Assembly (NCBI GenBank): GCA_029861785.1
Contig: JAOTYR010000003.1
Coordinates: forward strand, 1 to 43,169
Reading direction: 5' to 3'
Origin: Candidatus Nitrosopumilus sp.
Lineage (GTDB): Archaea; Thermoproteota; Nitrososphaeria; Nitrososphaerales; Nitrosopumilaceae
Length of the DNA stretch: 43,169 nucleotides
Under the pieces are notes generated by a model that saw nothing but the letters and a program-made list of their open reading frames with translations, searched no databases and was not told the origin of the DNA. A program made the translations under genes and the position numbers. This document shows positions 1 through 43,169 of this stretch, piece by piece (the stretch's first letter is position 1; each line of letters opens with the position of its first letter).

Positions 1-191
1 TGATCAGAAATATACACAAAATCCATAACTTTACCATGTTCTAATTGATAATCCAAGCATTCAGTTTCTCCATTTAAAGAGATTTTCAAGGAATTAACAG
101 AACATTCAGTTTCTGCAAAAGCAGGGTAATAATAAAAAAATGATACAGATAGAAGCATCAAGACTAGGTACAGGAAAGAGTTTTTATTCAT
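1..191 (-). CDS. Secreted hypothetical protein, N-terminal part only
   Basis: The reverse strand opens with an ATG at 191 and stays open to the window edge (63 codons seen). The first 27 or so residues are a clear Sec signal peptide: a short Asn/Lys N-terminus, a Leu/Val/Phe-rich core and an AFA cleavage site before ETECS. Two cysteines follow in the mature part, which suggests an extracellular disulfide. The remainder lies outside the window, so no family can be named. The gene lies 43 bases downstream of another secreted protein on the same strand and may be co-transcribed with it. The signal peptide is seen directly; the function is unknown. Confidence 0.7.
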   Translation of the reverse strand, partial: MNKNSFLYLVLMLLSVSFFYYYPAFAETECSVNSLKISLNGETECLDYQLEHGKVMDFVYISD

Positions 192-234
192 TGGGAAACT
201 GAAAACATAATTTTTGCATTTTAAAAAGACACAA

Positions 235-1137
235 TTACATACCTTTATCCAAGAATCGCCAGAAGTGGGTAAGTTCTCTTTCCACAATTACTTCTATATC
301 ATAATCCATTGTGATGGATTTTCCGTCAACATTGCAATAGCTAATTGTTTTTACAAATTCCGCGGGAATGAATTCTAGCACCCAGACTACCTGCCAACCG
401 ATTATTTTAGCTCGGGCATACCAAGGTTCCTGCCAAATTGGCTCAAAGGTAGGACGAACTATTACTTTAACACCTTGTATTTCTTTTACAATTGCAGTAC
501 ACTCCCCCTTCCAAAGTCCCTCCAGCACCATAATGTTTTCTTGTGGAGTTGTAAATGGTGCATTAATGAAGAACGGACTGCGTATTTCACGTGCAAATCC
601 CTTCCATATCTTATCAGTGCCTATGGTTCCTCCGGTATTGGGAACTATCAAAGGTTCATCTGGATCATTTACAAAAGGACATTTGTCAGGATTGTGAACA
701 TCACATGCATCATCCCCTGTCCTAGTTTCCAAAACTTGCTTAATTTCCAATGTATTGTAATTCATATCCAATAGTTTTTTTGCATTAGCTTGCACTTTTG
801 GATCCTTACATGTTTCATATATGCAATTCAAGAGGGCATTGTTTATTGTATTCATCATATTATCATAATCACGAGATTGTTGGGTGGTGGATTCTAAGGC
901 TTCTCCACTTGTAATCAAGAAAATGGGCCTGCCATACAATAAATTTGATGCCTCATCGATTGAAACCTGTTGTACCTCATCTGCGACATTAGGATTGCCC
1001 AATGTATCCACAATTTGGTTTGTGATAAGTTTCATAGAATCTATAGGTTCAGCATAACCTGAAGGTAAAAAGGAAGCCGTTCCTGCAATGATTCCACCAA
1101 TAATAAAAAAAAGGAAAATGCTAGAAAGTTCTTTCAT
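235..1137 (-). CDS. Secreted hypothetical protein with several cysteines
   Basis: This is a 300-residue protein starting at ATG 1137. Residues 1-29 form a signal peptide (hydrophobic run, then GYA before EPIDS). The mature protein has no second membrane segment, so it is probably released or surface-associated. It carries about six cysteines (in the CIYETC, DDACD, DKCPF, GECTA and SYCNV contexts), which would fit disulfides outside the cell. I recognise no catalytic motif or named domain. A second secreted protein follows 43 bases after its stop, and a fibre-like secreted protein lies upstream on the same strand. One copy of a duplicated non-coding element lies about 170-200 bases upstream of its start. 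Confidence 0.75.
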   Translation of the reverse strand: MKELSSIFLFFIIGGIIAGTASFLPSGYAEPIDSMKLITNQIVDTLGNPNVADEVQQVSIDEASNLLYGRPIFLITSGEALESTTQQSRDYDNMMNTINNALLNCIYETCKDPKVQANAKKLLDMNYNTLEIKQVLETRTGDDACDVHNPDKCPFVNDPDEPLIVPNTGGTIGTDKIWKGFAREIRSPFFINAPFTTPQENIMVLEGLWKGECTAIVKEIQGVKVIVRPTFEPIWQEPWYARAKIIGWQVVWVLEFIPAEFVKTISYCNVDGKSITMDYDIEVIVERELTHFWRFLDKGM

Positions 1138-1306
1138 TACATAAATTTGGTAAACAATTCTAATAAGTATTAGCTAACAGTATATTCTCACAGTTAATTA
1201 ATATGCAAACATGATTACATTTCAATGGTAATTCAAGTAATTTTAGAAAAACATATTTTTTCTATTTATTATGATTAATAATTATAGGAATCTAAAATAT
1301 ATTAAA

Positions 1307-1346
1307 TTAAAGTGTTAACGAGCTTATCTACTGTCAGTAAAAATAG
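1307..1346 (+). repeat. Copy A of a duplicated non-coding element
   Basis: This 40-base stretch matches the reverse complement of 16571-16610 at 35 of 40 positions without gaps, including an exact 17-base run (ACTGTCAGTAAAAATAG, 1330-1346). The run starts with the dyad ACTG-N-CAGT. Weaker, gapped similarity appears to continue to about 1405 (TCCC at 1349-1352; CGATAATCTGAAA here against CGAATAATCAGAA in copy B). Read in this orientation, T tracts lie downstream of both copies (1420-1425 here). The gap 1138-1433 holds no other credible gene. Its role is unknown: a small RNA, a shared regulatory element or a mobile-element remnant are all possible. Confidence 0.6.
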
Positions 1347-1433
1347 TATCCCTCTGATTCATGAGTAAAAAATGTGCTAAAACTAAAAGAATAACGATAA
1401 TCTGAAATGGAGAGAATAATTTTTTAAAAAAAG

Positions 1434-2375
1434 TTATGGAGTATTCCAACAAATGGCCCATGCAGTAATTGATGCGGCAGCATTAGCTGCAGAGGCTATA
1501 ACTGCAGTAGGAGGGTCTCCAACAGGAATAATATTTCTTAATCCATCAGTACCAGATGCATCTCCGCCCATTCCAACAACTACATCCCCTGCACTACAAG
1601 ATACTTGTACTCCATTACCTCCATCAACAACATCCGTGTTTGAGACGGTATAGAAACTCAGTTGTGTTAGTTGGAGACTGGATAAATCGGCATCTGATGA
1701 ATCAATACAATCCGTACAAACAATGTCGTTTTCCACAGTTAGAGTTCCATTAACATGTAGTTTTGATGTTGGACTAGCAACTCCAATTCCAAGATTTCCT
1801 GTATTTTGTAGCAACCTAAATGCATCTGAAGCTCCATTGACATCAATTCCAATACCTTGTGAATGAATGCCAACAATTCGAAGTCCATCAGTAGTGCCGC
1901 CTATGTTTATTGCTGCCTCATCTCCATTTAAGAACCAAGTACTGTTTCCTCTAACTTGTAGATCACCATTTATATCTAATTTTTCAACAGGAGATGCAGT
2001 ATCAATTCCAACGCTTGCACCTTCTATGCTTAAAGTATCATTGCCAACGAGAATAACTCTTGCGTCAAAGTCAGTTCCTGTAATATCATTTGTAAAATCA
2101 ATATAGGGTACTCCTCCATTAGTTGTTAACTCTATTGCAGAATTTCCTCCAACATCTGAACCTGTAATCTGCACACCATTTTGATTGGGGGTAATGTCAC
2201 TTCCTTCACCGATAACATGTAGTGCTGCATCTGGAGTTCCAGTTCCAGCTCCATTTACCAATACGTTTCCAGCTAAAGTGATTGTTGGTAAAACTCCTCC
2301 AGCATATGCTGTTCCAACACCAATTGAAATTAACACTAAAAACAATACAAGATATGGTTTTTTACTAAATCTCAA
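1434..2375 (-). CDS. Secreted fibre-like protein with tail-fibre-type repeats
   Basis: The protein has 313 residues and starts at TTG 2375, which is preceded by an AAGGA ribosome site. Residues 1-25 form a signal peptide cut after AYA. The mature part is Gly/Asn/Asp-rich and contains three copies of a G-T/A-x-P-x-x-x-L-x-V/I-x-G unit at about residues 46-56, 122-137 and 195-210. Such units are typical of trimeric beta-structured phage tail fibres and bacterial surface fibres. A CxxC pair follows (residues 220-223, CTDC), as in other exported thaumarchaeal proteins, and two further cysteines lie near the C-terminus. There is no membrane anchor. It is likely a cell-surface or shed fibre. The repeats are seen directly; trimer formation is inferred. 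Confidence 0.75.
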   Translation of the reverse strand: MRFSKKPYLVLFLVLISIGVGTAYAGGVLPTITLAGNVLVNGAGTGTPDAALHVIGEGSDITPNQNGVQITGSDVGGNSAIELTTNGGVPYIDFTNDITGTDFDARVILVGNDTLSIEGASVGIDTASPVEKLDINGDLQVRGNSTWFLNGDEAAINIGGTTDGLRIVGIHSQGIGIDVNGASDAFRLLQNTGNLGIGVASPTSKLHVNGTLTVENDIVCTDCIDSSDADLSSLQLTQLSFYTVSNTDVVDGGNGVQVSCSAGDVVVGMGGDASGTDGLRNIIPVGDPPTAVIASAANAAASITAWAICWNTP

Positions 2376-2721
2376 AATAATATTCCTTGAAAAGTAATAC
2401 AGATTATCATGTTGCCCGTCATGCTTGTTCTTATTTTTTTTGAAGATATTAAAGCATGACCATACTTCCCGAATATCGTACTAGTTCATGATGATATTAC
2501 ATGTTTCTGTACTAAGACTTGCAAATTTTACAATATGGAATTAAGAGATATCATCGTTTAACTCATTTCTCTGCAAGAAACTATGGATTCAAAGAAATTA
2601 AATTATTCTTCTTATATCTCATTAATTTCATCCTTCAAAAAATTAAATTCAGAAAAACAAAAAGAAAACTAGTCTCTGTTTGTCCTGCTCAATACCAAGT
2701 AAATTCCAGCACTTGCAATTC
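2376..2721. other. Non-coding gap upstream of the fibre gene
   Basis: No convincing gene lies in these 346 bases. The gap holds the probable promoter region of the minus-strand fibre gene and a perfect 9-base inverted repeat (2418-2426 GTCATGCTT with 2452-2460 AAGCATGAC) whose centre lies about 64 bases upstream of the TTG start. An open frame at 2519-2725 has no start signal and an unlikely composition. Confidence 0.5.
2418..2460. promoter_or_regulatory. 9-bp inverted repeat upstream of the fibre gene
   Basis: GTCATGCTT (2418-2426) and AAGCATGAC (2452-2460) are exact inverted copies separated by 25 AT-rich bases. The position just upstream of the fibre gene's presumed promoter would suit an operator or an RNA hairpin. 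No regulator can be assigned. Confidence 0.3.
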
Positions 2722-3570
2722 TTAGGCGTTTGCAGTTAAAATTAAAACTTCCCAAGGAAATTTTATTATTTTATTTTTCATAGTGTAAGGCTTTACATTT
2801 TCACGAATTAACTCCATCAATTCTCTTCTTTCTTTTTTATCAAGAGTGTCTAATTTTTCTTTTAATGGCTTTGCAACATATCTGAGATAGTTTCTCCAAT
2901 AATTCTCAAAGGTTCCTGGACTAAAGGTAAATACAAAATTTTTTACAGTAATTTGAGAAAAACCGGCTTTTCTTACTTCATTTTTTAATGAGAATTTTGT
3001 CCCAAATCTATCTAAATCAGGGGATCCCGGAGGAACATAATCTGGAATAAATTTTGTTACTGCATCAAAAATACTGCTAAAAAAAGGAACCTTTTCTGCT
3101 GCACCATGAACAGTTATGCCTAATTTTCCTCCCTTTTTTAGATGTTTTTTGATATTTTTTAGGGCTTTTTGGGAATTGGGAAAAAAGAACAACGCATATT
3201 GACATGTAATTACATCAAACTGTTTTGAAAAGTAAAAGTGCTCAGCATCAACATTTACAAAATCCAAATTTGATTTAGAATCATTCCATTTTTTTGCAAT
3301 TTTCATTGCTGTAATAGATGTATCACCACCTACCACAAAACCTGACTTGCCTACCTTCTGACTAATTTTTTTTGTAACTACTCCAGTACCACAAGCAAGA
3401 TCAAATACATGATCTCCTTTGTTAATATCTAATAATTGAACCAATTTTGATGTACTTGCAAAAGGCCCCTGACTAACACTTGCCCATCTTTTATGATAAC
3501 GTGGAGCCACTTCATTCCATATTGTAATATTTCGTTTTTTGTAATCTGTGTGGTTAAATTTCACTTTCAA
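2722..3570 (-). CDS. Class I SAM-dependent methyltransferase, UbiE/COQ5-like
   Basis: This 282-residue protein has a Rossmann-type methyltransferase fold in its N-terminal two thirds. Motif I, VFDLACGTGVV (about residues 55-65), binds S-adenosylmethionine; VGGDTSITAM and VNVDAEHFYF correspond to motifs II and III, and the post-motif region follows (DVITCQYALFFFP). The N-terminal WNEVAPRYHKRW pattern is typical of UbiE-like enzymes. The substrate cannot be read from the sequence; a lipid, quinone or other small molecule is likely. The start is TTG 3570 (GTG 3564 is an alternative). A TATA-like stretch at about 3588-3598 overlaps the end of the preceding small gene, so it may have its own promoter. 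Family assignment is secure; substrate is open. Confidence 0.85.
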   Translation of the reverse strand: MKVKFNHTDYKKRNITIWNEVAPRYHKRWASVSQGPFASTSKLVQLLDINKGDHVFDLACGTGVVTKKISQKVGKSGFVVGGDTSITAMKIAKKWNDSKSNLDFVNVDAEHFYFSKQFDVITCQYALFFFPNSQKALKNIKKHLKKGGKLGITVHGAAEKVPFFSSIFDAVTKFIPDYVPPGSPDLDRFGTKFSLKNEVRKAGFSQITVKNFVFTFSPGTFENYWRNYLRYVAKPLKEKLDTLDKKERRELMELIRENVKPYTMKNKIIKFPWEVLILTANA

Positions 3571-3593
3571 TTTTTTGATGTTTTGGATATATT

Positions 3594-3750
3594 TTATGTA
3601 ACCTCTTTTAGGTCAGATTTTAAAGTTCTTCCAGTCTCATGAAAATATCTATGTTCAACTTCTCTTAATTTTTCTTTTAATTTGTTGTTTTGTGATTTTT
3701 TTAATTTCTTTATACTCAGCAATAAGTTTTCTAAGTTCTGATTTTTTCAT
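3594..3750 (-). pseudogene. Small charged protein gene with an apparent frameshift
   Basis: An ATG at 3750 overlaps the coaBC stop as ATGA, which implies translational coupling. The first frame encodes a Lys/Glu-rich start (MKKSELRKLIAEYKEIKK) and then hits a stop after 31 codons. If one base of the A7 run (T7 at 3696-3702 on the + strand) is skipped, the frame continues to a stop at 3594 and gives a coherent 51-residue helical protein whose second half holds EVEHRYFHETGRTLKSDL. The second frame alone could start at TTG 3722 and give 42 residues. It could be a real mutation, a sequencing error in a homopolymer, or programmed or transcriptional slippage. No function can be named. Confidence 0.5.
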
Positions 3751-5012
3751 TTTAATTTATTTTCAATCTCTTTTCGAATAAATTTTGCAATTTTTTGTTT
3801 ATTCTTCCACCCTGAAGATTTTATCTTTTTTGAATCAACAATTAAAACTTCATTGTTGTTGGGATTTTTTTTATATCGAGATGAACCAATATCATTGGCT
3901 ACAATCATATCGGCATTTGATTCTTTTAATTTTTTATGAGCCTTGCCAATCAAATCTTTTTTTGACAGATTAGCCTCTGCTTTGAATCCCACCAAAATTA
4001 CATTTTTCTGCATTTTTTTAATCTGATCAATTATTTTAGGTACTTTTTTGAGGCCAATTTTGATGCTCTTCTGAGTACTATCGAGCTTTTGTTTACTTGG
4101 ATTCTTAGGGGTGTAATCTGCAGCAGCTGCGGCCATGATAACAACATCAAATTTCTTTTTCATTTGTTTTTTTACTTCATCATGCATTTCTTTACTTGTT
4201 AAAACTTTGATTATTTTTGCTCCTATAGGTGGTTTTTCAATTCCAGGACCGTAAACTAAAGTCACTTTAGATCCTGCTGAAACTAACTCTGAAGCTAGTA
4301 AAACACCCGTTTTTCCTGAACTTTGATTTGTTATTACTCTTACAGGATCAATATATTCAATTGTAGGCCCTGCAGTCATTAAGATTTTTTTATTTTTTAA
4401 AATAGATGAGGATCCAAATTTCTTTAAAATATAATCCAAAACATCTTCAGGCTCTGTTGCTTTGGCCTTTTCTTCAATCATTTGAGGAGTCAAAAATTCA
4501 ATTTTATTTTTTAAAAATTCAATGTTTTTCTTTACTGCCAAATTATCATACATTGAAGCATGCATCGCAAGACACATCAAAATTGGGATTTTTGATCCAA
4601 ATCCTACCGTAAGAATAGTAGATACTGGGGTATCATCAATCCCATTTGCTAACTTACCAAGTGTATTTGCAGTTGCGGGATAAACCACTATCAAATCTGA
4701 TTGATTATAGTCTGCTAATCTAATATGCTCAAGTTTACCCGTTAGTTTTGTAATTACTTCATTACCTGTGGCCCATCTAAAATAATCAGGTTGAACCAAT
4801 TTAGTAACAGAATTTGTTGCAACACATGTTACATCTGCCCCATGTCGCATCAATAACCTTGCTAGTTCTATAGCTTTGTAAGCTGCAACACTACCTGCTA
4901 CACAAAGAACAATTTTTTTCCCAGACAACTCAAAACCATAGGAATTTACAATATCTAGAGAAGGATGATCCTTTTTTTTGGTTATTTTCTTTTCATCTAC
5001 CAATCTCATCAC
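3747..5012 (-). CDS. coaBC: Bifunctional phosphopantothenoylcysteine decarboxylase / phosphopantothenate-cysteine ligase
   Basis: CoaBC (Dfp) makes 4'-phosphopantetheine from 4'-phosphopantothenate and cysteine in CoA synthesis. The N-terminal half (about residues 30-190) is the flavin-dependent decarboxylase: VAGSVAAYKA at 38-47 binds FMN, H96 (KLEHIRLA) is the likely catalytic His, PATANTLGKLANGIDD is the flavoprotein signature and CLAMHASM stands in for the PAMN motif. The C-terminal half (from about 208) is the ligase, with TAGPTIEYIDPVRVITNQSSGK and AAAAADYTP. At 421 residues it has the usual length. The start overlaps the 3' end of panB by 20 bases; two adjacent ATGs (5012, 5009) are possible. 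Its stop overlaps a small downstream ORF. Confidence 0.95.
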   Translation of the reverse strand: MMRLVDEKKITKKKDHPSLDIVNSYGFELSGKKIVLCVAGSVAAYKAIELARLLMRHGADVTCVATNSVTKLVQPDYFRWATGNEVITKLTGKLEHIRLADYNQSDLIVVYPATANTLGKLANGIDDTPVSTILTVGFGSKIPILMCLAMHASMYDNLAVKKNIEFLKNKIEFLTPQMIEEKAKATEPEDVLDYILKKFGSSSILKNKKILMTAGPTIEYIDPVRVITNQSSGKTGVLLASELVSAGSKVTLVYGPGIEKPPIGAKIIKVLTSKEMHDEVKKQMKKKFDVVIMAAAAADYTPKNPSKQKLDSTQKSIKIGLKKVPKIIDQIKKMQKNVILVGFKAEANLSKKDLIGKAHKKLKESNADMIVANDIGSSRYKKNPNNNEVLIVDSKKIKSSGWKNKQKIAKFIRKEIENKLK

Positions 5013-5832
5013 GTAATTTTTTCAACTCTTCCTCCTCCATCGAAAACCAGTTTTCTTGACCTGGAAACGTGCCTAATTCTATATCCTTTTTGTAATTCGC
5101 AACAGCTTTTACAATATCTTCAGACAAGTTCATGTATCTCTTTACAAATTTTGGTTTTAGTTTATCGTACATACCTAGTAAATCATGAACCACAAGAACT
5201 TGACCATTACACCCAACACCCGAACCTATTCCAATTGTAGGAACTCGAATTGTTTCAGAAATAATCTCAGCCACTTCATGACTTACCATTTCTAGCACAA
5301 TACTAAAAACTCCAGCCTCCTCAAGCTCTTTCGCATCATCAATTAATTTTAAAGCAGCATCTTTTGTTTTTCCCTGAACTTTGTATCCTTGAGATAGCAT
5401 TGTAGTTTGTGGTTGAAAGCCGATATGTCCCATCACTGGAATTCCAATATCAACAATAGCACTAATTGTCTCAGCCATTGGAGCACCACCTTCTAGCTTT
5501 ACGGCATCAGCTCCGGCTTTAATTAGTCGCCCAGAATTTTTTATTGCATCATCAATATTTGCCTGATATGACATAAATGGTAAATCAGCTACAAGTAATG
5601 AATTTTGTCTAGCTCGACTTACTGATTCGGTAAACATACACATTTGTTCCACAGTAACGGGAATTGTATTTTCATATCCTAGCATTACCATTCCAGCACT
5701 ATCTCCAACTAGAAGCACGTCAACTCCAGCCTTATCACACAAATAGGCAAGAGAATAATCATAACTAGTAATTACAGAAATTTTCTTTTCATCTTTTTTC
5801 ATATTTATTATATCTTGAACAGATTTAGGCAA
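4993..5832 (-). CDS. panB: 3-methyl-2-oxobutanoate hydroxymethyltransferase
   Basis: PanB transfers a one-carbon unit from a folate or pterin carrier to 2-oxoisovalerate to form ketopantoate, the first committed step to pantoate and CoA. Visible features include VGDSAGMVMLGY with metal ligand D44, ADLPF with D83, KLEGG with E114, GHIGFQPQ, and the catalytic E181 in VLEMVSHEV, numbered as in the well-studied bacterial enzyme. The length of 279 is normal, with a slightly extended C-terminus. The start is TTG 5832, overlapping the stop of the upstream phosphopantothenate synthetase gene, with AAGAGG as ribosome site. It is the third gene of the CoA operon. No ketopantoate reductase gene is seen in the window. 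Confidence 0.95.
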   Translation of the reverse strand: MPKSVQDIINMKKDEKKISVITSYDYSLAYLCDKAGVDVLLVGDSAGMVMLGYENTIPVTVEQMCMFTESVSRARQNSLLVADLPFMSYQANIDDAIKNSGRLIKAGADAVKLEGGAPMAETISAIVDIGIPVMGHIGFQPQTTMLSQGYKVQGKTKDAALKLIDDAKELEEAGVFSIVLEMVSHEVAEIISETIRVPTIGIGSGVGCNGQVLVVHDLLGMYDKLKPKFVKRYMNLSEDIVKAVANYKKDIELGTFPGQENWFSMEEEELKKLRDEIGR

Positions 5833-6589
5833 TTTGAGACCTCTTTGTTAAATTATTTTTTATTTCCTTAATGTTATCTGAAAGATTTTTTTTATTATTA
5901 AAATCATTTACAATCTGTTCAAGAGATTTTCTATTTTTTTTAGAAAGTTTCTTACAATTTTGAATCAACAAATCCATTGCACGAGTTACATTATCCACTA
6001 TTGTGATATTAGCTGTTTGCGAAGTCCTTGAAAGTGGATTTAGATCAAAAGTAATTACAATTTTTCCAGCTTTCCTCAAAGCCAAAGTTCTATCTCCATC
6101 TTCTAAAGGAACCACAACTACATCTGCTGAAAATATTCCATTTTTATCTATAATTCTTCTTGCTGAATCTATGCCTGAAAGAATGGCCTTTGAGTCAGAA
6201 TTCGTTCCTAAGATCTCCTTGGCTCCATAATTTTTTAATGTCTTGACTATTGCTTTTTTTCTTTTTTCATTAGAATAAAACAGATTTACCTCAATTTTTG
6301 AGCCTGTCTGTCCCGCGAGTATTACTACTTCTTTTGGACATAATGCAGCAATATTCCCATTTACTGAAATTACAGGTAAATCTGCCAGCAAGATCTGAGC
6401 AGCTGCGGCTTTAATTGCTGATTTGGCCGACTTTCCGGTTTTCTCTCCTAGTAAATAATCAAAAGCCTCTCCTCTTCCTTGAGCAAGAAGACCTTCTTTG
6501 GCTACTAATCCATTATCAAAACCTGATACTAATTTTTCACGAATTAATAATGATTTTGCCCTAGGATGAGATTTTGGAATTAAAGGCAT
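5825..6589 (-). CDS. 4-phosphopantoate--beta-alanine ligase (archaeal phosphopantothenate synthetase)
   Basis: This is the archaeal enzyme that joins 4-phosphopantoate and beta-alanine using ATP, replacing bacterial PanC chemistry and working after pantoate kinase. It was recognised from the N-terminal block IPKSHPRAKSLLIREKLV, followed by GLVAKEGLLAQGRGEAFDYLLGEKT, both hallmarks of the COG1701 family, and from conserved stretches later on (VVVPLEDGDRTLALRKAGK, FDLNPLSRTS). The length of 254 is normal. The start ATG 6589 lies 10 bases after the stop of the pantoate kinase gene, and its own stop overlaps the panB start, so translation is probably coupled. It acts in the cytoplasm. Confidence 0.93.
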   Translation of the reverse strand: MPLIPKSHPRAKSLLIREKLVSGFDNGLVAKEGLLAQGRGEAFDYLLGEKTGKSAKSAIKAAAAQILLADLPVISVNGNIAALCPKEVVILAGQTGSKIEVNLFYSNEKRKKAIVKTLKNYGAKEILGTNSDSKAILSGIDSARRIIDKNGIFSADVVVVPLEDGDRTLALRKAGKIVITFDLNPLSRTSQTANITIVDNVTRAMDLLIQNCKKLSKKNRKSLEQIVNDFNNKKNLSDNIKEIKNNLTKRSQIA

Positions 6590-6599
6590 TAAATTTCAA

Positions 6600-7511
6600 T
6601 TAATTATTAAGAACTCTTGCTCCTTGCAAATCTAATTCTGATTTTATTATTTTCCCCTCTGGATATTTTTTGAGAATTTCTAAAACTTTAGATTCTTGTT
6701 CTTTAGGTACCATAGAAAAAACAGTTTCACCAAATAATGCTACCCCACTTTTAATTCCATTAAAAGACAATTCTTCAATTAGTTTTTCCATTCTTGGAGT
6801 CATTACTTTGACATATTTTGCAAATTCTAATGACATCTCTTGAAAATTATTATAGTTTTTTGACTCAAGTAATCTATCTACCATCTTTCCACCCAGACCA
6901 TTAATTTTAGAAAGTTGCTCTTGAAGAAATTTGTTTGTTGAAATTGGAGAAAAGCAGATCATGATAACTGAAATATTTTTAGTATCAATTTTTTCAACTT
7001 TCCCAATTCCAGGCGCACCAGGCTTTACTCTTATCTCAAAACCTCCATGATATGATGCCAATACATCACCTAATCCAGTTTTACAATTAACCTCCGCATT
7101 ATGGGCAATTTTACCAATATCAACTCTGTCTAATTTTGTTTCAAGTACTTGATCTAAAGCATATGATAAAGATAGCGCAACTGCCGCACTAGATCCTAGA
7201 CCATATCCAACTGGAATAGAAATTTGATGCTCTATATCAAAGAAAATATTTTCAAAATCTCCTAAATTTAAAAATTCATTTAATACAAATTCTGAAACAT
7301 CAGTCTTGTCAGATTGATATCCTTTAGTTGATATTCTAAATTTTTCATCTTGATTTGTTTTAGTAGAGATTGTTACTTTGGTGGTAACTCCTTCTTTGAT
7401 TGAAAATCCTGCTCCCATTGAACCAAATTTTTCTGGAAATCCTAAATTTTCTTCAACATGTGCTTTGAAAAATCCTGTAACGTGTGCGGGACAAAATGCT
7501 ATCGCCTCCAT
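6600..7511 (-). CDS. Pantoate kinase (GHMP family)
   Basis: This is the archaeal pantoate kinase, which phosphorylates pantoate with ATP as the first of the two archaeal steps that replace PanC/CoaA. The N-terminal block (residues 5-17, AFCPAHVTGFFKA) is characteristic of this GHMP subgroup, and the GHMP ATP-binding loop PVGYGLGSSAAVAL lies at about residues 100-113. A conserved GLGDVLASYHGGFEIR follows. The length of 303 is typical. It is the first gene of the CoA operon; ATG 7511 sits about 28 bases from a TATA-like TTATATTT (7535-7542), so the transcript is probably leaderless. Divergent transcription with an AbrB/PhoU regulator suggests, but does not prove, shared control. Confidence 0.92.
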   Translation of the reverse strand: MEAIAFCPAHVTGFFKAHVEENLGFPEKFGSMGAGFSIKEGVTTKVTISTKTNQDEKFRISTKGYQSDKTDVSEFVLNEFLNLGDFENIFFDIEHQISIPVGYGLGSSAAVALSLSYALDQVLETKLDRVDIGKIAHNAEVNCKTGLGDVLASYHGGFEIRVKPGAPGIGKVEKIDTKNISVIMICFSPISTNKFLQEQLSKINGLGGKMVDRLLESKNYNNFQEMSLEFAKYVKVMTPRMEKLIEELSFNGIKSGVALFGETVFSMVPKEQESKVLEILKKYPEGKIIKSELDLQGARVLNN

Positions 7512-7576
7512 TGATCTAAATTTAAACTATACATAAAATATAAGAATATGGCTTAAATTAATTATATTAGTATAAA
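7512..7576. promoter_or_regulatory. Divergent promoter region, CoA operon / PhoU-like gene
   Basis: These 65 AT-rich bases separate two divergent starts. TATA-like stretches lie at about 7535-7542 (serving the minus strand) and 7552-7559 (serving the plus strand). No Shine-Dalgarno sequence precedes either start, so both messages are probably leaderless. Confidence 0.5.
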
Positions 7577-8557
7577 TTGACTAAATTTATTCGACGCCTA
7601 CAGAAAATAGGAAGCAGCATTCTGGTATCCCTTCCAAAAGAATGGGTGGATGCCAATAATTTAGATAAAAGCAGTCAGGTTGAAATTGAAACCGGACAGG
7701 ATAGTATTTCAATTTCTGCAAATAAAGAAACTCGTCCTACAAAAGAACTTGTAATTTCATATCCTCTACCTAAAGAAGAAAATATTGTTGCAGATATTAC
7801 AGGAGCTTATCTTTTAGGATACGATATTATTCAAATTACCTCAAAATCAATTATTCCTGGAGAAGACAGAGAAAAAATCCGTAACTCAATGAGAGGATTA
7901 GTTGGAATGGAAATTATCGAAGAAGACTCTTCTAATATTAACATGCAATTTCTTTTGGACACGGCAACATTAAATCCTGAAAAAATTCTCAAAAGAATGA
8001 GTTCAATTGCACTTGGAATGTATGATGATGTATCAAATGGCCTAATCTCGGATGATAAGTCAAATTTGCAAACATTATCTAAAAGAGATGTTGAAGTTAA
8101 TCGTCAATATTTCCTTCTAGTACGTTTGATTCGAAGTACATTAGTAGATAAAAGACTAGCCAATGTATTTAATCTTGAAAACATTGATGTATTAGATTAT
8201 AGAGTTGCTGCAAATCTTTTAGAGAATGCTGGAGATACTATAGTAGAACTTTCAGATTTTGTCTATGATTCTCCTTTATCAAAAGATCATTTAAAAAAAA
8301 TTTTTGTAGTTGTACAAAGTTTTAGTAGATTAGCTGAAAAATCTATTGATGCATTTACAAAACCAGATAGGATATTAGCAATTGAAGCAATAGCAGCTCA
8401 CAAAGAATATCAAAAACAACTCTCCAAACTTAGAACTACTCTAGGAAATAAAAAACAAATTCCAATTGATTTTCTTGACCTTGTATACATGTTTGAGCGG
8501 ATTGCAAAATCATGGGCAGATGTAGCTGATCTTGTAAAACCTATTTACAATAAATAA
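7577..8557 (+). CDS. AbrB-like plus PhoU-domain regulator
   Basis: The protein has 326 residues starting at TTG. Residues 1-50 look like a SpoVT/AbrB DNA-binding fold (RRLQKIGSSILVSLPKEWVDANNL, then VEIETGQDSISI), an arrangement typical of archaeal PhoU-related proteins. The rest is helical, with two PhoU-like three-helix units (about 115-210 and 220-320; for example SIALGMYDDVSNGL and YMFERIAKSWADVADLV). PhoU proteins tune phosphate transport and signalling; the archaeal AbrB-PhoU fusions are usually presumed to be phosphate-linked regulators. No phosphate transporter lies next to it here. The target is therefore unknown. Confidence 0.85.
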   Translation: MTKFIRRLQKIGSSILVSLPKEWVDANNLDKSSQVEIETGQDSISISANKETRPTKELVISYPLPKEENIVADITGAYLLGYDIIQITSKSIIPGEDREKIRNSMRGLVGMEIIEEDSSNINMQFLLDTATLNPEKILKRMSSIALGMYDDVSNGLISDDKSNLQTLSKRDVEVNRQYFLLVRLIRSTLVDKRLANVFNLENIDVLDYRVAANLLENAGDTIVELSDFVYDSPLSKDHLKKIFVVVQSFSRLAEKSIDAFTKPDRILAIEAIAAHKEYQKQLSKLRTTLGNKKQIPIDFLDLVYMFERIAKSWADVADLVKPIYNK

Positions 8558-9073
8558 TCAATATAATTTTTTCTTGGCACAATAAGTTAGAACTGCACAA
8601 ATGGTTTTTGAATCTTGAATTTTTCCAGTTTTTATCATACCAAGTACTTTCTTCAAATCAATTTTAACTACTGATAAAATTTCATCCTCATCTAGGCTCA
8701 AATCAGAGATTTTTTTTAGCCCAGAGGCTACAAAGCAGTGAATAGCCTCAGTATTGTAGCCTATTGAAGGATAATATGTAATCAGAGGCGCCATTTTTTT
8801 TGCTCTGTAACCTGTTTCTTCCTCTAATTCTCGAAATGCACAATTAAGTGGTTCTTCACCTTTTTCAAGAGTTCCAGCAGGTATCTCTAAAACAAATCCA
8901 TGAGGGAATCGATGTTGTTTAACAAGAATTACCTTATTATTTTCATCAAATGCAAGCATCGCAGCTGCACCACGATGTTCAATCATCTCTCGTTTTACTT
9001 TTCTACCTTCTATTACTCCGTCATAAACACTAAGACCTAAAATTTTTCCTTCATAGATTTTTTTCTTCCTCAT
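8558..9073 (-). CDS. Nudix hydrolase, ADP-ribose pyrophosphatase-like
   Basis: This 171-residue protein carries a complete Nudix box at about residues 67-89: G67-x5-E73-x7-R81-E82-L-x-E-E-x-G88-Y, which coordinates Mg2+ and cleaves nucleoside diphosphates linked to another group. The upstream VKQHRFPHGFVLEIPAG and the downstream YYPSIGYNTEAIHCFVA fit the ADP-ribose pyrophosphatase subgroup (NudF-like), which clears ADP-ribose or ADP-sugars. The start is ATG 9073. It converges with the PhoU-like gene: the stop codons are directly adjacent. Family is certain; the substrate is inferred. Confidence 0.9.
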   Translation of the reverse strand: MRKKKIYEGKILGLSVYDGVIEGRKVKREMIEHRGAAAMLAFDENNKVILVKQHRFPHGFVLEIPAGTLEKGEEPLNCAFRELEEETGYRAKKMAPLITYYPSIGYNTEAIHCFVASGLKKISDLSLDEDEILSVVKIDLKKVLGMIKTGKIQDSKTICAVLTYCAKKKLY

Positions 9074-9097
9074 GTAAAATCCAATTTTTTATATTAT

Positions 9098-10018
9098 TTA
9101 ATTTGTTTGATATAAAAGATGAAGTGTAGGTGAAATTTTTGATTCAGCTATGGCCAATTTTAACCACTTATTTAGAAATGTTATTTTTTTTGGAATAAAC
9201 AAGTCTGCAGATTTAACATTATCTATGATTCTAACTTTCTGAGTCAAATCATCCATATCATAAATATCTCTACTATACATAAATAATACAATTTGATTTT
9301 TTGCTATAAATGGAATTTGAAGAAAAGATTCTGAAAACTTTTTCTCCATTTTTTTTAAAGTTTCTTTTAGATTACCTTCAATCCAAGTAAGAATTGCATG
9401 TGGAATAAATCCTTTAATTTTTGCAGGATTATATACTAAAGTAAATTGCACTCCATCATTTTCATTTAATTTTTCAATACATCGGGTGACGGTTTTTGTA
9501 GAAAAATTGGTCATTTTAGAAATATTTTCAATTTTTTCTCGTGGATCTTTCAAAAGTTGTTCTAAGATCTCCAAATCAGTTTTTGTTAAATTAGAATCAA
9601 ATCCAGGATTTTCTGCCTCAAAAATTGATAACACTCGTACATCTTTCATTAATTTATTGGCCAATTTTATTTTCTCATCAAGATTTCCCTTTGCTACAAT
9701 ACCACAAACAGTAACACCACCAACACATGGCACGACAAAAAATGGATTTCCAACTAGACTAATTTGCTCTAAAATCTCCTTGATATTTTGACCTGTGACA
9801 ACAATATACAAAACTCCCAGTCCTAATACGGGAGGATCAACCTTGATTGTAAATTTCTCAATAACTTGAGCATTTTCCATTTTACGTATTCTAGCTCTGA
9901 CGGAACCACCTGAAATTCCTAACCCCTTGCCAATTTGTCTATCTGATTCCCTACAATTATTCAATAATTTACTTAGTATTTTGATGTCTAAATTGTCCAA
10001 TTTGTCACCTTCCTTCAC
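9098..10018 (-). CDS. Lrp/AsnC-type regulator with two HTH units
   Basis: The protein is 306 residues, about twice the usual Lrp length. An AsnC-type winged helix occupies residues 7-55 (LDNLDIKILSKLLNN, then GLGISGGSVRARIRKM), followed by a RAM-like region (about 60-125). A second HTH begins near 140 (TKTDLEILEQLLKDP, FSTKTVTRCIEKL), followed by a second alpha/beta region. Such double Lrp proteins are known in archaea, and some act as sensors of amino acids. The start is GTG 10018 or TTG 10000, the latter preceded by GGAAGGTG. It is divergent from the ABC-transporter locus and could regulate it; that is inference. Confidence 0.85.
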   Translation of the reverse strand: MKEGDKLDNLDIKILSKLLNNCRESDRQIGKGLGISGGSVRARIRKMENAQVIEKFTIKVDPPVLGLGVLYIVVTGQNIKEILEQISLVGNPFFVVPCVGGVTVCGIVAKGNLDEKIKLANKLMKDVRVLSIFEAENPGFDSNLTKTDLEILEQLLKDPREKIENISKMTNFSTKTVTRCIEKLNENDGVQFTLVYNPAKIKGFIPHAILTWIEGNLKETLKKMEKKFSESFLQIPFIAKNQIVLFMYSRDIYDMDDLTQKVRIIDNVKSADLFIPKKITFLNKWLKLAIAESKISPTLHLLYQTN

Positions 10019-10117
10019 CTTATAGACTATAGAAATTACTTATTTTATATAAAATTGTCTGTACTATTAGCACTAAATAACATATACATTAAATATTAGA
10101 CAAAAATTAGAATAATA
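10019..10117. promoter_or_regulatory. Divergent promoter region, Lrp-like / ABC permease
   Basis: The interval between the two starts contains a TATA-like CATTAAATATTA at 10087-10098, about 26 bases before the permease ATG, and a TTTTATATAAAA palindrome near 10045 that would suit the minus-strand regulator. Leaderless starts are likely on both sides. Confidence 0.45.
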
Positions 10118-11305
10118 ATGGAGTACAGGATGCGCTTGGCAAAAAGGATGCTTTTCAACAAGAAAGGCAGTCTTATGGGTGCGGTTTTAGCTGTAACCAT
10201 TGGAATTTTAGTAATTCATGTTAACTTTGTAATTTTCCAGGGTTTGTTTGATGCAATTGTTCGCGATATTAGCAATTATCGAAATGGAGATATTCTTGTA
10301 ACAGATGAAGCCGACTACATTGACAAATCTGATTTAGCTTTGGTAAATTGGTTTGAAAGAATTCCATATGTTCAAGGGGCAACACCGAGGTTGTCTTCTT
10401 CGGCCGAAATCAATATGACAAAAAATGGAAACTTAATTGAAGAAACTAGAGTCCCAGTTGTAGGAGTTGATCCATTACGGGATGTAAGAGCATCTACAGT
10501 ACATGAAACTGTTTCCGATGGAACATATGTTCTTAATCGAAATTCTGTAGTTTTAGGGACTAATGTTGCAAATGATCTTGGTGGTGCACAAGTTGGTGAT
10601 AGTTTAAAACTACTTATTGTTGACAGAACAGGTGAGGATCAAATCAGACGATTTAACGTTGCAGGAATTGTAAAGTCCCCTGGTGGTCAGGGTTTGGATT
10701 ATAGTGTAGTTATGCACATTGATACTTTACGTGATATGATGGGCAGATCAGGAGAATCTGGTTCTTTTATGGTAAAGCTAAATGATCCCAATAAAGCATT
10801 TGAAGTTAAAGAATTCTTTTTAGCTGCATTTCCAAATGATGATTTTCTAGCTGAAACAATAGAAGAATCAGCTGAAGAGCAATTAGCAGGATTTAGATCA
10901 GGAATTGCAATGATTAACATGATTGGATACTTTGGTATGATGTCATCAGCTTTTGCAATAGTTACAATTCAGATGATGTTAGTTAATGGAAAAACAAGAG
11001 AAATTGGAGTAATGAGATCAATTGGTGCAAAACGAAAGGATATTCTAATTATCTTTATTTTCCAAGGAATGATTATTGGTGCAATTGGTGCTGGTGTAGG
11101 TACAGCTGCAGGTTTGGGATACACTATGTATGCCAAGGAGACCAATATGTCATTCATGAACAGCATTCCATTAGAGGTCAATTACAACTGGGAGAAAATA
11201 ATTCAAACTGCTGTGTTGTCATTTACATTAGCAATTATCGCTTCTCTTTACCCATCATACCGAGCAACAAAATTATTACCTGTGGAGGCGATGCGAACTG
11301 TCTAA
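10118..11305 (+). CDS. ABC transporter permease, MacB/FtsX family
   Basis: This 395-residue protein has the MacB/LolCE layout: one N-terminal membrane helix (about 18-40), a large extracytoplasmic domain (about 45-265) and three C-terminal helices (about 270-295, 320-345, 360-380). The FtsX core motif around VNGKTREIGVMRSIGAKRKDI lies between the first two of these, and LYPSYRATKLLPVEAMRTV closes the protein as in most members. Partners are the ATPase encoded immediately downstream and probably the anchored extracellular protein after it. MacB-type systems move lipoproteins, peptides or toxins by mechanotransmission rather than classical transport; the substrate here is unknown. The start is ATG 10118, probably leaderless. 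Confidence 0.92.
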   Translation: MEYRMRLAKRMLFNKKGSLMGAVLAVTIGILVIHVNFVIFQGLFDAIVRDISNYRNGDILVTDEADYIDKSDLALVNWFERIPYVQGATPRLSSSAEINMTKNGNLIEETRVPVVGVDPLRDVRASTVHETVSDGTYVLNRNSVVLGTNVANDLGGAQVGDSLKLLIVDRTGEDQIRRFNVAGIVKSPGGQGLDYSVVMHIDTLRDMMGRSGESGSFMVKLNDPNKAFEVKEFFLAAFPNDDFLAETIEESAEEQLAGFRSGIAMINMIGYFGMMSSAFAIVTIQMMLVNGKTREIGVMRSIGAKRKDILIIFIFQGMIIGAIGAGVGTAAGLGYTMYAKETNMSFMNSIPLEVNYNWEKIIQTAVLSFTLAIIASLYPSYRATKLLPVEAMRTV

Positions 11306-12002
11306 AGTCCTTGAAGTCAGTGATTTGTCTAAAATTTACGGAATAGGTGAAAATCAGGTGAAGGCATTGGATCATACTTCATTTTCCATCGAAAAAGGAG
11401 AATTTGTTTTAATTGTTGGAAGTTCAGGATCAGGTAAATCTACACTTCTAAACATGATTGGACTTTTAGATCGTCCTACAAACGGTAAAGTCTTCATTGA
11501 TGGAATTGATACCACCAAACTTAGTGAGAATAAAATATCATCATTTAGAAACAAGAAATTAGGATTTATTTTCCAATTTTCAAATTTACTTACTGATCTC
11601 ACTGTTTTAGAAAATGTTTTGTTGCCAAGACAAATTGCGGGAACAAATGGTTCTGCTGAAAAAGATGCTAGAGAACTTCTAAAAACTGTAGGATTAGAAT
11701 CTCAAATGAATAAGAGAGCAAATAAAATTTCTGGTGGACAAGCTCAAAGAGTGGCAATAGCTAGAGGATTAATTAATAATCCATCGATTGTTTTAGCAGA
11801 CGAACCAACTGGAAACTTAGATTCAGTCACATCAGATATGGTTGTTCAACTTATGAAATCAATGGCAAAAAAACTCAATCAAACCTTCATTATTGTAACA
11901 CACGAACCAGAGCATTTTGGAGATGTAGATAAAATAATTACAATTAAAGATGGTAAGTCGTATGTAGGAAATCCAACTTCAGAATTGGAGGTAATAGCAT
12001 GA
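11298..12002 (+). CDS. ABC transporter ATPase, LolD/MacB type
   Basis: This is the ATP-binding partner of the preceding permease. Walker A GSSGSGKSTLLN, Q-loop FQFSNLL, signature SGGQAQRVAIARG, Walker B IVLADEPTGNLDS and the H-loop VTHEP are all present, and their order and the DxxTxxLS insert match the LolD/MacB/FtsE group. A start at TTG 11325 gives 225 residues but cuts off the first beta strand. In the same frame CTG 11298 restores a normal N-terminus (SKVLEVSDLSKIY), overlaps the permease stop by 8 bases and sits 9 bases after a GGAGG at 11284-11288. I therefore prefer the rare CTG start, 234 residues. Its stop overlaps the next ATG (ATGA), so the three genes are probably translated together. 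Confidence 0.88.
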   Translation: MSKVLEVSDLSKIYGIGENQVKALDHTSFSIEKGEFVLIVGSSGSGKSTLLNMIGLLDRPTNGKVFIDGIDTTKLSENKISSFRNKKLGFIFQFSNLLTDLTVLENVLLPRQIAGTNGSAEKDARELLKTVGLESQMNKRANKISGGQAQRVAIARGLINNPSIVLADEPTGNLDSVTSDMVVQLMKSMAKKLNQTFIIVTHEPEHFGDVDKIITIKDGKSYVGNPTSELEVIA

Positions 12003-13309
12003 TTAATTCAAAAATTTTGTTTTCAATGGCAGTGTTACTTTTAACTCCATTTATAATTGATAATTCCTTCGCCCAAATTAGTTCAGGTGGTTTTGGTGAT
12101 TCACCATTTGAACGAGATTTTGGCGATGTAAAATTTCTTGATGCATATTTTGGCACATTAAATCAAAAAATTGAGGTTGAACCTGGCGATTCAAATGCTC
12201 CATTTACGGTGGTATTAGCTAACGTAGGTACCCAAGATATTACAGGAATTAGAGGACAATTATCCTTACCATATGGCTTTTTAGGCTCAAATGGCCCAGA
12301 ATCTATAATTATTGCTGATAGCGATTCAAATTCCCTTGCAGGAGAAAATTTTCATTTAACATTTTTTGTAGACATTAATAAAAATGCTCAAATTCAACAA
12401 TACCCTGCCACTGTTAAGGTTGATTATTCAAGATTAAGAGAATCTGGTGTCAGAACATCATTCTCTGATTTTACCTTTAAAGTCACCGGTGATAGTGTAA
12501 TCAATGTTAAGGCCTCTGATCCATTTCTTACATCTCTTACAACAAATAATGTGATAATCGAAATTTCAAATGATGGTACAGCTCCAATTTCTAGTGTCGA
12601 TATTGTGACATCCAATACTCAAACTGAAATAGCATCAACTGCCTCCTCTACGACCAATTTAGAAAACGTAGTTATTTTAGAATCAAATTGGGATGTTGGA
12701 AATATTGAGCCAAAGTCTTCTAGGCAACTAACTGCGACAGTCTACGTACCTGAAAATCTAAAAGGTGATACTTTACGTGTTCCGTTATCTATCAGCTACT
12801 ATAATTCCCATGGTGATTCACATACAATAGACAAAATCGTTGATTTTTACATTAAAGGATTAATTGATCTCTCAGTATACGGAGTAGATGTAATTGATCT
12901 ATCAGATACTCAAATGGTAGTTGGAGAAATTATTAATGAGGGAAATGAAGATGCATTATTTGGTTTTGTTACCCTTGAGCCTTTAGGTAAATCAAACATA
13001 AAAAAACAAACACAATTTATTGACGAAATAGAAATAGATGCACCTGTTCCATTTAACATACCAATTGAATTTGAAGGAGAACCAGAATATGGAGAACATG
13101 AAATTAAAATCATCGTAAGATACAAAGATAATGTAAGAGATGAAATTTTCATACCTTACGAAACCACAATCTTTGTAGAAGAACCATCAAATGATGAAGG
13201 GTCTGAAGATAATACTATGATGTTTATTATTCCAATTGCTGCTATTGCTATTGTAATTGGAATTATTCTAACACGTAGGCGCAAAAAAGAAGAAATTGAG
13301 AATACTTAG
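11999..13309 (+). CDS. Membrane-anchored extracellular protein, S-layer/CARDB-like
   Basis: The protein has 436 residues: a signal peptide at 1-25 (cut after SFA), a long extracellular beta-rich region, and one C-terminal helix (about 408-428) followed by RRRKKEE as cytoplasmic stop-transfer. The extracellular part contains repeated immunoglobulin-like units of the COG1361/NEW3/CARDB type (for example VVLANVGTQDITGIRGQLSLP, VIIEISNDGTAPISSVDI, VVGEIINEGNEDALFGFVTLEP). It overlaps the ABC ATPase gene by four bases (ATGA). This order, permease, ATPase, anchored S-layer-like protein, is found in archaea and suggests that the protein is the outer partner of the MacB-like machine. Domain call is moderately sure; function is inferred. 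Confidence 0.8.
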   Translation: MINSKILFSMAVLLLTPFIIDNSFAQISSGGFGDSPFERDFGDVKFLDAYFGTLNQKIEVEPGDSNAPFTVVLANVGTQDITGIRGQLSLPYGFLGSNGPESIIIADSDSNSLAGENFHLTFFVDINKNAQIQQYPATVKVDYSRLRESGVRTSFSDFTFKVTGDSVINVKASDPFLTSLTTNNVIIEISNDGTAPISSVDIVTSNTQTEIASTASSTTNLENVVILESNWDVGNIEPKSSRQLTATVYVPENLKGDTLRVPLSISYYNSHGDSHTIDKIVDFYIKGLIDLSVYGVDVIDLSDTQMVVGEIINEGNEDALFGFVTLEPLGKSNIKKQTQFIDEIEIDAPVPFNIPIEFEGEPEYGEHEIKIIVRYKDNVRDEIFIPYETTIFVEEPSNDEGSEDNTMMFIIPIAAIAIVIGIILTRRRKKEEIENT

Positions 13310-13349
13310 ATAAAATTTTTAATTATAAAAAACTTCATAATGATTCACC

Positions 13350-13682
13350 TTGAGATTAATGGTTATCATTATGATTGCTGTGTCTGTTATTGGAATTTCA
13401 GTAATTTCGATAGGATTTCTTTCAATTCAGGAGGATAATGAGATTGTAAAAACTTTAACTCCCTATGAAAAATTAGAAAAATACAAAGAAGATTTAGAAA
13501 AAATAAATCAATACAATCAAAAAATATTACAAGATCTAGAAAAGAAAATTAAAGAATCAGATAACCTTCCTTTCGAACAACTTGAAAAAGAGATCGATGT
13601 TCTTAAACGAGTAATTAAGGATAACAAAAACGAAATTGAAAAAGTAATTGAAAAGTTATCAGAAATGAAAGATGAACAATAA
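13350..13682 (+). CDS. Small membrane-anchored coiled-coil protein
   Basis: The 110-residue product starts at TTG 13350 (ATG 13359 is possible), 24 bases from a TATA-like AATTATAAAA at 13321-13330, so it is probably leaderless and not part of the preceding operon's message. Residues 3-26 form one membrane helix. From about 40 to the end it is Lys/Glu-rich with heptad-like spacing (YEKLEKYKEDLEKINQYN and beyond), a coiled coil. No catalytic motif is seen. It follows the ABC/S-layer locus and may be linked to it, but that rests on position only. Confidence 0.7.
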   Translation: MRLMVIIMIAVSVIGISVISIGFLSIQEDNEIVKTLTPYEKLEKYKEDLEKINQYNQKILQDLEKKIKESDNLPFEQLEKEIDVLKRVIKDNKNEIEKVIEKLSEMKDEQ

Positions 13683-13738
13683 CCCATTTTTTGACTTTAT
13701 TTTTCTAAATTCATATAGATACTAAAAAATCAATATTA

Positions 13739-13936
13739 GTGGAATTACATCAAAAACTTACAATATTGGGTGTAATCTTATTGATTGCAACACTTGCAAT
13801 TCACTCATATCATGAACAAGATCATTCTGGAATTGGATTTAACTATGCATATCTGACTGGTATTGCAATGTTGATAGTATTTTTGGCAAGTTTTATTCTA
13901 TTCAATAAGGACAAACTAGCAGATTTTAAAAAATAA
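13739..13936 (+). CDS. Small two-helix membrane protein
   Basis: The protein has 65 residues from a GTG at 13739. Two hydrophobic segments (about 8-22 and 37-56) are joined by a polar loop with HSYHEQDHSG, and the C-terminus is Lys-rich (cytoplasmic). A TATA-like TCATATAGAT lies about 25 bases upstream, which fits a leaderless message. It resembles no named family that I recognise. The His-rich loop could bind a metal, but four residues are too little evidence to say so. Confidence 0.6.
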   Translation: MELHQKLTILGVILLIATLAIHSYHEQDHSGIGFNYAYLTGIAMLIVFLASFILFNKDKLADFKK

Positions 13937-13966
13937 ATTATTTTTTCATAAATTTCTTTAGTTTAT

Positions 13967-14272
13967 TCAAGGGATTGTGTAAGAATTTTTTTTGTAAATG
14001 TATACAATTCTAGTGTTTTCTTCTAATTCCATGGGATTTCCATCAGTTTTTTTATCAAGAAAATATTTTTCTACTTTTTTAGCTATTTGATCAGTATCTG
14101 CTCCAAAGGAAATCCAAATACCATTTTCTTCAACTTTGTGTAAATTGAATAACTCTTCATCCAGATCTTTTGTTATTCCAAAATACCAATCTGGATAATC
14201 TCCATCAAACTTACTCATGTAAGTTTGCATTCTTTTTATGACAGTATTATAATCCATAATATTATAGTCCAT
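13967..14272 (-). CDS. Hypothetical cytoplasmic protein
   Basis: This 101-residue acidic protein has neither signal peptide nor membrane helix. It contains YPDWYFGITKDLDEELFNLH and a conserved-looking WISFGADTDQIAKKVEKYFLDKK, followed by a beta strand (TRIVYIYKK), which suggests a small alpha/beta domain. I recognise no family. The N-terminus is odd: MDYNI is repeated almost exactly as MDYNT because 15 bases are duplicated in tandem, so translation may start at either ATG (14272 or 14257). The gene lies on the minus strand, after the subtilase gene and about 200 bases from it. Confidence 0.65.
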   Translation of the reverse strand: MDYNIMDYNTVIKRMQTYMSKFDGDYPDWYFGITKDLDEELFNLHKVEENGIWISFGADTDQIAKKVEKYFLDKKTDGNPMELEENTRIVYIYKKNSYTIP

Positions 14273-14303
14273 AATTTGATATTGTCTAGAAAAATAAATT
14301 TTT

Positions 14304-14323
14304 AAAAGTTATGTACAACTTTT
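14304..14323. terminator. Hairpin with T tract between subtilase and hypothetical gene
   Basis: AAAAGTT (14304-14310) and AACTTTT (14317-14323) form a 7-base stem with a 6-base loop, and T-rich sequence flanks it on either strand. Lying downstream of the minus-strand subtilase gene, it could act as a terminator. It could equally be the promoter region of the next gene. Confidence 0.3.
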
Positions 14324-14473
14324 TTGCAAAATTCACATCGAAATTAGCAGAATCTAGGCGTAATTCACATTAAGATTGATCTGGAAGATTACACATCCCA
14401 TCTTTGAATATGGAATTTTTTTAGAAAATATCGATTTGGAAATTATTTTTTATGAAGGATAAAAAAATAAGAC

Positions 14474-16387
14474 TCATGTAATTGCTCCGCCTGACTTTAT
14501 CAAGACAACACTTCCAGATTTTATCGTCAGATTAAAGATTTCAAAGTCAATATCTAGATTAACTCCATCTAGAATTACTAAAGTAGAATTGTTTTGAACC
14601 AAGACGTTTCTTGGAGCCGTTTCACTAATCGAAAGAGTACATGTAGAGGTCACATTCCAATCGCCTGATGTTGGAATTGAACAAGGAATAGGTAATACAA
14701 CTACCTCCCCTGTTGCTGTAGGATGGACTGGATCAAAATAATCGAAAACTCCAGGTTCATTAAACGTTCTAAAATAAGAATCTCTTGATTTAATATCTCC
14801 TGTTTCAAAAACTTCATCTGGACCGTTAACTGGATTTCCACTCCAAAATAGTCGAGTTGAGTTATCATCATTATACCAGAGAACTTTTTGTCCTTGATTA
14901 ATTACTGTAGAATTGGGAATGAAAGTCCCATTTCCTGCAGAAATGATCACATCAGATAATGCCCCGTTTAATTGAATTCTAGGTTTTGAAATGCCATTTT
15001 TAATATCTGTTACATTTACTCCAGTTGCTGTAAAAATAGGTACAACATCATCTACAGATTTTGAGGGAAATTTTTGTTTCACAACTGCCCAGGCACCTAC
15101 TACTTGGGGGGTAGCCATAGAGGTACCCCTTTTGAGACCTATCCCATCCCCAGGCACAGGAGATAAAATCCATTCTCCAGGGGCAAGAAGATTAAGAAAA
15201 GATGCAGAGTTTGAAAAAGAGGAAACTGCGTCAGTTGATGGTGGACTAGTTGCATCCGAATTAGAAAAGGCTATTGTTGTTGAACCTACACTAATTGCAG
15301 TAGGTATACATGCTGGATGACTAATACCATCTGAGTAAAAATCGTTTCCTGAGGCAACCATGGTGGCAATTCCCGCAGAACGAAGCAGATCTATCGAGGA
15401 TTGTAAAAATGCATTTACACACGGAGTTGTAAATTTTTCACCTGTACCAAGACTCAAGTTAACCGATGCGATTTGGTATGTATCTTTAAGCTCAAACACT
15501 CTCTCAAGACCTTTCATCACATCTGAAGAAAAGTATCTAGCGCAAGGTGGAATGCCTCCACAATCAGATGGGTTATCCCAACGAGAAAAAACCTGAATGG
15601 CAATAATGTTTGCTTCTTTTGCTACGCCATCTAATCCTGTTCCATTACTATTCCCAGCTGCAATTCCTGCTACATGAGTTCCATGATCACAACCCCTAAT
15701 TGAAGCATGGCAAGAAGTACCTGTCCCAGGTCCAGTTGCATTGGTTACCCCAAGTGGACAAACAGATGAAACTAACATTACACCATCATTAGTAGAGTAA
15801 CACGCTTCAGATACTATTCTCCCAGTAAAAAAGGAATGAGTGTTTTCTACACCAGTATCCAAAATAGCTACAGTCCAACCTTTTCCATCATAACCTGCAT
15901 TAAAGGAATCATCAAGACCAATAACTGGGCCGCTTAGATCCAGAGTAGGCTCACCAATCATGTCTTCATGAATAGATTTTATCAAAGGAGATGACAATAA
16001 TGCATTCATGGCGTTTTCATCTACATTCATTAACATCATTGGTACATACTTGAAATTATACAATGTCTTATCTTGAAGTCCAGGTATGACATGCAACAGA
16101 GAATTTTGAGTGATTGCAATTTTGGCCTTGTGTTTCTCAATTTTTGCAGAGTTTTCAGAGCCTAAAAGTTGATAATCTGTGTTTAATTCTACAATAACTT
16201 GTAATTGTCCTTTATCTTGAATCTTTGCAAATAATTCTTTTTGTGGGGATTGGATATTTTTTTCAAGGTAATTATTAGAAATATTCGGTGATGCAGCATC
16301 AACAGGTATCCAAGCTGAGGAGGAAGTGACAATTAAAATGCAAATAAAGAAAAGAAATATTACATAATTTTGGAGACTATAGTTCAA
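14474..16387 (-). CDS. Secreted subtilisin-like serine protease with degenerate cupredoxin-like domain
   Basis: The protein has 637 residues. A signal peptide spans 1-32 and an I9-type propeptide about 50-143. The S8 catalytic domain follows with an intact triad: D177 (AILDTGVE), H235 (DHGTHVAG), S423 (GTSMATP), and oxyanion N348 (VASGN). Residues about 485-565 align with thaumarchaeal cupredoxins (FETGDI, TFNEPGVFDY, VHP), but three of four type-1 copper ligands are replaced: R512, D552 and A558, with only H555 kept. The last 70 residues (VQNNSTLVILDG, NLTIKSGSVVLIKSGG) form a beta-solenoid-like surface domain common in this lineage. The start is TTG 16387 with GGGAG upstream. It is exported and probably processes surface or external proteins. 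Confidence 0.93.
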   Translation of the reverse strand: MNYSLQNYVIFLFFICILIVTSSSAWIPVDAASPNISNNYLEKNIQSPQKELFAKIQDKGQLQVIVELNTDYQLLGSENSAKIEKHKAKIAITQNSLLHVIPGLQDKTLYNFKYVPMMLMNVDENAMNALLSSPLIKSIHEDMIGEPTLDLSGPVIGLDDSFNAGYDGKGWTVAILDTGVENTHSFFTGRIVSEACYSTNDGVMLVSSVCPLGVTNATGPGTGTSCHASIRGCDHGTHVAGIAAGNSNGTGLDGVAKEANIIAIQVFSRWDNPSDCGGIPPCARYFSSDVMKGLERVFELKDTYQIASVNLSLGTGEKFTTPCVNAFLQSSIDLLRSAGIATMVASGNDFYSDGISHPACIPTAISVGSTTIAFSNSDATSPPSTDAVSSFSNSASFLNLLAPGEWILSPVPGDGIGLKRGTSMATPQVVGAWAVVKQKFPSKSVDDVVPIFTATGVNVTDIKNGISKPRIQLNGALSDVIISAGNGTFIPNSTVINQGQKVLWYNDDNSTRLFWSGNPVNGPDEVFETGDIKSRDSYFRTFNEPGVFDYFDPVHPTATGEVVVLPIPCSIPTSGDWNVTSTCTLSISETAPRNVLVQNNSTLVILDGVNLDIDFEIFNLTIKSGSVVLIKSGGAIT

Positions 16388-16696
16388 GAAACACTCCCAA
16401 TAACATTTGTTTGGAAAGTATGATTAATTGTTTTTCTGACATTTGTGGCAATCTTGAAAATAATAATACTTAACTCTTATCTGAATTAGTAAAAAAAAAA
16501 ATTTCCAAAAAACAAATTCTGATTATTCGTTTACTAATTAGGGGGACTTGTAGGAATTAACGGGACAATTCTATTTTTACTGACAGTCGATAAACTAGTT
16601 AACAATTCAACACAAAAAACCACAAACTTAGGTCAAACACAAGTTAATTGAGGCTGAATACTTTTACCCGATTATAACTAAGATTATAAGCCATTA
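16388..16696. other. Non-coding gap between subtilase and hypothetical membrane protein
   Basis: No gene is seen in these 309 bases. The gap holds the divergent promoters of the subtilase (minus) and the small membrane protein (plus), an A11 run at 16491-16501 and copy B of the duplicated element at 16571-16610. Confidence 0.55.
16571..16610 (-). repeat. Copy B of a duplicated non-coding element
   Basis: The reverse complement of this stretch matches 1307-1346 at 35 of 40 positions without gaps, including the exact 17-mer CTATTTTTACTGACAGT (16571-16587 on the + strand). Weaker similarity seems to extend to about 16515 with small gaps. Read on the minus strand, a T11 tract lies about 70 bases after the conserved block, as a shorter T tract does after copy A. 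It lies between two divergently transcribed genes. Confidence 0.6.
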
Positions 16697-17098
16697 GTGG
16701 ATCCTGCGATCATGTCTAGGGATGAGATTGTGGTCCCAAAAGAATTACGTGAATTCATGCTTAAAGATGCTGAAGAAACCAATCTTGGACAAAAAAATGG
16801 TGCTAACAAGCAGTATCGATATGGTAACTTGCACATTAGAGAATACGAAGATAAATTTTTAGTTCATACCGATAAAATTGATCCTAGAAAAGATCCATTA
16901 GGACATTTAATTTGTGACGCTCCTGAGGTCTTGGTTGGATTAGCATGCGGACTTTTTGGGGGATTACAGATTGGAAAATTATTATTTAGTAACAATAAAT
17001 CAAAAAAATCTACTCTATCAAATGGTATGATATCTGGTATTTTCTCCGGATACGTAGGATATGTCACTACAAAGAAAATTAAAAATTATTTGGAGTAA
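16697..17098 (+). CDS. Small glycine-zipper membrane protein next to ABC1 kinase
   Basis: The frame has 133 residues from GTG 16697 (ATG 16712 is an equally good start). The N-terminal half is polar, with charged YRYGNLHIREYEDKFLVHTDK. The C-terminal half has two Gly-rich hydrophobic segments (about 73-92, VLVGLACGLFGGLQIGKLLF; about 107-123, GMISGIFSGYVGYV), suggestive of a tightly packed helical hairpin. It ends 5 bases before an ABC1/UbiB-type kinase, so the two are almost certainly co-transcribed. It may anchor or partner the kinase at the membrane; that is inference from context. No named family is recognised. Confidence 0.7.
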   Translation: MDPAIMSRDEIVVPKELREFMLKDAEETNLGQKNGANKQYRYGNLHIREYEDKFLVHTDKIDPRKDPLGHLICDAPEVLVGLACGLFGGLQIGKLLFSNNKSKKSTLSNGMISGIFSGYVGYVTTKKIKNYLE

Positions 17099-17103
17099 TT
17101 TTC

Positions 17104-18657
17104 ATGTCTACCACGAGAACTATTAAAGTTCTAATCAAATTGTTTCCCTCAATTCTGGCATTACGCAAGGATAGAAGAACCTGGGTTAGACAAGAGGGAA
17201 AAGATATTGATATTGAAAGATATCGCAAAAATGCGCGCAAAGTCTTAAACACATTCATTACATTAGGTCCTGTTTACATAAAACTTGGACAATGGCTTTC
17301 ATCAAGAGCAGATATTTTACCTCAACCCTATTTAGAAGAACTAGCTAAACTACAAGATGAAGTCCCAGCAGCTCCATTTGAGCAAGTAAAACCAATAATT
17401 GAAAATGATATTGGACCAATTAATGAAAAATTTGATAATATTGATCCCAATCCAGTTTCTGGTGCATCCTTAGGTCAAGTTTATCGTGGAACTATTACTG
17501 GTCAACAAATTGTAGTTAAAGTCAAAAGACCTGGAATAGAAAAAGTAGTAACAGAAGATCTTCAAGTTCTAAAAAAAATCCTTCCACTTGCATTAAGATT
17601 TGTGGATCCAAACTTGCGTTTTTCTGCAAAAGCCATGCTTTCTCAATTTATTGAAACTATACATGAAGAAATGGATTACACAAATGAATCATCAAATCTT
17701 AAAAAAATTAAACATGATTTAGAAAAAAACACCAGAGTAGTAGTTCCTTCTGTTTATGATGATTATTCTTCAGAAAATGTATTGACCATGGAGTATATGC
17801 CTGGAATCAAAGTTACCAATATTGAGGCATTAGAAAAGAAGGGAATTGACAGAACAAGACTAGTAATTGATGTTCATAAGGTATTTTTCACGATGCTACT
17901 TCGCCATTCATTGTTTCATGCAGATCCCCATCCTGGAAATATTTCAGTTACAGATGATGGAAAGTTAATCCTTTATGATTATGGAATGGTGGGGAGATTA
18001 GATAAAGAAACACGATTACGACTAATTCGACTTTATTTGGCATTAGTTGAGAAAGACCCTCCACGCACTGTTAATGCAATGAATGATCTTGGAATGCTCA
18101 CTCCCGATTTTAACCGCTCAGTAATTGAAAAAGGAATCGAGCTTACTGTCCGTGCCATGCATGGAAAAAAGCCTGACGAAATGGAAGTTCAAAGTTTAAT
18201 GGAACTTGCAAATAAAACAATGAGTAAATTTCCTTTTGTTCTTCCAAAAAATCTTGCATTGTACATGAGGATGGCATCAATAATCGAAGGAATATACAAA
18301 CAACATAAAGTTGATTTTAAATTTGTCAAAGTAGTAAGAGAAATTTTAGAGGAGGAAAGCTTAATCAAGGATGCCTACATTGAAGAACTAAAATATTCTT
18401 TTCAAAGATTTGCAAAATCAATTGATGCAACCATCTCTATTGCACCTGAACTAAAAAAATTCATTGATGATAATAGATCAATTCAACTTTTAAACGCAAA
18501 ACCTAGATCAAACATACTTCTTTCAGGGAGTATACTATCAGCTGCAATCTTTGTAGGTTCGGCAGTTTTGTATTCTTCAAATGAAACAATAGGAATTACC
18601 GGAATGATTGGTTCTCTAATAATAATGGGAATTTTTACAGCCTTTAGAAAAAAATAA
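17104..18657 (+). CDS. ABC1/UbiB-family atypical protein kinase
   Basis: This 517-residue member of the AarF/UbiB/ADCK family shows the diagnostic KxGQ motif at K60-L-G-Q63 followed by SSRADILP, the Ala-rich nucleotide loop ASLGQVYRG (121-129), the ATP-binding lysine in VVKVKRPG, EEMDYTNE, the catalytic loop HADPHPGNI and the metal-binding YDYGMVG. Two C-terminal membrane helices (about 473-490 and 495-512) place it at the membrane. Family members act in quinone or isoprenoid lipid metabolism and behave as ATPases as much as protein kinases. In ammonia-oxidising archaea a role with menaquinone-type electron carriers is plausible but unproven. The start is ATG 17104. Confidence 0.93.
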   Translation: MSTTRTIKVLIKLFPSILALRKDRRTWVRQEGKDIDIERYRKNARKVLNTFITLGPVYIKLGQWLSSRADILPQPYLEELAKLQDEVPAAPFEQVKPIIENDIGPINEKFDNIDPNPVSGASLGQVYRGTITGQQIVVKVKRPGIEKVVTEDLQVLKKILPLALRFVDPNLRFSAKAMLSQFIETIHEEMDYTNESSNLKKIKHDLEKNTRVVVPSVYDDYSSENVLTMEYMPGIKVTNIEALEKKGIDRTRLVIDVHKVFFTMLLRHSLFHADPHPGNISVTDDGKLILYDYGMVGRLDKETRLRLIRLYLALVEKDPPRTVNAMNDLGMLTPDFNRSVIEKGIELTVRAMHGKKPDEMEVQSLMELANKTMSKFPFVLPKNLALYMRMASIIEGIYKQHKVDFKFVKVVREILEEESLIKDAYIEELKYSFQRFAKSIDATISIAPELKKFIDDNRSIQLLNAKPRSNILLSGSILSAAIFVGSAVLYSSNETIGITGMIGSLIIMGIFTAFRKK

Positions 18658-19113
18658 TTATTCTATTTTAATGTCTTTACCATGTTTTTGAATCGGAATG
18701 GTAATTGTTAATACTCCTTGAGAATATTTTGCTGAACTTACCGCCTCTTCTTCATCTTTTACATCAACTGGCAATTTTATTTTTTTATCAATAATGTTAG
18801 GTCTTTGATTGCAAATCATATTCTGATCTTCATTTTCAATTAATTTTTTACATGCTTGAATAGATAAAATATTTTCATCAAGAGATAGTTTAATGTCTTT
18901 TTTCTCAAATCCTGGCACATCAATCAATAATGTCAATTTTTCTTCCTCTAGATGCATATCTATGGGTGGTAAGACAAATTCATAAAATTCTCTGGATTTA
19001 CTTCCAATTTCTTTCATCATTTCTTTTGCCATCGATTTTACTAATCCCATTTTGAGATTTATGCTCAATTTTTGGTTATAAACCTTGATAGGATTTTCCT
19101 TTAATTCCTCCAA
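18658..19113 (-). CDS. Small heat-shock protein, Hsp20/alpha-crystallin family
   Basis: The protein has 151 residues from TTG 19113, with ATG 19050 as alternative (130 residues). The alpha-crystallin domain spans about 48-145: FVLPPIDMHLEEEKLTLLIDVPGFEKKDIKLSLDENILSI is split over strands 2-5, and the A-x-x-x-G-V-L-x-I signature appears as KYSQGVLTITIP near the end. The short C-terminal tail ends in IKIE, a variant of the IxI motif that docks neighbouring subunits. It would hold unfolding proteins as an ATP-independent oligomeric chaperone. It converges directly on the ABC1 kinase gene. An AT-rich TATA-like stretch lies at about 19126-19142. Confidence 0.9.
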   Translation of the reverse strand: MEELKENPIKVYNQKLSINLKMGLVKSMAKEMMKEIGSKSREFYEFVLPPIDMHLEEEKLTLLIDVPGFEKKDIKLSLDENILSIQACKKLIENEDQNMICNQRPNIIDKKIKLPVDVKDEEEAVSSAKYSQGVLTITIPIQKHGKDIKIE

Positions 19114-19177
19114 AGATTTGAACTCAATTTATTAAATAATTTTTGTGAATCTGTTTTTCCCAATAATTATTTTTCAA

Positions 19178-19960
19178 TTAATTAGAGGATTTTGCGTCTC
19201 TAGTATCTGAAACAATAAAAGTTTCAAGGATTTGAAAATTGTTTGATTCTAAATAGGTGACATTTACTTCAACAAGATATGTTCCACCTGGTATCAAATT
19301 TTGATATACAAAGTAATCTCCATCCCAAAAGCCTTTAGAATTTGTGTGTCCTGAAATTTGGGTTAATTCATTCCCTTCAGTATCTTTCAATGTTACTATA
19401 ACTTCAGCTTGGTTAACTGCACCAAGACTTTGATAAAATTGTGGATTAGGATTTATGACTTTATCAAAAACCTTAATCTCAATATCATAAGTATCATTCC
19501 AAAAAGTTTTGATATCTTGTTGGATCAAAACAATCAACTCAGTAGATAACAAATCATTTTTGATTTGTGGTTTTATCTCATCTCCAACTGATGCTAACTT
19601 TATGGGATCTAATTGATTACTTCCAAGCAGATAACTGTTCACTAAGTAATGCCCATTTTCTAATCCTTTAGCATAAATTAAAAAATCCTCAGAATGAACA
19701 ACAAAAGAATTTCCCATGATTTTGGTTCTAGCATCTACAATTTCCAAGATGCTTTCTCCTACAACAAGAAAACCTGAATGTAATGTAGGAATTATTCTAT
19801 CAAATCTAGAATATTGATTTTCCCCAAATTCTAGAGACAAAATAATCTGTCCATCTCCAGATTCTGCTATAATATTTTTATTTTCTAAATCTGCAATTCC
19901 AAAAACAGATTGTGGAACTAAAATTAGTAACAATAAGGAGAAAAGGAAATAACTATTCAA
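19178..19960 (-). CDS. Secreted beta-rich hypothetical protein
   Basis: The protein has 260 residues from TTG 19960. A signal peptide covers 1-21 (Leu-rich core, VFG before IADLE). The mature part has no other membrane helix and looks beta-rich, with a C-terminal immunoglobulin-like unit (about 165-250: VNQAEVIVTLKDTEGNELTQ, GTYLVEVNVTYLESN). This is the pattern of extracellular thaumarchaeal adhesion or carbohydrate-interaction proteins. I recognise no named family and no catalytic residues. Its start lies about 110 bases from the divergent tmk operon. Confidence 0.7.
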   Translation of the reverse strand: MNSYFLFSLLLLILVPQSVFGIADLENKNIIAESGDGQIILSLEFGENQYSRFDRIIPTLHSGFLVVGESILEIVDARTKIMGNSFVVHSEDFLIYAKGLENGHYLVNSYLLGSNQLDPIKLASVGDEIKPQIKNDLLSTELIVLIQQDIKTFWNDTYDIEIKVFDKVINPNPQFYQSLGAVNQAEVIVTLKDTEGNELTQISGHTNSKGFWDGDYFVYQNLIPGGTYLVEVNVTYLESNNFQILETFIVSDTRDAKSSN

Positions 19961-20074
19961 ATCTAATTTAAAATACCATCAATTCGTTTAAAAATTTTTA
20001 AAAATACTTTATCCATCCATAAGTTGGAATTATTGATAGATTTTTAATCAATTAATTTCTTTGAATTGTAAGTA

Positions 20075-20656
20075 ATGATTATTGTAATAGAGGGTGGTGA
20101 TCAAGCGGGGAAAAAAACCCAAACTGAATTACTATCAAGAGCTTTGAAAAAAAGAAAAATAAAGACCTCAACTTTTAGTTTTCCCGATTATTCTACGCCT
20201 GTTGGGAAAGAAATCTCAAAATATCTTGATGGAAAGAGAAAATTTCCGCCTCAAACTATCCATTGTCTTTTAGCAGCAAATAGATGGGAAAAACTAAACC
20301 ACATTTTGTCAGCTCAATCAAAAAATTCTGTTTTAATAATGAACAGATACTATCAATCCAATCTAGTTTATGGACTAGCAAATGGGATGAAACAAAGGTG
20401 GTTAGAGAACTTGGATGCTGGTCTTCCCAAAGCAGATCTCGTCATTTTACTAGATGTATCCCAAAAAGAATCTTTTAACAGAAAAAAAACTAAACGAGAC
20501 AAATTTGAAAAAAATAAAGAATTCCTTAAAAAAATCTCAAAAATTTATCGAACTACTGCGAGGAAAAAAAGATGGAAGATCATTGATGCTTCTCAACCAA
20601 AAGAGAGGGTACACCAAGAAATTTTGAACATCTTTTCAAAAAAAATAGGGTTATGA
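20075..20656 (+). CDS. tmk: Thymidylate kinase
   Basis: dTMP kinase makes dTDP from dTMP and ATP. The P-loop appears as EGGDQAGKKTQT (residues 6-17), the archaeal form in which the second P-loop position is Lys. FPDYSTPVGKEISKYL binds the nucleotide, NRYYQSNLVYGLANG replaces the DRY motif with NRY, and KADLVILLDVSQKESFNRK starts the lid region. The length of 193 is normal. It opens a three-gene operon: its stop overlaps the ATG of the HD phosphohydrolase (ATGA at 20653-20656). All three genes concern nucleotides. Confidence 0.93.
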   Translation: MIIVIEGGDQAGKKTQTELLSRALKKRKIKTSTFSFPDYSTPVGKEISKYLDGKRKFPPQTIHCLLAANRWEKLNHILSAQSKNSVLIMNRYYQSNLVYGLANGMKQRWLENLDAGLPKADLVILLDVSQKESFNRKKTKRDKFEKNKEFLKKISKIYRTTARKKRWKIIDASQPKERVHQEILNIFSKKIGL

Positions 20657-21888
20657 AAAAAAAATATTCAGATATAATCGATCCAATTCATGACTTTATC
20701 CGAGTTTACGATCATGAATTAGAAATTATTGATAATCCCATATTTCAGAGATTAAGAAGAATTAGACAACTCTCAGGAGCTCATCTCACATACCCTGCCG
20801 CTCAGCATACAAGATTTGAGCATTCCTTGGGTGTAATGCATATTGCAAGTCAAGCTGGAAACGCACTGCAAGAAAAAGGGATTTTAAAATCAGACGATAT
20901 CGAAATTTTAAGACTTGCAGGATTATTACATGATATAGGTCATGGACCCTTTTCACATCTTTTTGAAGAAATAATACAACAAAAAAAAATGTCACATGAA
21001 GATTTTGGAAAAAATCTAATTCTAAAATCAATAATTGGTGATATTCTTTCAAAAAATGGATATGATAAAAAATTAATTACCAAAGTAGCCTTTGGTGATT
21101 CAAAATATCAATATCTAAATGAAATTGTTTCAGGAGCCTTGAGTGCTGACATGATGGATTACCTTTTGCGGGATGGATATTTCACTGGAGCAGAACATGC
21201 AAAAATTGATCACAAGAGATTAACACAATCCCTTGATGTCTACAAGAAAAAACTTGCTTTGGAAAAATCAGCACTTTACTCCTTTGAATCTATGATGCAT
21301 TCCAGGTATCAAATGTTTAAAGCAGTTTATTTTCATAAAACAGTAAGAGCTGCTGAGGTTATGCTATTAGAAGCCTTAAGATTATCTGATGATGAGTTTG
21401 GTTTTACTTCCTTTAAAATTAATGAATTTGTCAAACTCACTGATGAATATGTATTATCCATGGTCCTCTCCTCGAAATCTTCGAAGCTAAGACAAGCTAG
21501 GAGATTTGTAGATGACTATCAAAATAGAAAATTACTAAAATGTGTATATGAAAGAATTTTGAATAGTAAAACTCTTTTAGAAAAAATTAAAACAAATGAG
21601 ATTAGGCTATCTATTTCCAAAAAATCAAAGGTTAATGAAAATGAGATTTTTGTTGATAGCTCCGTTACCCCTTCAATTCCTCTTGCCCCCTCTAAAAAAG
21701 AGTCAAAACAAATTATTCTAATTTCAAATGAAAACGGACGTTCACGTGCTCAAAAACTAAACATATCAGAAATTCCTGTAGTTTCTGCAATTTCTGGATT
21801 CATGAATATTTTGAGAGTATATACACCTCAAAAAAGCAGAAAAAAAGTTGAAATTGCCGCAAAATCAATCTTGAGTGATCTAAAATAA
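20653..21888 (+). CDS. HD-domain phosphohydrolase, dNTPase/SAMHD1-like (COG1078)
   Basis: The protein has 411 residues. The N-terminal domain (about 20-200) has the HD metal site: H57 in [11 protein letters not shown]93-D94 in [12 protein letters not shown] and a distal Asp in [14 protein letters not shown], with H97 and H102 as expected for the SAMHD1/dGTPase branch. PIHDFIRV and [12 protein letters not shown] near the N-terminus are family hallmarks. Enzymes of this group hydrolyse dNTPs to deoxynucleosides, and others have unknown substrates. Here it sits between tmk and pyrH with overlapping stop/start codons on both sides (ATGA, TAATG), which supports a role in balancing pyrimidine nucleotide pools. 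Substrate is inferred. Confidence 0.88.
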
Positions 21889-22568
21889 TGAAAAAAAGAA
21901 TTGTAATCAAACTATCAGGACGTATTTTTGGTACAGATAATGTTAAAATTCTAAAAGATTATGCTTCATTTCTAGTTAAAATTAGCAAAATTTGCCAACC
22001 TGTTGTAATAGCAGGGGGAGGAAATATTGCTCGTCATTACATTTCTCATGCTAGATCTTCAGGAGCTGATGAATCTACACTTGACGAACTAGGTATAGAA
22101 ATTTCCAGATTAAATGCAAAGCTTTTGATTTATGCGCTAAAAAACAAGGCATATTCACATCCGCCCACCACTTTACAAGAAGTCAAACACGCAGTTGATG
22201 ATGGACTAATTGTGGTAGCAGGTGGTTTACATCCCGGACAAAGCACTAACGGAACAGCTGCACTAATTGCTGAAAAAATCAAAGCTGAACAATTTCTTAA
22301 CGCTACAGATGTTGATGGGGTTTATGATATGGATCCAAACAAATACAAACAAGCAAAAAAATTCAAGCAAATTAAATTAAAGAATCTTAAAAATATGTTA
22401 GTTCATGAAGATTCTGTTGCTGGAGGATATGATTTGATGGATATCGTTGCTTTAAAAATTATTGAACGATCCAAAATTAAAACTAGAATATTAAAAGCAG
22501 ATATCAAAATTATTGAAAAAGCCATCAAAGGGGCAGAGGTAGGAACAAAAATAATCTTACCACTATAG
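21888..22568 (+). CDS. pyrH: UMP kinase
   Basis: UMP kinase of the amino-acid-kinase fold phosphorylates UMP to UDP. Seen are the N-terminal [10 protein letters not shown], the glycine loop [28 protein letters not shown] and [21 protein letters not shown], with [15 protein letters not shown] for binding of nucleotide and metal. The length of 226 and the short N-terminus are archaeal. The ATG at 21888 shares a base with the stop of the HD gene (TAATG). It completes the tmk-HD-pyrH operon and links to pyrB/pyrI found elsewhere in the window. Confidence 0.94.
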
Positions 22569-22571
22569 AAA

Positions 22572-22928
22572 TTACTCATTTAATTCATGTTGAATAGTAG
22601 GACGATCCTCAGTCCATATCTTAATACCTGATTTAGAATATTCAGGAACCCCTGATTCTCTTAATTTTTTAAAAATTTCAAGTGCTTCATTTTTTTCTAC
22701 AGATTTTGATTGAGCCTTTGTATATCCATCTTTATCTACAATCACTGCAACATATCCTTCTTCTGACTGTATAACAGCAGTAAAATCTTCTTCTCCAACA
22801 GGATAGAATTCACCATCAATTTTTTTTGTAGTTAAGGTAAGCATCCCAAATCCTGCGATTTCAAATAATTTCATCTGTGATTTACCAGCTCTTATTTTCC
22901 CTTGTTGTACTGCCTGAAAATATTGCAC
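22572..22928 (-). CDS. Hypothetical protein; start moved downstream
   Basis: The open frame runs to 23021, but a start at GTG 22928 (118 residues) is better: a TATA-like CTTATTATATTAT lies about 25 bases upstream, and the longer form would overlap the divergent gene at 22999. The protein has an AGKSQMKLFEIAGFGMLTL region, a beta-strand pair (EEGYVAVIVDKDGYTKAQ) and a C-terminal EIFKKLRESG. It has no signal peptide or membrane helix in the short form. I recognise no family. It converges on pyrH with three bases between stops. Confidence 0.65.
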   Translation of the reverse strand: MQYFQAVQQGKIRAGKSQMKLFEIAGFGMLTLTTKKIDGEFYPVGEEDFTAVIQSEEGYVAVIVDKDGYTKAQSKSVEKNEALEIFKKLRESGVPEYSKSGIKIWTEDRPTIQHELNE

Positions 22929-22998
22929 AATAATTTTTCTTTTTGATAATATAATAAGTATCTCAACATTTAAGATATCCTGAAATTGAATATTTTTA

Positions 22999-23544
22999 TT
23001 GAATCCTAAGATATTTGTCATTGCAGCAATGGCGATTATGGTAAGTGTTTTAGGAATTATTCTTATGATGACTTCTACTGGAGAGGATTTAGAGGAAGGC
23101 TCTGCTCAAGAAATTAAAAGTCAAGTAGAGCCAATCTCAATTGAACTTGAAAATGTCTCAATTCTACAAGTTACAGAAAGAGCAGCTACAATAGAAATAG
23201 AATTTAAACTTGATAATCCAAATTCTCGCTCCGTAATTGCTCAACAATTACAATATGCACTATATGCTTCAGATGGCTCTGATGAGTACAAAATTACCTC
23301 TGGGGAAATTGGAAGTAGGCCAGAAGGAATGGTAGACGGATCCAATTATTACACTTTACTTAGCAATAATTTCATTATTTTGAAAGACAAGATTGTTCTT
23401 AATTCTCCAGGAAATTCTCCAGAATTAATGTCCATACTAGAAAGCAATAATCCAAGTTGGAGGGTAGAAGGTGATGTTTTCTTTAATCTTAGTTCAATGA
23501 CTAGTGGTCAAGAAAACGAGATTCATTTTGAATCAACTAAATAA
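22999..23544 (+). CDS. Membrane-anchored LEA14/WHy-like protein
   Basis: This 181-residue protein starts at TTG 22999. Residues 4-24 are one hydrophobic helix (signal anchor). From about 48 the sequence resembles the water-stress/LEA14 beta-sandwich: IELENVSILQVTERAATIEIEFKLDNPNSR, then ALYASDG, EIGSRPEGMVDGSNYYTLL and WRVEGDVFFNL. Such domains are common as surface-anchored proteins in this lineage and may stabilise membranes or proteins under stress; the function is inferred only. A TATA-like CATTTAAGAT lies about 26 bases upstream of the start, so the message is probably leaderless. It is divergent from the hypothetical gene at 22572-22928. Confidence 0.7.
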   Translation: MNPKIFVIAAMAIMVSVLGIILMMTSTGEDLEEGSAQEIKSQVEPISIELENVSILQVTERAATIEIEFKLDNPNSRSVIAQQLQYALYASDGSDEYKITSGEIGSRPEGMVDGSNYYTLLSNNFIILKDKIVLNSPGNSPELMSILESNNPSWRVEGDVFFNLSSMTSGQENEIHFESTK

Positions 23545-23649
23545 ATTAAAATTACTATAGTATCATAATATTTGAAAATTATGATAATCTGTTTTTAGAT
23601 TAAAAAAATTGACAAAATTATAAAAGCCCCTACTGATGTTTTTTATCAG

Positions 23650-23760
23650 ATGGCAGAAGCAGGTATAGCAGCATTTGGTGCAGCAGCAGGCGTTGCAATT
23701 GCTTTAGCAGTTGTGTGCTTTGCATTACGTGGAAAAGGGCATCCAGAACCACTAGATTAA
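23650..23760 (+). CDS. 36-residue single-helix membrane protein
   Basis: This gene is too short for standard ORF calling: ATG 23650 to TAA 23760. Residues 4-27 are one Ala/Gly-rich hydrophobic helix, followed by a short charged tail with RGKGHPEPLD. A clear TATA-like AATTATAAAA (23613-23622) lies about 32 bases upstream, the codon use is GC-richer than the flanks, and there is no overlapping gene, so the ORF looks real and well expressed. It resembles the small accessory subunits found in respiratory and ATP synthase complexes, but I cannot assign it. It converges with the Cas4-like gene. Confidence 0.6.
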   Translation: MAEAGIAAFGAAAGVAIALAVVCFALRGKGHPEPLD

Positions 23761-23793
23761 CCAAGGAAACGCATCCTTTACAATATTTTTAAT

Positions 23794-24441
23794 TTAATTT
23801 TCCTTTGCTAGTCCTAGCATTTCAGCTAAAGAGAGTTGCTTTGAGTTCTTCTTGCCGATGAAACATCTCTGATAATATTGGCAATCTGCACAATTTGCAG
23901 AAGGTTCAAGAATTGGCGTTTTTTGTTCATTTAACAGATCACAAAAAACTCTAACTCTTCTTATTATCTCTTCAAACATTTTTTTATCACGAGTCAGAGA
24001 AAAAGTAAACTCTTCTCTATTATTGGTAATGTAGATTATTACCCCATCTGTTTTGTCATAAATCCACAAACATGAATTTAGATAAAGTAAATCCTGCGCA
24101 AGAGGTGATTCAGTAATACCTTGACTGGGTCTAAATAAAACTATGATGTCATCTACTAGCATATCTGCCTGACCCTTCAATTTAATATCATCAATTGCAA
24201 ACTCTTTTGCAACGCTACCATACTCTAATTTTCGAAGTAAACCGCTAAGTAGGTCATTAAATCCCCTCCTTTCAATCTCTTTTGAATCTGTTCTATCATA
24301 ATACGATCTTCGTAAGCATTGTACTACCTCTTGTAAGTGAATAGTTTTAAAATCACCCGAATTAATCTCAATTTCTAATTCTCGTCCAATCGAATCCACT
24401 GCATTTTTAATCGTACTTCTATAATCTCTATCACCCATCAT
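23794..24441 (-). CDS. Cas4/RecB-like PD-(D/E)XK family protein lacking ExK
   Basis: The protein has 215 residues. The four Cas4-type iron-sulfur cysteines are present: C42 (VVQCLRR), then C184-x2-C187-x5-C193 at the C-terminus. The nuclease core has D93 (GQAD) and the later Q116-x3-Y120 motif (PLAQDLLYLN). The ExK signature expected about ten residues after D93 is replaced: the aligned residues read VLFRPS, so the catalytic Glu and Lys appear lost. It may bind DNA or an Fe-S cluster without cutting, or use shifted residues. No CRISPR array or other cas gene is seen. It is the last gene of a minus-strand run with atpC. The start is ATG 24441. Confidence 0.75.
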   Translation of the reverse strand: MMGDRDYRSTIKNAVDSIGRELEIEINSGDFKTIHLQEVVQCLRRSYYDRTDSKEIERRGFNDLLSGLLRKLEYGSVAKEFAIDDIKLKGQADMLVDDIIVLFRPSQGITESPLAQDLLYLNSCLWIYDKTDGVIIYITNNREEFTFSLTRDKKMFEEIIRRVRVFCDLLNEQKTPILEPSANCADCQYYQRCFIGKKNSKQLSLAEMLGLAKEN

Positions 24442-24473
24442 GATAAATCACCTAGAAACGACATCCTTATAGA

Positions 24474-24710
24474 TTAATTCATAATCTTGGTGAGAAATTT
24501 TGAAATCCTACCTGAAAAAGCAAATGCAACAAAATGAGCGCTAAATCCTAACACTGCACCCAATACAAGATTTCCAGTACCGTAATAGATTCCAAGAAAT
24601 ATTCCCAAAGCCGGAATAGTAAAAATCATTGCTAAAAAGGTGCTAATCCATATCGTATTAATTACAATTTCAGTAGGAATCTTCTTTTTTTTAGAAGGAA
24701 AGTTTGACAT
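24474..24710 (-). CDS. Small two-helix membrane protein next to atpC
   Basis: The product has 78 residues with a polar KKKK-containing N-terminus, two membrane helices (about 15-38 and 44-62) and a basic tail. The helix-turn region holds GIFLGIYYGTGNLVLGAVLG. It begins 8 bases after the stop of atpC and is co-transcribed with it, which recalls the small AtpZ/AtpI-like accessory membrane proteins encoded with ATP synthases. The sequence similarity I can judge by eye is not enough to say so, hence no gene name. It has no soluble domain. Confidence 0.7.
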   Translation of the reverse strand: MSNFPSKKKKIPTEIVINTIWISTFLAMIFTIPALGIFLGIYYGTGNLVLGAVLGFSAHFVAFAFSGRISKFLTKIMN

Positions 24711-24718
24711 TTTTAGGA

Positions 24719-25756
24719 TTAATCTTCTTCAAGAATTAGTTTAGACATTGTAATTTCTGTAGGGATTTTTTGTTCTACTGCATAAGCAATAGCTGCCAAA
24801 TTTCTTACCTCATATGCTGTTAATTTGGTTATACCAATTATAGTTGCAAAACTGAACATCTTGGTGAAAGATCTCAATGATGATTGATAAATTTCTAATT
24901 CAAAAGCTCTTTCAAACTCTGATATTGAATCTAATTCGTTTTCAGCTTCGGGAATTAGATTCTTGTATCTAGTACTAGTTAACTCATTAAATGCATCTCT
25001 AACTGAGGCCGCACTAATCATTCGTCCTAACAATTCTCTTGATGCGCTTGGAGTAACCGAAACAATCAAGTCATTAATCTGATCTTCTTCTAGACCCCAG
25101 AATTTTCCGCGTATTACACTTAACAAATTATAAAAATCAATATCCATTCCAATTAATTTGGTAACTTCAGTTTCTCTGCTATTTTTTATTGCACGACCTA
25201 GCTGTTGGTACAAAATTTTATCAAAATAAATATCAAAAATTTGAATATTCTTTTTATCATTATAAAGAGCAGCGGCCTTTGTAATTTCCTCTCCAAATTT
25301 TCCAGAGCTTAGACTTGCTACTGTTTCTTCCAAATCTTTTGCTACAAGCGCTTTAATGACAATGTCTCTTTGTTTGATCAACTCTTCTGCATGTAGATTG
25401 ATATGCATTTCAATTTCTTCCTGGGTTTTTCCTAGTACTTTTCCTTTTAGTACTGACTTTAAATTAGAAATAATAAATTTCAGGTAATATGCATTAAAGA
25501 TACTTTTATCCCCTGCTGTTTTTGCAATAGAATAATGAACATCTGCTAAATGTCCACGTAATGCGTTTTCAATCTTTTGAGAAGTATAGGGTTTTTGAAC
25601 ATCCGAAACTGAATCTCCGTAAATTGTATTTTTTATTCTAGTCATCAACTCTTCCAAGTCTCGTGATTCAGATAATGTTTGAAAATCCGCTTTTTTTAAT
25701 AACTGACCTCTCTTACTATATGATTTTACTGAAGCATAGACATTCTTGGAGCCCAT
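24719..25756 (-). CDS. atpC: A-type ATP synthase subunit C
   Basis: Subunit C (AhaC/NtpC, d-subunit of V-ATPases) is the helical funnel that couples the central stalk to the K ring. The 345 residues contain the typical YASVKSYSKRGQLLKKADF opening, LKFIISNLKSVLKGKVLGK (about 92-112) and INDLIVSVTPS with the three-fold helical repeat of the family. There is no signal peptide. Its location here, minus strand and about 5 kb away from the E-A-B-D-K block, shows that the ATP synthase genes are split over at least three transcripts. The start is ATG 25756. Confidence 0.88.
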   Translation of the reverse strand: MGSKNVYASVKSYSKRGQLLKKADFQTLSESRDLEELMTRIKNTIYGDSVSDVQKPYTSQKIENALRGHLADVHYSIAKTAGDKSIFNAYYLKFIISNLKSVLKGKVLGKTQEEIEMHINLHAEELIKQRDIVIKALVAKDLEETVASLSSGKFGEEITKAAALYNDKKNIQIFDIYFDKILYQQLGRAIKNSRETEVTKLIGMDIDFYNLLSVIRGKFWGLEEDQINDLIVSVTPSASRELLGRMISAASVRDAFNELTSTRYKNLIPEAENELDSISEFERAFELEIYQSSLRSFTKMFSFATIIGITKLTAYEVRNLAAIAYAVEQKIPTEITMSKLILEED

Positions 25757-25822
25757 TTCAATAAAACTTGATTTGTAACAGATTTTAATGTTTGGTGATC
25801 CATTCCCTAATACTCAAAATTT

Positions 25823-26491
25823 TCAAGTAATTTCACTAAGTAATCTAATTGCCTCATCCTTTTCGGGGTTTGATAGTTTCAAAACTGCCTCAAGAATCTC
25901 CTTTTGAATAACAAGGGATTCATCAGGAATGTTTTGTAGCTTTGAGAGATCAAAAGGGAAAAGATCTATGATTTTATCATCACAAAATGCCTTTACATAT
26001 TTTTGAAAAATCGAATAGGTAAAATTTGGACTTGTTCTAGAAAGGTTAGTCAGGACTTTTTCAAATTCTTTTTCTTTGGAATCAGATTCTGAGAAAAATT
26101 CAATTAGTAATTTTTCTTTATTTTCAACTTCCTTTATAGATAAAGCAATCAAAACACCCTTTCGAGTTAAATGGTAAAATGGAATTCCCTTTTCTTGAAG
26201 TGCTTTAGGACCACGTTTTAGCGGCAACCTACCATGTTCTTCGGCAATACCCATAGGAAGTAGTATCTCATCTAGATCCCGAAATATCCCTGAATAGATG
26301 TTCTTCCAGACAATCCCCTGACCTTTTGCAATTTTTTGCGAAATCCCTGTTCTTGTTCTTTCAGCAGGATTAGCATTGCTTGATAGGATTCGTATAATCG
26401 ATCTCTGTCTCATAGCCTCACCTGTAAGACTATTATATTTGGTCTTGAATGTGTCAAAAATTGATAATTTTGTTTTTGATTTCACCTTCAA
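25823..26491 (-). CDS. Hypothetical protein with possible winged-helix, divergent to amt
   Basis: The 222-residue protein has no signal peptide or membrane segment. Residues about 35-115 may form a winged helix: RQRSIIRILSSNANPAERTRTG, IAKGQGIVWKNIYSGIFRDL, and a GIPFYHLTRKGVLIAL wing typical of archaeal DNA-binding proteins. The C-terminal half is helical and acidic. The start is TTG 26491. It is divergent from amt across 127 bases, so a role in controlling ammonium transport can be proposed; there is no direct support. The family is not recognised. Confidence 0.6.
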   Translation of the reverse strand: MKVKSKTKLSIFDTFKTKYNSLTGEAMRQRSIIRILSSNANPAERTRTGISQKIAKGQGIVWKNIYSGIFRDLDEILLPMGIAEEHGRLPLKRGPKALQEKGIPFYHLTRKGVLIALSIKEVENKEKLLIEFFSESDSKEKEFEKVLTNLSRTSPNFTYSIFQKYVKAFCDDKIIDLFPFDLSKLQNIPDESLVIQKEILEAVLKLSNPEKDEAIRLLSEIT

Positions 26492-26589
26492 TTATTTACA
26501 CCATAACATAATATTCATTTTCTATGATAATATCAAAATTTACTAAAATATAATAATTTACAATTTTAACAATTTTGTGGTCTCAACCC

Positions 26590-26597
26590 TTAAATAA
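26590..26597 (+). promoter_or_regulatory. TATA box for amt
   Basis: TTAAATAA is centred about 25 bases before the amt ATG at 26619. This spacing places the transcription start at or next to the ATG, so the message would be leaderless, and no Shine-Dalgarno sequence is seen. Confidence 0.55.
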
Positions 26598-26618
26598 TTT
26601 TCAATTTCGATTAAAGCA

Positions 26619-28187
26619 ATGAATTCTAGGAACCACAAGTATGCTCTATTACTTGTGGCCGCAGTAGCCATTACGTCAACTGGAGCAATGTCACAAGCAT
26701 TTGCTCAAAGTGTTGACGATGGTATGGATGGATATGTTAAAGGAACCAGTGGAATTTACACTGGTAATCCTAACGAATGTTGGTTTGATGATGGCGAAGG
26801 CAACATGTTGCCCTGTAGAATTGATACAGGTGATACAGCATGGATGCTTGCAGCTACGTCAATGGTACTACTCATGTCTCCAGGAGTCGGATTCTTTTAT
26901 GGCGGTTTAGCCAGATCAAAGAATATCGTCAATGTACTTGGTATGACCATAGTTGTTATGGGATTAATGTCAGTACAATGGGTTCTCTGGGGATACTCCT
27001 TGGCATTTGCACCAAACGCAGATGAGGGAGCCAATATGTTCATGGGAAGCCTTGATTATGCAGGATTCAACATGGTATCGCCGTTTGCACCATTAGGTGG
27101 AGCGGGACCATGTGGAGATACGTGGTCAGCAGCTTACCAAATGAATGCAATGGTTGAAGGAGAAGAATGTAGCCAAGATTGGCCTGGTACAGTCCCACAT
27201 CAACTATTCGCAATGTTCCAAGCTACATTTGCAATTATTACACCGATTCTAATTATTGGTGGTCTAATTGACAGAATAAAGTTTAGCGCATTGGTCATAT
27301 TCGTACTCTTATGGGGAACCTTCGTTTACGATCCAATTGCACATTGGGTCTGGGGAGGCGGATTCATAGGAGGAGGAGGACTGGATCTTAATCCAGAACT
27401 ATATCCAGACTATGCATTAGACTTTGCAGGTGGTACTGTTGTACACATTTCTTCGGGATTCGCTGCGTTAGCAGGTGCTTTGGTCCTTGGTAGAAGACTT
27501 GGATATGGCAAAGTACCAATGGAGCCTCACAACATACCAATGGTAGTCCTCGGTGCAGGAATACTCTGGTTTGGATGGTTTGGTTTCAACACAGGAAGCG
27601 AAGTAATGGTAGACGGCATTACAGTAAGCGCATGGACTGTTACAAATACAGCAACAGGTATGGCAGCAGTAACTTGGATTTTAGTGTCTTGGGCACATAC
27701 AGGAAAACCAAGTATTATTGGTGCAGCATCTGGTGCAGTAGCAGGATTAGTAGCGATCACACCAGCCTCAGGTTTTGTTGGTCCAATGGCTGCAATAATA
27801 ATTGGTATTGCAGCAGGTACAGTTTGTTATGGTGCAATTTCCTTTAAGAACGCTCGAAAATGGGACGACGCATTAGATGTATGGGGCGTCCACGGAATGG
27901 GTGGTCTTACAGGAGCAATCCTAACTGGTACACTAGCTAGTCCCCACATATGGGATACTGGTGGTGATGGTACTGGTGCATGGACTGGTACTGCAGAAGG
28001 TATGGAACAGCAAGCAATTAGCATTATCGCTGCAGCAATCTCAGTAGGATATGCATTTGGTCTAACCATTATAATCCTGAAAGTAATGGATGCCGTGTGG
28101 CCTGGCGGAATCAGAGTCACTCCTAAAGAAGAGGAGATTGGTCTCGATTTGGCACAGCACGGAGAAAGAGCATACGTAAACGAATAG
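26619..28187 (+). CDS. amt: Ammonium transporter
   Basis: This 522-residue Amt/Mep/Rh protein moves ammonium or ammonia into the cell, where it is the energy source and nitrogen source of ammonia oxidisers. A signal peptide (about 1-29, cut after AFA) is followed by an extended polar linker and eleven predicted membrane helices. The pore His pair is present in GGTVVHISSGFAAL and WGVHGMGG, and the family motif NIVNVLGMTIVVMG is clear. The C-terminal tail is short and charged. The position beside ATP synthase genes matches what I recall for the second Amt of Nitrosopumilus maritimus; no GlnK gene lies next to it. The start ATG is probably leaderless. Confidence 0.96.
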   Translation: MNSRNHKYALLLVAAVAITSTGAMSQAFAQSVDDGMDGYVKGTSGIYTGNPNECWFDDGEGNMLPCRIDTGDTAWMLAATSMVLLMSPGVGFFYGGLARSKNIVNVLGMTIVVMGLMSVQWVLWGYSLAFAPNADEGANMFMGSLDYAGFNMVSPFAPLGGAGPCGDTWSAAYQMNAMVEGEECSQDWPGTVPHQLFAMFQATFAIITPILIIGGLIDRIKFSALVIFVLLWGTFVYDPIAHWVWGGGFIGGGGLDLNPELYPDYALDFAGGTVVHISSGFAALAGALVLGRRLGYGKVPMEPHNIPMVVLGAGILWFGWFGFNTGSEVMVDGITVSAWTVTNTATGMAAVTWILVSWAHTGKPSIIGAASGAVAGLVAITPASGFVGPMAAIIIGIAAGTVCYGAISFKNARKWDDALDVWGVHGMGGLTGAILTGTLASPHIWDTGGDGTGAWTGTAEGMEQQAISIIAAAISVGYAFGLTIIILKVMDAVWPGGIRVTPKEEEIGLDLAQHGERAYVNE

Positions 28188-28192
28188 AAAAA

Positions 28193-28218
28193 ATCCTTTT
28201 CTTTTCTTCTTTTTATTA
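28193..28218 (+). terminator. T-rich terminator after amt
   Basis: A pyrimidine run (TCCTTTTCTTTTCTTCTTTTTATT) starts a few bases after the amt stop, the usual T-tract type of archaeal termination without a hairpin. It precedes the rhodanese gene's own promoter region. Confidence 0.5.
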
Positions 28219-28260
28219 TTCAATCAAAATCAATTTACGTTTGTTAATTATACATCCTGC

Positions 28261-29037
28261 ATGTTAATTACAACAAAAGAACTTGATTCAATTTTAAGTG
28301 ATTCTAAAAATCTGATAATTGATACTAGATCCTTCAAAGAATATTCAGAAGGTCATATTCCAGGAGCAGTTAATTTGGATCTTTTTGCATTTCATTGGAT
28401 CGATACATCAAAAGAAGGAATAAAAAATTTCAATAACCAAACAGGTATGCTTCTTTCATTTGCAGGTGTAACTGAAGAAAAAAAAATTATCTTTTATGAT
28501 GATGTGTCTGGCATGTTAGCAGCTAGAGGTCTTTGGATGGTGATGTATTTTTCACATCCAGATGCTGTCATGTTAGATGGTGGAATGAAAAAATGGAAAC
28601 AAGATAATCTGCCCATTGAAACTAGACCAAACAGCTTCAAACCAACTAATTTTATTGGAAAAATAAACCCATTAATTATTTCAGGCTTTGAAAACATTCG
28701 CGATAATTTAGATAAACTGAACATTATTGATGCCAGATCTGAGGGCGAATATAATGGAACTACCATTAGGGCTGCACAATCTGGTCACATTCCAAACTCC
28801 ATTAATATTGATTGGAATCATAATTTAAAAGAAAATGGAACCTTCAAGGATGATTCTGAACTATCAAAACTTTATGAAATTCCAAAAGATTCTGAAATAG
28901 TAACTTATTGTCAGGGAGCATATAGGGCGGCAAATTCTTTTCTTGTGTTAAAAAAGCTAGGATTTGAAAATGTTCGAGTATATCTTGGTTCTTGGGGTGA
29001 GTGGGGAAATCTATTAGATCTCCCCGTTGAAAAATAA
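28261..29037 (+). CDS. Two-domain rhodanese-type sulfurtransferase
   Basis: The 258-residue enzyme has two rhodanese domains. The N-terminal one (about 5-120, IDTRSFKEYSEGHIPGAVNLD) lacks a catalytic cysteine and is the usual inactive copy. The C-terminal one has C217 in TYCQGAYRA, which forms the persulfide, and HIPNSINIDW as the second CH2-type motif. It would transfer sulfur from thiosulfate or 3-mercaptopyruvate to cyanide or a thiol acceptor. The active loop CQGAYR differs from both the CRKGVT and CGSGVT forms, so the donor is uncertain. The start is ATG 28261; it stands alone between amt and atpI. Confidence 0.88.
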   Translation: MLITTKELDSILSDSKNLIIDTRSFKEYSEGHIPGAVNLDLFAFHWIDTSKEGIKNFNNQTGMLLSFAGVTEEKKIIFYDDVSGMLAARGLWMVMYFSHPDAVMLDGGMKKWKQDNLPIETRPNSFKPTNFIGKINPLIISGFENIRDNLDKLNIIDARSEGEYNGTTIRAAQSGHIPNSINIDWNHNLKENGTFKDDSELSKLYEIPKDSEIVTYCQGAYRAANSFLVLKKLGFENVRVYLGSWGEWGNLLDLPVEK

Positions 29038-29179
29038 TTTATAATCTTTTCAAATTCTTGTTTTATTATAGATTGAAATATTTTGTATGAGATTATTAAA
29101 AACATCAAAAAAACTGCCTAAAAAATATCCACAAAATAAATAGTAACTAGATTTTTTTATTTGTTAAATTAAAAATAAA

Positions 29180-31288
29180 TTACTTTTTTTTCCAGATAAA
29201 ATTATTGTAAATTAATTCTTGTCTAAGTTGTGCAAATGGTTGCGCACCACCACCGTACCACTTTGTAAAAAACTCATACAAGTGAAGTCTGAGAGACTGA
29301 ATATACACAATTAATCCCTCAATCATCATTATTCCCAAGTTTCCGCCAATGATCATTGCCATCGCTCCACCAGATTCTGAACCACCTAGTGATGAGAAGG
29401 CATTATTGACAGTCAATAACAATGCCGCATGCACCAACAGCATAATCCCTAGTCGAGCATAACTAATCGTGTGAGCTAAAGCCTCTACAGTTTTTCCAAG
29501 AAATACCTCCATTACCACACTCGCAGGGTCTCCTCCATCTTCAGGATGTTTCTTTGAATGCATAATTCCCCCCACCATCATTAACACCATTGATGCAATA
29601 ACGATAACCACTGCAATTCTTGTAACAATCCAAACCTGTGCCCAATCACCAAGGAAAATTGTTACCCATGGGACTGCTTCAGTATGTACTCTTGAATACA
29701 TATTCATCACATCATATTGGGAACCAATAGCACACATCATGATTACAACAATACCTCCATAGAGTGCAAGATTTGGAATTGCCTCCATATACAAAACAAG
29801 TTTTTGACCTGTCTGGGCAAGTCTTTGCATTCTCAAAACCATTGCCCAAACTAGATGAACAATTCCAAGGAACAATGAAACTTTGAGTATATTGATTACT
29901 TGATCAAATGTAAGCTCTGCAACACTAAGTATTCCAACAATCCAACTTACAGAGTAAAGTGCTCCTCCCTCCTCTAATAATCCTTCAAATGGACCCATAT
30001 GATCTAGGTGATATCCAAACGCCTCTCCTGCACCAACACCTGCTATTGCTGCTGAGGCACCAGAGATTGCAATTAACATTCCCCATCTTGAAAGCTCACC
30101 CTGTCCTTTTACTTTGAATAATAATCCTAACCCCATTAATAAGAGACCATGACCCATATCTGCAAACATCAGACCATAAAATATTGGCCACATCAAGGCA
30201 ATCATTGGAGTAGGATCTGGTTCTCCGTTCTTTGGAATTCCCTGACTCTTGGTAATAACTTCAAATGTTCTAACAAATCTCTTATTTTCAAATAAAGTTG
30301 GCAGTTCATTGATTATTTTGGGATCAGTAACTTCTTCAACAATTGAGGTCCATTGTTTAGTAGTGTCTTGGAATTTTTTTTCCATTTTTCTAGGAATGAA
30401 TCCTTGTATTACTGCAAAGTTTTTGGTTCCACCAGGCTTTCTTAGACTCTCAAGAACGTCTTTTGCAACAAGAGCCTTTTCATGGATAGATAAAATATCC
30501 CGTCTCAAACTCTTTTTAAGTCCAGAAATTTGTTTTGCAATTGAAGCTTGTTTTTCAGTTAACTCTTTAATTTTTGATGTTGCATATTCATATGCCTCAC
30601 TAGGAACTTGGGGGATTCCTTGCGGAATTGTAAAAACATTAGAGTTAAAGCTTCTTAGAACTTTGAGAACTTTTTCAGAGTCCTCCGAGTCAGAAATTAT
30701 TAAAAGAGCTGACTTTTCTTTATTCTCCAAATCATATTTGTAAATTGTAATATCTTCAAGAGAACGACTAATCTCTTCAAAATCTGAAGAATTGATAACA
30801 AATAGATTAGTGTAAAAATATTTCATCAATCCAAATCCAGTCAAGTCAATTTTCATTTTCTTGATCACTTCCAAAGTTTCTTTAAGCGAAGAAAGCTCTT
30901 CTATTGCAAGTTTTGTATTTGATGCTTCTTCCAAGAGTTCGGAGGGTTTGTCAATAACTGAAGGTGCTTTTTCTTTAAGATAATTTACCATATCCTCAAT
31001 TTCGTCAATTTCGTAATCTTTCTTTTTGATTACAGTTCCTTTGAAAAGTATCTCCATGATTCCGACATTAAGGGGAAGTCCTAAACCTTTTACCACATCA
31101 TCAATTGACTGAAATGCTTTTTGGGCCTCTAATAGAAGATCATCAATTCCCGGAGTTACAAGATCATTATCTGTTTCTATTTTGTGAAACCATTCAAATT
31201 CTGTTAGTCTTGAAATCGCTCTTGGAGACTCACTTCTTGGTAAAATAACAGTTCCAAGTTTTAGATCGGCTGTAGCCAAGATAATCAA
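29180..31288 (-). CDS. atpI: A-type ATP synthase subunit I (membrane stator subunit a)
   Basis: Subunit I/a (702 residues) forms the proton or sodium half-channels next to the K ring and anchors the peripheral stalks. The N-terminal half (about 1-350) is cytosolic, with a long coiled coil (about 235-280). The C-terminal half has about eight membrane helices. The essential Arg lies in VEALAHTISYARLGIMLL, and FADMGHGLLLMGLG and GLIVYIQSLRLHLYEFFTKW are family motifs. The start is TTG 31288, with AT-rich TATA-like sequence about 20-23 bases upstream. It is divergent from atpE, so the stator and the rotor genes are on separate messages. Confidence 0.94.
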   Translation of the reverse strand: MIILATADLKLGTVILPRSESPRAISRLTEFEWFHKIETDNDLVTPGIDDLLLEAQKAFQSIDDVVKGLGLPLNVGIMEILFKGTVIKKKDYEIDEIEDMVNYLKEKAPSVIDKPSELLEEASNTKLAIEELSSLKETLEVIKKMKIDLTGFGLMKYFYTNLFVINSSDFEEISRSLEDITIYKYDLENKEKSALLIISDSEDSEKVLKVLRSFNSNVFTIPQGIPQVPSEAYEYATSKIKELTEKQASIAKQISGLKKSLRRDILSIHEKALVAKDVLESLRKPGGTKNFAVIQGFIPRKMEKKFQDTTKQWTSIVEEVTDPKIINELPTLFENKRFVRTFEVITKSQGIPKNGEPDPTPMIALMWPIFYGLMFADMGHGLLLMGLGLLFKVKGQGELSRWGMLIAISGASAAIAGVGAGEAFGYHLDHMGPFEGLLEEGGALYSVSWIVGILSVAELTFDQVINILKVSLFLGIVHLVWAMVLRMQRLAQTGQKLVLYMEAIPNLALYGGIVVIMMCAIGSQYDVMNMYSRVHTEAVPWVTIFLGDWAQVWIVTRIAVVIVIASMVLMMVGGIMHSKKHPEDGGDPASVVMEVFLGKTVEALAHTISYARLGIMLLVHAALLLTVNNAFSSLGGSESGGAMAMIIGGNLGIMMIEGLIVYIQSLRLHLYEFFTKWYGGGAQPFAQLRQELIYNNFIWKKK

Positions 31289-31371
31289 CTGATTTTTTCT
31301 ATGATTTTAATATCTTTCTGATTGAACTCGTTCCCAAACATTAAAATCTATTAGCAAGATTATGCCACACA
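31289..31371. promoter_or_regulatory. Divergent promoter region, atpI / atpE
   Basis: These 83 bases carry TATA-like sequences for both directions: TTAAAAT (31341-31347) about 28 bases before the atpE TTG, and ATTTTAATA (31305-31313) for atpI. No Shine-Dalgarno sequence is seen on either side. Confidence 0.5.
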
Positions 31372-31971
31372 TTGGCATCAGATTCTGCATTAGAAGGTAC
31401 GATTGACAAAATTCTTGGCCAAACTGAATCTAATATTCTTTCAGGCCTTGATTCTGCACTCTCAGAATCTAAACAAAGTCTGGATGATTCCGTTATTACT
31501 TTAGAGCAAGAATATGATCAAATCATCTCAAATGGTAAAAAAGAAGCCGATAAAATTGAAAAACAGATTATTGGAAGCTCTGATATTGAGTCCAGAAACA
31601 AAAAGCTAACCACCGTAGAAGAATCAATTGATAAAGTCTTTACAAAAGCAATAGAAGAAATTTCAAATGCCGATCGCAGTGGCGATTATTCCAATTTAAT
31701 TAAATCTCTATTAGATGAATCAACAAAAATCTTAGGAACAACTGAAATCACAGTTTTTACCAATTCTAAAGATAAAGATGTAGTCCAATCAACACTCTCT
31801 CAATATCCAGGAGCTGAACTCTCATCAGAAACCATTGATTGTCTTGGAGGTGTGAAAGTAAAATCAAAGGATGGTGCAATGACTTTTGACAATACTATCG
31901 ATGCTAAAATTGAACGATTGAAGCCTTTAATTAGGAAAGATATCGCAACCCAATTTGGAGTAGGTAACTAA
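31372..31971 (+). CDS. atpE: A-type ATP synthase subunit E
   Basis: Subunit E (199 residues, TTG start) builds the peripheral stalk with a small H/G-type partner. The N-terminal half is a long helix ([49 protein letters not shown]), and the C-terminal half is a mixed alpha/beta cap with [21 protein letters not shown] and [19 protein letters not shown](I)DAK, the conserved GGV(K)..DG..T(F)DNT(I) block of the family. It begins the rotor/catalytic operon E-A-B-D; its stop lies one base before the atpA ATG, so the genes are probably coupled. Confidence 0.88.
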
Positions 31972-31972
31972 A

Positions 31973-33751
31973 ATGGCTGCACAAGGTAGAATTGTTTGGG
32001 TAAGCGGTCCGGCTGTTAGAGCAGACGGAATGTCTGATGCAAAAATGTATGAGACTGTAACTGTTGGAAATTCAAAACTTGTAGGAGAAGTGATTAGACT
32101 AACAGGAGATGTTGCATTTATTCAAGTCTATGAATCAACCAGCGGATTAAAACCAGGTGAACCGGTAATTGGAACTGGAAACCCACTTAGTGTTTTATTG
32201 GGTCCAGGAATTATTGGACAAATTTATGACGGAATTCAAAGACCTCTAAAAGAATTATCAAAAGCCTCAGGTTCCTATATTGGAAGAGGTATAACTACAA
32301 CCCCCGTTGACATGACCAAACAATACCATTTTATTCCAACTGTCAACGTTGGAGACGAAGTTTCTGCTGGAAGCGTAATTGGTACTGTACAAGAAACAGA
32401 TCTAATTGAGCATTCCATCATGGTTCCCCCTGACCATAAAGGAGGAAAGATTACAAATATCGTAAGTGAAGGAGATTATAATTTAGAAACTGAAATGGCA
32501 ACCACTGAAAAAGATGGTCAGTCTGTTCCATTAAAGATGTTTCACAAATGGCCTGTAAGAAAACCACGTCCATTCCTAAAACGATATGACCCTACAGTTC
32601 CACTATTAACAGGACAACGTGTTATTGACACTTTCTTCCCCATTGCAAAAGGCGGTACTGGTTCAATACCAGGTGCTTTTGGAACTGGAAAAACAGTAAC
32701 ATTACACCAGATTGCTAAATGGGCGGATTCTCAAGTTGTAGTTTACATCGGATGTGGAGAAAGAGGCAATGAAATGACAGAAGTTCTAGTTGAGTTCCCA
32801 GAACTCAAGGATCCTAGAACTGGAAAACCACTTATGGATCGAACAGTTTTGGTTGCAAATACTAGTAACATGCCAGTAGCAGCCAGAGAAGCAAGTATCT
32901 ATACTGGTGTAACAATCGCTGAATATTATAGAGATATGGGTAAAGACGTTGTACTTGTAGCAGATTCTACAAGTAGATGGGCCGAATCTCTAAGAGAAAT
33001 GAGTGGCCGTTTAGAAGAAATGCCTGCAGAAGAGGGATATCCATCATATCTTGCATCAAGATTAGCAGAATTTTATGAAAGAGCTGGACGAGTAAGAGCC
33101 TCTGGCAGTCCAGACCGAGACGGATCAGTTACTCTAGTTGGAGCAGTCTCACCATCAGGTGGGGACTTTACTGAACCCGTAACAACCCATACTATGAGAT
33201 TTATCAAAACTTTTTGGGCTTTGGATGCAAAGCTTGCATATTCTAGACACTATCCGTCAATTAATTGGATGAACAGTTATTCAGGTTACTTGGCAGACAT
33301 TGCAAAATGGTGGGGAGAAAACATCAATGAAGATTGGCTTAGCCTTAGAAGTGAGGCATATGGTGTTTTACAAAGAGAAGATACACTAAAAGAAATTGTG
33401 AGACTCTTAGGCCCAGAAGCCTTGCCTGATGAAGAAAAATTAATTTTAGAAGTTGCAAGAATGGTAAAGATTGGTTTGTTACAACAAAACTCATTTGACG
33501 AAGTTGATACTTATTGTAGTCCAGAAAAACAATACAAATTACTAAAACTTCTTGTAGACTTTTACAAGCGAGGACAACAAGCTTTGAAAGAAGGGACTGA
33601 ATTAGCTGATATTAGAGCTATGCCAATTGTTGGTTCAATGCTAAAGGCACGAATGGATGTCAAAGACGATGAGATGCCAAAACTTGATCAATTAGAAGTT
33701 GACATGCAAGAACAATTTAAGAGCATAGCAGGAGTGAAAGTTCAAAATTGA
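31973..33751 (+). CDS. atpA: A-type ATP synthase catalytic subunit A
   Basis: The catalytic A subunit (592 residues) binds and hydrolyses or makes ATP. The P-loop is GAFGTGKT at 234-241 with K240, and the catalytic Glu is E263 in GCGERGNEM. The [30 protein letters not shown] block and [17 protein letters not shown] are seen. The non-homologous region (about 115-190) typical of A/V-type ATPases is present and distinguishes it from F-type beta. The C-terminal helical domain is normal. It overlaps the atpB start by four bases. No intein interrupts the P-loop, unlike in some archaea. Confidence 0.97.
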
Positions 33752-35133
33752 GTGCCGAAGGTGGAGTCCAATACAGCAAGATTGCAGAAATTAAAGGTCC
33801 GCTAGTGGTAGTTGATGACGTTTCAAATGCAGCATTTGATGAACTAGTAGAGATTGAAACTAATGAAGGAGAAAGACGACTAGGTAAAGTTTTAGAAGTT
33901 GGAAATGGAAAAGCCATTGTACAAGTATTTGAAGGAACAACTGGATTATCAATTTCTGGTACTAATGCAAAATTTGTTGGTAAAGTTATGGAAATGCCAG
34001 TATCAAGAGAAGTGTTAGGAAGAGTCTTTGATGGTTTAGGAAGGCCAAAAGATGGACTACCAGATCCAATTGCTGATCAGTTTATTGATATCAACGGTGA
34101 ACCAATGAACCCTGAGCAGAGAGAATATCCTAAAGACTTTATCCAAACCGGTGTATCAGTTATTGATGGAATGATTACTCTGGTAAGAGGACAAAAGCTT
34201 CCAATATTTTCAGGATCAGGAATGTCTCATAATCTTGTTGCAGCACAAATTGCCAGACAAGCAAGCGTAATTGGAAAACAAGATGATTTTGCAGTAGTAT
34301 TTGCAGCAATCGGTGTGCAATACAGTGAAGCAGAATATTTTAGACGAAGTCTTGAAGAATCTGGTGCACTAAAGAGAAGTGTTCTTTTCCTAAACACAGC
34401 AGATGACCCTGCAATTGAAAGAATAATTACTCCACGCGTCGCATTAACTGTAGCAGAATATTTGGCATTTGAGCTTGGAATGCATGTATTGGTCATACTA
34501 ACTGATATGACAAATTATGCTGAGGCATTAAGAGAAATTAGTGCAGCAAGAGAAGAAGTTCCAGGAAGAAAAGGCTATCCGGGCTATCTTTACACAGATC
34601 TTTCAACAATTTATGAAAGGGCAGGCAAACTAAATGGAAAAAAAGGAAGTGTCACCCAAGTTCCGATTCTTTCAATGCCATCAGATGATATTACTCACCC
34701 AATTCCAGATCTTACAGGATATATCACAGAAGGTCAGGTTGTTCTTGGTAGAGATTTGTTTAGGCAAGGAGTTTATCCTCCTGTGAACATCTTGATGAGC
34801 CTTAGTAGATTGATGAAAGACGGAATTGGTGAAGGAAGCACAAGAGCAGATCATGGCGAAGTTTCCAATCAAGTTTATGATGCATATTCTAGAGCACAAG
34901 AAGTAAGAGCTCTTGCTGGAATTGTAGGGAAGGCAGGATTAACAGAAATCGATTTGAAATACATGGATGTTGGAGATGCCTTTGAAAAAGAATTCCTATC
35001 TCAAGCCACTGATGAAAATAGAACAATTGAAGAAACTCTAGGTATCTTGTGGAAGATAGTTTCTAAACTACCAAAGAATGAAATTACCAAAATTAAAGAC
35101 AAATACATAGACCAATATTACAAGGAACAGTAG
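33748..35133 (+). CDS. atpB: A-type ATP synthase regulatory subunit B
   Basis: Subunit B (461 residues) is the non-catalytic partner of A in the A3B3 head. As expected it lacks a P-loop; the equivalent position reads [62 protein letters not shown] and [43 protein letters not shown] are family blocks. The start is TTG 33748, which overlaps the atpA stop (TTGA), with GGAGTG about 15 bases upstream. Its stop lies 4 bases before the atpD ATG. Confidence 0.97.
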
Positions 35134-35137
35134 CGAA

Positions 35138-35767
35138 ATGTCATTTGGACAAAATGTAGCTGCAACAAAAATTGAACTTCTAAAATATAAAAAATCAAGC
35201 CAGGTTGCTATAATGGTTCAGAAAATTTTAGATGACAAGCGTAAAGTTTTATTAAAAAACATCGAAGAGATGATTCAAGAAGCATCTAAGGCAAGAGGTG
35301 GTATTTGGGATCCTTTGCAGGATATATACAAGTCTGTCAACGAGGCATATCTTGCATTAGGAACAGGAACAGTAGATTCTGTTGCAGAATCAACACCACC
35401 AGTAATGGAAGTCGATATCCATGTTAGAAGAGTTGTAGATGTAAAAATTCCCGCACTTACTGTCACTGAAAAAGATACAAAATCAATGCCTTATGGATTT
35501 GCTGATACAAACTCCTCAATAGACAGGGCAGCAAAACAGATCAAAATTTTACTTCCAAAAATCTGCAAAGCAGCAGAATATGAGAATTCAATATTTAGCC
35601 TTGCAAAGGCACTTGAGAAAACCCAAAAATTGCTTAACGCACTAGAAAATGTAATTATTCCTCAGTATAAAGAAAAAATAAGATTTATTCTTGCAACCTT
35701 GGAAGAGAGAGAAAGAGAAGATTTCGCAAAGTTAAAAAAAGTCAAAGCTAAGATGGAAAGTAGATAA
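35138..35767 (+). CDS. atpD: A-type ATP synthase subunit D
   Basis: Subunit D (209 residues) is the central rotor shaft. Two long antiparallel helices dominate: an N-terminal one with AATKIELLKYKKSSQVAIMVQKILDDKRKVLLKNI and a C-terminal one with IIPQYKEKIRFILATLEEREREDFAKLKKVKAK, and the family's N-terminal T(K)xELxxLKxxxxxAxxxxxLLKxKR pattern is recognisable. The ATG at 35138 follows atpB after 4 bases. Its stop shares a base with the ATG of the next small ORF (TAATG). Confidence 0.93.
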   Translation: MSFGQNVAATKIELLKYKKSSQVAIMVQKILDDKRKVLLKNIEEMIQEASKARGGIWDPLQDIYKSVNEAYLALGTGTVDSVAESTPPVMEVDIHVRRVVDVKIPALTVTEKDTKSMPYGFADTNSSIDRAAKQIKILLPKICKAAEYENSIFSLAKALEKTQKLLNALENVIIPQYKEKIRFILATLEEREREDFAKLKKVKAKMESR

Positions 35768-35898
35768 TGGCAAAAGAAGAAATTAAAAAATTAATTGAAC
35801 AATCAAAAAAATCAATAGAACAAGATCACGAAAAATTTTCTCAATCTATTAAAGATGATCTTCAATCCTTCAAAAAAAAGACTTTGGATAAAATTTGA
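35767..35898 (+). CDS. 43-residue helical protein in the ATP synthase operon
   Basis: This gene is too short for usual ORF calling: ATG 35767 shares its first base with the atpD stop (TAATG) and it ends at TGA 35898. The product is Lys/Glu/Gln-rich, predicted wholly helical and probably a coiled coil (KKLIEQSKKSIEQDHEKFSQ). Position and composition recall the peripheral-stalk partner of subunit E (H/G), yet that protein is usually about 100 residues. It may be a short stalk subunit or an assembly factor. Coupling to atpD supports that it is translated. Identity is inferred. Confidence 0.6.
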   Translation: MAKEEIKKLIEQSKKSIEQDHEKFSQSIKDDLQSFKKKTLDKI

Positions 35899-35950
35899 TC
35901 CAAAAACATTATCATGATTTAAATATGGAACGGAAGGGGCTAAATCGTAC

Positions 35951-36256
35951 ATGAAACCTATTGTATTAGCACTTTTGGCGACAATTGTAATTTCAGCATT
36001 AGGATTCACTGGTACTGCATATGCTCAAGAATCTGGAGCATCAGAAGCAGCTGGCATGAAACTTTTAGGTGCAGGTTTAGCATTTGGTTTGGCAGCAGCT
36101 GGCGCTGGTATCGGTTTAGGTCAAGTAGGTGCAGCAGGTCTTGCAGTAATTAGCGAGAACCCAGCTTTACAGTCAAAAGTATTCATCTTCGTAGGCATGG
36201 TAGAATCAATCGCTATCTACGGTATAGTTATGATGTTTATCATCTTGGGACAGTAA
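35951..36256 (+). CDS. atpK: A-type ATP synthase proteolipid subunit K
   Basis: Subunit K (c) forms the membrane ring of the rotor. The precursor is 101 residues: a signal peptide of about 25 residues (cut after AYA) is followed by two helices (about 36-68 and 75-100). The ion-carrying carboxylate is E85 in MVESIAIYG, and the first helix has Q58 in GIGLGQVGAAG. Q58, S86 and Y90 match three of the residues that bind Na+ in sodium c-rings. A TATA-like ATTTAAATA about 30 bases upstream suggests its own promoter, which would suit a subunit needed in many copies. The start is ATG 35951. Confidence 0.93.
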   Translation: MKPIVLALLATIVISALGFTGTAYAQESGASEAAGMKLLGAGLAFGLAAAGAGIGLGQVGAAGLAVISENPALQSKVFIFVGMVESIAIYGIVMMFIILGQ

Positions 36257-36261
36257 ACCCA

Positions 36262-36292
36262 ATCGTAAACTCTTTTTAAAATTTTTAAATTT
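36262..36292 (+). terminator. T-rich terminator after atpK
   Basis: Repeated T tracts (CTTTTTAAAATTTTTAAA, then TTTTTTAA) directly follow the atpK stop and precede the convergent 3' end of pyrI. They would serve as an archaeal T-tract terminator, perhaps for both strands. Confidence 0.45.
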
Positions 36293-36293
36293 T

Positions 36294-36755
36294 TTAATTA
36301 TATTTTAGCTGGTTTACATCTAATACTCGTCCACAATATCTACACCTGAGTACTCTTCCGTCTTTGTCAACTACATCCATCACTGATTCAATGTGCTCAT
36401 AACTATTTGTAATACAATCAGGATTAGAGCAGCGAAAAATCCTGTCTATCTCGTTTGGAAGTGAAACTCTTCGCTTCTCTATTAGCTTGTAATTTTTTAT
36501 GATGTTAATAGTTGCCTTTGGAGCAATTACTGCCAATTTGTTGGTGTCATCATCAGCTAGAAACTTGTTTTCTACCTTGATAATATCTTTTTTCTTAAAT
36601 TTGCCACTTGGCACATTCAATGCAATCGTGATTAAACTTCCATCCCTACCGTTAATTTGAAGAGCTCCTAATACCTGAAGGCCTTTACCTTCATCAATAT
36701 GATCAATTACAGTTCCTTCTTTGATTCGTCGAACCAAAAGTTCGGACTCTTGCAT
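36294..36755 (-). CDS. pyrI: Aspartate carbamoyltransferase regulatory subunit
   Basis: PyrI (153 residues) binds CTP or ATP and tunes the catalytic PyrB trimer. The N-terminal nucleotide domain begins with LLVRRIKEGTVIDHID, and the C-terminal zinc domain has C-x4-C (CSNPDC) and C-x2-C (CRYC), the four ligands that bind the catalytic subunit. The frame is open to GTG 36776, but ATG 36755 fits family length and lies 29 bases from a TATA-like AATAATATATACT. It is divergent from pyrB, so the holoenzyme subunits are on separate messages, unlike the usual pyrBI operon. Confidence 0.93.
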   Translation of the reverse strand: MQESELLVRRIKEGTVIDHIDEGKGLQVLGALQINGRDGSLITIALNVPSGKFKKKDIIKVENKFLADDDTNKLAVIAPKATINIIKNYKLIEKRRVSLPNEIDRIFRCSNPDCITNSYEHIESVMDVVDKDGRVLRCRYCGRVLDVNQLKYN

Positions 36756-36796
36756 CAGAATACTTTGTATAGTCACCAGTATATATTATTGAAAGA
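36756..36796. promoter_or_regulatory. Bidirectional promoter, pyrI / pyrB
   Basis: Only about 41 bases separate the two starts. AATAATATATACT (minus strand, 36781-36793) would serve pyrI, and the overlapping TTTGTATAGTC (36769-36779) lies about 24 bases before the pyrB GTG. The two promoters must overlap, so balanced or mutually exclusive expression is plausible. Confidence 0.5.
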
Positions 36797-37726
36797 GTGA
36801 GCGATTTCTACAATAAAGATATCATATCAATTAAAGACTATACCAGAGATCAATTTGAGGATATTTTTCAATACACTGAAAAATTAATGAAATTAGATTC
36901 CGCAGCAAGACGAGAAATCTGTAAAGGAAAAACCTTGAGTTATTTGTTTTATGAGCCAAGTACCAGAACTCGGCTAAGCTTCGAATCTGCAATGGCCTTA
37001 ATTGGAGGAAATTCCTTGGGAATTTCTGATATCTCCTCTTCTTCTACTCAAAAAGGTGAGAGCCTTGCAGATACTGTAAAAATAATGTCGATTTATTCAG
37101 ATGTACTGGTTTTAAGACATCCACTTGATGGTTCTAGTAGATTTGCATCAGAGATTTCTTCAAAACCTGTAATTAATGCAGGGAGTGGCACAGAAGAGCA
37201 TCCAACACAGGCCATACAAGACTTGTTTACAATTAAAAAGGAAAAGAAGAAGATCGATGGATTAAAAATTGGAATTATTGGAGATTTAAAATATGGCAGA
37301 ACTGTTTATTCACTTTTGTCTGGTCTTGGAAACTATGATGTAGAGGTTCACTTGATTTCTCCTGAATCTCTAAAAATTAGACCAGACTCCATTTATGAAA
37401 TAAGAAAAAAATTATCATTTACTGAATCCATTGACATTGAAGAATACATTGAAGACTTGGATGTCGTTTATGTGACAAGAATTCAAAAGGAACGATTCCC
37501 AGATGAAGAAGAATATCTCAAGGTAAAGGGAAGTTATTTGATTGGCCTTGATTTGTTAAAAAAGATGAAAGAAGACTCTATTATCTTACACCCATTACCC
37601 AGACTAGATGAAATCTCCACTGACATTGATAAAACAAAACATGCAAAATACTTCCAACAAGCTGAATATGGAAAGTATACTCGTGCTGCATTGTTGGGAT
37701 TGACTCTCAATGAGAATGGATTCTAA
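36797..37726 (+). CDS. pyrB: Aspartate carbamoyltransferase catalytic subunit
   Basis: PyrB (309 residues) joins carbamoyl phosphate and aspartate in the second step of pyrimidine synthesis. The carbamoyl-phosphate loop is S55-T-R-T-R59 in YEPSTRTRLSFESAM; STQKGESLADT and HPTQAIQDLFTI follow, and HPLPRLDEI lies near the C-terminus, as in all family members. The start is GTG 36797, probably leaderless. It pairs with the divergent pyrI, and the product feeds pyrH in the same window. Confidence 0.96.
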   Translation: MSDFYNKDIISIKDYTRDQFEDIFQYTEKLMKLDSAARREICKGKTLSYLFYEPSTRTRLSFESAMALIGGNSLGISDISSSSTQKGESLADTVKIMSIYSDVLVLRHPLDGSSRFASEISSKPVINAGSGTEEHPTQAIQDLFTIKKEKKKIDGLKIGIIGDLKYGRTVYSLLSGLGNYDVEVHLISPESLKIRPDSIYEIRKKLSFTESIDIEEYIEDLDVVYVTRIQKERFPDEEEYLKVKGSYLIGLDLLKKMKEDSIILHPLPRLDEISTDIDKTKHAKYFQQAEYGKYTRAALLGLTLNENGF

Positions 37727-37792
37727 AAATTAAAGAATTTAATAAAAAATTTCGTATTCCATATATCTGAAGACAATCAATAAGAAATTAGT

Positions 37793-38521
37793 TTGACTCA
37801 AACAAAAATCATTCCAATTTTTCCGTTAGACTTGGTTTTGTTCCCTAGACAAGAACTTCCACTTAGAATTTTTGAGCCACGCTACAAACAGCTAGTAGAT
37901 GATTGTATGCTAGGTAATGGGCAGTTTGGTGTATGTCTAGTGGATTCAAATAATAAAATTTCAGGCTGGAATGGACCAAAACCCATTGGAACCATTGCAA
38001 AAATCAAAAAATGTGAAGATGTTGAATTGGATGGAACGCAATTACAAATTGAAACCTTGGGACGAAATAAATTTCAAATAAAAAAGATAATTTCACCATC
38101 AGTAGAACTACCTGAAAACTATGATCCTTATTCCATAGAAGGGCATCAAGCAATATCAGATCTTGCTGAAAAGTCACATGATGATGAAAAAATGTACATC
38201 CAAGCAGAAGTTGAATTAATTCCTGAAATAGATGATAATATTTCCTTGAATCAATGGGAGCATATTGTTGACATGTGGAAACGAAAAACTATCAACCAAG
38301 CCCTTCCACAACAAGTTGAACCTGCAGCTCTTGATCAAGTTCTAACACAATATTATCTAAAAACTGATACTCCTACAATTGATTACGTTTATTCTTTGGC
38401 CGCTTTAGGTGCGCATGATCCTAATGATTTACAGCCTATTTTAGAGGCAAATACTATGGAAGAGCTAATTCAAAGAATGGAAGAATTACTGACAATAAAT
38501 AACCCTAAGTTAGAAAAATAA
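37793..38521 (+). CDS. Lon substrate-binding (LAN/PUA-like) domain protein
   Basis: This 242-residue protein carries the Lon N-terminal substrate-binding domain without the ATPase or protease part (COG2802 type). The opening IPIFPLDLVLFPRQELPLRIFEPRYKQLV is the family signature, followed by FGVCLVDS and IGTIAKIKKCEDVELDGTQLQIETLGRNKF. The C-terminal half is helical (YVYSLAALGAHDPNDLQPILEANTMEELIQRM). Stand-alone members are thought to bind peptides or partners, role unknown. The start is TTG 37793. Its stop lies two bases before the start of the PEFG-CTERM protein gene, suggesting an operon. Confidence 0.85.
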   Translation: MTQTKIIPIFPLDLVLFPRQELPLRIFEPRYKQLVDDCMLGNGQFGVCLVDSNNKISGWNGPKPIGTIAKIKKCEDVELDGTQLQIETLGRNKFQIKKIISPSVELPENYDPYSIEGHQAISDLAEKSHDDEKMYIQAEVELIPEIDDNISLNQWEHIVDMWKRKTINQALPQQVEPAALDQVLTQYYLKTDTPTIDYVYSLAALGAHDPNDLQPILEANTMEELIQRMEELLTINNPKLEK

Positions 38522-38523
38522 TA

Positions 38524-39891
38524 TTGTCTCTACTCAAACTTGTAACTCTAATACTTGCAGTAGTTTTATTTTTTCCAGCAAGTAATGTTTATGGTCATGG
38601 ACTTGGTATTGATACTATTTCATCAGTAGACATTCAAGGCAAAGAAATTTCCATCTCAGTTGAGCTTCCATTGTCTTTTGATAATTTAGATGAAAAGCAG
38701 ATTACAATTACTGCAACTGAGGACGAAACAAAAGAAAATGCCAAAAATGTTACCTTTCTTATCGGGTTATTTCATGAAAACCAAATGATATTTCGAAATT
38801 ATTTTTTTACTTCTGATGGAGTTTTACCAATTAACGTAAAACCTACAGAAGAGGGAACGATTTCAATAAACGGTGCACAAGACTCTCTTCTAGGTGCATG
38901 GTATGGGACAGAATCAACCCCACTTGAAATTACTGGTCCAATATTCAATTCAGGTGGATTATACAATTTTGAAATTGAAATCCGAACAATTGATGAGCCT
39001 ACAAATATTGTTGAAGACTCTGGGATATACAATGCAGATTTGAGCGTGGCTGAAATTACTCAATACTTGGAAAAAGATAGTAAAAATCAAGATGTATCCT
39101 TTAGATTAAAGTCATATTTTGATAAAATCTCCTCTTTCGAGTATGACTCTGAAAAAAAACAGGTAACCTTTGAAATGCCCTTTGATTGGAGTGAAAAACA
39201 AATGTCCCATATTCCTGTGGTGCATGAGGAGGTTCATTTTCCTAATGAATTTACCGAATTTTTGTCTCCAGGTTACACAGGACAGGTAAATGGAATTGAT
39301 TTATTCAAATCTTCGGTAACTGTTGATGATTATACTGAAGAAGATGAGAGAATAGTTCATTTTGTATTATTGCAAGATCATTTGAGATTTTTGAAAAACC
39401 AAATGAAAAAAACTAATGAGCCATTACCTGACAATATTGTATTTACCTTGTCTACAAATGAAAAAATTGATTTTCCTCTTACTGCTTATACCAGAAGTGA
39501 AGACTTTCTTGTAAACTTATCATGGGATCCAATAACAATTCAACCTGAAACCACCACAAAATATGTTTTTACAATTCGAGATGGGGCAACAAATGAACCA
39601 TTAAGAAATTCAGATTATACATTTGTAATCTTGCAAGGAGGAAAAGAAATTCACAGAGTTACTGGATTTGCACAAGTAGGTGGAGAATCAGAAGACTATT
39701 ACTTTACAGAAGATCAGACCGGACCTACAATAATTCGATTTGAAAACATAAGAAATACAGGTCAGGAAACTGAATTTGGTATGGTAGTGGCCCCAGAGTT
39801 TGGAACAGCTGTTGGATTTATTCTTGTTGTATCTATAATGAGTGTAATTTTTTTATCAAAGAAAATATCATTGGACTATCCAAAATTCTAA
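38524..39891 (+). CDS. Surface protein with PEFG-CTERM sorting signal
   Basis: The 455-residue protein starts at TTG 38524. Residues 1-24 form a signal peptide (cut after VYG), leaving HGLGID at the mature N-terminus. The middle is a beta-rich extracellular region in two or three immunoglobulin-like units with no recognised domain. The C-terminus has the tripartite PEFG-CTERM signal: P424-E-F-G427, a hydrophobic helix, then a basic tail with KK. Such signals are processed by an archaeosortase and are a mark of thaumarchaeal surface proteins. No sortase gene is in the window. It is probably co-transcribed with the upstream Lon-domain gene. Confidence 0.82.
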   Translation: MSLLKLVTLILAVVLFFPASNVYGHGLGIDTISSVDIQGKEISISVELPLSFDNLDEKQITITATEDETKENAKNVTFLIGLFHENQMIFRNYFFTSDGVLPINVKPTEEGTISINGAQDSLLGAWYGTESTPLEITGPIFNSGGLYNFEIEIRTIDEPTNIVEDSGIYNADLSVAEITQYLEKDSKNQDVSFRLKSYFDKISSFEYDSEKKQVTFEMPFDWSEKQMSHIPVVHEEVHFPNEFTEFLSPGYTGQVNGIDLFKSSVTVDDYTEEDERIVHFVLLQDHLRFLKNQMKKTNEPLPDNIVFTLSTNEKIDFPLTAYTRSEDFLVNLSWDPITIQPETTTKYVFTIRDGATNEPLRNSDYTFVILQGGKEIHRVTGFAQVGGESEDYYFTEDQTGPTIIRFENIRNTGQETEFGMVVAPEFGTAVGFILVVSIMSVIFLSKKISLDYPKF

Positions 39892-39893
39892 TG

Positions 39894-40277
39894 TTAAATA
39901 GCTACTAGTTTTACAGTATCCATGTTTTTGTTTGTTTGAAAATCTTTTGTCATTGAAGAGACTTTTTCTGCATCACCATCAATCACAAATAACTCCATAC
40001 ACTTTTCTTTCTCAATCTTACTATGAAGATGTGTTGTAATTAGATCCTCAAAATTATGAGTAATTCCCGAAACAACATGGTCAAACTCGTCATTATGAAC
40101 CACTAGCAAAATTGCATGAATGTTTCCAGACAAATCCGATTTTTGTTTTTCTTCTGAAACAAACGTTCTGATACCTGCTCTTATGGCCTCAGATCTTCCT
40201 GAAAATCCCATGGATTTTTGAAGCTTGTCTAATTCTTTCAAAATTTCGTCATTAAGTGAGATTGAGACTATTGGCAT
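39894..40277 (-). CDS. NikR-like ribbon-helix-helix metalloregulator
   Basis: The 127-residue regulator has an N-terminal CopG ribbon-helix-helix (about 1-45: VSISLNDEILKELDKL, GRSEAIRAGIRTFV) and a C-terminal ACT-like metal domain (about 52-127). Likely metal ligands are H74, H83 and H85 (HLH) and C93. In E. coli NikR the ligands are spaced 11, 2 and 6; here they are 9, 2 and 8, so the metal site is altered. The divergent ZnuABC-type importer suggests zinc, manganese or nickel control. The start is ATG 40277. It is probably autoregulated through the shared intergenic region. Confidence 0.88.
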   Translation of the reverse strand: MPIVSISLNDEILKELDKLQKSMGFSGRSEAIRAGIRTFVSEEKQKSDLSGNIHAILLVVHNDEFDHVVSGITHNFEDLITTHLHSKIEKEKCMELFVIDGDAEKVSSMTKDFQTNKNMDTVKLVAI

Positions 40278-40367
40278 AAGCCTAATGTTATTAATTATGT
40301 TATAAGTTTAGCAATTAAAGTTATTAAGATTTTATAAATTTATTAATAATTTAGGTTCATTTTTCCT
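40278..40367. promoter_or_regulatory. Regulator/importer divergent promoter with inverted repeat
   Basis: A near-exact inverted repeat flanks this region: CCTAATGTTATTAAT (40281-40295) and ATTAATAATTTAGG (40342-40355), identical except for one base inserted in the left arm. One arm lies close to each gene start, so it could form two operator sites for the metalloregulator. A TATA-like TTTATAAATT (40331-40340) lies about 32 bases before the znuA GTG. Confidence 0.5.
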
Positions 40368-41285
40368 GTGAACAACCAGGTCAAATTTGCAATAACTGCA
40401 ATCATTATAGTTATTCCACTTAGCTCTTATTCTGTTTGGGCAAGTGATTCTGGTTTTCAATTTAAGGAAACAAGTGATACAAATAAACTCCAAGTAATTT
40501 CATCTTTCTATCCTCTTTACGAATTTGCCAAGCAAGTTGGTCAAGATAAGCTAGATGTAAAATTACTAGTTCCAGAAGGAGTAGAACCACATGATTGGGA
40601 ACCAACAATACAAGATGTACAACTAATTCAAAAATCTGATCTAGTAATAATTAATGGATTAGGTTTTGAAAATTGGGCTGAAAATCTAGCTGAGATGAAA
40701 TATCAAGGAGTTGTAGTTGATACTAGTAAAGGAATTGTAAAAAATAAAATTTTTGAAGAATCATCAGAACATGAAATTAATGAATCAGATCCACACATTT
40801 GGTTAAATCCTGTCTCAGCAAAAGTTCAAGTAGAAAATATTGTCAATGCGTTTTCTAAATCAGACCCTCAAAACCAAAAGTTCTTTCAGCAAAATGCCCA
40901 AAATTATATAATTAAACTAGATGATTTAGATTCTAAAATTAGAAATGATTTATCTAATTGCAGTCGAGATTTTATTGCATTTCATGATGCGTTTTCATAT
41001 TTTGCATATGAATACGATTTACATCAACATACAATTATAGCATCAAATGATCCTCATGCAGAACCAACTGCTAAGACTTTGGAAAATGTAATTAATACTG
41101 CAAGAGAATTAAATCTAAAAGTAATTTTTACTGAAGATACTGTTAATCCAAAAATATCAAATGTTGTTGCAAATGAAATTGACGGAAAAATCCTTGTTTT
41201 ATCTCCATTAGAAATTTCTGGTGAGGGAGATTACATTTCAAGGATGATTATGAATTTAGATAACCTCAAGGAGGCATTATGTTGA
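40368..41285 (+). CDS. znuA: Metal ABC transporter substrate-binding protein, ZnuA-like
   Basis: The protein has 305 residues from GTG 40368. A signal peptide (about 1-25, VWA before SDSG) is cut by a standard peptidase; there is no lipobox. The metal-binding residues of cluster-9 proteins are all seen: H75 in EPHDWEP, H143 in DPHIWLNP, H206 in FHDAF and an acidic residue in TEDTVNP (E256/D257). The fourth ligand is thus an acid, as in several Zn and Mn binders, and the long His-rich loop of E. coli ZnuA is absent. It captures Zn2+ or Mn2+ outside the membrane. It heads the operon with the ATPase and permease. Confidence 0.9.
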   Translation: MNNQVKFAITAIIIVIPLSSYSVWASDSGFQFKETSDTNKLQVISSFYPLYEFAKQVGQDKLDVKLLVPEGVEPHDWEPTIQDVQLIQKSDLVIINGLGFENWAENLAEMKYQGVVVDTSKGIVKNKIFEESSEHEINESDPHIWLNPVSAKVQVENIVNAFSKSDPQNQKFFQQNAQNYIIKLDDLDSKIRNDLSNCSRDFIAFHDAFSYFAYEYDLHQHTIIASNDPHAEPTAKTLENVINTARELNLKVIFTEDTVNPKISNVVANEIDGKILVLSPLEISGEGDYISRMIMNLDNLKEALC

Positions 41286-42001
41286 ATATAGTAGAAATTG
41301 ATCATCTTACAGTAAAGTATCCTGATGTAAAAGCACTTGATGATGTCAGTTTTACCGTAAAAAAAGGGGATTTTTTAGGCATAATTGGCCCAAATGGTGC
41401 TGGGAAAAGTACTCTTTTTGCATCAATGCTTGGACTCAATACAAAATATCAAGGTACAATCAAATTTTTTGGAGAAGATATTAAAAAATCAAAAGACTAT
41501 CTCAAAGAAATTGGTTATGTTCCGCAAAAACCAATTTTTGAAAAAAACTTTCCAGCTACAGTAAATGATGTTGTACGAATGGGATTGAGAAAAGAGTCTG
41601 ATGAAAACAAAATTGATGAAATATTACAACAACTTTGGATTCATGAATCAAGTAAACGTAGAATTGGTGAATTATCTGGCGGCCAACAACAACGAGTGTT
41701 TATTGCAAAGGCGCTAGTCAACAATCCAAAAATTTTGATTTTAGATGAACCAGTAACTGGAATCGATCAGCAAAGCATTGACCTTTTCTATAGCATTCTA
41801 AGAGAATTAAATTCTAAGCAAAAAATTACCATAATATGGTCATCACATGATTTGGATGCTGTAAACCAGCTAGCTAATCATGTTGCATGTCTTAATAGAA
41901 CGTTATTCTTTCATGGTGAATCAGATGAGTTCTTTGATAATGATGAACTGGTAAAACAATACTCTGAGGCCTCAATGCAGGAGCATATGCACCGTCATTA
42001 A
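41279..42001 (+). CDS. znuC: Metal ABC transporter ATPase, ZnuC-like
   Basis: The ATPase (240 residues) powers the metal importer. Walker A is GPNGAGKST, the Q-loop lies in GYVPQKP, the signature is LSGGQQQR, Walker B is ILILDEPVTGID and the H-loop is SSHD. A strong AAGGAGG (41268-41274) precedes ATG 41279, and the gene overlaps the end of znuA by seven bases. The QKP at the Q-loop and the ELSGGQQQRVFIAKAL block are typical of the Zn/Mn family. The C-terminus ends in a HMHRH tail, which may sense metal. Confidence 0.93.
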   Translation: MLNIVEIDHLTVKYPDVKALDDVSFTVKKGDFLGIIGPNGAGKSTLFASMLGLNTKYQGTIKFFGEDIKKSKDYLKEIGYVPQKPIFEKNFPATVNDVVRMGLRKESDENKIDEILQQLWIHESSKRRIGELSGGQQQRVFIAKALVNNPKILILDEPVTGIDQQSIDLFYSILRELNSKQKITIIWSSHDLDAVNQLANHVACLNRTLFFHGESDEFFDNDELVKQYSEASMQEHMHRH

Positions 42002-42003
42002 CC

Positions 42004-42825
42004 ATGTCTCTTGAAATCCTTACCTTTAGTTTTATGCACAGAGCCATTATCTCTGGAATAGCAATTGCTATTTTGTGTTCAGTAATTGGTTTGTTTCTTG
42101 TTCTTAGACGATATTCTTTGTTTGGTGATGCAATAGCTCACTCTTCTTTTGGTGGAATTGCTCTGGGATTAATGGCAGGAGTATACCCACTCTGGACAGC
42201 TTATGGAGTATCTCTAGTTAGCGCATTAGTAATTACTAAAATTAAAGAAAAATATGATATATCTGGAGATGCCTCAATTGCTGTTCTATTATCTTCAGGA
42301 ATCGCAGTTGGGCTCGTAATTGTTGGAATTTCAGGGGGATTTACCATTGATATCTTTAGTTTTCTGTTTGGTAGCATTCTACTTGTTAGTGTAAATGAAA
42401 CAATTTTGATTTTATTTTTGACAGGAATTATCTTAATTGTAGTTTTATTGTTTTACAGACAATTACTCTATTCAACGTTTAATGAAGAACAAGCTAAAGT
42501 AAGCGGCATTCCAGTAGAAAAAATTAATTATTTAATTGTCTTTATGGCAGGCCTAACTGTTGTTACATCAATTCAACTAGTTGGAGTTTTATTGATATCG
42601 GCATTATTTGTAATTCCTAATGTTACTGCAATTATGTATGGAAAAGGATTCAAACAAACAGCTATTCTCTCAATATCATTTTCAATATTTTCTGTGGTTG
42701 TAGGAATTTTGGTTTCTTATATTTTCAATATTACACCTGCTGGAACAATTGTTTTGTTATCGATTGGATTGTTTGCAGTAACCATGGGAATAAAATCTTC
42801 AGGCTTGTTATCAATTAAGAATTAA
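42004..42825 (+). CDS. znuB: Metal ABC transporter permease, ZnuB-like
   Basis: The 273-residue permease of the ABC-3 family has about eight or nine membrane helices. The family motifs LFLVLRRYSLFGDAIAHSSFGGIALG and GIPVEKINYLI (coupling helix region) are clear, and HSSFGG in helix 2 is conserved. The ATG 42004 comes two bases after the znuC stop. The last eleven bases overlap, tail to tail, with the convergent beta-propeller gene. Confidence 0.93.
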   Translation: MSLEILTFSFMHRAIISGIAIAILCSVIGLFLVLRRYSLFGDAIAHSSFGGIALGLMAGVYPLWTAYGVSLVSALVITKIKEKYDISGDASIAVLLSSGIAVGLVIVGISGGFTIDIFSFLFGSILLVSVNETILILFLTGIILIVVLLFYRQLLYSTFNEEQAKVSGIPVEKINYLIVFMAGLTVVTSIQLVGVLLISALFVIPNVTAIMYGKGFKQTAILSISFSIFSVVVGILVSYIFNITPAGTIVLLSIGLFAVTMGIKSSGLLSIKN

Positions 42826-43169
42826 TTAACGAGTTTAACCTTCTTTTGTCTTTTACACTTTTTACAAAAAATAGCGAAGTTGCAATTATTCCTATTGCCA
42901 TTAATGGTGATGCAAGTTCAGTATATTTTAATTCAAATTTTTCCGTTGTTTGTATTTGAGAAACTGCAAGAGGAACCTCTGTTATCTTTACCATTCCAAG
43001 CTTGTTTCCTTGTTGTTCAACAAACCATACATTGTTTTTATCGTCTGATGTCATAAATTGGACAAACGAAGTTGCAGTTGGCACTGGAACTTCGATCAAA
43101 TTATTATTGTGTGGGTCGTATGCTGCAATATTATCAACTGTATGTTGAGCAAACCAGACATTATCATAT
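42815..43169 (-). CDS. Membrane-anchored beta-propeller protein, C-terminal part
   Basis: The minus-strand frame is open from the window edge to a stop at 42815 (118 residues seen, the 5' end lies outside). Two repeats of the streptogramin-lyase-like (Vgb/NHL) type are visible: DNVWFAQHTVDNIAAYDP and NNVWFVEQQGNKLGMVKI. After a linker, one hydrophobic helix (ASPLMAIGIIATSLFFV) and a basic tail anchor it in the membrane. An internal TTG at 43099 is not the start, since the propeller repeat continues upstream. Such propellers are common on thaumarchaeal cell surfaces; an enzymatic function is not shown. Confidence 0.75.
   Translation of the reverse strand, partial: YDNVWFAQHTVDNIAAYDPHNNNLIEVPVPTATSFVQFMTSDDKNNVWFVEQQGNKLGMVKITEVPLAVSQIQTTEKFELKYTELASPLMAIGIIATSLFFVKSVKDKRRLNSLINS

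Follow-up and report, generated by a model that had tools for sequence, protein, structure and literature searches.

The stretch of DNA analysed here (the window, 43,169 nucleotides from Candidatus Nitrosopumilus sp.) contains casA at 23794..24441 on the minus strand, an intact open reading frame of 215 amino acids for a Cas4-fold Fe-S protein with a degenerate nuclease site. The start, MMGD, is common to its orthologues, which were found throughout Nitrosopumilaceae. We refer to casA and its orthologues as family A and to a second family, the paralogue, as B.

Genes around casA and its paralogue

casA is the last gene of a presumed operon, hyp222-atpC-TM78-casA, on the minus strand. Placed first by spacing and synteny, hyp222 (25823..26491) has no Pfam match; it is followed by atpC (24719..25756), which encodes subunit C of an A-type ATP synthase (vATP-synt_AC39 in Pfam, 200.8 bits), and by TM78 (24474..24710), whose hydrophobic product of 78 amino acids is presumably a membrane protein. 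TM78 is kept in most Nitrosopumilaceae loci at a dN/dS of 0.05-0.10. A preliminary description, made from the sequence alone, had placed casA downstream of the subunit C gene, and it indeed lies two genes downstream. Divergent from hyp222 stands the gene of an ammonium transporter, Amt (26619..28187, plus strand), recognised by tblastn homology to the Amt beside family B; the two share 45-50% identity in tblastn, the B-adjacent one being Ammonium_transp in Pfam.

This gene order, bounded upstream by the divergent Amt gene and at its far end by a conserved hyp181-hyp149-kinase-HD block, holds across Nitrosopumilaceae, casA being inverted in the Nitrosopelagicus loci. The atpC neighbourhood of casA is common, not obligate, and is partly inherited synteny. 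At loci L073, L075 and L082 casA occurs without adjacent atpC, and in a 0.8-Mb genome (G013, locus L232) it is cleanly lost between hyp181 and TM78, a natural deletion that leaves TM78, atpC, Amt and the neighbouring genes in place. An obligate partnership with the ATP synthase was rejected on these grounds: A is kept at loci with no atpC next to it, and atpC is kept where A is gone. Genomes G017 and G014 (loci L230 and L231) lack casA, TM78 and the A-type atpC altogether and carry B instead; the atp genes at this place in them are only 22-26% alike. In families f2, f3 and f8 Amt was not near A in the loci examined, G170 (L256) excepted, and neither Pfam nor synteny revealed recognisable repair or replication genes as neighbours of casA.

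Family B has its own surroundings (an example is L102, 5797-6546, minus strand). An Amt gene lies within a few kb of B in f1, f8 and f2, and a P-II gene stands beside B usually in f1 and in one f8 genome (L099); two conserved genes, h163 and h175, also lie beside B. The C-terminus of B, WGFWARGKWREL, matches the WhiB-like profile phrog_1821 weakly (E 0.005), which we mention as a lead only.

Cas4 descent and the state of the motifs

The Cas4-like character in the first proposal is borne out by profile comparisons. The casA protein passes the Pfam Cas_Cas4 cut-off (PF01930; 25.9 bits, cut-off 22.7) and of 48 orthologues scored one by one, 41 reach E<=0.001 against this model, which places casA in the Cas4 family by descent as judged by sequence profile; the NCBIfam Cas4 equivalog TIGR00372 scores 19.9 bits, below its cut-off of 65. 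Comparison of the A2 profile with canonical Cas4 by hhalign gave a probability of 97.9%, in a register that aligns 48 orthologues with eight ExK-positive solo-Cas4s. SSO0001 Cas4 (4ic1) is the sole relative found in the PDB by sequence-profile search, and also the best fold match there (E 6e-10, TM ~0.58) of an AlphaFold2 model of casA (pLDDT 73, pTM 0.74), ahead of the Cas4 of Cas4-Cas1-Cas2 complexes and then lambda-type exonucleases. The Fe-S region of the model is of low confidence (pLDDT <50 at residues 183-187 and 193-205).

Motifs were counted in 104 members of family A, 32 of family B and the 14 nearest canonical solo-Cas4s; all positions given here are on the minus strand. The four cysteines reported as kept are indeed invariant, C42 (24316..24318) in A, B and canonical Cas4, and C184, C187 and C193 near the C-terminus (23863..23892) throughout A and B; the A/B proteins would accordingly carry a putative bound Fe-S cluster. 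D93 of GQAD (24163..24165) is the sole catalytic-site residue left, Asp occupying this motif II position in 102/104 A, 25/32 B (Glu in the remainder) and 14/14 canonical proteins. L102-F103-R104 (24130..24138) stands at the ExK position. The Glu of ExK, present in all 14 canonical proteins, occurs in 0/104 A and 0/32 B; one family A member has Asp, and most members have Leu, Ile, Val or Met. The orthologue alignment that had been proposed as a check on the replaced Glu (VLFRPS) thus makes its loss lineage-wide (0/136). Replacement of the Lys, also claimed, stands in part only: the residue is Arg in 80 A and 22 B proteins, but this change is conservative, and Lys itself remains in 7/104 A and 10/32 B (14/14 canonical). 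The motif-I His is missing from all 136 A and B proteins and present in all 14 canonical ones.

A Q-x3-Y motif had likewise been described as kept, and here the preliminary description erred. Q116-DLL-Y120 lies off the motif position and is a chance match, Q116 being mostly Asn or some other residue in the orthologues. According to hhalign with canonical Cas4 and to the counts, the true position is Y120..C124 (24070..24084), where the motif is lost: Gln and Tyr both occur in 0/104 A proteins, most of which have Y and C in their place, are partly retained in B (Gln 22/32, Tyr 31/32) and are found in 14/14 canonical ones. Measured against an active PD-(D/E)XK Cas4 nuclease, casA therefore keeps the motif II Asp and lacks ExK, the motif-I His and QxxxY; SSO0001 has ExK (IEIK) and QLQIY where casA has VLFR and YLNSC. 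Other residues have become fixed. E38, R50, N122, R161 and S181 are invariant in A and B, and D97, F103 and K130 occur in at least 93% of these proteins, all eight being absent from canonical Cas4; R44 and R162 are retained. The A/B-specific invariant residues point to a gained role, not to decay.

A nuclease that is still active, with its site completed by other residues, could draw on D93 and Arg/Lys104, which remain, and on E38 and D97 as new near-invariant acidic residues; PD-(D/E)XK enzymes with an altered Glu can stay active, which counts against a non-catalytic reading. However, the site Glu, the His and (in A) the Gln and Tyr are all gone, the residues at the Glu position in most members are those listed above, and structure prediction, also proposed at the outset as a check, puts D97 in the turn that precedes the strand with residues 102-104, which speaks against a completed site. 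We regard an active nuclease as improbable; to judge from these residues, casA has very likely lost nuclease activity.

Conserved motifs have been taken to suggest activity of all Cas4 proteins (Hudaiberdiev et al. 2017, PMC5704561), and our search of the literature found no description of the A/B proteins as inactivated. TP1 of TTV1 is, like A and B, a Cas4 derivative without the motif III Glu and apparently inactive (PMC4625639), but it is a viral fragment without the Fe-S module, whereas A and B are full-length, cellular and possess all four cysteines. A reviewer's caution in the same paper, that loss of the Glu alone is no proof of inactivity, applies to A/B as well, though here the His and, in A, QxxxY are also lost.

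Distribution, origin and selection

Strong A/B matches were found in 185 of 300 genomes of the class Nitrososphaeria, all in families f1, f2, f3 and f8, to which the 201 genomes with amoA are likewise confined. A/B and amoA occur together in 170 genomes, A/B alone in 15, amoA alone in 31 and neither in 84; this is a clade association, not independent co-occurrence. Weak matches outside the four families proved, where followed up, to be ExK-positive Cas4s. Nitrosopumilaceae genomes with the gene almost always hold a single copy, either A or B. An A3 profile search of Nitrosopumilaceae recovered A and B only; an additional, canonical Cas4 of that type, hidden in these genomes, was not found.

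In a maximum-likelihood tree of 77 proteins, rooted on other Thermoproteota Cas4s, A (support 96/83) and B (98/99) form one clade (100/99), and its sister group consists of ExK-positive solo-Cas4s of deeper Nitrososphaeria (86/98); the stem branch of A+B is long (1.76), and long-branch effects are possible. These solo-Cas4s (Cas_Cas4 / DUF83, PF01930) resemble A and B in fold, the four cysteines, the GxxD Asp and length; they keep the His, Glu, Lys and QxxxY, and A and B do not. Because A+B is one clade and its sister group is ExK-positive, the simplest reading is that the active site would have been lost once, in the stem lineage of the ammonia-oxidizing archaea (AOA), before A and B split.

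Sequence comparison with six close orthologues gave a dN/dS for casA of 0.07-0.11, rough values since dS is near saturation, and indicates strong purifying selection after the loss of the active site. A decaying remnant of a solo-Cas4 might be seen in the missing active-site residues and in the clean deletion from the 0.8-Mb genome. This could hardly be reconciled with such dN/dS values, with invariant cysteines and newly invariant residues, and with the fact that most of the AOA genomes examined still have A or B, and we give it the least credence of all explanations considered. The role is nonetheless dispensable in some AOA, because neither A nor B was found in the f8 genera g29 and g43 or in the 0.8-Mb g5. 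At L108 (G029) casA is split into two overlapping frames, a frameshift or an assembly error in this MAG.

The absence of CRISPR noted initially was upheld. cas1 was not found in the source genome (77% complete) or, counting that genome, in 9 of 10 genomes of the source genus; most A/B carriers lack it, and the window holds no CRISPR-like repeat array. The neighbouring cas1/cas2 and array that mark an adaptation Cas4 are thus missing, and a CRISPR link of casA was rejected on the cas1 and array searches. A separate observation concerns the Nitrosopumilaceae genome G024, which has family A as well: at G024:C178:4229-5707 Cas4 and Cas1 matches share one open frame of 560 amino acids, an apparent Cas4-Cas1 fusion.

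Stand-alone Cas4 genes flanking AOA atp operons, apparently the same gene and locus as ours, appear in the passages on these operons in Wang et al. 2019 (PMC6863869), which annotate them as CRISPR-associated exonuclease Cas4, speculate about viruses, and make no mention there of motif loss, of B or of a single origin. A virus-derived or mobile Cas4 mediating replacement of the atp operon, as speculated in those passages, would fit its position beside horizontally replaced operons. Our data argue strongly against it: the tree and a family-specific synteny are vertical, no relatives were found in IMG/VR contigs (scans with A1 and B) or in phage records (tblastn), and where the atp operon was displaced (L230, L231) family A is missing instead of having moved with it. 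A viral origin of A/B was discarded on the same searches, mediation of operon replacement is very improbable, and the idea of casA mediating operon transfer is weakened.

A probable non-catalytic Fe-S protein and its possible roles

We give a probability of roughly 0.6 to casA being a vertically inherited, non-catalytic Cas4-fold Fe-S protein of AOA, which came from a solo-Cas4, was duplicated and was put to other use. The ancestor would have been a solo-Cas4 like the ExK-positive ones still found in deeper Nitrososphaeria. In the AOA stem the metal-binding Glu and the motif-I His would have been lost once, and in family A QxxxY too; duplication would then have produced the paralogues, A next to atpC and B next to Amt and in many cases a P-II gene, both being recruited to a non-nuclease use. 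The preliminary description had considered a non-cutting Fe-S DNA-binding protein. Its non-cutting Fe-S part is well supported by sequence, because the Glu loss is lineage-wide, the origin single, the cysteines invariant and selection purifying, but DNA binding is not hinted at by charge.

The Fe-S domains of Cas4 and AddB bind DNA. A non-cutting protein whose dead cleft and Fe-S domain hold DNA ends or single strands of DNA or RNA, in repair, replication or regulation, would build on this property and on R44 and R162, which are retained, with R50 and R161 as new invariants. TTV1 TP1 gives a precedent, a Cas4 derivative with Glu changed to Arg that became a nucleocapsid protein (PMC4625639). 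An argument for DNA binding from charge was nevertheless dropped, the proteins being acidic (pI 5.3 for casA, median 5.7 in family A); QxxxY and the motif-I His are also lost in A, and the neighbours lack recognised repair or replication genes. Such a function is possible but rather unlikely, and a residual nucleic-acid-binding role of A/B is conceivable.

For the non-catalytic Fe-S protein that we favour, gene context hints at a connection with energy metabolism or the uptake of ammonium. We tentatively propose that the Fe-S module and the dead nuclease core may form a protein-interaction or redox-responsive accessory factor for energy and ammonium acquisition genes or proteins, a proposal less probable than the non-catalytic reading itself. 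That it might more specifically be an AOA-specific Fe-S sensor or adaptor, making ammonium uptake (Amt, P-II) and the synthesis of ATP responsive to the redox, oxygen or NO state, is speculative and doubtful. In an archaeal group that ranks among the most abundant, an entire clade of cellular solo-Cas4s would have lost its active site once while its Fe-S module stayed under selection, which bears on annotations of 'exonuclease Cas4' beside AOA ATP synthase genes and makes A/B a tractable case for the function of the Cas4 Fe-S module without cutting.

Tail-to-tail with casA lies a hydrophobic microprotein of 36 amino acids, MAEAGIAAFGAAAGVAIALAVVCFALRGKGHPEPLD (window 23650-23760, plus strand). 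It was not found in the tested genomes of f2, f3 and f8 or in those of g6 and g9. In about 60 Nitrosopumilaceae loci it is 80-97% identical, better conserved than casA, and it is retained in G013 despite the loss of casA.
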